Shown in pieces: positions 1-40,291 of a stretch of DNA of 40,291 bases (position 1 is the stretch's first letter; each line of letters opens with the position of its first letter). The notes below the pieces were generated by a model that made no database searches, was not told the origin of the DNA, and worked only from the letters and a program-made list of their open reading frames with translations. A program made the translations under genes and the position numbers. The DNA comes from Spirochaetaceae bacterium (GTDB taxonomy: Bacteria > Spirochaetota > Spirochaetia > DSM-27196 > SKKC01), in NCBI GenBank assembly GCA_007694005.1, contig RECN01000106.1:1-40291 (forward strand), written 5' to 3'.

Positions 1-323
1 GTGGTCTGGTCGGCGTCGCGGAGGTAAACCCACGGGAAATTGTAGGTCTTCATGCGTTCAACCATGTGGTCGAAACTGTCCTCGGCGTTGGTTTCTTCGC
101 TGTTCGCGTTGATGCCGACAAAGGTGACTCCCTTGTCAGCAAAGCGTTCGACGGTCTTACGTGTGACTTCATCTGAGCCGATTACGAAGGGACAGTGGTT
201 ACAGGTAAAAAATACAACCAGGATGGGGCTGTCGGCGAAGTCAGAGAGGCTGTAGTTCTGCCCGTCAGTCGCCGGCAGCGTAAAATCGGGTGCCGTAGCA
301 CCAATTTCCAGTGTAAAAGCCAT
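1..323 (-). CDS. Redoxin / AhpC-TSA-like thioredoxin-fold protein (partial, 3' end outside window)
   Basis: I translated this from the reverse strand; 107 residues are visible and the frame runs off the left edge. The start ATG at 323 has an excellent ribosome site (AAGGAGG about 6 nt upstream). The N-terminus carries the redoxin pattern APDFTLP (about residues 10-16), followed by [12 protein letters not shown]. The Cys-Asn-His-Cys-Pro motif (about residues 42-46) is the thiol active site typical of a small AhpC/TSA-like 'thioredoxin family' group, and the later GINANSEE segment also fits it. No signal peptide is seen, so it is probably a cytoplasmic thiol peroxidase or oxidoreductase. The substrate is unknown. 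It is divergent from the MFS gene at 415, with a 91-base spacer holding a palindrome just downstream of a candidate -10 box. Family assignment is fairly sure; exact activity is not. Confidence 0.85.
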
Positions 324-334
324 GTGTGCCTCCT

Positions 335-346
335 TGTACGTGTACA
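335..346. promoter_or_regulatory. Palindrome TGTAC-GT-GTACA in redoxin leader
   Basis: The 12-base sequence TGTACGTGTACA has 5-base arms that match perfectly around a 2-base centre. On the minus strand it starts right at the edge of a TACACT hexamer (346-351, candidate -10) and ends before the redoxin ribosome site. The position suits a repressor operator. No good -35 hexamer is seen, and no regulator can be named. Confidence 0.35.
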
Positions 347-414
347 GTGTAACGGTGTGTTTGCCCTTGAGGCTACCCGTTTCACGACAAAGTCGATACC
401 TTAGCGGGATAACC

Positions 415-1683
415 ATGCAATCAACGACACGCGTACTTATTCTGCTTTCATCCGCTTTCGTAGCGGCTACCCTCAATATACAGGGCTTCATAGGCATGAT
501 GCCGCTGATACAGCTCGACTTCGGGATCAGCGCAGCCGAAGCGGGTCTGTATACGAGTTTCTACTTCGCGAGCGCCACGATCGTCGCCGTGTTCGCTGGT
601 CGCAAGGTCGACACCCTCGGCACCGGCGCGAGTCTTTCCATAGCCGTCGCGGTGATCGGTGTAATGATGCTGCTGCACGCCGTTTCGCCTGCGTATCTCA
701 TTATACTCGGGCTGGCCTTTGTGACCGGCATAGGATTCAGCCTTATTACGCCGAGCGTCAGCAAGGGGATACGGGACTCCGTCGCACCCGCAAAACGGGC
801 AGGGGCCATGGGCATTGCCCACGGCTTCGGAGGCCTTGGTGCGCTGCTGGGAACGGCAGTCATGCCCTCGGTTGCCGCCCTTGCCGGCTGGCGGGGCGTA
901 CTCACCGTCGGCGCGGTCTTTGCCCTGGTCACGGCGCTCCTGATCCGGGTGTTCTGGGCCCGCGTTGCAGGTCCTGCAGTGCAGCAGGAAGCCGGAAGCG
1001 AACGCGGCGCCATGCTCTCGGATATGCGGCTCCTGCTCGCGAACCGACGGCTCATGGTGCTTGGCCTTGTCGGGCTTGTCTTCGGGGTCGCAATCTCGAG
1101 CGCGACGGCGCACTCGGCCCTGTTTCTGACGAGAGACCTCGGGTACACGCCTGCCTTCGCGGGTATCGCGCTGTCGATTCTCTACGTCGGAAGCATTGTC
1201 GGTCAGCCGTCCTGGGGCCTGATCAACGACCGTCTGCTCGGCGGTCGCAGGCGACGGGGGCTGCTTGTGCTCGGCTTTCTTATAGCCGCGATCTCGCTCG
1301 TGTTCGGACTGGTTCTGTCCCCGACCGGCCTGCTCGCTCCCGCGGCAGGGGTCCCGGTCCCGGTGCTTCTTCTGATGATGTTTCTGCTGGGCTTCACGAT
1401 TTTCGGCATGCCGCCCCTGTATTTCACCGCCATAGGTGAGATCACCGCACCCGAGTATACCGGGGTCGCTACCGGGCTTGGTCTGGTCTTTACCCGCACC
1501 GGTGTCGTCGTCGCAGCACCGCTTTTCGGGCTCCTGTACGATCTGACGGGAACCTATACGCTGAGCTGGCTCGTGCTGTCGCTCGTTGTTACCACGCTCA
1601 GTGCGAGTGTGGTAGTTCTGTCGCGACGCTATCCGATGGAACAGGGCCTTGCTCAGGAGCCCGCTTCGGAAGCTCTATCGTAA
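415..1683 (+). CDS. Major facilitator superfamily (MFS) transporter
   Basis: The protein has 422 residues with about 12 hydrophobic segments, the normal size of an MFS permease of the inner membrane. The first segment starts at once ([20 protein letters not shown]), followed by the loop [10 protein letters not shown] between helices 2 and 3, which matches the MFS GxxxDxxG-type motif. A second charged loop ([13 protein letters not shown]) sits at the equivalent place in the C-terminal half. The ATG at 415 is preferred over an in-frame ATG at 322, because the latter lies inside the redoxin promoter region and would add a non-membrane leader. The substrate cannot be told from sequence; CynX/NimT-like anion or drug exporters are possible. 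Its last 86 bases overlap the end of phoR on the other strand. Confidence 0.8.
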
Positions 1684-3043
1684 AGGTGCTTCCCTTACCG
1701 ACGATACTTTCCACGTCGACCGATCCGCTGTGCGACAGTGCAATGTGTTTGACAATGGCGAGGCCGAGCCCCGTTCCGCCGAGGGCACGGCTGCGCGCGC
1801 GGTCAACCCGATAGAAGCGCTCGAAAATCCGGGGCAGTGCCTGAGGGGGTATACCGGGTCCGTTGTCCGAAACCGCGATGCGGCAGCGCTCGCCGTCGTC
1901 GTCAACCCGGACCTGTATGCTTGCTCCGTCGGCGCTGTATTTGACCGCATTGCTGACGAGGTTGGAGAGCGCCTGCTCGATGAGGCTCGCACTGACGTGG
2001 GCGGTGCAGTTCCCCCGGGAGCTGAACTGCACCTGCATGTCCCGCGTATCGGCGATGGCCTGAAACGACGCGACGACGCGCTGGGCTATGTGATGCACTG
2101 ACGCCGGTTCAAGCGGCACCGTCGCTTCGGTCTGTTCGAGTCGGCTCAGACTCAGCAGATCCTCGATAATGGAGTGAAGCCTGTTGGCATTCTGCAGCAC
2201 GATTCCAAGGAAGCGCTGCGACTCTTCCTCGTCGGGCCCGTCCTCGGAGAGGATGGTTTCGAGAAAGCCCTTGATCGTCGTCACCGGTGTCTTGAGCTCA
2301 TGGCTGACGTTTGCCACAAAGTCGCTCCGTATCTGTTCGAGCCGTCGCAGTCTTGTTACATCGTGCATGACCAGCAGCAGACCAGGTCTCGGATCCGCAT
2401 TCGAGCGAAGCGTCGACCCGTGTACCTGTATGTAGCGCGGCTCCTCGCGATACACCGTAATCGTACGCTCGACCGGTTTCGGGCTTACGGCGGCTTCATC
2501 GGCGATTTCGGCGAGCTTCGTGCTGCGGAATACGTCCAGAAGCGATCGTCCGGTAATCTCTGAGACATTCGCCTGTGCGAGACGCGCTGCAGCGTCGTTT
2601 GCCGACCTGATCCGTCGTGCGGCATCGAGGACAATAACGCCTTCGACCATGCTCGAAAGAATGCCCGCAAGCTCACCACGCTGCCGCTCGACAGTGTTGA
2701 TGCGCGCTTTCAGCTGCAGCGCCATGCGACTGAGCTCCTGTGCAAGCATCCTGACTTCTTCGGGTTCTGCGACCGAAAGCCGGTAATCAAGATCGCCCTC
2801 GGCAAAGCGGGACGCTGCCTCCTGCATGTGCTGCAGAGGGGTACTGACCCGCTTCACGACCCACACGGCTGAGGCCCAGCTGACAGCGATGAACACGAGT
2901 CCCGCGCCGACGAGTATGCTCTGTGATACCCGGGGGATATCAAGCTCCATACCGACTACGACCAGAGCGAGAAAGGCGAAGGTAGCGCCGGTGATGATCG
3001 CGAGATAGCTCGGAAGTACCCGGCGCAGAAGCGTCTTTGCCAT
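1598..3043 (-). CDS. phoR: Phosphate-regulon-type sensor histidine kinase PhoR
   Basis: 481 residues. Two membrane helices near the N-terminus (about 12-32 and 42-63) enclose a very short outer loop, as in PhoR proteins that sense through the transporter/PhoU rather than a ligand domain. A HAMP linker (about 64-117), a PAS domain (about 122-232), the HisKA phosphoacceptor motif NVSHELKTP with His248, and an ATPase domain with N box (LVSNAVKYS), G1 (DNGPGIP), F (FERFYRVD) and G2 (GGTGLGLAI) follow. The ATG at 3043 lies 2 nt after the phoB stop, so the two are cotranscribed. The C-terminus extends about 20 residues past the last kinase motif, and this tail is what overlaps the convergent MFS gene. 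A PhoR role is inferred from PhoB and PhoU next to it. Confidence 0.9.
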   Translation of the reverse strand: MAKTLLRRVLPSYLAIITGATFAFLALVVVGMELDIPRVSQSILVGAGLVFIAVSWASAVWVVKRVSTPLQHMQEAASRFAEGDLDYRLSVAEPEEVRMLAQELSRMALQLKARINTVERQRGELAGILSSMVEGVIVLDAARRIRSANDAAARLAQANVSEITGRSLLDVFRSTKLAEIADEAAVSPKPVERTITVYREEPRYIQVHGSTLRSNADPRPGLLLVMHDVTRLRRLEQIRSDFVANVSHELKTPVTTIKGFLETILSEDGPDEEESQRFLGIVLQNANRLHSIIEDLLSLSRLEQTEATVPLEPASVHHIAQRVVASFQAIADTRDMQVQFSSRGNCTAHVSASLIEQALSNLVSNAVKYSADGASIQVRVDDDGERCRIAVSDNGPGIPPQALPRIFERFYRVDRARSRALGGTGLGLAIVKHIALSHSGSVDVESIVGKGSTFTIELPKRAPEQGPVPSDSVATELPHSH

Positions 3044-3045
3044 GT

Positions 3046-3741
3046 CTATGAACCGTTGAGCCGGTAACCGACCCCGCGAACCGTCTCTATCATGGCCCCG
3101 TGTTCGCCGAGCTTTCGTCTGAGTCCGAGGATCTGCACGTCGACCGAGCGCTCGGTCACCGCATAGTCTGCACCGCGGACCGCGTCTATGATCTGTGTGC
3201 GGGCGTATACCCAGCCGGGGTTCAGCGCAAGGAACCAGAGTATGTCGAACTCGGTCGCTGAAAGCTGCAGGTCGTGCTTCCCGCAGCGAACGTGCCGCCT
3301 CGCGCGGTCTATGTGTATCTCGCCGACCGATACCGAGGTGCCTGCGGGCTGTGCGCCGGTCTCACTGCGGCGTCTGAGTATGGCTCTGATTCGTGCGACA
3401 AGAACCCGTGGACTGAAAGGTTTGGTCAGATAGTCGTCGGCGCCGAGCTCGAGTCCTTTGACGACGTCAGCATCCTCGCTTTTTGCAGTAAGCATGAGTA
3501 TGGGTATGTCTGCGCTGCGTTTCTCCTGCTTGAGCTTCCGGCAGACAGACAGTCCGTCGAGACCCGGGAGCATGAGATCGAGCACGACGAGGGCTGGAGG
3601 TGTCTCCGCTATGAAGCGGATCGCGTCTTCACCGGTCTCGACGGTGGAGACGTCGAACTTTTCGCGCCTGAGATTGTACGCGATCAGCTCGAGAATATCG
3701 GTTTCATCATCCACTACCAGAATGTGCTGTGTGTCTTCCAT
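3046..3741 (-). CDS. phoB: Phosphate-regulon-type response regulator PhoB (OmpR family)
   Basis: 231 residues: an N-terminal receiver domain with the acidic pair Asp11-Asp12, phosphoacceptor Asp55 (VVLDLMLPG), Thr85 and Lys107 (DDYLTKPF), then a winged-helix DNA-binding domain (about 135-229) ending in the OmpR-family signature ETVRGVGYRL. The ATG at 3741 is chosen because the receiver domain begins right after it and AGGAA sits upstream; an upstream in-frame start would lie inside phoU. It begins 8 nt after the phoU stop and ends 2 nt before phoR. It should receive phosphate from the neighbouring PhoR and activate low-phosphate genes. No Pho-box was looked for systematically. Confidence 0.92.
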   Translation of the reverse strand: MEDTQHILVVDDETDILELIAYNLRREKFDVSTVETGEDAIRFIAETPPALVVLDLMLPGLDGLSVCRKLKQEKRSADIPILMLTAKSEDADVVKGLELGADDYLTKPFSPRVLVARIRAILRRRSETGAQPAGTSVSVGEIHIDRARRHVRCGKHDLQLSATEFDILWFLALNPGWVYARTQIIDAVRGADYAVTERSVDVQILGLRRKLGEHGAMIETVRGVGYRLNGS

Positions 3742-3749
3742 AGCCGTTC

Positions 3750-4403
3750 CTATCGGTCGAACTCGACGTGCTCGCCGGTGCGGGCGTAGACGATCCACTC
3801 GCAGATATTCGTGACGTGATCACCGATGCGTTCCAGAAAGCGGCTCAGCATGATGATGCGCTGACCCGCCTCTATGCCTTCGGCGCGTGCTTTCATGATG
3901 TTCAGGGTCTCTGAGGTCAGTGCGCGGTGTGTCTCGTCTATACTGACGTCGCGGCCGGCCACCTCGCGGGCGCGTTCGTCATCCCGGTCTATGAGCGCGG
4001 TCAGCGCGTCGTGCACCATGCCGAGCACCCGGTCACCGAGGCTGCGTATCTGCGGGAGCATCGCACTGTAGTGTGTTCCGGCGACCTTGGTCAGACTTCG
4101 TGCGATATGTCGTGCATGGTCGCCGATGCGTTCGAGGTCGGTCACGGTCTTGATGCAGCAGATGATGTCGCGAAGTTCACTGCCGGTCGGATGTGTGGCC
4201 GCAATCAGATAGGTGCACTGATCCTCGATCTGTTTCTGCATGGCGTCTATGTGAGTGTCTTCCTCTATCACCGCATCGGCAAGGTCCTCGTCCCAGTTCG
4301 AGAGTGAAATGAGCGCCTTCCTGAGGCCTTCCTCGACCAGCGATCCCATTTTCAGCAGTTCGTGGTGGAGTGCGTCCACACTCCGTATGTGTTCCCGTTC
4401 CAT
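3750..4403 (-). CDS. phoU: Phosphate signalling protein PhoU
   Basis: 217 residues, the normal PhoU length, built of two repeats of a three-helix bundle. The repeat motif E/DxxxD is seen as DAVIEEDTHIDAM (about 43-55) in the first half and REVAGRDVSIDETH (about 145-158) in the second. The RIGDHARHIA (first half) and RIGDHVTNICEWIVY (second half) signatures are classic PhoU. The protein is cytoplasmic and normally couples the Pst phosphate transporter to PhoR. It is the first gene of phoU-phoB-phoR. The upstream GH13 gene ends 34 nt before its start and I see neither terminator nor strong promoter in that gap, so readthrough from the sugar genes is likely. Confidence 0.92.
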   Translation of the reverse strand: MEREHIRSVDALHHELLKMGSLVEEGLRKALISLSNWDEDLADAVIEEDTHIDAMQKQIEDQCTYLIAATHPTGSELRDIICCIKTVTDLERIGDHARHIARSLTKVAGTHYSAMLPQIRSLGDRVLGMVHDALTALIDRDDERAREVAGRDVSIDETHRALTSETLNIMKARAEGIEAGQRIIMLSRFLERIGDHVTNICEWIVYARTGEHVEFDR

Positions 4404-4437
4404 ATATGTTTCCGCCAGAACCGTAGCACAGACAGTG

Positions 4438-6006
4438 TTAGGATTCTGTTAGGCGAATCTCGTATCGCGTCAGGTCATTTCCGCCTTCAGGGCACGGGCG
4501 TGGGTGTTTCGAGAAGTTCAGGATGATGAGACTGGCCGCGCCCTCGTACTGTCTGCGATAGGCAAGCACATCGCGGTGTGACGGCAGAAAGGTGATGTCG
4601 CCGTGCGTCAGCTCAACACGCGTCCTTCGACGCAGCAGCAGCGAACGGTAGCAGGAAAGAAGCGAGTCGGGCTCACTCTGCTGTTCGGTCACCGCACACC
4701 CGTTCCAGAGTGTATCGTGCAGCGGAAGCCAGGGGACGGTGTCCGCGGTGCAGAACCCACCGCCGGGTTTAGCCTCCCACTGCATGGGTGTTCGCGCAGG
4801 GTCACGACCCTGGAACAATGGCCAGTATTTCTTCCCGAGCGGATCCTGCAGATCCGCCTTCCGCATGGGCCGGTCCTGCATGCCGATCTCCTCGCCGTAG
4901 TACATGAACGGGGTGCCCCGCTGGGTCAGCAGAAGGGTTGCGAGTATTTTCGCCTTCTCAACCGAGCCCCGGCACAGCCGGGTCATGGCCCGGCTCTTGT
5001 CGTGGTTCGAAAGCACGTGACATGGCCATCCGCGTTCCGGCAGCACCCGGTACCAGGTCTCCAGGGCCGCCCGGAATGCCGTCGCGGAGAAGGGGAGCTC
5101 AAGGAGAGAGAAGTCGAAGGCCAGATGAAGCTCGTTTTCTCCGTCACCGAGGTAGCGCGCGCTCGTAGCGGGTTCCCTGACGCCTTCGTTCGGGTAGATT
5201 TCACCGACCGTGAAGGTCTCCCCATAGGTGTCGAGCAGGGTCCTGAACCGTTTGAGAACCGAATGTGTCTCGGGCTGGTTCCGGTCGTACACGTGGTTCT
5301 GCTGGTCGTGGCGGCGGGGAAAGGTCCGGTGTATCCGGTAGGGGTTGTTCCTGAGGCGCGCGTCCTTGACGATGTAGTTGATCACATCGAGTCTGAAGCC
5401 GTCGACTCCCTTCTCGAGCCAGAAGCGGGCTTCGTTAAACATGGCGTCCTCGACGTCCGGATTTCGCCAGTTCAGGTCCGGTTGCTCCGGCAGAAACAGA
5501 TGCAGATAGTACTGTTCGCGTTCGGTATCCCAGGTCCATGCGCTACCGCCGAATGCAGCCCGCCAGTTGTTCGGCCGGCGGCGCCTGCCACCGACGCCCC
5601 GTTTCGCGTCGGCCCAGATGTACCAGTCGTCTCTGCCACCGCGACGCAGTCTCGAGTCGATAAACCAGGGGTGAAGATCGCTCGTGTGGTTCATGACCAG
5701 ATCAAGAACAACGCGTATGTTCCGTCGGTGAGCCTCGTCTATAAGCCGGTCGAAGTCCTCCATGGTGCCGAACAGCGGGTCAATGGCGGTGTAGTTCCTG
5801 ACATCGTAGCCGAAGTCGCGCATGGGCGAGTCGAAAATGGGGGATAGCCAGAGGGCATCGACCCCGAGCCACGCGAGGTACTCAAGCTTCTCGCAGATGC
5901 CCGCAAGATCACCGGTTCCGTCGCCGTTCGTGTCGCGGAAGCTCCGCGGATAGATCTGATACACGACACCGTGTTTCCACCACAGGAAATTGTCCTGGCC
6001 GGTCAC
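4438..6006 (-). CDS. GH13 alpha-glucosidase, likely oligo-1,6-glucosidase type
   Basis: 522 residues, a typical GH13 (alpha/beta)8 hydrolase without signal peptide, so cytoplasmic. Conserved regions: DLVMNH (102-107), GFRLDVIN with nucleophile Asp207, VGEIY with acid/base Glu269, and SNHDKSR with transition-state Asp336. The fifth region reads QPDLN (175-179), and the residue after the nucleophile is Val208. In the oligo-1,6-glucosidase group both features go with alpha-1,6 bond cleavage, while Thr at that site goes with alpha-1,4. It probably hydrolyses isomalto-oligosaccharides or related glucosides brought in by the upstream transporter. Translation starts at GTG 6006, which overlaps the TGA of the dehydrogenase gene (GTGA), implying coupled translation. 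Confidence 0.9.
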   Translation of the reverse strand: MTGQDNFLWWKHGVVYQIYPRSFRDTNGDGTGDLAGICEKLEYLAWLGVDALWLSPIFDSPMRDFGYDVRNYTAIDPLFGTMEDFDRLIDEAHRRNIRVVLDLVMNHTSDLHPWFIDSRLRRGGRDDWYIWADAKRGVGGRRRRPNNWRAAFGGSAWTWDTEREQYYLHLFLPEQPDLNWRNPDVEDAMFNEARFWLEKGVDGFRLDVINYIVKDARLRNNPYRIHRTFPRRHDQQNHVYDRNQPETHSVLKRFRTLLDTYGETFTVGEIYPNEGVREPATSARYLGDGENELHLAFDFSLLELPFSATAFRAALETWYRVLPERGWPCHVLSNHDKSRAMTRLCRGSVEKAKILATLLLTQRGTPFMYYGEEIGMQDRPMRKADLQDPLGKKYWPLFQGRDPARTPMQWEAKPGGGFCTADTVPWLPLHDTLWNGCAVTEQQSEPDSLLSCYRSLLLRRRTRVELTHGDITFLPSHRDVLAYRRQYEGAASLIILNFSKHPRPCPEGGNDLTRYEIRLTES

Positions 6007-7376
6007 GACTGGGCGCTCCAGCGACCTGCGATGTTCACGGTCTGTCCTGTCTGCGTCGACTCGTGTATCGCGAGGGCGAGAAGGTGGCTCTCGGTGGCAA
6101 GCGAGGGCGGTTCAGGCGCCCGCTCGTCGCGCAGTATGCGGACCCAGGTTGCGATCATCGCGCGGTCTGCGGTGGAGTGTCCTATGCCGGGGGTTTTGAA
6201 CCTGGTGACCTGCGGACGACGTTCACCGTGTCGGTGGACTGAAAACTCGTTGATCCGGCCGAAGCGGGCGTGCAGAGTACCGTCGCTGCCGTCCATCCTG
6301 ATGCGGCGTCCTTCCTCGCTGCTCTGGCCGTGCATACGGAAGGCAGCGCCGACGCCGGACTCGAATCGCACGGTCGCCTCGAGATGGTCTGGCTGGTCGT
6401 TATCGCTGCGGTAGACACAGCGACCGTAAGGTCCGGTCTCAAGCGCCTCCATGATACCGGCTGAGCTCAAGGTATCGGTGATTGTGCTTGTCGGCCATTC
6501 CCGCCAGGGATGGTAGCCGGAAAGCACCGGAAGCCTTCGCGCGAGGTTCGGGTAGCGAAGCATGAACCCGGCTGCTGCACCGGTGTATCCCCCTGAACGC
6601 GCGAGTGCCTGTTTGATCGGTACCCCGTTGTGATAGGTTCGCACCGCCTCGTAGCGGCAGTGTCCGGCGACCGGGCAGCCGTCGGTGCAGCGCTCGGGAG
6701 CACCTTCAGGTGCACGCTCCACGCGGAAGACGCTCCGCTCTGCGGTGCCGGAGACCTGCATAGGCGCACTGCCGGCAAACCAGCACAGGAGATCCAGATC
6801 GTGGCAGCTTTTCGCGAGTATCATCGGCGAACTCCTGTATGAGTTCTGCCAGCGGCCGCGTACGAAGGAGTGGGCCATGTGGTACCACGAGACGTTTTCG
6901 GCGTGGTAGACCGATACGAGCTCACCGATACGGCCGTCATCCAGCGCCTGTCGTATGCCGCGGAACAGCGGATCGTAGCGGAGGACGTGACAGACGGTCA
7001 GACTGCCACCGGTTGACGCAGCTTTCGCGGCCGCCTGCTCGACCGCGCGTATACCCGCTACATCCGTTGCCATGGGTTTTTCGAGCAGAACGTGGTGCCC
7101 GCGCGCGAGCGCCGCGCAGGCCGGCTCGACATGATCCTGATCCCCTGTCGCTACAATGACTGCCTGCCTCCGACCCTCGGGCAGGTGCTCAAGAAGCGTT
7201 CGCCAGTCATTGAACTGCCGGTCCCGGGAAACCGCGTTTGCCGAAGCAAACGCCTCGCGCCGCATCGCTACCGGTTCGGCGACTGCCGAGACCCGGAGAT
7301 CCGGAGCCAGGGTACTCAGGAGACGGGCGTAGAGACTCCCCCTGTTCCCGGCACCGATAAGCGCAACCTTCTGCAT
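6003..7376 (-). CDS. Gfo/Idh/MocA family sugar oxidoreductase
   Basis: 457 residues. The N-terminal Rossmann fold starts with ALIGAGNRG (NAD(P) binding), and the EKPMA motif (about 99-103) holds the catalytic Lys of the family. The C-terminal alpha/beta domain binds the sugar. A cysteine cluster CTDGCPVAGHC (roughly residue 235) is a feature of some members of this family and may bind metal or be structural. The ATG at 7376 is preferred to a GTG two codons upstream because GAGGAG lies about 5 nt before it, overlapping the stop of the transporter gene. Flanked by a sugar symporter and an alpha-glucosidase, it likely oxidises or epimerises a sugar or cyclitol; the substrate is not deducible. 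Confidence 0.85.
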   Translation of the reverse strand: MQKVALIGAGNRGSLYARLLSTLAPDLRVSAVAEPVAMRREAFASANAVSRDRQFNDWRTLLEHLPEGRRQAVIVATGDQDHVEPACAALARGHHVLLEKPMATDVAGIRAVEQAAAKAASTGGSLTVCHVLRYDPLFRGIRQALDDGRIGELVSVYHAENVSWYHMAHSFVRGRWQNSYRSSPMILAKSCHDLDLLCWFAGSAPMQVSGTAERSVFRVERAPEGAPERCTDGCPVAGHCRYEAVRTYHNGVPIKQALARSGGYTGAAAGFMLRYPNLARRLPVLSGYHPWREWPTSTITDTLSSAGIMEALETGPYGRCVYRSDNDQPDHLEATVRFESGVGAAFRMHGQSSEEGRRIRMDGSDGTLHARFGRINEFSVHRHGERRPQVTRFKTPGIGHSTADRAMIATWVRILRDERAPEPPSLATESHLLALAIHESTQTGQTVNIAGRWSAQS

Positions 7377-7385
7377 ATACACTCC

Positions 7386-8774
7386 TCAGTCTGTGTTTTC
7401 CGGGGTTTCGTCTGCGGCGCGCAGGGTCTCGAGTTCGTCGAGTATCTTCTGCTGTGGATAGCGCAGAAAAAGCAGGAATCCTGCGAGCACGAAGACCGAT
7501 CCTACCGGCCCTACCAGTTCCACCCCGAGCGGGTTTCCCGCATCGCGCCCGAAAAACCCGAGGAGACCGGCCGTGATTGCGAGTGCCAGCCCGTAGTTCA
7601 CCTTCATGAACAGGCCCTGTGTTCCAAAGAACATCGCTTCACGGTTCTGGCCGGTTTTTCGACCGTCGAGTTCGCTCAGATCTGCCACCGCGGCGTTGGG
7701 AACGACCAGGAGTATCGCGATTGGAAAGCCCATGAGCCCCATCTGTATCAGGGCTGCCGGGAGCGCGAAGGAACCGAAGGAGCGGATGACCGCGGTAAAA
7801 CTCATGAGTACCGAGAAACTGAGCATGCCCGCGAGCATGAGCTGCTTGTGTGTGAATCGCTGCGTGAGCTTCGGAAGCAGCAGAAACACGAGGACCGCCG
7901 TTCCGAAGAGGGTAGCCATGAGTATGCTCTGAAAGTCCGGACCCATGCCAAGGAGCACGATGGGATAGTAGGCTATGACCGCGCGGATCATGTTGAAACC
8001 GAACCAGTAGAGAATGGTTCCCACCATGTAGACAATGAAGTAGCGGTTTACAAGCGTGCGCTTTACCGATTCAACGAGACCGATCTGCGCGCTTCCACCG
8101 CGCACGAAGCGCTTCTCGTCGACCGCAAGGCCCGAAAGCAGCATGGAAATACCTGCGATCGCGGCGAGTACGACGACGGTCAGTCGAAACGCCGTGCCGG
8201 TCTCGACGCCGCCCGCCTGAAGCCCCCCCCACAGCAGGGGGAAACCGAGCAGTACGACACCCGCTCCGGCTATGCTGAACGCGGCCTGCGTGACGGTAAT
8301 CGAAATGCGTTCACCGACGGTCCGGCTGAGTTCCGGGATCAGCGCGAGGTTGGGAGCCATGTAGTAGGTATAGAAAAAGAAGAACAGTCCGAGCATACCC
8401 GCGACGTACACGGCGTTCAGGCTGCTGATGCCAGAGTCGGGCGGGGTAAACAGGAACACGGCGCTCAGGGCGAAGGGTATCGCGCCGGTAAGCAGGAAAA
8501 AGCGTCTGCGACCAAGGCGGTACCGGGCGTTGTCGCTCCACCACGCGACGAGCGGGTCGGCGAGCGAGTCAACGACGCGGCCGAAGATGTTGATCAGACC
8601 CACCATGGTGATTCCGAGCAGCAGCGGTCTGTTGTCAACGAGTTGCGGCATTCCGAGCTCATCGGGTGGGATCAGAAAGAAAAGCAGATATGCCCCGTAG
8701 ACATTATCGAGGATAGAAAAACCGAGATGTCCGTTTGCATAGAGCACGCGTCGGGATCGTGTAAGCTGTTCCAT
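7386..8774 (-). CDS. GPH-family (glycoside-pentoside-hexuronide) MFS sugar:cation symporter
   Basis: 462 residues with about 12 membrane helices. The family pattern is clear: a helix-1 tyrosine-rich start (LDNVYGAYLLFF), the loop DSLADPLVAWWSDNARYRLGRRR between helices 2 and 3 (family DPxxGxxSDrtrtrwGRRRP), and a long central loop between helices 6 and 7. Proteins of this family (MelB, XynB/XylP, GusB) bring glycosides in with Na+ or H+. It is first in a cassette with a Gfo/Idh dehydrogenase (10 nt gap) and GH13. The ATG at 8774 begins the conserved region; a longer frame to 8963 would run into the divergent flavoprotein gene. No clear ribosome site precedes this ATG, and a good promoter ends only 14 nt before it. 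Confidence 0.85.
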   Translation of the reverse strand: MEQLTRSRRVLYANGHLGFSILDNVYGAYLLFFLIPPDELGMPQLVDNRPLLLGITMVGLINIFGRVVDSLADPLVAWWSDNARYRLGRRRFFLLTGAIPFALSAVFLFTPPDSGISSLNAVYVAGMLGLFFFFYTYYMAPNLALIPELSRTVGERISITVTQAAFSIAGAGVVLLGFPLLWGGLQAGGVETGTAFRLTVVVLAAIAGISMLLSGLAVDEKRFVRGGSAQIGLVESVKRTLVNRYFIVYMVGTILYWFGFNMIRAVIAYYPIVLLGMGPDFQSILMATLFGTAVLVFLLLPKLTQRFTHKQLMLAGMLSFSVLMSFTAVIRSFGSFALPAALIQMGLMGFPIAILLVVPNAAVADLSELDGRKTGQNREAMFFGTQGLFMKVNYGLALAITAGLLGFFGRDAGNPLGVELVGPVGSVFVLAGFLLFLRYPQQKILDELETLRAADETPENTD

Positions 8775-8788
8775 ATATGTATGAAAGG

Positions 8789-8817
8789 AGTGTATGCCCG
8801 GATCGCCGTCCGCGCAA
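8789..8817 (-). promoter_or_regulatory. Promoter of the sugar cassette
   Basis: On the minus strand TTGCGC (8817-8812) and TACACT (8794-8789) are separated by exactly 17 bases. The -10 box ends 14 bases before the transporter ATG, so the transcript leader would be only about 7 bases. Confidence 0.45.
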
Positions 8818-8862
8818 CCGTGGGATATGTGATACACTTTCTCCTCAAAGCGAGGATTTCCT

Positions 8863-10266
8863 ATGGGAGAAGAGCAGTTTGATCTGGTGGTGATCGGAGG
8901 CGGCCCGGCAGGTGTCCGGGCTGCCGAACGGGTCGCCCGAAGCGGCCGCAGCGTCATGCTCATAGAACAGCACGCGGTCGGCGGAACCTGCCTGAACTAC
9001 GGGTGCATGCCGGCGAAAAGCATGATCGCCTGCGGCATTCTGTACCGGGACGCTCACGAGGCTGCGTTTCTCGGAGTCGATGCCGATGCGATAGAGTACC
9101 GGCAGGAGATAGCTGTAAAGCACAAGGACCTTGTTCTGAAACGCATGCGCAGCGGCATGAGAGATCAGCTCGAACAGGCCGGCGTACGGCTTATCGACGG
9201 TACCGCACACATCACCGCCCCCCACCTTGTTGAGGTGGACGGGAAGACGGTCAGAGGCGAGAACATTCTCATGTGTACGGGTACCGTGCAGGGCGATCTG
9301 ACCATCCCGGTCGCCCGGGCGAGAATCCCTGTCATTGCGGCGAACGCGGCCTTCGATCTGCCGAAGCTGCCCGCGCGTGTCGCGATTGTCGGGGCGGGAT
9401 ACATAGGCCTTGAGATCGCGAGCTGGCTCAACATGGTTGGCGCTGAGGTCACCGTCGTTTCCGAACACAGTGAAATTCTCGGGTTTGCCGGAGCAGATAT
9501 CGGTCGACGTATGCGGCTCGCGCTCGGCAATATCGAGTTTCTGTGTGGCTTCGATGTGTCAGAGGTCGAGGGGAACGAGCTTGTTCTGAAGCAGCAGGAT
9601 GATGAAGGCATACCGAAGCGTGTCGAGACTGACATGGTCATACAGGTCGTTTCGCGCACACCACGGCTCTCCGCGGTTGCCTTGAAGGGACTCGAATACA
9701 CCGACAGAGGTGTTTTCGTAGACGCCCGGATGCGCACGAACATCCCCTCCCTCTACGCGGCGGGCGACGTGACCGGTCTGTTGAACCTTGCGCACGCCGC
9801 ATACCGCATGGCAGATGTCGCGGTGAACACCATGTACGGTGACGGCACCGACCGTTTCGAGAGCACGCTCGTTCCCTGGATCGTCTACACGACACCACAG
9901 CTGGCGGGCTGCGGACTGCACGAAGAAGCCGCGCGCGCTGAAGGTTTCACCGTCGACAGTTCGCTGTTTACGCTTTCTGCGAACAGCAGATACGCGCGCG
10001 CTCATTTTGATCCGAAGGGATGGTGCCGGCTCGTCTACGAGGTAGAGACCGGCCGCATACGAGGCTGTTTTCTTATGGGTGAAGGCGTCTCAGAGATTAT
10101 CGGGCAGGCCTCGGTGGCGATCGCGGCAGGCATGACCCTGCGCGATCTCGCTCGGACAGCGGTTCCGCATCCGACGGTATCCGAAGCGCTTAGCGATGCG
10201 GCCGATGCAGCGGAGCTACGCAGGGTTCAGCGTGTCACAGAGCACGGATTTCATCCGCATCTGTAA
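8863..10266 (+). CDS. Dihydrolipoamide-dehydrogenase-like pyridine nucleotide-disulfide oxidoreductase
   Basis: 467 residues, the length of class I flavoprotein disulfide reductases. It has the FAD-binding GGGPAG (12-17), the redox-active disulfide GGTCLNYGCMPAKS (Cys43, Cys48), the NAD-binding GAGYIGLEIA, the second FAD motif LYAAGDVTG, and the C-terminal dyad HPTVSE (His436, Glu441) that acts on the partner subunit's disulfide. All catalytic parts of a dihydrolipoamide dehydrogenase (E3) are present. The ribosome site GCGAGG lies about 8 nt before ATG 8863. No E1, E2 or lipoyl protein gene is nearby, so the partner may be a remote dehydrogenase complex or a different substrate (for example mercuric-reductase- or soluble transhydrogenase-like). 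Its 3' end overlaps the convergent kinase gene by 32 bases. Confidence 0.85.
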   Translation: MGEEQFDLVVIGGGPAGVRAAERVARSGRSVMLIEQHAVGGTCLNYGCMPAKSMIACGILYRDAHEAAFLGVDADAIEYRQEIAVKHKDLVLKRMRSGMRDQLEQAGVRLIDGTAHITAPHLVEVDGKTVRGENILMCTGTVQGDLTIPVARARIPVIAANAAFDLPKLPARVAIVGAGYIGLEIASWLNMVGAEVTVVSEHSEILGFAGADIGRRMRLALGNIEFLCGFDVSEVEGNELVLKQQDDEGIPKRVETDMVIQVVSRTPRLSAVALKGLEYTDRGVFVDARMRTNIPSLYAAGDVTGLLNLAHAAYRMADVAVNTMYGDGTDRFESTLVPWIVYTTPQLAGCGLHEEAARAEGFTVDSSLFTLSANSRYARAHFDPKGWCRLVYEVETGRIRGCFLMGEGVSEIIGQASVAIAAGMTLRDLARTAVPHPTVSEALSDAADAAELRRVQRVTEHGFHPHL

Positions 10267-11476
10267 GCGGAATGCGTATCAGGTGACGGAATCCGGGTTC
10301 TGCATGCGGCTCGACGGTACCACCGCACTGCTCGACTGAGGCCTGTAGCAGACTTAAGCCCTGATGTTCGAGATAGTCGAAGTCCGCCGATACGGCGCTC
10401 CCGTTGTCCATGAGCAGGATCTGCAGGGCACCATCGTGCACGGAGACCTGTGCCTGCACGATCAGGTCCGTAGCAGGTGCAGCGTGCAGCAGACTGTTGG
10501 TGAACGCTTCAGTGCACGCAAGCCCGAGCTGAACTGATCGATCCGCGGTCAGGAAGACTTCTCGCGGTTTTTCCCCGCGAAGCCATTGGAAGTCGCACCT
10601 CCGTGTCGAAAATACGGCATGTACTTTCTGGAAGGTGCGAAAAATGAGGGCGGCGACATCAGTGTGCGTCGCGTCACCGGTCGGATCGACGAGTTGCTGC
10701 ACCGTCGCCATGGGTTCCATGCGCAGTCTCAGTTTCCGAAAGGCAGTGTCAGAGTGGTCGTGCTCCGCAAGATTCAGAAGGCTCATCATGACCTGTATGT
10801 TGTTTCGGACCCGGTGATCGAGCTCGTGCAGCCCGGCTCTCTTGTCGTCGAGCGTTCTGCGAAGCGACCGTTGTATCTCCATGTTCTGTTGCAGCTCGTC
10901 TGAGAGCTGCCCGAGCAGACGGGTCTGGTGGTTTGTGAGCGTTCTCAGCCGGGAGACGAGCTGTGTCACGACGTGAGTGCTCGCCGTTATCACCACGAGG
11001 ACGTTTGCACCGATTACAACCACTGTTGGACCGTTCAGATCGGACTCAGTAAGCCCTGTGGTCACTGCGATCGCATAGCCGACCGTCAGAATCGCAAGAG
11101 CGGAAACGGTGATGTACGTCGTCCTGCTGCTCGCAAATCCGGCGGTAAAAACGACCGAGGCCATGAGCCACATGAATCCCGCCCCTTCCTGGCCGGTAAA
11201 AAAGAGAACGACCAGACCAACGGCAGCCGTACCGATAATGACCAGAGCTGCCCGGGTCTTGTGGGAAAACCTGTCCGTCAGCGCCAGGATCAGCAGCAGG
11301 AGATAGACAGCAATATCGACGACCAGGACCACCCACAGTGCGTTCACGTACGCGGCTATCATGCTCGGTACGAGCGCGATAAGACCGAACACGGCGAACC
11401 AGCGAATCAGACTGGTGAGGATCTGCGTCTCGAACATGTGAACGATGTCTGTGTGCGCGATGCCGAACTTCTTCAT
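10235..11476 (-). CDS. Membrane sensor histidine kinase, HisKA_2 family
   Basis: 413 residues. The N-terminal half has about six hydrophobic segments (roughly 22-46, 48-67, 76-94, 101-115, 118-140, 151-172), then a coiled-coil stretch (about 173-212). The phosphoacceptor motif is LDHRVRNNIQV with His221, the HisKA_2 type (consensus HRVKNN) rather than the classical SHELRTP. The ATPase part shows EAFTNSLLHA (N box) and MDNGSAV (G1). HisKA_2 kinases serve stress, light and starvation signalling in many phyla. No response regulator is adjacent, so this is an orphan. The start ATG at 11476 follows GGCAGGTAG. The last 32 bases are antisense to the flavoprotein gene. Confidence 0.85.
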   Translation of the reverse strand: MKKFGIAHTDIVHMFETQILTSLIRWFAVFGLIALVPSMIAAYVNALWVVLVVDIAVYLLLLILALTDRFSHKTRAALVIIGTAAVGLVVLFFTGQEGAGFMWLMASVVFTAGFASSRTTYITVSALAILTVGYAIAVTTGLTESDLNGPTVVVIGANVLVVITASTHVVTQLVSRLRTLTNHQTRLLGQLSDELQQNMEIQRSLRRTLDDKRAGLHELDHRVRNNIQVMMSLLNLAEHDHSDTAFRKLRLRMEPMATVQQLVDPTGDATHTDVAALIFRTFQKVHAVFSTRRCDFQWLRGEKPREVFLTADRSVQLGLACTEAFTNSLLHAAPATDLIVQAQVSVHDGALQILLMDNGSAVSADFDYLEHQGLSLLQASVEQCGGTVEPHAEPGFRHLIRIPLTDADEIRAL

Positions 11477-11491
11477 CTACCTGCCCATTGT

Positions 11492-11499
11492 ATTGTACC
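11492..11499 (-). promoter_or_regulatory. Possible extended -10 promoter of the kinase gene
   Basis: The minus strand reads TGGTACAAT, an extended -10 box (TGn plus TACAAT, 5 of 6 consensus). It lies in the 43-base gap after tex and ends 15 bases before the kinase ATG. No good -35 is visible. Confidence 0.3.
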
Positions 11500-11519
11500 A
11501 GGCCGATCGTCCGCGAGTC

Positions 11520-13694
11520 TCAGACCATGCCAAGGCTGATACGTTTTCTCGCCGAATCGACCTCGAGAACGGTTACCTCCACGTGCATGCCGGTTTGTAC
11601 CACATCCGAGGGATGTGCCACGTAGTCCTTCGACATATGCGAGATGTGCACGAGTCCGTCCCGGTGAACGCCAACATCGACGAAGGCGCCAAAATCCGTC
11701 ACATTCCGTACGACACCGTTGAGCTTCATGCCGGGTTTCAGATCAGTTAGCTCCCGAACGTCATCCCTGAACTCGAGCAGCTCGAAGGCGGGACGCGGGT
11801 CCCTCCCTGGTGCCTTCAGGGAATCAAGTATATCACGGACCGTTTCGGCCATGGTTGCAGAATTTACGTATCGTGACGCCTCGATCTTCGCGACGGCATC
11901 CGCGTTCCCGACGAGGTCTTCTACGGTAAGGTTGATGTCACGGGCCATCTGTTCGACCAGCGGGTAGCGTTCGGGGTGTATTGCCGTCCTGTCAAGCGGA
12001 TTGGGGCCCGCGACGCGGAGAAAGCCTGCCGCCTGCTCGAAGGTCTTTGCACCTATTCCGGACACCTTCAGGAGATCCTGCCGCCTCGTGTAGCCTCCTG
12101 TTTCGCTTCGCTGCTTGACGATCGCCCTGGCGCTGCGGTTGTTGAGGCCTGCGACATAGCGAAGTACGTGCTCACTCGCGGTGTTCAGATCCGCACCGAC
12201 GGCGTTGACGCAGGAGACGACCGTGTCGTCGAGTTTTGCCGAGAGCATCGCAGGATCTACGTCGTGCTGATACTGACCGACGCCTATGGACTTGGGGTCA
12301 ATCTTGACAAGTTCAGCGAGTGGATCCATGAGCCGGCGACCTATCGAAACCGCGCCGCGCACCGTCACGTCCTGGTCGGGAAACTCCTCGCGTGCGGTGC
12401 GGCTCGCCGAGTACACCGATGCGCCCGCCTCGTTCACGCTTATGACCGCTACACCGGTCCCGGTGGTGGTCTTGAGGTCGAGCCCGGCGACGAAGTCCTG
12501 CGCCTCCCGCCCTCCGGTGCCGTTTCCGATCGCCACTACCCGACAGCCGTGCTTTGAAACAAGACTTCGGATTCGCTCGGCGGATGATCCGGTATCGTTC
12601 CGTGGCGGAAGCGGGTAAATGGCTTCGTGATGCAGGAGTGATCCGTGTTCGTCGAGTACCACGAGTTTGCATCCCGTACGGAGTCCCGGATCCAGAGCGA
12701 TCATAGGCACCCCTCCGAGCGGGGGCTCGAGCAGAACTGATCGCAGATTCTGCGCGAATACTTCGGCGGCGCTTTCTTCGGCCCGCTTCTTCAGCGCCGT
12801 TGTCAGCTCGTTTTCGAGGGCAGGTGCGAGCAGACGCTTCCAGGCATCCTCAAGGGCTGCGTCCATGTGTTCCGCCGCCACGATCGTCGTCGCGTCCGGG
12901 GTGCGGCGGGGCTTCCCCGTCGGGAACAGCTGCCGGCGGATACTCGCGTGTGCATCATCGGAGTCTGGAAGCGCGTGAGTTGACAGGATGCCCTCGCGCT
13001 CCCCCCGGAACATTGCGAGAATGCGATGCGATGGAGCCTTTCGTGCCGGCTCCCTGTGGTCAAAATAGTCGGCGTAGATCCGGGCCTCTGCTGATTCCCT
13101 GTCTACACCACGGGCGGGTTTGCTCGCGAGCACGGCGCGCTGTTCGAACAGCTCGCGAAGCCCGGTCCGCACGGAGATGTGCTCGCTGATGTGCTCGGCG
13201 ATAATGTCTCGAGCCCCGGCGAGCTCTTCGTCATTGCATGCGTGGAGGTCGATCGGGGCCTCGTCTGTCTGTGGCAGGTCGAGATCAGCGCCGGTAGCCT
13301 GCACAATGAAGCGCGCGAGTGGCCCGAGTCCCTTCTCGCGGGCAGCATCCGCCCTGGTCTTACGTTTGACCCGGTAGGGCAGGTAGATGTCTTCAAGCTC
13401 CTGTCGTGACGCGGCCGCCTGCAGGCTTCGCTCGAGCTCGTCGGTCAGCAGCTCGCGCTCGGTAAGCGAGGCCAGCATGGCTTCCCGTCGTTTATCGGTC
13501 TCGCGCAGGATCTGTATATGGTCGCGGACGGTTCGTATCTGCTCTTCGTCCATGCCTTGTGTGTGCTCTTTCCGGTAGCGGGAAATGAAGGGGACGCTGG
13601 CGCCTTCGTCGAGCAGACGAATGAGAGCGGCGACCGCCTGCTCCGGTTTCCCGACGAGGCCCGAAATTGTACGGAGGTGCTGTTGCATACTCAT
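11520..13694 (-). CDS. tex: Transcription accessory / RNA-binding protein Tex
   Basis: 724 residues, close to the usual Tex length. In order: the N-terminal Tex helical domain with the invariant PFISRYRKE (about 34-42), the YqgF-like RNase-H fold (IALDPGLRTGCK, about 328-339), helix-hairpin-helix motifs (about 500-560, SARAIVKQR and VSGIGAKTFEQAAGF) and an S1 RNA-binding domain close to the C-terminus (about 648-722, DFGAFVDVGVHRDGLVH). The protein ends directly after S1. Tex is a conserved cytoplasmic nucleic-acid-binding factor linked to transcription and RNA metabolism. The ATG at 13694 overlaps the serpin stop (ATGA), so the two are translationally coupled; an internal ATG at 13688 is an alternative start. 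Confidence 0.95.
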   Translation of the reverse strand: MSMQQHLRTISGLVGKPEQAVAALIRLLDEGASVPFISRYRKEHTQGMDEEQIRTVRDHIQILRETDKRREAMLASLTERELLTDELERSLQAAASRQELEDIYLPYRVKRKTRADAAREKGLGPLARFIVQATGADLDLPQTDEAPIDLHACNDEELAGARDIIAEHISEHISVRTGLRELFEQRAVLASKPARGVDRESAEARIYADYFDHREPARKAPSHRILAMFRGEREGILSTHALPDSDDAHASIRRQLFPTGKPRRTPDATTIVAAEHMDAALEDAWKRLLAPALENELTTALKKRAEESAAEVFAQNLRSVLLEPPLGGVPMIALDPGLRTGCKLVVLDEHGSLLHHEAIYPLPPRNDTGSSAERIRSLVSKHGCRVVAIGNGTGGREAQDFVAGLDLKTTTGTGVAVISVNEAGASVYSASRTAREEFPDQDVTVRGAVSIGRRLMDPLAELVKIDPKSIGVGQYQHDVDPAMLSAKLDDTVVSCVNAVGADLNTASEHVLRYVAGLNNRSARAIVKQRSETGGYTRRQDLLKVSGIGAKTFEQAAGFLRVAGPNPLDRTAIHPERYPLVEQMARDINLTVEDLVGNADAVAKIEASRYVNSATMAETVRDILDSLKAPGRDPRPAFELLEFRDDVRELTDLKPGMKLNGVVRNVTDFGAFVDVGVHRDGLVHISHMSKDYVAHPSDVVQTGMHVEVTVLEVDSARKRISLGMV

Positions 13695-15034
13695 AGTGAC
13701 GGATCACTTACCCGTCCAATAAAGAGAATACTTCCGGTTTCGCGGTCGTAAATCGTGTACACGAAGGGACGGTCAAGCCGGATCTGGACAGGATCGGTCG
13801 GCACCATAGAGCGAACCCCGATGATTACGGCAGTTGCCGCCGCCGCTTCGGTTCCTTCTTCATCAACCTCAATGACACTCCGGTGAATTATATCGGTTGC
13901 GTACAGATCCCTGTTACCGCTGATGCCCGACAGATCGGCCCGATTCGGATCAAACGCGTCCCGCATGCCGAGACCCCGTAGAGCGTTCGGCAGACTCAGG
14001 GACGTTTCGCTCGAGAAACGCGGCATGGTCACCGCGGCCTGTGTAGGCCTGAGTGACTGCAGCATGCGCTCGAAGCTCTCACGATCAAGACCCGCCTGCC
14101 AGCTGTCCCAGGCAGACGGATCCCGGGGCATGAACGCGATGAAGGAGGTCGAGCCGCCGGCGTAGGGCAGCTCGACCGCGATCGTGTCGCCTTCCATGGA
14201 GACCGGCAGCCTCGCTTCAAGCTGCATGAGCGGAACCCGCCGCTCTAGGCCGGCTGCGATAGTGAATCTGCCGTCGCGGGTTGCGCTTTCGCGGAAGGGA
14301 TGCTGCCAGCCGGCGAGGAAGTATACGGCGTTCGCCAGGACCAGCCGTGTCAGCGGAGTAATCGAACCGGGCGGCAGCAGATCCGCGATCTTGCCTTCGG
14401 TCTGACGTTCTATCCATCCGTTAATCCCCTGCCGGGTTCCGTCCGGATCATTTGCGAAGTCGGCGCCCGTGAACTGCGCGCGAAGATGATCCTGCAACTG
14501 CGCCACAAACTGTCCTCGAATCGGGTAGTGGGAATCGAGCCATAGCCCGTTGGCAATGCGAAGCGTGAACGGGTCGCCATCGGTGGACTCATCGTCAAAG
14601 GACTCGTTGTCGCTGTCATCGTCCTCGGTCGGCATTAACAGCGCCTGCAGTTCACCGGCCGCGTGAATCAAGGCGCTTCCCGAAGCCGAGAATCGAAGCG
14701 CGTCTTCAATCTGCGAGGCGGTCGCGCCCTCGGCACCGGCGTAGAGCATGAGAATGGCCGTAGCAATGGAATGCGGGCTCAGGATCAGGTTCTCTTCGGC
14801 CTCCGCCACGGCGATTGCACGGAACAGATCAAAGGCGAAGTCGCGGGTGTCCCCGGCGAGGTCCCGGGCTCCGTACTCGACCTCAAGTCCGCTGGTCCCG
14901 GCCGCCGGGAAGGGTGAATCCGTCTGCGGGAAAGGCGACTCCGCCTGCGGGGCCGCGGTAAGTAATGCCGGGAGCAGGAACAGACACAGACACAGAAGGC
15001 CTGCCGGGCGCGAATAGCGTGTTGCTTGTTTCAT
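13691..15034 (-). CDS. Secreted serpin (serine/cysteine protease inhibitor)
   Basis: 447 residues. An N-terminal signal sequence (charged start, hydrophobic stretch about 11-26, small residues before AAPQ) predicts export. The serpin core follows: NLILSPHSIATAILMLYAGA (82-101), LVLANAVYFLAGW, the hinge and reactive-centre loop beginning EVDEEGTEAAAATAV, and the C-terminal signature FVYTIYDRETGSILFIGRV. The small, Ala-rich hinge marks an inhibitory serpin. Counting 15 residues from the hinge Gly394 places P1-P1' at Arg408-Ser409, so trypsin-like or Arg-specific proteases are the expected targets. Odd points: an acidic low-complexity insert (about 136-154, rich in Asp, Glu and Ser) and a repeated SPFP near the mature N-terminus. 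It lies between a GNAT gene (23 nt gap) and tex (4-base overlap). Confidence 0.93.
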   Translation of the reverse strand: MKQATRYSRPAGLLCLCLFLLPALLTAAPQAESPFPQTDSPFPAAGTSGLEVEYGARDLAGDTRDFAFDLFRAIAVAEAEENLILSPHSIATAILMLYAGAEGATASQIEDALRFSASGSALIHAAGELQALLMPTEDDDSDNESFDDESTDGDPFTLRIANGLWLDSHYPIRGQFVAQLQDHLRAQFTGADFANDPDGTRQGINGWIERQTEGKIADLLPPGSITPLTRLVLANAVYFLAGWQHPFRESATRDGRFTIAAGLERRVPLMQLEARLPVSMEGDTIAVELPYAGGSTSFIAFMPRDPSAWDSWQAGLDRESFERMLQSLRPTQAAVTMPRFSSETSLSLPNALRGLGMRDAFDPNRADLSGISGNRDLYATDIIHRSVIEVDEEGTEAAAATAVIIGVRSMVPTDPVQIRLDRPFVYTIYDRETGSILFIGRVSDPSL

Positions 15035-15057
15035 GTTACCATAGAGTATTGCCCGTT

Positions 15058-15879
15058 TCAGTCGGGATTTCGACCGGTTATCGGTTCATTTTCGTGGTAT
15101 TGTCCGCTGGCGCGATACAGCAGGCACTCGTAGGCCCGGGCGTCGCGGTAGCCAAGGCGCTCGGCGAGGCGTTTCGACGTAAGGTTGGCGGCGTCCCACG
15201 CGACGAAGGTGTGCGTTTCGCGGCCCCAGGCGAGCAGCGCACGCGAGGCGAGGGTTGCATACCCGCGCCCGCGGCGGTCTTTCCTCGTACCGACTTCGAC
15301 CTCTATGCCCCGGGTATAGACGGCGTAGCTCGACGCGCCTGAGACGACCTCCCCGTTCTCGATGACGACGAAGCCGATACCCCGGGCCAGGAACGCGTCT
15401 GCGTCCGGAAACTGACAGATCAGATCGTCGAACCAGTCTTCGTTCCCGTGCTTCCGTATATGCTCACCGCTCATGCGCTGGACGGACACACCGGCTTCCC
15501 GTGCGAGGGCCTCCGCTTCGTCCCCGGCGCGGGCAAAAAACTCCCAGTCGAAGCGTTCAGTATCAAAAGCGTAGCGGGCGTAGCGACTCGTCCTTGCGCC
15601 CGGATCGCGTTCGAGCAGACTCCACCATTTGTCTCCGGCAGGCATGACGTGCAGTTCCTCGTCGTGATGCTCCGCGAGTTCCCGAACAAGGCCCAGGTCG
15701 GGTATTCCCGTGGGATACACGAAGTCGCCGACGACGACCGCTGCGCTTGAGGCCGTCTCGGGCTGGCTGTCGAGCACGGCGTATCCGCCTGTTCCGTCGA
15801 AGAACGCAGTCGCGAGCAGATCGATCGATTCCGGCCGCAGATGGTCCGGCAGTTCCGCGGCTCCTGAAAGAATGTGCAT
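15058..15879 (-). CDS. GNAT-family N-acetyltransferase
   Basis: 273 residues. The C-terminal half is a GNAT fold: VVIENGEVVSGASSYAV (strands 2-3), the IEVEVGT strand, then the acetyl-CoA pyrophosphate loop RRGRGYAT (202-209) and a final strand-helix with AANLTSKRLAERLGY. The N-terminal 130 residues are a degenerate half, as in the larger 'GNAT acetyltransferase' family (PF12746-like) that includes ZmaR-type self-resistance enzymes. No signal peptide; cytoplasmic. The substrate is unknown. It is the first gene of a minus-strand run GNAT-serpin-tex and is divergent from the ApbC gene; AGGAAC lies close before its ATG at 15879. Confidence 0.8.
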   Translation of the reverse strand: MHILSGAAELPDHLRPESIDLLATAFFDGTGGYAVLDSQPETASSAAVVVGDFVYPTGIPDLGLVRELAEHHDEELHVMPAGDKWWSLLERDPGARTSRYARYAFDTERFDWEFFARAGDEAEALAREAGVSVQRMSGEHIRKHGNEDWFDDLICQFPDADAFLARGIGFVVIENGEVVSGASSYAVYTRGIEVEVGTRKDRRGRGYATLASRALLAWGRETHTFVAWDAANLTSKRLAERLGYRDARAYECLLYRASGQYHENEPITGRNPD

Positions 15880-15894
15880 GGTTCCTAGCCCCGC

Positions 15895-15924
15895 TTGAAG
15901 GTGGATCGAAGGGGCAAGTATAGT
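15895..15924 (+). promoter_or_regulatory. Promoter of the apbC-nudix operon
   Basis: TTGAAG (15895-15900) and TATAGT (15919-15924, 5 of 6 to consensus) are 18 bases apart on the plus strand. The -10 box ends only 8 bases before ATG 15933, so the message could be leaderless. Read on the minus strand, the same AT-rich patch gives TATACT (15922-15917), a possible -10 for the divergent GNAT gene. Confidence 0.45.
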
Positions 15925-15932
15925 GGAAGGCT

Positions 15933-17003
15933 ATGGATATGCCTACAAAAGATGAAGTGATGGCGCTCCTGTCTCTCGTTGAAGACCCGGAACTGCAGCG
16001 CAATGTTGTCGATCTCGGCTACGTGGAAGACCTCCGTATCGGAAACGGAACAATAGATGTCACGTTGAGAATGAGTAAACCGGTGACGCCGTTGCGGCAG
16101 GCGGTCGGAGACGACGCGAAAGCCCGTCTGCAGGACGCCTTTTCGAGTGCTGCAGAGATCAACGTGGATGTGGTCGGGCCGCAGCCGGCCTCGGCGCAGC
16201 GGGCAGCCAGGCAGTCCGCCTCGCAGAAGGGGCCAGGCCCGCTGCCCGGTATCGACCACATAATCGCTGTGGCGAGCGGTAAGGGCGGTGTGGGCAAGTC
16301 GACGGTAGCGACGAATCTGGCCGTTGCCCTCGCGCAGTCCGGTGCCTCAGTCGGCCTTCTCGATACCGACGTCTACGGCCCGAGCATACCCACCATGATG
16401 GGAGTCGACGAGAAACCGGGCTTCGCCGACGGGAAGGTCTATCCCGTACATGCCCACGGCGTGTCGCTCATGTCCATGGGATTCGTCGTCGATGAGGAAG
16501 ACGCCATGATCTGGCGTGGCCCTATGGCGAGTGGAGCCATCAATCAGTTCATTACCGATGTGGTCTGGGGCGAACTCGATTATCTGATTCTGGACCTGCC
16601 TCCCGGGACCGGCGACATACAGCTGACGATCTCGCAGAAGCTCTCACTCAGCGGTTCGATCATAGTCACGACACCGCAGGAGGTCGCGCTCGCCGATGTG
16701 CGTCGCGCCGCACGCATGTTTGCCCAGGTCGACATTCCCGTCCTCGGCATAGTCGAGAACATGAGCTACTTCGTGTGCCCGGGCTGTGGCCACCGCGAGG
16801 AGATTTTTGCGCACGGTGGAGGCAGAGCCTCGGCTGAGAAGATGGGGGTGCCCTTTCTCGGCGAGCTTCCGCTCGCCTACGGTGTCCGGGCATCCGGGGA
16901 TATCGGCATACCCGTTGTCATATCGGAACCCGAGTCGGAGCACGCGAAGGCGTTCATGCGCATCGCAGCACAGCTTTCAGAGATTCTTGCCGGGCGGGTA
17001 TAG
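15933..17003 (+). CDS. apbC: Mrp/NBP35-type iron-sulfur carrier ATPase (ApbC)
   Basis: 356 residues. The N-terminal MIP18/DUF59 domain (about 5-82, with SLVEDPELQRNVVDLGYV) is joined by an Ala/Gln-rich linker to a SIMIBI ATPase with deviant Walker A KGGVGKST (117-124), switch DTDVYGPSIP, and Walker-B-like LDLPPGTGD (220-228). The paired cysteines VCPGCG (Cys282, Cys285) are those that hold a bridging [4Fe-4S] cluster in the dimer. It loads or carries Fe-S clusters in the cytoplasm. Despite the shared name, it is unrelated to the Mrp antiporter genes elsewhere in the window. It is followed after 3 nt by a NUDIX gene. A GGAAGG stretch precedes the ATG, but the promoter is nearly on top of it. 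Confidence 0.94.
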   Translation: MDMPTKDEVMALLSLVEDPELQRNVVDLGYVEDLRIGNGTIDVTLRMSKPVTPLRQAVGDDAKARLQDAFSSAAEINVDVVGPQPASAQRAARQSASQKGPGPLPGIDHIIAVASGKGGVGKSTVATNLAVALAQSGASVGLLDTDVYGPSIPTMMGVDEKPGFADGKVYPVHAHGVSLMSMGFVVDEEDAMIWRGPMASGAINQFITDVVWGELDYLILDLPPGTGDIQLTISQKLSLSGSIIVTTPQEVALADVRRAARMFAQVDIPVLGIVENMSYFVCPGCGHREEIFAHGGGRASAEKMGVPFLGELPLAYGVRASGDIGIPVVISEPESEHAKAFMRIAAQLSEILAGRV

Positions 17004-17006
17004 GTA

Positions 17007-17642
17007 ATGGGCCTTCCGGCTTTCCTTTCGGCGCTGAAGACCTGCCTTGAGGGCGGCGAACTCCCGGGGCTCGATGCCCAGATGCGCATGGCACCTCAGG
17101 GCCGCACCCCGGAAGCCGGTTCGCGGGACGCCGGGACGATCCGGTACGCAGCCGTCCTGCTTGTCCTGTTCGACGAGCGTGATCCCTCGATTCTGCTCAT
17201 ACGGCGTCCTGACGACGGGAGCACCCATTCCGGTGAGCTTGCCTTTCCGGGTGGCGGGTTTGAGGAAGGTGATGTGTTTCCCGAGGGCACTGCCCTGCGG
17301 GAGGCACACGAAGAGCTTGGTCTGAAGCGCCAGCATCTGTCGGTAATCGGTACGCTTTCGCCGATATTCATTCCGGTGAGCAGCTACCAGGTCGTCCCGG
17401 TCGTCGCATGGGCCGAAACGCTTGCCGGTGTCGCTCCTGCCAGCGATGAGGTCTCCGAAGTCCTACCCGTACCTCTGCGCGTACTCCGTAGCGCTCCGGT
17501 ACGACGCGTGTTTCCGACACCCTCCGGGGAGATCGTCGCACCGTGCTGGATCATACACGATGACCGACCTGATCTGCCGCCCCTGTGGGGCGCCAGCGCC
17601 ATGGCAGCATCCGAGCTGATTGATGCTTGTGGCGAGAGTTGA
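17007..17642 (+). CDS. NUDIX hydrolase, CoA pyrophosphatase (NudL/NUDT7) type
   Basis: 211 residues. The Nudix box spans about 82-106 and ends in REAHEELGL, which supplies the metal-binding glutamates. It is preceded by RRPDDGSTHSGELAFPGG; the pattern R...H-x-G-E/Q-x-x-FPGG marks the CoA-pyrophosphatase subgroup (NudL, NUDT7), which splits CoA or its derivatives into phosphopantetheine and 3',5'-ADP. It is cytoplasmic. It starts 3 nt after apbC, so the two form an operon, which ends in a clear terminator about 35 nt downstream. The subgroup assignment rests on the motif only. Confidence 0.88.
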   Translation: MGLPAFLSALKTCLEGGELPGLDAQMRMAPQGRTPEAGSRDAGTIRYAAVLLVLFDERDPSILLIRRPDDGSTHSGELAFPGGGFEEGDVFPEGTALREAHEELGLKRQHLSVIGTLSPIFIPVSSYQVVPVVAWAETLAGVAPASDEVSEVLPVPLRVLRSAPVRRVFPTPSGEIVAPCWIIHDDRPDLPPLWGASAMAASELIDACGES

Positions 17643-17678
17643 TACTCTTCGGATCGGTTTGTCATCCATGACATGCAG

Positions 17679-17708
17679 GCAGGTGAATGGATCACCTGCT
17701 TTCTTTTT
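17679..17708 (+). terminator. Rho-independent terminator of the apbC-nudix operon
   Basis: A perfect 8-base stem GCAGGTGA / TCACCTGC (17679-17686 and 17692-17699) with a 5-base loop is followed by TTTCTTTTT. It sits between the NUDIX stop and the next plus-strand gene. Confidence 0.85.
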
Positions 17709-17732
17709 GTCATGACTGTTGAAGGAGCATGA

Positions 17733-18653
17733 ATGCATACGATCTTAGGTTCAAACGGAGCGGTGGGAACTGCCCTTGCGAAAGCCTTGAATGCGTACAC
17801 CGAGGATCTTCGTCTGGTAAGCCGTGCGCCGCGGCGTGTAAACCCTGGTGACGAGCTCATGTCACTGAATCTCTTCGATTCCGCTGCTGTCATGAAAGCT
17901 GTTGAAGGCAGCGACGTCGTGTATGTCACGATAGGTTTTCCCGGACAGGGAAGGCTGTGGTCATCGAACTGGCTCAGCTTCATACAGAATGTTCTCGCCG
18001 CGGCCCGCGAGAACGCGGCCAGCGTCGTGTTTTTCGATAACGTGCTCCTGTACGACCCCGATCATCTCGGTGACATGACTGAGTCCACACCGGTGCGCCC
18101 GGTCACGCGAAAAGCTACGACCCGGGCACGGGTCGCCGAGATCGTCATGGAAGCGGCAGCATCGGAGAGTCCCCGGGCTCTTATAGCCCGGTCGGCTGAT
18201 CTCATTGCTCCCACGGGAAGTCTGGTCGTCGAGATGGTGTATCGCAGACTCGCCGCGGGTGAAAACGCCCAGTGGATCGGCTCGCTCGACAAAGCGCACA
18301 GCTGCACCTACGTGCATGACGCTGCCCGGGCGGTCGCGTTGCTCGGTAATACCCCGGAGGCCTTCGGGCGGGCATGGCACCTCCCGACCGACCCGACACC
18401 GCTCACCGGTACCGAATGGGTTGAGCTTTTTGCCCGCGAAATGGGGCTTACACCACGCGTCGATCTGCTTAAGAGCCGCTCGCTCAAACTCTCAGGGCTC
18501 TTCAACAGCCAGACGAAGGAGCTTGCCGATATTGCCTACCTGTTCGACCGGGAATATCGCTTCAAGAGCGAAGATTTTGTTGCCCGGTTCAGAATGGAGC
18601 CTACTCCTGCTGCCGGTGCGGTCAACGAGATTATCACCACCATGCGCCGTTAA
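17733..18653 (+). CDS. NAD-dependent epimerase/dehydratase-like protein (extended SDR)
   Basis: 306 residues. The N-terminus carries the Rossmann glycine motif GSNGAVG (6-12) and continues with a typical atypical/extended SDR pattern: DVVYVTIGFPG after strand 4, VVFFDNVLLYDP at the position of the catalytic Ser/Tyr region, and TYVHDAARAVALL (about 190-202), the conserved Y/FVHVDDVARA element of epimerases. The usual YxxxK is not obvious: LLYDP is followed by TRKATTRARV, so it may be a reductase-like or non-catalytic member. The ATG at 17733 has a strong ribosome site (GAAGGAG). It stands alone after a terminator, and its TAA stop shares bases with the opposite gene's TAA. Confidence 0.8.
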   Translation: MHTILGSNGAVGTALAKALNAYTEDLRLVSRAPRRVNPGDELMSLNLFDSAAVMKAVEGSDVVYVTIGFPGQGRLWSSNWLSFIQNVLAAARENAASVVFFDNVLLYDPDHLGDMTESTPVRPVTRKATTRARVAEIVMEAAASESPRALIARSADLIAPTGSLVVEMVYRRLAAGENAQWIGSLDKAHSCTYVHDAARAVALLGNTPEAFGRAWHLPTDPTPLTGTEWVELFAREMGLTPRVDLLKSRSLKLSGLFNSQTKELADIAYLFDREYRFKSEDFVARFRMEPTPAAGAVNEIITTMRR

Positions 18654-19675
18654 TCGCCTGGGCGTCGTGTTTCAAGATACACATACGCCCGTGACTGCGA
18701 AGCATCTTCGACGTCAAACGCGACGCCGGCGTGCACCGACAGGTCCATGCTGACCGGAGTGTGACGCGTACGGGCGGTAAGGCCCGCGCCCCAGGCGTAG
18801 CTGCGGTTCTCCGATATCCCGCCCCAGGCCTGCCCGAGCGAGGCGAGCGATTCTGAAACCGCGGCGGTCTGTGCAAAAAGCACTGCCTCCGCCGCCCACT
18901 CGGCGTACCATCTGAACCGCACGATACGACTCCGAAGTCCAAGTTCGCCGTAGCCGCTCGCAACGGACGCTTCAGGCACGACCGGTCCCCGGTAGTCCCG
19001 GGCGAACGCGAGCATCCACGGTGCGGATTCCCGGGCATCGTTGAGTGTGACGTCCGAACCGAAAACCTGCTCGCCACGCGCTGAGGCTTCAATCATCAGC
19101 CAGTGACCAAGGAGCTCCCTTTGAATCGAGGCCTCGGCGGATGCGAACGGCAGGTTGATTTCCGGCGCCTGCCCCTGCGCATCCAGGACCAGAAGAGATG
19201 AACGCACACCGGTGTGTACCGTAAGTTCCCCGCGCCGGGTCGCCCAGGGAGAGCGGTCGGGACCCGAGGAGAGCCGCAGCGCCAGCCGGGGTTCGAGCTC
19301 AAACCGGTGCGTGGAATCATTTGCCTCGCGGACCCGGGCTCCTGTGGAGAACGCGAGGTCGAGGGCTGCAGGGGCATAGCGTCGGTCGCCGGCGATGGTC
19401 TGAATGAATCCTGCATCAAAGGTGAGCTCACGAAGGATCGCGACGCCTTCTTCAGAGGCCTGCGGCAGGTCCCGCGGTGTGCCGTAACCCGCCAGAGCGT
19501 ACCAGCTGCTTTCCCGATCGGAGAGCAGCGCATAATAGTGCGATCTTGTCTGAAAACCGGCGGCAAAACCGTCGACGCGGGGCAGAATCACAGGCCTTGT
19601 CTGCTGGGCGGAGAGCTGCGTCGCGCAGAGTACCGAGAGAACGATCAGAACCCTGGTAAATCGTCTGATACCCAT
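18650..19675 (-). CDS. Putative outer-membrane or periplasmic beta-rich protein, function unknown
   Basis: 341 residues. A signal peptide is clear (basic start, hydrophobic 8-19, cleavage near LSA-QQ about 23-25). The mature part is rich in alternating polar/hydrophobic stretches with aromatic ends (for example FRWYAEWAAEAVLFA, SYAWGAGLTARTRH, MDLSVHAGVAFDV, RAYVYLE) and poor in cysteine, which suggests amphipathic beta strands of an outer-membrane barrel. No known domain is recognised, and the C-terminus does not end in the classical aromatic residue. GGAGGTG lies 7 nt before the ATG, inside the end of the hydrolase gene 2 nt upstream, so the two are cotranscribed and may act together at the cell surface. 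Confidence 0.7.
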   Translation of the reverse strand: MGIRRFTRVLIVLSVLCATQLSAQQTRPVILPRVDGFAAGFQTRSHYYALLSDRESSWYALAGYGTPRDLPQASEEGVAILRELTFDAGFIQTIAGDRRYAPAALDLAFSTGARVREANDSTHRFELEPRLALRLSSGPDRSPWATRRGELTVHTGVRSSLLVLDAQGQAPEINLPFASAEASIQRELLGHWLMIEASARGEQVFGSDVTLNDARESAPWMLAFARDYRGPVVPEASVASGYGELGLRSRIVRFRWYAEWAAEAVLFAQTAAVSESLASLGQAWGGISENRSYAWGAGLTARTRHTPVSMDLSVHAGVAFDVEDASQSRAYVYLETRRPGD

Positions 19676-19677
19676 TG

Positions 19678-21435
19678 TTATGCACCTCCGCCGTAGAACA
19701 TGACTGCCGGGATAATGATGCGGCCATCCGCATCGCGCGGGATACTGAGTTCAACTGCCCGCAGCTCGCTTCCCGGTTCAAGCCCGGGAATCAGTTCAAG
19801 CGGGATGTATATGGTCTGCGGAACGTAGTGTCGGTTGCGGTTTGTGAGAATTCTGACCTCCGGTGCCTCATGTATGGCCTGTATTGACTCGAGGCCTATC
19901 CCGTGGCGGGTTCCGTCCACCGTCTCGACGCTTAGCCATGGTCGAAACGACTGCTCGGTATCCCACGCTGCCAGAACGATGTCGATTGCCACGGCGTCGG
20001 CGGCAAAGGGCTGATCGTCGGTCTCTGAACGGAATACGACATACGAACCGACGTCTTCGTCGGCTTCCCAGGTAATCTCCAGGCCCCAGGTTCCGGCGTG
20101 ACCAAAAATGCTGAAAACGCTGTCAGCGTCACTGGTCAGTCCGAAGCGCAGTTCGCGCCAGGATTCAGCGTCCGAAATACTGTTCTGCCAGCCCGGTAGG
20201 GAGGCGCTGCGAAAGCGATCATCATCCTCAAAGGTGTTGAGATACGCGACCCCCGGACGACGGTACTGCGTCCGGTACTCCGTTGGCGGCAGCCAGTCAG
20301 CGAATTGATATGGTGACTCGGCAACGCGGGCCGCATCGGGGTCACGGTCAAAGGCGTACTCCAGAAAAGCGGAGATGAACACGCGTGCAGCCTCCTGCTG
20401 TGCACTCACCGGCAGCAGCAGTCGCGGGCTGCTCGGTACTGGATCGCGATTCAGCGCCCACCTGCTGTTAAACGCGGAATGGTCGGCCCCGTAGATCCAG
20501 ACCGCCTGCCGGTGGGCGGCGTGTGCACCGGGACGGTGGAAAAAGCGCAGACCCATGTGCATGTTGACGTCGCCGTCCTGACTGCCGTGCAGGACCAGAA
20601 AATGTACGCCATCCGGGACAGGGAGTTCGCGGCCTGCGGGTCGGTACTGCCCTTCTACCGGAGCAATGCTGATAACGCCCCGTATGGGGAGTAGGTAGTC
20701 GAGCTCCACGGTCCCGTCACCGGGGTAGTGTTCGTGTGTATTCAGCATTGCCGCGAGCGCCGCTGCTTCTCCACCCCGGGAATGCCCTGCGAGAACGACG
20801 CGCTCGGTATCAAGCCGTCCGGCGAGCGGTGTGCCGGGGTTGTCGTTCATGGCAAGAACGGTGCGTGCATGCTCGAGCAGCAGAATCGCACGGGCCCCGT
20901 TCTCACCGCGGTGGTTCCCGTTGAGCATGTTCTGATCGACCGAAACGGTGACTATGCCGCGACTCGCGAGCATCTCACCGAGATAGTCGTAGCCGGGCTC
21001 GGAGAACGACGCCGGGTTGTGGTTGCCGTGTGCAATCAGAAACACAGGGAAAGGGCCGTCACCGACGGGATACCACACGATACCGTTGACCGGTGTTTCC
21101 GATGCGTCGTACCCCCAGAACGCGCGGTTCATGTCGTCGAAGAAAGGCGACAGGTCAAAGGCATCGGTCGGGACCGCCGCGTGGGCGTACTCGGGTCTTC
21201 GCGGGTTGTGCGCACTTCCGTAGCGGAACTGCGCCACACGATAGGGTCCGGGCTCAGCCGGGTTGCTCCGGGGCATGGATGCGACCGCGTCGGTAGCAGC
21301 GGCACGCCCGGTAGCCTCCGCAGGGCGGGCCGTAATAAATCGTTCCTGTGGCGAGGGCAGTCCCGCGCATCCTGACAGAACCGCAAGCACAACGGCAGAC
21401 AGAAGAGCTGCCGGCAGAACCCGGTGGTGTTTCAT
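19678..21435 (-). CDS. Lipoprotein alpha/beta hydrolase with C-terminal beta domain
   Basis: 585 residues. The N-terminus is a lipoprotein signal with lipobox LSGC (Cys23). The hydrolase domain (about 60-360) shows the oxyanion strand VFLIAHGNHN, the nucleophile elbow GHSRGGE with Ser219, an acid candidate in LVLHGSQDGDVN (Asp287 or Asp289) and GADHSAF with His319. This layout matches cutinase/PET-hydrolase-like and dienelactone-hydrolase-like esterases. A second domain (about 395-585) is beta-rich (GTWGLEITWEADEDVGSYVVF) and looks like a jelly-roll of the sort that binds carbohydrate or polymer, but I cannot name it. It would sit on the membrane facing outward. The ribosome site is weak. The MCP gene ends 32 nt upstream. 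Confidence 0.82.
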   Translation of the reverse strand: MKHHRVLPAALLSAVVLAVLSGCAGLPSPQERFITARPAEATGRAAATDAVASMPRSNPAEPGPYRVAQFRYGSAHNPRRPEYAHAAVPTDAFDLSPFFDDMNRAFWGYDASETPVNGIVWYPVGDGPFPVFLIAHGNHNPASFSEPGYDYLGEMLASRGIVTVSVDQNMLNGNHRGENGARAILLLEHARTVLAMNDNPGTPLAGRLDTERVVLAGHSRGGEAAALAAMLNTHEHYPGDGTVELDYLLPIRGVISIAPVEGQYRPAGRELPVPDGVHFLVLHGSQDGDVNMHMGLRFFHRPGAHAAHRQAVWIYGADHSAFNSRWALNRDPVPSSPRLLLPVSAQQEAARVFISAFLEYAFDRDPDAARVAESPYQFADWLPPTEYRTQYRRPGVAYLNTFEDDDRFRSASLPGWQNSISDAESWRELRFGLTSDADSVFSIFGHAGTWGLEITWEADEDVGSYVVFRSETDDQPFAADAVAIDIVLAAWDTEQSFRPWLSVETVDGTRHGIGLESIQAIHEAPEVRILTNRNRHYVPQTIYIPLELIPGLEPGSELRAVELSIPRDADGRIIIPAVMFYGGGA

Positions 21436-21467
21436 GCCGGCAGCATATCAGGTGTCACGACTGTGAA

Positions 21468-23489
21468 TCAGTAGTCTTCCGTATCGTCGGCATCGATATT
21501 TTCGTTGCCGCCGTCGTGGAGGCGAATCGCGGTGCTGGCCGCTGACGCTGTCCTGCTTCCGGCAGCTATAGCCTTACGCGGTCCGCCGTTTCCTACCGAC
21601 GAGCTGCCGGTGATAGTGAAGAACTCCATGGTTTCGCGCAGGCTGTCGGCCTGGCTGGCCAGTTCCTCAGCCATGGACGCCATTTCCTCGCTGGCAGAGG
21701 CATTCTGCTGTATGACCTGATCGAGCTGCAGTATGGCCTGATTGATCTGGTTCGCTCCGGAGTCCTGCTCCTTGCTCGCCGCGTTGATTTCCTCTACGAG
21801 CTGGGCTGTGCGCTGAATATTGGGGACGATACGCGCGATCATCGTACCGGCCGATTCGGCGACCTCGACGCTGCTCTTTGACAGATTGCTGATCTCGCCG
21901 GCTGCCTGCTGGCTGCGTTCTGCCAGCTTACGCACTTCACTGGCGACGACCGCAAAACCCTTGCCGTGGTCGCCGGCGCGCGCTGCCTCTATCGCGGCGT
22001 TGAGCGCGAGAAGGTTGGTGTTCCGGGCAATGTCTTCAATGATGGATATCTTCTCGGCGATCTGCTTCATTGCCTCGACCGTCTGCTCGACGGCCTTCCC
22101 TCCGTTCTCCGCGTCTGCAGCGGACTGCCGCGCGATCTGCTCGGTCTCCTGCGCGTTTTCGGAGTTCTGGCTGATGTTTGAGCTCATCTCTTCCATGGAC
22201 GATGAGACTTCCTCGGCGTTTGCTGCCTGTTCGGCGCTGCCGCTGGAGAGTTCCTGAGCGGTTGAGCTCATCTGCTCGCTGCCGGAGGCTACGTTTGCCG
22301 AGGACTGCTGTACGCTCTGTACGATTTCGGTGATTTTTCGCGTCATTTCCCGCATTGCCTCGGCAAGAATACCGATCTCGTCTTTCTGCTCGACGTCCAG
22401 GGTTCCGGTCAGATCACCGGCGGCAATACGTTTCGCAAAGGCCACACCGAGGGAGACCGGGTGCGTTATGCCGCGGGTGATCAGCAGTCCGAGGGCGATC
22501 GCGGCGAGTACGCCTATGATGATGCCGGCGACGACACTGGTCTGCACGAAGTTCCCGTCCCGAGCGGCGTCAGTGACTTCCTGAGCTGCTACCGCTTCGT
22601 TCAGTTCAATGATCTCAGTCAGCATGTCCTTCACGCGGTCCTGCTGTTGAACGACGTCCGTGAACCCGAAGTCGTTGAGTTCTTCGAAGATCGCGACGGC
22701 TGCCTGGGCCTCGGCGAGCAGCCGATCGAACTGCGCGAATGTGGCTCCGGCGTTGGGTTGCATGACATTCACAAAAGCGTTCAGGGCCGCCTGTTCGTTT
22801 CCGGCGGCGAGTTCACGCTGTATGGTATCGACCGCGAAATGAAAGGGGTCGTGTGATTCGGGCAGGGCTGCCAGAATCTCGTTGATTCGGGGATTACTGG
22901 ACCGGTAGCCCCGCAGCCACATTCCAAAATTGCAGGCCGTCGGGTCGGTTCCACCCTCGAAGGCGTCCCCGGTCAGCATGTAGTCGGTGACCCGCCCCAT
23001 AAGTACGTGATGATCGGTAATGAAACCCTGCACGCGTGCTTCAAAGGCGTCGGGATTCTGTATGTCTATGGCGTCTGCGGCGCGGACCTGCGCGATGAAC
23101 TCGTCGTTGAGTTCTCGAAGGCGATCGTATTCGGGAACGAAGCGGTTCCACATGACCGCTTCTTCATCGGTCTGCGGCAATACCTCAAACGCGTCCCAGG
23201 CGAGACCGATGCGCCGGCGGGAGCCCTCGATGTTGGCAAACTGCTGCTCCCTGATCTCAATCGGTAAACGGGGACTGAGCAATGATCGCATTGCGGTAGA
23301 AATGGCAAATACTTCGACTTCGACAACCAGGAGGTTGGAGACACTCGGAAGTCTCACCTCACCGATTTCTTCGATGCGGTTGTCGAGGGTTACCGCACCA
23401 AACCACCCGATCGCACCGACTATCCCTACTATGAGGGCTACAATCAGGAAGCCACCAATAAGCTTCGTTCCGAGACGCAGATTTTTCAC
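21468..23489 (-). CDS. Methyl-accepting chemotaxis protein with periplasmic CZB-like region
   Basis: 673 residues. Helix TM1 (about 10-31), an extracytoplasmic helical domain (about 35-315), TM2 (about 317-338), HAMP (about 340-392) and a long cytoplasmic coiled coil with the chemoreceptor tip [20 protein letters not shown] follow in order. The outer domain contains His160/161, Cys186 in CNFGMWL, His213 and His217 (ESHDPFH), the residue set of the chemoreceptor zinc-binding (CZB) domain, here outside the cytoplasm. No CheR-binding NWxxF tail is seen. The start is GTG 23489, chosen because GGAGG lies 6 nt before it and TM1 begins directly; a longer ATG frame to 23672 would cross the terminator of the thiolase operon. 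Confidence 0.9.
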
Positions 23490-23553
23490 TACTATCCTCC
23501 GTTTTTTTGTTGATAAAGGAAGTGTAGATCCTGGAACAATTAGACGAAAGATC

Positions 23554-23593
23554 AAAAAAATGCCCGGGACCACATTTTTCGTGATTCCCGGGC
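23554..23593 (-). terminator. Terminator of the acyl-CoA operon
   Basis: On the minus strand GCCCGGGA and TCCCGGGC form an 8-base stem (23593-23586 with 23569-23562), extended by an inner CAC/GTG pair, then A and seven T (23560-23554). It lies about 30 bases after the thiolase stop. On the plus strand the same stem has a weaker T-rich tail. Confidence 0.85.
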
Positions 23594-23623
23594 TCTCTTT
23601 ATTATTGTCGACGAAAAATTTTA

Positions 23624-24823
23624 TCAGCTGCGTTCGACGATCATGCTTATGCCCTGACCACCGCCTATGCACAGGCTTGCGAGGCCGGTCTGCACGTCGC
23701 GACGCTTCATCTCGTGAAGAAGGGTAACGAGTATGCGGGTCCCGCTCGCTCCGACCGGGTGTCCGAGTGCGATCGCCCCACCGTTCACGTTCACGATCCC
23801 CGGGTCTATTCCCCCGAGCTCGTTCTCGAAACCCTTGAGCACCGACAGGGACTGCGCGGCGAAGGCCTCATTCAGCTCGGCGAGCTGAATGTCTGCGAGC
23901 TTCATGCCGGCCCGCCTGAGCGCCTCGGCGGTTGCAGGGACCGGACCGTAGCCCATCTCGGCCGGGTCGACACCGGCTGTGCCGTAGGATCGTATGCGAG
24001 CAAGGACGGGGAGCTTGTGCTCGACGGCGAAGTCGGCGTCGCAGAGTATCACGAAGGCCGCTCCGTCGTTGATGCCTGAGGAGTTTCCGGCGGTCACGCG
24101 ACCTCCGTCCCTGCGAAACGCGGGTTTCAGTCCGGCAAGACCCTCCGGGGTAACGCCCTCCCGGGGAAACTCGTCGGTGTCAAACGCGATGGGGTCCCCT
24201 TTACGCTGCGGAATCATGACCGGGACGATCTCGTCGGCGAATGTACCCGCCGCACGGGCTGCGCATGCCTTGTTCTGGCTCGCTGCGGCGAACTCATCCA
24301 TTTCCTCCCGGCTTATGCCGAAGCGGTCTGCGAGGCGTTCGGCGGTTTCCCCCATGGGAGCGCCGTCAAAGGCATCGGTCAGCGCATCCCGCATGATCAG
24401 GTCGACGAGTTCGGTGTTCCCGAGCTTGGCTCCGTAGCGTGCTTTTGGCATCGCGTAGGGGGTCATGGTCATGTTTTCCGATCCTCCCGCGGCGATCACA
24501 CGAGCGTCACCGAGCTGTATAGCCTGTACGCCGAGCACGACAGACTTGAGCCCCGACCCGCAGAGTTTGTTGACCGTATAGGCCGGGACCCGGTGCGGGC
24601 AGCCGCTGTTCACGGCAACCTGACGGGCGAGGTTCTGACCGAGGTTGGTACTGAGGATGTTACCGACTATGACTTCATCGAGCTGTTCGGCGTTCAGACC
24701 GGCTGCATTCAGCGCGCCCGTCAGGGCCGTCGTACCGAGCTGCACCGCGTCTGTTCCGGCGAGTGAACCGCCGAAGGAACCGACCGCAGTTCGTGTGGCT
24801 GCTGCTATTATTACGTCTTTCAT
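23624..24823 (-). CDS. Acetyl-CoA C-acyltransferase (thiolase II type)
   Basis: 399 residues, the standard thiolase length. The acylated Cys88 lies in [10 protein letters not shown]; further signatures are [11 protein letters not shown], the His in [17 protein letters not shown] and the second Cys in [10 protein letters not shown]. No N-terminal targeting sequence. It condenses two acetyl-CoA to acetoacetyl-CoA or cleaves 3-ketoacyl-CoA. It is last in the operon double-TetR, KASIII-like protein, CoA-transferase, thiolase, 15 nt after the CoA-transferase stop. AAGGGAA precedes the ATG. A biosynthetic, acetoacetyl-CoA-forming role is suggested by length and company, but degradation cannot be excluded. 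Confidence 0.94.
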
Positions 24824-24838
24824 TGTGTATTCCCTTTT

Positions 24839-26158
24839 CTACAGATACCCGAGCTTGTGCGCTTCTTCGGTAAGCTCGGCCCGGAAGTCCGGGTGTGCGA
24901 TTGCGATAAGGGCACGGGTGCGTTCCGCGACCGTGCGGCCACGCAGCCGTGCGATTCCGTACTCGGTGACGACGTTGTCGAGGTTGCTGCGGTGCAGCGT
25001 TACCGCACTCCCCTGTGGCAGCATAGGAACGATCGTGCTGATTGTTCCTCCTTTTGCCGTTGAGTGACAGGCGATAATGTTCTTGCCGAGGCCGTCGTAG
25101 GCTTCCTTCGCACCGACAGCTGTGTCGGTCTGGCCGCCGGTTCCCGAGTACTGAACCGGACCGATCGACTCGCTTGCGACCTGTCCGGTGAAGTCGACCA
25201 TTATGCAGGTGTTGATGCTGACCATGCGGCTGTTCTGCCGGATGACGCAGGGATCGTTGACCCATTTTCCACGTTCGAAGTCCACGGCGAGGTTGTCGTC
25301 AAGCCAGTCGTACAGCTCCCGACCTCCCATGGCAAAGGTGCAGACGAACTTGTCTTTCTTGAGCGCTTTCCGCTTGTTTGTAATGACGCCGGCCTCGTAG
25401 AGTTCCATCATGCTGTGGACAAACATCTCGGTGTGGACGCCGAGGTCGTGCTTGTCTTTCAGGGCTCCGGCAACCGCGTTGGGGATGTTTCCGATACCAA
25501 GCTGTATGGTCGATCCATCATCTACCAGTTCGGCAATGTAGGCACCGATCTGATGGTCAGTTTCACTGAGCTCCGGTGTCGGCAGCGACGGAACGTCCTG
25601 GTTGTTCTCGACAAATATGTCGACGTCCGACACGTGAATGTGCGTGTCTCCAAAGGTTCGGGGGAGATTCTCGTTGACCTCCAGGACAACCAGATCGGCC
25701 GCTTCGATCACGTCTTTCTCGTAGGTGATGCCGAGCGAAAGAGAGACGAAGCCCTTCTGGTCCGGCGGTGTGCACGTGCCGACAAACACGTCGGGTCTGC
25801 GCGCGTCGATGCGGTCAAGCGCCGCCCTGTGGAGCATGTTCGGCACAAAGGTCACGGTGCCGGTTCCCGCCTTCACCGCGGCGCGTGATCCGGGTGCGTG
25901 AAACCAGCTGCAGAGGGTAAAGTGGCCTTTCATTTCCGGCTTCATGTAAAAATCGTATGGCGCGAGTGTCAGCACGCTGAACACATTCACGTTCTCGACC
26001 TTGTCGGCGACGATGTGAAAGCGTGACATCATGCCCTGCGGCTCGGAGGCGCATTGCGCGACGACGACATCCCTGTTGCTTTTGATTGCCCGTTCCACTG
26101 CTTCGTCGATCGTGACGAGTTTGCTCTGGTAGACACTCCTGTGTTTTTCCGTGTTCAT
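24839..26158 (-). CDS. Acetyl-CoA hydrolase/transferase family CoA-transferase
   Basis: 439 residues, matching the 4-hydroxybutyrate / butyryl-CoA:acetate CoA-transferase group (Cat1/AbfT-like). The glycine-rich QLGIGNIPNAV (about 219-229) shapes the CoA site, and Glu244 in GVHTEMF is the likely glutamate that forms the covalent CoA thioester. The C-terminal half has the conserved Ser/Gly-rich GPVQYSGTGGQTD. It moves CoA between short acyl groups, typically with acetate. GGAGG lies about 5 nt before ATG 26158. With thiolase after it and the condensing enzyme before it, it probably activates or releases a short-chain or keto acid; the exact acid is not deducible. Confidence 0.9.
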   Translation of the reverse strand: MNTEKHRSVYQSKLVTIDEAVERAIKSNRDVVVAQCASEPQGMMSRFHIVADKVENVNVFSVLTLAPYDFYMKPEMKGHFTLCSWFHAPGSRAAVKAGTGTVTFVPNMLHRAALDRIDARRPDVFVGTCTPPDQKGFVSLSLGITYEKDVIEAADLVVLEVNENLPRTFGDTHIHVSDVDIFVENNQDVPSLPTPELSETDHQIGAYIAELVDDGSTIQLGIGNIPNAVAGALKDKHDLGVHTEMFVHSMMELYEAGVITNKRKALKKDKFVCTFAMGGRELYDWLDDNLAVDFERGKWVNDPCVIRQNSRMVSINTCIMVDFTGQVASESIGPVQYSGTGGQTDTAVGAKEAYDGLGKNIIACHSTAKGGTISTIVPMLPQGSAVTLHRSNLDNVVTEYGIARLRGRTVAERTRALIAIAHPDFRAELTEEAHKLGYL

Positions 26159-26181
26159 TCATTCCTCCTGTTTCTTCGGTA

Positions 26182-27183
26182 TTAGTAGATAAACGCGTTT
26201 GCAGTGACCGCGAGCCCTGCTCCGGACGCCACGAATACGACCCGGTCGCCGCGACTCACCGCACCCTGTGCAACCGCATCGGCGAAGGCCATTGGCACGC
26301 AGGCGCTGCCGGTGTAGCCGTAGCGGTCCATAATGGTGTGGCTCTTCGTCATCGGGATGCCGAGGATCTCGTTGACCTGCTCAATCACCGAACGGTTGAT
26401 CTGCGTGTAGATGACCTGGTCGATGTCTTTAATCGCAAAACCCGCGCGAGCGGCCACCCGATGTACGACGTCGGGCCAGAGTTTGACGTTGCGGTCACCG
26501 GGCAGTCGCTTCAGAAGCTGCAGCCCGTAGGTTCCCTCGTCGAGCACCTCGTGAGTGATCGGGCGCTTCGTTCCGCCCGCGTATACGCCGACAAAGTCCC
26601 ACTGCGTACCGTCGCTTACGCGCGCGGTGGCAACGTAGCCTGCCTCATCGGCTTTGGTCAGAACGAAGCTCCCCGCGCCGTCTGCAAAAATCGAAAGCCC
26701 GAATGCGTCTCCGTCCCTCGCGTACGCGGGCATGTTGTATACGCCCGTAACCACGGCTGTGTGCACGTCCGGGTCGCTCGCGACGATGCGTGCTGCCGTA
26801 TCGTAGGCGGTCGCGAAGCCGGCGCAGCTTGCGTTGATGTCGAAGCTGCCGCTGTTCGTCTGCCCTCCCTGTAAGCGCCCCTGCATGAGGACGGCCGTCG
26901 GGGGGCTGATATATTCGGGGGTATCGGTGGCAACGATGAACAGATCCACGTCTGACGCGTCAATCTTCGCATCAGCCAGTGCCCGCCGTGCCGCCTGCTC
27001 GGCGAAATCGGCCGTTGTTTCCTCGAGTCCGCGAAGGCGTGCGATGTGCCTTGTTCCTATGCCGATTTTCTCCCGGTACCGGTCCGCGTCGAACTCAATG
27101 CCCGCGAGGGACATGAGTTCCTCGTTTGTTATGGGCTCACCCGGTGCATACAGGCCGGTACCCGCGATTCGTGCGTAGCTCAT
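26182..27183 (-). CDS. FabH-like 3-oxoacyl synthase III homologue lacking the canonical His and Asn
   Basis: 333 residues with the complete KAS III thiolase fold. Cys120 lies in INASCAGF, the FabH active-site motif (E. coli DVAAACAGF). Aligned by eye with E. coli FabH, the HQAN segment reads TQIN, so His244 becomes Thr260, and GNTSAAS reads GYTGSAC, so Asn274 becomes Tyr290. The decarboxylating residues are therefore absent while the acyl-binding Cys is kept. This argues for acyl transfer or non-decarboxylating condensation, as in HMG-CoA-synthase-like or CerJ-like relatives, rather than fatty-acid initiation. The start overlaps the TetR stop (ATGA). The following genes encode a CoA-transferase and a thiolase. 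Confidence 0.85.
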   Translation of the reverse strand: MSYARIAGTGLYAPGEPITNEELMSLAGIEFDADRYREKIGIGTRHIARLRGLEETTADFAEQAARRALADAKIDASDVDLFIVATDTPEYISPPTAVLMQGRLQGGQTNSGSFDINASCAGFATAYDTAARIVASDPDVHTAVVTGVYNMPAYARDGDAFGLSIFADGAGSFVLTKADEAGYVATARVSDGTQWDFVGVYAGGTKRPITHEVLDEGTYGLQLLKRLPGDRNVKLWPDVVHRVAARAGFAIKDIDQVIYTQINRSVIEQVNEILGIPMTKSHTIMDRYGYTGSACVPMAFADAVAQGAVSRGDRVVFVASGAGLAVTANAFIY

Positions 27184-28325
27184 TGGATGTCCTCCATTCT
27201 GATTCCGTGTTTCAAGTGCCCGGCAAGACCGTTGATGAGGTGCTGTGCGCGGTTCGTGTTTCCATCGTAGAGAAGTTCGAGACCGAGATAGTGCGAGAGA
27301 CCCATGAGAAAGTTCGCAGCTATGCCGACATCAAGGTCCCGGAAATCGGCAGCCCGGTGGTGATAGCCTGACTCAAACGCGTCGTAGTACCGGCGGACCG
27401 CATCGGGTACGACAAACTCACCTTCGCGAACAATGTTGTAACAGCTGCGATCGATCGCAGTGATGTAGAACGAAAACAGAAGCATACCCCGCAGCTCACG
27501 GAGTGCCGGATGATCGTCGTGCCTCAGGTTCCTTCGGATAAAGGTCCTGATCTCAGTGCTGACGAGTTCAATGACTGCTTCGGCGAAGGCTTCCTTGCTC
27601 TGGAAGTAGTTGTAGAAGGTTCCGACTCCGACCTGCGCCGCGTCGGTGATCTCATGAATGTTCACGTCGTGGTAGCCCCGTTTGCCGAAGAGAGCCTTTC
27701 CCGCCTGCAGCAGTCGCTGCACGGTGTCACGCGAGAGTTGCATGGCTGGTGGAGTGATATCCCCCTCGAACACCGATTCAGTCTGCAGCGGTGCATCCGG
27801 GAAGAGGCCCCGGGTCATGATCGTCAGGATTTGCCCTGTGTCGAAGTTTGCCCCGTTCCAGACCGAGCGGAAGGCGAGAAAGCGGGTCCCGGCAAGTAGA
27901 AATATGTGTTCGCTCGGACTGATTCTGCGCCCGAGGATCTGTTCGAGGCGGCCGGAGTACAGCTGTGCGAGCCGGCGTTCGTACTCGTAGAAGCGATACT
28001 GACCTTCGCGAAAAATGGACACAAGGTCGCGCTGATGCCCGGTAATATGAAAAACACAGTCGATGAATCGGCGCAGGCCGTCGAGTCCGGTGTATCCGTC
28101 AAGCCCGGCAAGCGCTTCGGAAAGCAGTGTCAGATAGCGTTCTATGAGTTCGCGAAAGATTGCTTCTTTTCCGCGGTAGTAACGGTAAAAGATGCCGTTG
28201 GAGACACCCGCGGTTCGACAGATGTCGGCGACGCTCACCTCGCTGTACCAGCGTTTAGAGAACAGTCGTATAGCCGCGTCGAGGAGCCGGTCGACCGTAG
28301 TAGGTGTGAGAGATGATTCACTCAT
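27180..28325 (-). CDS. Tandem TetR-TetR fusion transcriptional regulator
   Basis: 381 residues, twice the normal TetR size. Two full TetR helix-turn-helix domains are seen: the first (about 8-55) with FSKRWYSEVSVADICRTAG and GIFYRYYRGKEAIF, the second (about 202-250) with FGKRGYHDVNIHEITDAAQV and GTFYNYFQSKEAF. Each is followed by its own helical ligand/dimer domain of about 140 residues. The protein could bind DNA as an internal pseudo-dimer. The start is taken at ATG 28325 (GTG 28328 also possible) because the promoter -10 lies at 28351-28356, so an upstream ATG at 28343 would be at or before the transcription start. It leads the acyl-CoA operon and overlaps the next gene by 4 bases, which suggests autoregulation in response to a product of that operon. 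Confidence 0.88.
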   Translation of the reverse strand: MSESSLTPTTVDRLLDAAIRLFSKRWYSEVSVADICRTAGVSNGIFYRYYRGKEAIFRELIERYLTLLSEALAGLDGYTGLDGLRRFIDCVFHITGHQRDLVSIFREGQYRFYEYERRLAQLYSGRLEQILGRRISPSEHIFLLAGTRFLAFRSVWNGANFDTGQILTIMTRGLFPDAPLQTESVFEGDITPPAMQLSRDTVQRLLQAGKALFGKRGYHDVNIHEITDAAQVGVGTFYNYFQSKEAFAEAVIELVSTEIRTFIRRNLRHDDHPALRELRGMLLFSFYITAIDRSCYNIVREGEFVVPDAVRRYYDAFESGYHHRAADFRDLDVGIAANFLMGLSHYLGLELLYDGNTNRAQHLINGLAGHLKHGIRMEDIQ

Positions 28326-28350
28326 CACTCTTTCTGGTGCCATATTTCGG

Positions 28351-28380
28351 ATTATATGGGGCGTTTCTCGAATTTCGCAA
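28351..28380 (-). promoter_or_regulatory. Sigma70-type promoter of the double-TetR/acyl-CoA operon
   Basis: On the minus strand TTGCGA (28380-28375) and a perfect TATAAT (28356-28351) are 18 bases apart. Transcription should start near 28344, giving a leader of about 18 bases that includes the weak ribosome site GAAAGAG. Confidence 0.7.
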
Positions 28381-28389
28381 GGTTTGTTT

Positions 28390-28403
28390 TGCCTCTGTAG
28401 GCA
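28390..28403. promoter_or_regulatory. Palindrome TGCCT-N4-AGGCA, candidate TetR operator
   Basis: A perfect 5-base inverted repeat with a 4-base centre lies 10 bases upstream of the -35 box of the double-TetR operon. The position suits an autoregulatory operator. Binding by this regulator is inference. Confidence 0.4.
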
Positions 28404-28446
28404 GAATAGGACGTATTTCTGGAGAATACAGCTCAAAATACTCTAA

Positions 28447-28478
28447 AATGAGTGTTGAAAAGAGAATCAACTCTCATT
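28447..28478 (-). repeat. 12-base inverted repeat between GH39 stop and TetR operon
   Basis: AATGAGTGTTGA (28447-28458) and TCAACTCTCATT (28467-28478) pair at 11 of 12 positions around an 8-base centre. It begins about 10 bases after the GH39 stop, and on the minus strand a broken T-run (TTTTAGAGTATTTT) follows. It could be a weak terminator of the GH39 gene or a second operator of the TetR operon. Confidence 0.5.
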
Positions 28479-28488
28479 AAACGCTTCC

Positions 28489-30405
28489 CTACAGAACGAT
28501 GGGATCGGACGGTTCGCTCTGTCGGCCCCAGATGTCCTCGGCGGTTACGGTGAACTGCATCCCGGTCTTCTGAAAGGCTTTCGGGATACGGATAAGTGCT
28601 GCAGTCGTATCGCCGTCGGCGATGTTCTGTGGTTTGCTTCCCGTCCGCTCGTCAGCCCAGACGCGGTAGGTCAGAAGCGAAGCAGATGTGACCGGTGTCC
28701 AGGCGAGAAGCGTTCTCTGCACGCCACCGTCGCCGCGATACGACTCGAAGCGGAGTTTCCCGGGCACCGCCGGGGGAGGACAGGACTCTTCGGTCCCGAT
28801 GAGCAGGAGTTCAACTGATCCCGGTTCGGTGCGAACCGTGAGTTCCAGAGCGCCTTTCTTGAGATCTTCGTCGCGAGGACGACCCGCGCGCAGGCTCAGC
28901 GCTCCGGCCTGCATCTGCTCAAGCAGCTCCGCATCAGGCTTGACCGGAGCTCCTGCCATGTTCCAGATGTCGTACGCAGACGCGGTCGACGGAGCGAGAC
29001 GGTAGCGGACGCTGCGGTAACGGGCCTTCGGCAGCCCTTCGATTACCACGTTCACCCGTGCACCGGACTTCTCCCGGGTCCGCACGTTGGTCCAGTGGCA
29101 GACCAGGAGCGAGATCATGCCCGATTCCGCATCGCGCGCTGCTATCCAGCGTATCGCGGGAGAGTCCTCGATGGCTCCAAGACCGAGTTTCCTGCTGCCG
29201 AGGCGTCTGCACAGGGCCAGCCCGGTCATTGCCGGTTTGATGACCAGGTCGTGACCGTGCTCGGGTTCGTCACCTGGAGTTACACTCGACCAGCGCTCGG
29301 CAAAGTCGGAATCGTAGCCGTAGAACCAGCCGGTCGCCATGGTGCGCTCGCCCCAGCGGCCGACCCGGGCATTCTGAAGCCCGCGCATCATCGCCGTATC
29401 GGATTTCTCGCGCATGCGTCGGGCCAGTTCCATGCCTATGTAATGAGCCGGGTACTCGGAGTGCGCGCGCCAGGTGTGCGTCGTCGTCGGGCCCGCCTGG
29501 GGATCCGATTCGTTGTTGAACAGCGGGACATTCTTCAGAGAGGGAACGTGGGTGCGTATCCACTCCTGTATCTGCATCTCGCGATCGATCATGGCGTCCG
29601 GGTTCAAATCGGTATCTATGCTGCGTTCGCCCATCGCCTTTTCATGATAGGAGATAAAATCGATGCGCACACCCGATTTGCCGGTCATGATACTCGTACC
29701 GCGCGCGCAGTGCTCGAGCAGGGCCTTGAAGAGCGGCGTCTTCGTCATGGCGGTCGAAGGGCCGCCGAAGCGCAGTCGGGAGCTTACCTGTGCAAGTCCG
29801 TGTGAGCAGGCGTCGTAGTAGGCGAGGAAGGCATCGATGCCGGGACGTCGAATCAGCCCCCAGTGCGAGAGTTCGGGTTCATTCCAGCTCTCAAAAAGCC
29901 ATTCCTGAACCTCCTGTTCACCGTAACGACCGACGAGATGGGCGGCAAACTGTCGTATGAGCTCACTCCAGGCGAGGACTTCCTCGGACTCCGAGAAATC
30001 CCGGAATCTGCCGCCGGGGTTACCCATGAGCGACAGCACCGGCCGAAACCCGCGGGCCACGAGTGCGTCAAGGACGGTATCGAGGGCATCCCAGACGTAG
30101 CGTATGGCGCCTGCGCTTTCGGTAGACGCCGCCCTGGTCATCGCAAGAAGGCCGCGACGGCGCTCTTCATCATTTCCCAGGTTGCGGATTCTGCTTACGT
30201 CGTCGATAACCGGGCGAACGAGGTCCAGACTCCACTGCAGTCGCAAAAACCGTGGTCCGCTTCCCGGCAGAGATGCCAGATGGGTCAGCATCTCCTGCAT
30301 GGCGGGAGCCGCGCAGTGGACCGCGGCACCGGTACCGGCGCTCGCGTACAGGGCAGGAAGGTCGGTTGAAGCTTCATCTGTCGCGTTGAATCGTATTTCT
30401 TTCAT
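28489..30405 (-). CDS. GH39-family glycosidase, alpha-L-iduronidase-like
   Basis: 638 residues. A (beta/alpha)8 catalytic domain (about 20-400) has the acid/base in ESWNEPEL (Glu176) and the nucleophile in FNNESDP (Glu299). The latter, followed by a TWRAHSEYPAHY stretch, resembles the NDEADP...WRAD region of alpha-L-iduronidase more than that of beta-xylosidases. A beta-sandwich and a fibronectin-III-like C-terminal domain (about 545-638) follow, as in iduronidase. No signal peptide, so it probably acts in the cytoplasm on imported fragments. AAGGGG lies 7 nt before ATG 30405. It appears to be transcribed alone from its own promoter. Beta-xylosidase is the main alternative. Confidence 0.8.
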   Translation of the reverse strand: MKEIRFNATDEASTDLPALYASAGTGAAVHCAAPAMQEMLTHLASLPGSGPRFLRLQWSLDLVRPVIDDVSRIRNLGNDEERRRGLLAMTRAASTESAGAIRYVWDALDTVLDALVARGFRPVLSLMGNPGGRFRDFSESEEVLAWSELIRQFAAHLVGRYGEQEVQEWLFESWNEPELSHWGLIRRPGIDAFLAYYDACSHGLAQVSSRLRFGGPSTAMTKTPLFKALLEHCARGTSIMTGKSGVRIDFISYHEKAMGERSIDTDLNPDAMIDREMQIQEWIRTHVPSLKNVPLFNNESDPQAGPTTTHTWRAHSEYPAHYIGMELARRMREKSDTAMMRGLQNARVGRWGERTMATGWFYGYDSDFAERWSSVTPGDEPEHGHDLVIKPAMTGLALCRRLGSRKLGLGAIEDSPAIRWIAARDAESGMISLLVCHWTNVRTREKSGARVNVVIEGLPKARYRSVRYRLAPSTASAYDIWNMAGAPVKPDAELLEQMQAGALSLRAGRPRDEDLKKGALELTVRTEPGSVELLLIGTEESCPPPAVPGKLRFESYRGDGGVQRTLLAWTPVTSASLLTYRVWADERTGSKPQNIADGDTTAALIRIPKAFQKTGMQFTVTAEDIWGRQSEPSDPIVL

Positions 30406-30419
30406 GATGTTCCCCTTCT

Positions 30420-30448
30420 AGTGTAGTGCTTCAGTCGCGTCTCTACAA
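30420..30448 (-). promoter_or_regulatory. Promoter of the GH39 gene
   Basis: Minus strand TTGTAG (30448-30443) and TACACT (30425-30420) are exactly 17 bases apart. The -10 box ends 14 bases before ATG 30405, the same arrangement as at the sugar cassette promoter. Confidence 0.5.
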
Positions 30449-30469
30449 GGAAACCGGTTTTATGGGCAG

Positions 30470-31921
30470 TTACGGTGCAAGGAGCACCCAGGTCCACAGG
30501 AGCATGGTCCCGCCGACAGCCCAGCCGAGGTAGCGACGGATATCGCCTGTATGCTGCCGCTGCATGAGCTGAAGACCGCGGGTTCCGGCTGATCGAAGCA
30601 GGTTCATTACCGTGGTCGACCCCGGTAGCGTTACCAGCAGCACCCGAAGGATGGGGCCGTAGAGGATGAAGAACAGCGCCGCACCGACGACGGGCCACAC
30701 GAGCCCGCTCTCAAAGGACTGCTGTGTTATACCTGCACTGTCGGGGAGTTCGGCGAAAAAACTGCGCGGATACAGGCCCATCAGCAGACACAGAAGCGAG
30801 AGCGCAACGGTGATCGTGCGCGTCCCTGTTCGTGCTATGAGACCTTCCCCGACGTCGTGCGCTTGAGGCAGCGGGCCGGGTCTCAGAAATCCGTGCCAGA
30901 GGAACTTCGTAAACGAAAGCGCCGTGCCTATGCCGGCGATCGTGAGAAGATGTATCGCTACGGGTGAGACAAGCGAGTACTGCAGCAGGGACTTGCTGAT
31001 ATAGCCGTTGAAGGGCGGTACACCCGAAATGCTCAAGGCGCCGGCTATTGCCGCGACGGTCAGGACGAAGGATCTGCGGCCCATCCCTCTGGTCGAGTAG
31101 ATGTTGGGTGTGCCGGTCATCGGGACCATGAGCGCGACGACCATAAACAGCAGGCCCTTGTACACGATGTGATTGCCGAGGTGGTACAGGCCGGCGATCT
31201 GAGCCGCTGCCGCCGCGCTGCCGACGCCCGCAATCATGTAGCCGACCTGGCTTATGATGTGAAACGCGAGAAAGGGTCGCAGTCTGTTCTGTCGCAAGGC
31301 ATACAGGACGGCCACCGTAGCCATGATGCCACCGAGAATCTCGAGGCTGATACTTCCCGGAAGCAGACGATACACACCGAACACACCGATCTTCGTCGCC
31401 ACCGCCGAAAGGACGACCGCCGTTCCGGGTCTGACCCTGGCGTAGGTCCCGACCATCCAGAGGTGCAGGGGCATGAGTGCTGCCTTGATCGCAACAGCGA
31501 TGCCTATTAATATCCGACCGGCGGTCACCCCTGCCGCGGGCAGGGCGACAGACCCGGATTCGGCAAAGTGCAGGGCAAACCCGGACAGGAGCAGCGCTGC
31601 TGCGAGCAGCTGCCACGGCAGATATCGCCTCAGAAGGCCGTGGGCATCGGGCTCACAGACGAGTACGATTGCCGCGCCAACGGTAATGAGCTCCCAGATC
31701 ATGAAAAAACTCACCATATCTGCCGTGTACGGCAGCAGGGCACCGGCACCGATATGAACGATCGCCCCGACCCACCAGAGTGCCGACCGCCTCGTGTGCA
31801 GCGCGACAAACACGAGGGCCAGAAGCCCGAACAGGAGGATCGCCTGCGAGACGAATATAGCTCCTGACTCGATATGGGGGGTGTTCACCGTCTGCAGGAC
31901 GGCTGCCGTAATGCCGCTCAT
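30470..31921 (-). CDS. Second MrpD/NuoN-like antiporter subunit
   Basis: 483 residues with about 14 membrane helices, a proton-translocating antiporter-like subunit. It retains a helix-5 glutamate in FFMIWELITVGA (Glu77), a mid-membrane lysine in AVAIKAALMPLHLW (Lys146) and the family segment SISGVPPFNGYISKSLL. Its sequence is clearly diverged from the MrpD gene upstream. The ATG at 31921 forms TAATG with the MrpD stop; a longer frame to 32194 would overlap mrpD heavily and is rejected. It is the last gene of the Mrp cluster and stands where Mbs-type complexes carry a second antiporter subunit (MbsH'). Confidence 0.88.
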   Translation of the reverse strand: MSGITAAVLQTVNTPHIESGAIFVSQAILLFGLLALVFVALHTRRSALWWVGAIVHIGAGALLPYTADMVSFFMIWELITVGAAIVLVCEPDAHGLLRRYLPWQLLAAALLLSGFALHFAESGSVALPAAGVTAGRILIGIAVAIKAALMPLHLWMVGTYARVRPGTAVVLSAVATKIGVFGVYRLLPGSISLEILGGIMATVAVLYALRQNRLRPFLAFHIISQVGYMIAGVGSAAAAAQIAGLYHLGNHIVYKGLLFMVVALMVPMTGTPNIYSTRGMGRRSFVLTVAAIAGALSISGVPPFNGYISKSLLQYSLVSPVAIHLLTIAGIGTALSFTKFLWHGFLRPGPLPQAHDVGEGLIARTGTRTITVALSLLCLLMGLYPRSFFAELPDSAGITQQSFESGLVWPVVGAALFFILYGPILRVLLVTLPGSTTVMNLLRSAGTRGLQLMQRQHTGDIRRYLGWAVGGTMLLWTWVLLAP

Positions 31922-33363
31922 TACACTGCCTCCAGGAGCTGCACGACCGCCTGTACGCAGAACGCGAGCAGCCGGTCGCTGAACACCGCTAGCAGGAGGA
32001 TCAGGGCGGTCCCTGCGAGAGGTACCGGCAGGCGCCTTGACGCCGGTCCCGGAGACGAGAGCTCGGGCAGACCGGGGTGTACCAGCTGTATACCGACACG
32101 AAGGTAGTACACAAGCGCCACAGCGCCTCCGAGCGCAATGAGTACCGCGCCGGTGTGATATCCGGCGCGGGCGGTCTCGAGGACGGCGTACCATTTACTC
32201 GTAAATCCGAGCACGGGGGGTATACCGATCATGCTCATGGCGAGAAGGACGTACAGGGTGACGTGGAGCTTGCGATACTGCTCGGGAAACACGATTGCCT
32301 CAAGGCGGTCTGACCGGTTTCCGGTATGCAGGAATGAACGTCCGAGGAAGAACAGGCTGGATTTCATGATCGCGTGTACGAGGATGTGAAACAGTCCAGC
32401 TGCGATTGCGGTCACCGCTCCGGAGCTGACGGCGAGCAGGCCGTATCCTATGTGCGCGACGCTCGAATAGGCCAGTAGTCGTGAATAGCGTGGCTGTCTG
32501 AGGGCCATGAGATGACCGGTTATAATGCTGAGGCTGGCAATGGTGGTCAGGACCGGGGCGAGGCTCAGCGTGAGCGAGGGAAGCGCCGAGAGCACTCGCA
32601 GCAGCAGTACGAAAAAGGCCGTTGTGGTGACGCCGGACAGAAGTGCGGAAACCGTATAGGAGGCGCCCGAGAGGCTGTCGGCCTTCCACGCATGGAATGG
32701 AACCTGACCGAGCTTGATGAGCAGACCGGCGATGATGGCTGCCGCAGACAGGGCTGGCACCGCCCCCTGAGCGGCATCGAAGCGTGGTGCAAGACTCTGC
32801 ATATCGAGCGTCCCGGTGGTCAGATACAGACCCGCGATTCCCCAGAGCACCAGCAGACCTGCAAACGAGCCCATGACGACGTACTTGAACGCACTCTCAA
32901 AGCCTCCCTTGTCCTGTCGCGAGGCGACAAGCGCGTAGGACGCAATACTCGTGATCTCGATGAACACGTAGGCGTTGAACAGATCCTGGGTGAGCATGAG
33001 ACCGTTCGATCCGGCGTACAGCAGCATGAGCAGGGTTCGAAAGTGCTGCGCGCCGGATGTCTCGTCATGAGACAGGATTGCTTGAGCCACGATGAGTGAG
33101 GTCACCAGCATTGCCGCTACAGCGAGCAGATCAAACTGCAGGCCTATACCGAGATCAGGCTGCCACCCTCCCGCGGCGGTCACGACAGGAGCGTGCATCG
33201 CGTCGCGTATGGAAAACGAAAGCAGCGTCACGACGACAAGGATGACGGCCAGCGCAGGCAGTGCGGTGCCGCGTCCTGAGCGGGTCGTAAAATAGAGCAG
33301 GGGGACACCGGCCAGAGGTATCACGATCAGAAGAACCGGGAGTTCCGTGAGCAGACTGTTCAT
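31921..33363 (-). CDS. mrpD: Na+/H+ antiporter subunit MrpD
   Basis: 480 residues, about 14 helices, NuoN/MrpD type. Key charged residues are in place: Glu136 in FNAYVFIEITSIASY and Lys217/Lys227 in LLIKLGQVPFHAWKADS, the equivalents of residues essential in Bacillus MrpD (Glu137 and Lys219 as I recall). AIMKSSLFFLGR carries the third conserved lysine. It forms one of the ion-conducting subunits of the Mrp complex in the inner membrane. The start overlaps the mrpC stop (ATGA). Confidence 0.93.
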   Translation of the reverse strand: MNSLLTELPVLLIVIPLAGVPLLYFTTRSGRGTALPALAVILVVVTLLSFSIRDAMHAPVVTAAGGWQPDLGIGLQFDLLAVAAMLVTSLIVAQAILSHDETSGAQHFRTLLMLLYAGSNGLMLTQDLFNAYVFIEITSIASYALVASRQDKGGFESAFKYVVMGSFAGLLVLWGIAGLYLTTGTLDMQSLAPRFDAAQGAVPALSAAAIIAGLLIKLGQVPFHAWKADSLSGASYTVSALLSGVTTTAFFVLLLRVLSALPSLTLSLAPVLTTIASLSIITGHLMALRQPRYSRLLAYSSVAHIGYGLLAVSSGAVTAIAAGLFHILVHAIMKSSLFFLGRSFLHTGNRSDRLEAIVFPEQYRKLHVTLYVLLAMSMIGIPPVLGFTSKWYAVLETARAGYHTGAVLIALGGAVALVYYLRVGIQLVHPGLPELSSPGPASRRLPVPLAGTALILLLAVFSDRLLAFCVQAVVQLLEAV

Positions 33364-33701
33364 CCGCGCCAGTCCTTGAGTTTGTCCACGAGAACCGTTC
33401 CATGACTGCGGTGAACGCGTACTATGAGCGTGAGCATAAGGGCGGTGAGACTGGCTCCGATGACGATTGCCGTGAGGGCGAGTGCGTGCGGAAGCGGAAG
33501 CACATGTACGTCTGTCGCCGCCCTGAGAATAGGTGAGCGGGCGTCCGGTCTGTAGGCTATGAGAACGAGGCCGAGCAGTGCTGCTGCTTCAAGAATGTTG
33601 AAACACAGGACCATGCGAATCATATGTGTACGCCTGAGCAGGCCGTAGATTCCGATTCCCGTGAGCACAATGCACGTGATGCCGATAGTAAGTACAATCA
33701 T
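33360..33701 (-). CDS. mrpC: Na+/H+ antiporter subunit MrpC (NuoK-like)
   Basis: 113 residues with three membrane helices, homologous to NuoK. The signature stretch CFNILEAAALLGLVLI (about 33-48) carries the conserved Glu, and DVHVLPLPHALALTAIVIG (about 64-82) is the typical third-helix motif PxPxALxLTAIVI of MrpC/MnhC. It ends inside the start of mrpD. ATG 33701 lies 6 nt after the stop of the MrpB fusion gene. Confidence 0.93.
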   Translation of the reverse strand: MIVLTIGITCIVLTGIGIYGLLRRTHMIRMVLCFNILEAAALLGLVLIAYRPDARSPILRAATDVHVLPLPHALALTAIVIGASLTALMLTLIVRVHRSHGTVLVDKLKDWRG

Positions 33702-33707
33702 TCCGGG

Positions 33708-34400
33708 TCACTCCAGAAAAAGGCTCATGACGATGATGCCGAGGCCGACGCCGACCTTCACGCCACTGATGAGATTGAGCATGGGTATGGTGCCGGCACT
33801 CAGCAGCTCACCCGGCGTACCGAGTGGTATGCCGGTTTGTGCGTTTGCGAGAAAGGATCCCGCCAGGCCAAGTCCGAGTAATCCCACGCCGATGAACGCC
33901 GTCATCGCGGTGTTCTCAATGAGTTTGTTCGCCGCAGGTGCGATGACGTAACTCTGCTGTCCACCGACCGAATAGACGACCGCGTAAAAAACCGTGCTCG
34001 TTGCGACAATAACACCGCCGGTGAACCCGCCGCCCGGTGATACATGTCCGTGGGCCATGACCGCGATACCGAGTATGGTAATGAAGGGCAGGAGCAGTAC
34101 GACCCCGTAGAGGACGATGCTCGAAAGTCGCACTGCGAGCATGGAGGCTTTTGCCCGGGGCGTCAGAAATGCGACGACCGTCGCGGTCATGAGTATGACC
34201 GTCGCTTCACCGAGGGTGTCGAGCGCCCGGTAGTCGAACAGGATGGCCGATACGGCATTGACGGCTCCGGTATCGCGAAGCGTCAGCGGCGCGTGATTCA
34301 GCGGGTCTGCGGTTCGTGGTGCCACGGCGAGCTCGAACGCGATAATAACCCCGAAGACGATGATGCCGCTCACCAGCACGGCGGCGCTGATGCGGCTCAT
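33708..34400 (-). CDS. MbhE-MrpB fusion subunit of the Mrp antiporter
   Basis: 230 residues containing two modules that are usually separate. Residues 1-82 match MbhE / the last part of MrpA: VNAVSAILFDYRALDTLGEA followed by a helix. Residues about 90-230 are MrpB: LLLPFITILGIAVMAHGHVS with SPGGGFTGGVI, a MrpB hallmark, and a C-terminal NLISGVKVGVGLGIIV. The fusion therefore supplies part of the missing MrpA and the MrpB subunit in one chain. The start overlaps the preceding gene (ATGA). Confidence 0.88.
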   Translation of the reverse strand: MSRISAAVLVSGIIVFGVIIAFELAVAPRTADPLNHAPLTLRDTGAVNAVSAILFDYRALDTLGEATVILMTATVVAFLTPRAKASMLAVRLSSIVLYGVVLLLPFITILGIAVMAHGHVSPGGGFTGGVIVATSTVFYAVVYSVGGQQSYVIAPAANKLIENTAMTAFIGVGLLGLGLAGSFLANAQTGIPLGTPGELLSAGTIPMLNLISGVKVGVGLGIIVMSLFLE

Positions 34401-34648
34401 CGGTGGCCCCCGTCTGTGTCACGGGTCTTGTCCAGCGCGATGACGAAAAAGGCCGTGGTCAGACCGGCACCGATGACCGCCTCGGTCATCGCGACGTCGG
34501 GGGCCTTAAGAATCACGAACAGGACCGTGAGTATGATGCTGAACACCCCCATGGCAATGATCGCCGCAAACACGGATGACGAGTTCACGGTGTAGAGCGA
34601 TACCCCGACGAGAAAGAGGCAGAGCAGAACAACGGCCGCTTCAAGCAT
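34397..34648 (-). CDS. MbhD-like (DUF4040) subunit, free-standing part of MrpA
   Basis: 83 residues with about three membrane helices and the hallmark LKAPDVAMTEAVIGAGLTT (about 47-65), found in MbhD of archaeal hydrogenases and in the C-terminal part of long bacterial MrpA. Here it is a separate small protein. The start ATG 34648, inside the end of mrpG, is chosen because GGGAGGTGG lies just before it; a longer upstream frame to 34771 is out-of-frame antisense-like sequence within mrpG and lacks a ribosome site. Confidence 0.88.
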   Translation of the reverse strand: MLEAAVVLLCLFLVGVSLYTVNSSSVFAAIIAMGVFSIILTVLFVILKAPDVAMTEAVIGAGLTTAFFVIALDKTRDTDGGHR

Positions 34649-35015
34649 TTCCACCTCCCTCGGACTTCCTCGTCCGTTCCCCGACGACGAATCCTGCTTC
34701 GATTGCCGTCGCGTACTCGTCTTCGTCGAGGCTGTCCAGGTCGATCGATGCCTGATGCGACGCGCGGGCAAGCGCGTGGGTTCCGAGCGTGCTCGTTGCG
34801 AGAAGAAAAACCGTAATGACGACGAGCCGTATGATGTCTGCGGTCGAGTCAGCGTTCAGCATGACGAACAGGATTACCGATACCGCTCCGCCGGTCAGGG
34901 ATTTTCCCGCGCTGTGCAATCGGGCGTAGACGGTCTCGAAGCGGAACATACCGACCGCCGTCGCGATAAAGAAGAATCCCGCGGCTGCCAGACTCAAAAT
35001 CGAAAATACATGCAT
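34641..35015 (-). CDS. mrpG: Na+/H+ antiporter subunit MrpG
   Basis: 124 residues with three membrane helices and the MrpG signature GMFRFETVYARLHSAGKS (about 22-39), followed by IIRLVVITVFLLATSTLGTHALARA. The C-terminal 40 residues are acidic and charged, longer than in many MrpG proteins. The ribosome site GGAGG overlaps the mrpF stop. It is an accessory, structural subunit of the Mrp complex. Confidence 0.93.
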   Translation of the reverse strand: MHVFSILSLAAAGFFFIATAVGMFRFETVYARLHSAGKSLTGGAVSVILFVMLNADSTADIIRLVVITVFLLATSTLGTHALARASHQASIDLDSLDEDEYATAIEAGFVVGERTRKSEGGGNA

Positions 35016-35022
35016 GCGCCTG

Positions 35023-35295
35023 CTACCTCCGCCCCAGATATTTTGCGTAGATGATCAGGTCGACAAACTGAAGTACCGCATACACCAGCGCGACATCGAT
35101 CATAACCGGTTCATTCAGCCGGACCGAAAGAAGCAGAATACAGCTGAACAACATGGTACCCACTACCGACCCTGCGACGATGCGATCGGCCTGTGTCGGG
35201 CCTTTGAGAATGCGGACGAAGACCACCAGCGCGCCCAGCACAATGAGGAGAATGGCGGCATCGAGAAGAAGGGTCGTCGTCGCAGTAAGGTCCAT
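35023..35295 (-). CDS. mrpF: Na+/H+ antiporter subunit MrpF
   Basis: 90 residues, three membrane helices, with GPTQADRIVAGS (about 31-42) and DVALVYAVLQFVDLI (about 66-80), both standard MrpF motifs. The ATG at 35295 overlaps the mrpE stop by one base (TGATG); a GTG one codon upstream is possible. It is a structural subunit; MrpF proteins are also linked to bile-salt or Na+ efflux in some species. Confidence 0.92.
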   Translation of the reverse strand: MDLTATTTLLLDAAILLIVLGALVVFVRILKGPTQADRIVAGSVVGTMLFSCILLLSVRLNEPVMIDVALVYAVLQFVDLIIYAKYLGRR

Positions 35296-35816
35296 CACGT
35301 CGCCTGCTCCCGGAGCGCCGCTTTCAGAGGGGCTTCGAGCCGCTCGATGCCTTTCCGCACCTCTTCGTTTGTGGTCCCCTTTTGTGCGAGGACGTGCACG
35401 TACAGACGCCGGTCATCCCGGTCGACGACGATGGTTCCCGGGGTAAGGGTCACCGCGCAGGCGAGCAGGACGATCGCAAGACGATCGTGAATCTCCGGCT
35501 CGTAGGTGATGATACGCGAGTGAACTGATACACCGGGGCGAAACGCGAGGACTGCGATGCGGACGCTCGCGAGGACCATGGATGTTCCGACGATCAGAAG
35601 GAATTTCGGCAGACGATGAAGCGACGCAAACAGTCTGCTGGTGGCTACGATGCGGTAGGTGTGCCGAAACAGGATGACCGGCACCAGGGTGACCGCAAGA
35701 CCCAGGAGGACGGTGTCGAGACGGGCGTTGCCGGCGAAGATGGTCCACACGCTCATGAGTGCTACGTGGAATAGAATGTGCTGAGCGCGCAGGCCCCGAA
35801 GCCGTCCGGTGTGCAT
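35295..35816 (-). CDS. mrpE: Na+/H+ antiporter subunit MrpE
   Basis: About 173 residues: two or three N-terminal helices, then a cytoplasmic domain with the MrpE hallmark ITYEPEI...LTPGTIVVD (about 101-131) and a C-terminal LYVHVL strand. ATG 35816 is used; a GTG at 35834 is an alternative. No clear ribosome site is seen for either, and TATCTT preceded by TGC (35831-35826) may be an extended -10 for the whole cluster. It is the first gene of the eight-gene Mrp operon, which overlaps or abuts throughout. Confidence 0.9.
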   Translation of the reverse strand: MHTGRLRGLRAQHILFHVALMSVWTIFAGNARLDTVLLGLAVTLVPVILFRHTYRIVATSRLFASLHRLPKFLLIVGTSMVLASVRIAVLAFRPGVSVHSRIITYEPEIHDRLAIVLLACAVTLTPGTIVVDRDDRRLYVHVLAQKGTTNEEVRKGIERLEAPLKAALREQAT

Positions 35817-35929
35817 GGGTGTTGAAGATAGCACATCAGAACGGGTCGGTCATGGGCCTGTGGATAGGTGGTCCGGCAATCGTGTACCATAGGGAGTCAA
35901 ACAACTCACGTATCGAAGAGGAGCAGAAC

Positions 35930-36586
35930 ATGAAGTCTTTCAGCGCCGAAGATATCGCCGGCATGGAAAAAATCCCCCGCCTGAATCTTATCAACAGTTG
36001 CACCGGATACAAGTCTGCAAACCTCATAGGAACCATTCACGTGGATGGAACCCCGAATGTGGCGGTGTTCAGCAGTGTGACCCACCTCGGCAGTAATCCG
36101 CCTATGCTCGGGTTCGTAGTGCGGCCCACGAGCGTCCCGCGTGATACCTACGCGAACCTGCGTCGAACGGGATCCTTCACGGTGAATCACATCAGGGCGG
36201 ATATGATCGCAGACGCCCATATGACATCAGCCCGTTTCGAAGAGGGTGCTTCGGAGTTTGACTATACGAGCCTGACGGCCGTGTTCGAAGACGGTATCGA
36301 CGTGCCTTTCGTCGCCGGCAGTCCGGTCAGGCTCCTGTGCAGATACATGAACGAGTACGCCATTGAGGAAAACAATACGATCCTGATCGTTGCGACTATC
36401 GAGCGCATCGACTGTGACCCTGAGCTCCTGCACGACGATATGTGGCTGCAGCTCGACCGGGGAGACGTGGTATCGGTCAGTGGCGTCGACGCGTACGCGC
36501 TGCCAAGAACGATAGACCGTTTCAGTTATGCAAAGCCGGGGCAGCCGCTTCGGTCACTGCTTGGGAAGCAGGGATCCGACGATTGA
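35930..36586 (+). CDS. Flavin reductase family protein (FMN-binding split barrel)
   Basis: 218 residues. The conserved split-barrel motifs are visible: SANLIGTIHVDGTPNVAVFSSVTHL (about 29-53), PPMLGFVVRPTS (about 57-68), DTYANLRRTGSFTVNHI (about 72-88), and later RYMNEYAIEENNTILIVATI. Such proteins bind FMN and reduce flavins, or act in small-molecule reduction. The ATG 35930 has GAGGAG about 7 nt upstream; a longer frame from 35759 would overlap mrpE and is rejected. It is divergent from the Mrp cluster and overlaps the next, convergent gene by 33 bases. Confidence 0.88.
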   Translation: MKSFSAEDIAGMEKIPRLNLINSCTGYKSANLIGTIHVDGTPNVAVFSSVTHLGSNPPMLGFVVRPTSVPRDTYANLRRTGSFTVNHIRADMIADAHMTSARFEEGASEFDYTSLTAVFEDGIDVPFVAGSPVRLLCRYMNEYAIEENNTILIVATIERIDCDPELLHDDMWLQLDRGDVVSVSGVDAYALPRTIDRFSYAKPGQPLRSLLGKQGSDD

Positions 36587-36904
36587 GAGCACCTCAGTCT
36601 TGAAGGACGGCCAGTCGGACGGGTCGGAATCTACCAGGTGTACCTGTATCTCAAGCTGTCCGGCGATCTCGCCTTCGACAAGGCGCTCTGCATCCTGTGC
36701 CGGTACAATGATGTGCCGGGGCCGGGTGACATAGTCGAGAATTTCGCGTCGAAGCGGCATTACCCGCGTCACGATGACATCAGCGTGTCGGCATCTGTCG
36801 GCGAGGTCCATGAATACCGTTTCCGGGTACTCGTGGATATCGGCACCGTGGTGTGTGTAGCGGCACGACCCGGAGGGCGCGCTGTCGAGAAAAACTACCT
36901 GCAT
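36554..36904 (-). CDS. Small protein resembling the N-terminal half of a D-2-hydroxyacid dehydrogenase
   Basis: 116 residues. The pattern MQVVFLDSAP, then CRHADVIVTRVMPLRREILDYV (about 38-59) and RHIIVPAQDAERLV (about 63-76), is that of the substrate-binding N-terminal domain of D-2-hydroxyacid dehydrogenases (typical ADAVLTNKTPLTREVL). The NAD-binding domain that should follow is absent, and the frame ends inside the flavin reductase gene on the other strand. It may be a remnant or a stand-alone flavodoxin-like domain protein. No good ribosome site precedes ATG 36904, so expression is uncertain. Confidence 0.5.
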   Translation of the reverse strand: MQVVFLDSAPSGSCRYTHHGADIHEYPETVFMDLADRCRHADVIVTRVMPLRREILDYVTRPRHIIVPAQDAERLVEGEIAGQLEIQVHLVDSDPSDWPSFKTEVLSIVGSLLPKQ

Positions 36905-36938
36905 GTCAGGAATGTAGCATGAAAGTCGCCGATTCCGG

Positions 36939-36967
36939 GTGACAATTCGGCCGCGTCATCCTATAAA
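36939..36967 (+). promoter_or_regulatory. Sigma70-type promoter of the Cache chemoreceptor gene
   Basis: GTGACA (36939-36944, 5 of 6) and TATAAA (36962-36967, 5 of 6) are 17 bases apart. Transcription should begin near 36974, only about five bases before ATG 36979, and no ribosome site is present. Confidence 0.65.
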
Positions 36968-36978
36968 CATAGATAATT

Positions 36979-39135
36979 ATGAAAAGTTCACATGCCCTCA
37001 GCCTCGCGGCCGCGGTGACTTCGGCATTCGTCGCGATGTTGCTCGTTATACTCCTCACCGTTGGTGTGCTCGCCGGGCGGTCACTCACGAATGCGAGCCG
37101 CGCAGCGATAGAAGCCAATCTCCGCGGACAGGCCTTACTCGTCGAGCGCATACAGGATGAACTCGCCGACAAGGCAGTTCAGGTCGCCACGGTCATTGCC
37201 GAACTCGAGGTGGCCCGGGAAGCATACAGAATGGATGATGAAGCTGCCGGGCGCGAGCTGCTCGCATCGGGTGTCATGCCGCTCGTTGAGGCGATTGAAA
37301 GAGCCCGTGGCGAAGGTGACTTCCGGGTCCACTTCCACAAGGCACCTGCGGTCAGCTTCTTTCGCACGTGGACCGATCAGGCCGGTGACGATCTTTCGTC
37401 CTTCCGGAACACGATACTCGAAGTCGAGCGCACCCGGCGGCCGGTGCGTGGTGCGGAGCTCGGTCGCGGCGGATTCGTGATTCGGGGGCTCGCCCCGGTG
37501 ATGTCAGGGGACGAGTACCTCGGGAGCGTTGAGGTCTATTATCAGCCACAGGAAATTCTGCGCTTTCTTGACCTGTCGCTTGAGACAGGTATCGTACTCC
37601 TGGTGAACGCCGACGCGGCTGAAGAGCTGTTCTTCGGCGAAGACTTCGAGCGCTATTTTCAGGGTAGATTCGGTGACAGCGTGGTGTCTGAGGTTTCGGC
37701 CGACTGGATCGATCTTGACCGCATGCTTGACCCCTCTGTCCTCGAACAGACGGTCGCGACCGGGGATATACACGTGCAGTCAGTCGGGAGCTATGAGCTC
37801 GCCTACATTCCCTTCGCCGATTATCAGGGGCAGATTAACGGACACATTGTCGCGGTCATAAACGTAGGGCCGCTTCGCGATGCTGCGCGCGCAGAGCTGA
37901 ATACGCTGTTGCTGGTTATTTTTGCGCTCATGCTCCTCGGCAGCGTCGTGACGGTCCTGTTTACCCGCCGGGTGATATCCAGACCGCTGAATGCAACTGC
38001 TGATCGCCTGAAAGACATTTCCGTCGGCGACGGAGATCTGACTGCCCGGCTTTCAGAGAAACGCGGAAACGAGGTCGGTCGTGTGGCGAGGCATTTCAAC
38101 AGCTTTGTATCGACGCTCGCCGGAATAGTTTCTGGTATCAAGACGTCGACTCTGGAAATGACCGCGAACGCGCGCGAGCTCGATGGGGTGGCCGAAGAAG
38201 CGTCGCTCTCCATGGCCTCCATCGAGGGTCTGCTCGAACGCATCAGCGACCAGGTCGTGTCACAGCAACACAGCATCAATCAGTCGAGTTCCTCAGTCGA
38301 GGAAATCACGGGTAATATCACATCGCTGCAGCAGACGATACAGACGCTTTCGACCCGCATTGAGGATTCGGCGGCAGCGGTCGAAGAAATGACCGCCAAC
38401 GTATCCTCTATTACCCGGAACCTGGAACACGTCGATGAGTTCGTCGGTCAACTCGTTCAATCCGCCGACCGGGGGAGGGAGGCTATACAACTCCTGTCCG
38501 GCAGGATAACTGCCGTAGCGGAACAGTCGGCACAGTTGCAGCAGGCGAACGCCCTGATTGCCTCGATCGCCGCCCGGACGAACCTGCTCGCAATGAATGC
38601 AGCAATTGAAGCTGCACACGCCGGTGAGTACGGGAGGGGATTTGCGGTGGTTGCCGAAGAGATACGTGCACTCGCGGAGAACTCGTCGTTACAAAGCAAG
38701 GTCATCCGCGGCGAACTGCGGAAAACGCGTGACGGGATAGAGGAATCGGTGAACGCATCGGGTCAGGCCGAGCAGGCTTTTGAGGCCGTCGGGCAGATGA
38801 TTCTTGAGGTACGGGATCTTGAAACGAATGTTCGCGATGCTCTGCGTGAACAGGAGGCCGGATCAGTCTCGGTCATGCAGAATCTGCACGGTATGCGAGA
38901 TCTCGGCACCGAGGTCAACGGTGGCATACAGGAGATATCAGTTGGATCGGGCAGTATACTCGAGGAGATGAATCATCTCGTTGAGATAAGCGGTCAGATC
39001 ACCAGGCTTACGAGTGAAATTGGCAACGGAGGAGCGCTGATCAGCTATGCGATACAGCAGATTCGTGAGTTCAGCGAACAGAATCGTGTACTCGTGAAAG
39101 CCCTTCAGGATGGATCAGACCGCTTCACGGTCTGA
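36979..39135 (+). CDS. Methyl-accepting chemotaxis protein with Cache-type sensor domain
   Basis: 718 residues. TM1 (about 10-32), a large periplasmic domain (about 35-300), TM2 (about 305-327), HAMP (about 328-382) and a long signalling coiled coil with the tip [18 protein letters not shown]. The sensor region includes [17 protein letters not shown] (about 114-130) and [20 protein letters not shown], matching a Cache-type double-PAS sensor that often binds small organic ligands. No C-terminal CheR tether. The transcript seems leaderless (promoter just upstream, no ribosome site). The stop codon lies inside a strong hairpin. It is not linked to other chemotaxis genes here. Confidence 0.9.
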
Positions 39136-39138
39136 TCC
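39112..39138 (+). repeat. 11-base perfect hairpin across the chemoreceptor stop codon
   Basis: GGATCAGACCG (39112-39122) and CGGTCTGATCC (39128-39138) pair fully around CTTCA. The TGA stop (39133-39135) is in the right arm. The right arm also contains CTGATC, which is the left arm of the terminator that follows, so the two structures exclude each other. Confidence 0.7.
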
Positions 39139-39169
39139 GAAGCGTTGAAAAAGCGGTGATCAGTTTTTT
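39132..39169 (+). terminator. Rho-independent terminator after the chemoreceptor gene
   Basis: CTGATC (39132-39137) pairs with GATCAG (39158-39163), with extra CG pairs inside, and is followed at once by TTTTTT (39164-39169). The T run lies within the 3' end of the convergent lgt gene. Confidence 0.6.
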
Positions 39170-40188
39170 CGGCGCGCCCGTTTTGCGCGGTTTCTGTTGT
39201 TTGGTGACCGGGTCTTCGCTGGTGGACTGTAGCTGGGAATCTGTTCCTGCCGACCCGGCACCTTTCGGACTGCAAACAGGACGGCTATGCCTGCTGCGAT
39301 CATGATCGCGGAGAGTACCTGCCCCATGCTGAAGTCAATGTAGGAGTTCAGCAGGTAGACCGGCCCGGGGTCGCCGCTGAAGGAAAGGACAAAGCCCAGG
39401 TCGGCGTCCGGCTGTCTGAAGTATTCTCCGATGAAACGCGCGAGTCCGTATCCGATAATGTAGGCTGCGGTTACCACACCCGTCCGGCGTGCGCGCGGGG
39501 CAATGAGAAACCAGAGGATTGCCCACAGAATAACGCCCTCGAGAGCCGCCTGATAGAGCTGTGAGGCGTGACGCGGAAGATTCACCATCATTCCGGGGTC
39601 GGTGATCGCGATGCCGACCTCCTGAGCCGTCTCGGCCACCCACGCTTCGTGTGCGGGAAAGCGCGGTGCAGTCGGAAATACCATGCCGAAGGGAGCGGTT
39701 GTTACGCGGCCGTAGAGTTCTGCGTTCAGGAAGTTCCCGAGTCGTCCGAAGGTGTAGCCCAGCGGAACGGACACTGTCACGATGTCGGCCCACTCGCGAA
39801 TATGCCACCCTCGACGTATGCAGTACAGCACGCCGCCGACAACGGCACCGATCAGACCGCCGTGATAACTCATGCCGACCAGCCCCGTGAATCTTCCGTT
39901 CTGGAATGGCCAGAAGATGAGCCAGGGCCTCTGCCAGTACATCATGTCCGGCTGGTACAACAGGGCAGAGAGAAGGCGGGCACCGAGAAGCAGCCCGATA
40001 ATCATCCAGAAACCCATGTTCATGGTGTCGTCAACGCTTGCGTCGAGCCCCCGCTTACGGATCTGCACGCGGACGAGGGCGTATGTCGTCGCGAAGGCTA
40101 CAAGGTACATGAGGCCGTACCAGCGTACAGGTAATCCGGGGATTACCTCGGGTGTGAGCCAGGTCGGGTAGGTCAGGTAACTCAGCAT
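39160..40188 (-). CDS. lgt: Prolipoprotein diacylglyceryl transferase
   Basis: 342 residues, a seven-helix inner-membrane enzyme that attaches diacylglycerol to the lipobox cysteine of pre-lipoproteins. Signatures: VRWYGLMYLVAF near the N-terminus, SYHGG with His109, and the Lgt signature GRLGNFLNAELYGR (148-161); later RFIGEYFRQPD. The C-terminus has a basic tail of about 35 residues rich in Arg, Lys and Asn, beyond the usual end. GGAGG lies about 10 nt before ATG 40188, next to a hairpin. The lipoprotein hydrolase in this window would be among its substrates. Confidence 0.95.
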   Translation of the reverse strand: MLSYLTYPTWLTPEVIPGLPVRWYGLMYLVAFATTYALVRVQIRKRGLDASVDDTMNMGFWMIIGLLLGARLLSALLYQPDMMYWQRPWLIFWPFQNGRFTGLVGMSYHGGLIGAVVGGVLYCIRRGWHIREWADIVTVSVPLGYTFGRLGNFLNAELYGRVTTAPFGMVFPTAPRFPAHEAWVAETAQEVGIAITDPGMMVNLPRHASQLYQAALEGVILWAILWFLIAPRARRTGVVTAAYIIGYGLARFIGEYFRQPDADLGFVLSFSGDPGPVYLLNSYIDFSMGQVLSAIMIAAGIAVLFAVRKVPGRQEQIPSYSPPAKTRSPNNRNRAKRARRKN

Positions 40189-40206
40189 TGTGTCGGGATC
40201 CTCCTG

Positions 40207-40225
40207 GCGTGATAACGGATCACGC
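40207..40225 (-). promoter_or_regulatory. Hairpin between upstream stop and lgt ribosome site
   Basis: GCGTGAT / ATCACGC forms a perfect 7-base stem with a 5-base loop. Its upstream arm includes the stop codon of the preceding frame and its other end abuts the CAGGAGG ribosome site of lgt. No T-run follows, so it is more likely a translation-coupling element than a terminator. Confidence 0.4.
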
Positions 40226-40291
40226 GTCGTTCATGATTATTCGACCCGACGCCGGATCAAAGGTGACTTGAACACCGGTACGAGCCTTTTT
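40220..40291 (-). CDS. C-terminal end of an unidentified gene (partial)
   Basis: On the minus strand an open frame enters at the window edge and runs 23 codons to TGA (40222-40220). The visible tail reads VTFDPASGRIIMNDA, which looks like coding sequence, but is too short to name. It ends 31 bases before the lgt ATG and is probably in the same operon. Confidence 0.45.
   Translation of the reverse strand, partial: KKARTGVQVTFDPASGRIIMNDA

What the first reader, a model, noticed from the sequence alone, without database searches (positions are those of the whole stretch)
30470..35816. Mrp antiporter cluster without full-length MrpA, in the gene order of Mbh/Mbs membrane arms
Read on the minus strand, the order is MrpE, MrpF, MrpG, MbhD-like, MbhE-MrpB fusion, MrpC, MrpD, second MrpD-like. 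Classical Mrp operons begin with a large MrpA whose C-terminus holds the MbhD and MbhE parts. Here MrpA's channel half is absent and those parts are separate, followed by two D-type channels. This is the order of archaeal mbh/mbs genes A-H plus H', but without any hydrogenase-like or redox subunit in the window. It may be a stand-alone two-channel antiporter close to the proposed ancestral form.
Basis: partly seen in the sequence, partly recalled or inferred. Interest (0 to 1): 0.62.

Follow-up and report, generated by a model that had tools for sequence, protein, structure and literature searches.

The report
Two-channel Mrp sodium/proton antiporter operon
This is an eight-gene operon for a membrane machine that most likely swaps sodium ions for protons; it lacks the usual large first subunit and uses a second, differently descended channel instead, a layout already known and widespread in bacteria and archaea.

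Summary
In detail: on the minus strand, 35816 to 30470 encodes MrpE, F, G, MbhD, a fused MbhE-MrpB, MrpC, an MrpD-type channel (D1) and a second channel (D2), tightly packed, with no MrpA. The genome has no MrpA above the family cut-off, no complex I or group-4 hydrogenase subunits, and three MrpA-less Mrp clusters. The "unusual, near-ancestral" reading is weaker. Published classifications call MrpA-less clusters with one or more mrpD "Group 3"; about 30 complete stand-alone clusters of this type, most with three D channels, turned up in about ten phyla. D2 is not MrpA (AU p 1.7e-9) nor MbsH'. It belongs to a separate, very common family (100/99 support). Its model extends past the MrpD-type fold into a NuoL/MrpA-like tail (low confidence there), so D2 probably fills MrpA's channel position by non-orthologous replacement. 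It is a shortened, fast-evolving member; nothing marks it as ancestral. Two details seem fresh: this family's TM7 lysine is kept in all eight two-channel clusters but is asparagine in most larger ones, and the lateral helix looks shorter in the two-channel form. Antiport was not tested.

The parts
35295..35816 (-). mrpE (MNHE); the ORF is also open from GTG at 35834
   Evidence: Pfam PF01899 E 1.2e-28
35023..35298 (-). mrpF; overlaps mrpE by 4 bases
   Evidence: Pfam PF04066 E 1.7e-13; 'PTQADRIVAGSV' keeps the DR motif
34641..35015 (-). mrpG
   Evidence: Pfam PF03334 E 7.8e-18
34397..34648 (-). mbhD-like (DUF4040), separate small subunit; start taken at MLEAAVV; overlaps mrpG by 8 bases
   Evidence: Pfam PF13244 E 5.8e-19; best solved match MbsD 6u8y_D E 4.7e-10, with the Glu of 'AMTEAVIG' aligned to that of MbhD
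33708..34400 (-). mbhE-mrpB fusion (MbsE-like)
   Evidence: MnhB E 6.7e-18 and MbhE E 8.8e-6; MbsE 6u8y_E E 1.7e-28 over residues 12-227; keeps 'YRALDTLGE'
33360..33701 (-). mrpC
   Evidence: Pfam PF00420 E 2e-23; MbsG/MbhG E 2e-12
31921..33363 (-). D1: MrpD/MbhH/MbsH/NuoN-type channel, 480 aa; keeps TM5 Glu, TM7 Lys, TM12 Lys; TM8 Lys is Thr
   Evidence: PF00361 E 1.9e-50; MbhH E 5e-45, MbsH E 2.5e-43; tree; residues
30470..31921 (-). D2: second antiporter-like channel, 483 aa from ATG at 31921 (the longer ORF to 32194 overlaps D1); lacks TM1-2; TM15, short amphipathic helix and TM16 at the C-terminus
   Evidence: PF00361 E 3.2e-22; trees; AF2 model pLDDT 84.6; structural comparison; residues E77, K146, K177, K310

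Best explanation
A stand-alone Group 3-type Mrp antiporter that exchanges Na+ (or K+) for H+, driven by the proton or sodium gradient. MrpE, F, G and B with MbhD, MbhE and MrpC form the cation path and the Na+/H+ coupling site (inferred by homology; the MbhD Glu and the MbhE Asp/Glu are present). D1 sits next to that module as MrpD/MbhH does and carries the adjacent H+ path (inferred). D2 takes the outer channel position that the N-terminal half of MrpA fills in Group 1/2 Mrp and MbsH' fills in MBS, with its C-terminal lateral helix clamping D1 (inferred from the model and the tree). D2 is shown not to group with MrpA: it is a non-orthologous replacement from a separate channel family. The cell has several NQR/RnfD-type subunits, so the likely job is pH and Na+ homeostasis and conversion between Na+ and H+ gradients in a saline, perhaps alkaline, habitat (inferred).
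For: Subunit set and order. No MrpA and no redox subunits found in the genome. Same set in many stand-alone clusters across phyla and in haloarchaea. D2 family monophyletic at 100/99 and apart from MrpA, NuoL and MbsH'; D2 with MrpA rejected, p-AU 1.7e-9. D2 keeps TM5 Glu, TM7 Lys, TM8 Lys, TM12 Lys. Its model aligns to NuoL/MrpA to residue about 460 but to MrpD/NuoM only to about 394. Four NQR2/RnfD matches in the genome. Published function for relatives: the P. furiosus Group 3 Mrp uses Na+ for pH response (PMC8415708); the cyanobacterial two-mrpD cluster gives Na+/H+ antiport in E. coli (reported in the review PMC5703873).
Against: No transport data for this complex or any close relative. 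D1 has Thr at the TM8 Lys position, D2 lacks TM1-2, and MrpF has Ser where A. flavithermus Mrp needs Asp35 (position judged by motif spacing only; it varies in relatives). The D2 C-terminal tail is modelled at pLDDT about 50-70, and TM16 (461-481) is not covered by the structural alignments. D2 has a long branch in the trees.
Confidence: 0.8

Rival explanations
1. The operon is the membrane arm of a redox-driven pump (MBH/MBS-like) whose hydrogenase-like arm is encoded elsewhere.
For: Gene order and the MbhE-MrpB fusion are those of mbs; MbsD, MbsE and MbsG are the best solved matches.
Against: No 49 kDa/large subunit, PSST or NuoH-type protein in the genome; D2 is not in the MbsH' lineage; most relatives with complete clusters have no redox genes beside them.
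Confidence: 0.04
2. D2 is a shortened MrpA whose C-terminal MbhD/MbhE parts split off, so this is a Group 1 Mrp with a broken mrpA.
For: The D2 model extends into a NuoL/MrpA-like TM15 and helix; the MbhD and MbhE parts are present as separate genes.
Against: Tree and AU test reject D2 with MrpA; D2 lies at the far end of the operon, not beside mbhD; the best profile is PRK12668 subunit D.
Confidence: 0.05
3. A two-channel form close to the ancestor of Mrp, MBH and complex I.
For: MrpA is absent and MbhD/MbhE are not part of a channel protein; D2 keeps the TM7 Lys that most of its family has lost; two-D clusters branch with the Lys-bearing side of the family tree (support 89/76).
Against: Window D2 is shortened and fast evolving; three-D clusters are far more common and include archaea; the tree cannot be rooted to tell loss from gain; L084, also two-D, is nested among three-D relatives and so looks derived.
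Confidence: 0.1
4. D2 works mainly as a structural or coupling subunit, not as a second proton channel.
For: It has lost TM1-2; most relatives have Asn instead of the TM7 Lys.
Against: Window D2 keeps all four channel charges.
Confidence: 0.2

Closest known systems
Haloarchaeal Group 3-type Mrp (Haloarcula marina, Haloterrigena salifodinae plasmids)
   Same: E-F-G-DUF4040-MnhB-C-D..D order, no MrpA, last gene in the same family as D2
   Different: Three D channels instead of two; the last has Asn at TM7; DUF4040 gene longer
Stand-alone Mrp of Pyrococcus furiosus, mrpEFGBB'CD (PMC8415708)
   Same: Group 3, no MrpA, no redox arm, same module order
   Different: One D channel; MbhD and MbhE fused there, MbhE and MrpB fused here
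Cyanobacterial Group 3 Mrp, mrpCD1D2EFGAB (Aphanothece; in PMC5703873)
   Same: Two mrpD genes; reported Na+/H+ antiport in E. coli
   Different: Gene order; its D subunits were not compared here
NPL-UPA2 Unc8 MrpEFGBBBCD + MrpDD (PMC6305446; L079) and Ca. Nitrospira alkalitolerans (PMC7784846)
   Same: Mrp clusters with extra D-type genes in alkaline habitats
   Different: More D genes; described only from genomes
MBS of P. furiosus (PDB 6U8Y, PMC7684303)
   Same: Order A-H plus a second channel, MbsE-type fusion, outer channel with TM15-helix-TM16
   Different: Carries the J/K/L/M/N redox arm; MbsH' is not in the D2 family
Sinorhizobium meliloti pSymA nuo2 operon
   Same: Encodes a D2-family subunit among its channels
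   Different: It is a complex I; TM7 is Asn

Membership tests
Group 3 Mrp antiporter | No mrpA; only mrpD-type channels, sometimes several (PMC8415708) | tested here: met
   TIGR00940 far below cut-off in the genome; two D genes; D2 not MrpA
Group 3 Mrp antiporter | E, F, G, B, C present, with MbhD/MbhE parts separate from a channel | tested here: met
Group 3 Mrp antiporter | Na+(K+)/H+ antiport activity | not testable with these tools
   Needs expression and assay
Group 1/2 Mrp | Full-length MrpA with channel and C-terminal parts in one chain | tested here: not met
   none above cut-off in 40 relatives either
MBH/MBS | Hydrogenase-like arm (L, J, M subunits) | tested here: not met
   PF00346, PF01058, PF00146 absent; assembly 96% complete
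MBH/MBS | Second channel orthologous to MbsH' | tested here: not met
   MbsH' falls outside the D2 family in both trees
MrpA (for D2) | Groups with MrpA N-terminal halves | tested here: not met
   AU p 1.7e-9
MrpA/NuoL-type architecture (for D2) | TM15, lateral helix, TM16 after the 14-TM core | tested here: inconclusive
   Helices 400-420, 435-456, 461-481 in the model; NuoL alignment reaches 460; pLDDT about 50-70 from residue 421 on
PRK12668 Na+/H+ antiporter subunit D (NF009310) | Score above the curated cut-off (564 bits) | tested here: not met
   231 bits; best of all NCBIfam models, so a relative, not a member by that rule

The most novel reading that the evidence does not exclude
MrpA-less antiporters form a natural series with one, two, three or four channel subunits. 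The outer channel is a non-orthologous stand-in for MrpA whose TM7 proton-path lysine and lateral-helix length change with the number of partner channels, so that each added channel changes the H+/Na+ ratio.
Probability: 0.2. Interest if true: 0.55.

Novelty: new member of a known kind. Interest (0 to 1): 0.28.

Why it matters
As a gene cluster it is ordinary. It is useful because it suggests that the outer channel position of Mrp can be filled by a different lineage than MrpA, and because related clusters with one to four channels form a comparison set for asking how many proton channels an Mrp or complex I arm needs and what each adds to the ion ratio.

Tried and rejected
Hydrogenase or complex I partner elsewhere: rejected by three family searches. 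D2 as MrpA: rejected by tree and AU test. D2 as MbsH': not supported. Is the TM7 Lys/Asn split tied to channel number? 8 of 8 two-D clusters have Lys against 4 of 26 with three or more, but the tree needs only two changes and gives only three independent pairs, so no significance. Helix length against channel number: residues after the TM12 Lys are 169-179 in five two-D clusters but 199-234 in three others (L111, L084, G130), mostly 195-243 in three-D ones (L112 175, L089 304), and 321 in one four-D Bacillota cluster; suggestive, with exceptions. A first tree had two wrong-frame rows (L107, L135) and was redone. Promoter and terminator scan: no more than shuffles. The Fukaya 2009 paper is not held, so that result is cited through a review.

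Full report
Observation. The fusion aligns with MbsE of the solved MBS complex over residues 12-227 (E 1.7e-28), and MrpC and MbhD also match MBS/MBH subunits best. Neighbouring genes overlap by 1 to 8 bases or are 6-7 bases apart. The last ORF is listed from 32194, but that start lies inside D1; the ATG at 31921, in a TGATG overlap with the D1 stop, gives 483 residues.

Genome context. The window is a whole contig (C195) of a 3.9 Mb, 204-contig, 96%-complete genome. It has only three proteins with the antiporter core: D1, D2 and one on C114. The C114 cluster is E-F-G-DUF4040-E-B-C-D with one D. A third cluster at the end of C93 has E-F-G-MbhD-MbhE and is cut by the contig end. The MrpA profile hits only D and MbhD genes, far below its cut-off, and stays below it in 40 relatives. 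Complex I/hydrogenase markers are absent. Four NQR2/RnfD-type matches exist. One genome of the same order, G203, has a single contig of 3,782,798 bases, exactly the published length of Salinispira pacifica (PMC4511686), so the host is very probably a spirochaete; [quoted passage not shown]

How common it is. Among 296 genomes sampled from the phylum, 39 have a match to D2 at E 1e-20 or better, which includes other D-type subunits. Fetched regions show E-F-G-MbhD-MbhE/B-C followed by one, two or three D genes, and no MrpA was recognised. Of the 79 loci kept, about 30 contain a complete stand-alone cluster without MrpA or redox genes, from roughly ten phyla of bacteria and archaea; six place the same channel type in a complex I operon. 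The same E-F-G-D-(E)B-C-D order with two Ds was seen in G130, G293 and G256 (the second channel of G256 is of another lineage) and in L107, L111 and L084; L120 is close to it. Haloarchaeal plasmids carry the same order with three Ds. The scheme is the published Group 3 Mrp (PMC8415708, PMC5703873), and clusters with several D genes have been noted in NPL-UPA2 Unc8 (PMC6305446) and Ca. Nitrospira alkalitolerans (PMC7784846).

What D2 is. In a tree of 72 antiporter-like subunits D2 groups with G130 and G293 (100/99), and that set with the last D of three-D clusters and a Sinorhizobium nuo2 subunit (100/99), apart from MrpA, NuoL and MbsH'. A second tree with 56 rows repeats this: 43 D2-family rows at 100/99, with D2 in a nine-row clade from Spirochaetota, Planctomycetota and a PVC-group genome (99/95), several of them named from the CSSed and T3Sed sediment series. 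Forcing D2 with MrpA costs 85 log units (p-AU 1.7e-9). D2 has a long branch, so its exact place inside the clade is uncertain. D1 groups near MbsH and NuoN.

Structure. The AlphaFold model of D2 (pLDDT 84.6) shows TM3-TM14, no TM1-2, and then helices 400-420, 435-456 and 461-481. Against solved structures it aligns with NuoL/ND5 and MrpA to residue about 460 and with MrpD/NuoM to about 394, so it has the extra NuoL/MrpA-type element. The tail is low confidence and the last helix is outside those alignments. A D3 from a three-D cluster (L134) has helix 484-524 at the same place, 41 residues against 22, also at moderate confidence. In MBH, MBS and complex I the length of this helix follows the number of channels (PMC7684303). 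Across the family the length trend has clear exceptions.

Residues. D2 keeps the TM5 Glu, TM7 Lys, TM8 Lys and TM12 Lys; D1 keeps three of them and has Thr at TM8. In the D2 family TM7 is Asn in 28 of 43 rows and Lys in 15. All eight two-channel clusters have Lys; 22 of 26 with three or more have Asn. The tree explains this with two changes, so it is an observation, not a tested correlation. MbhD keeps the Glu equivalent to MrpA E706, and MbhE keeps the YR-LDTLGE motif with the Asp and Glu inferred to match D792 and E796.

Mechanism. Shown: gene content, absence of MrpA and redox subunits in the assembly, D2 lineage, conserved charges. Inferred: cation path through E/F/G/B, MbhD, MbhE and C; proton paths in D1 and D2; D2 in the outer position; Na+(K+)/H+ exchange for pH and Na+ balance. 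The direction may vary, as proposed for P. furiosus Mrp (PMC8415708).

Verdict. A real, well-read operon of a known kind. The claim that it is rare or near-ancestral is not supported. The likely replacement of MrpA's channel by a separate lineage, and the changes seen with channel number, are the parts worth following.

Noticed in passing
L008:3771-8127 (G000 contig C114): Second MrpA-less Mrp cluster with one D channel; its DUF4040 protein carries an extra C-terminal stretch of about 115 residues without a Pfam match.
   Followed up: partly
L007:1-1950 (G000 contig C93): Third Mrp cluster cut by the contig end; its MbhD has Gln where the key Glu is expected ('AMTQAVVG'). An RnfD/NqrB gene lies about 11 kb away on the same contig.
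   Followed up: partly
D2 family, e.g. L134:8695-10470, L069:8668-10416, L070:8716-10476: The TM7 lysine of the antiporter core is asparagine in most members, including one in a Sinorhizobium complex I operon.
   Followed up: partly
L089:8755-10785 and other Bacillota loci: D2-family proteins with a very long C-terminal region; in L089 it is made of repeated 'DALDDAYEKSG...AKKLAGKAAEF' units, as if the lateral helix had grown by duplication.
   Followed up: no
L112:3372-6520 and L153:832-3928: Two tandem D2-type genes after D1 in Spirochaetota metagenome genomes.
   Followed up: no
window 27180-28436 (-): Fused regulator with two TetR DNA-binding domains in one chain.
   Followed up: no
window 13691-15034 (-): A serpin (E 5e-101), less usual in a bacterial genome.
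   Followed up: no
window 28489-30405 (-): Glycoside hydrolase family 39 gene starting 64 bases downstream of D2 on the same strand.
   Followed up: no
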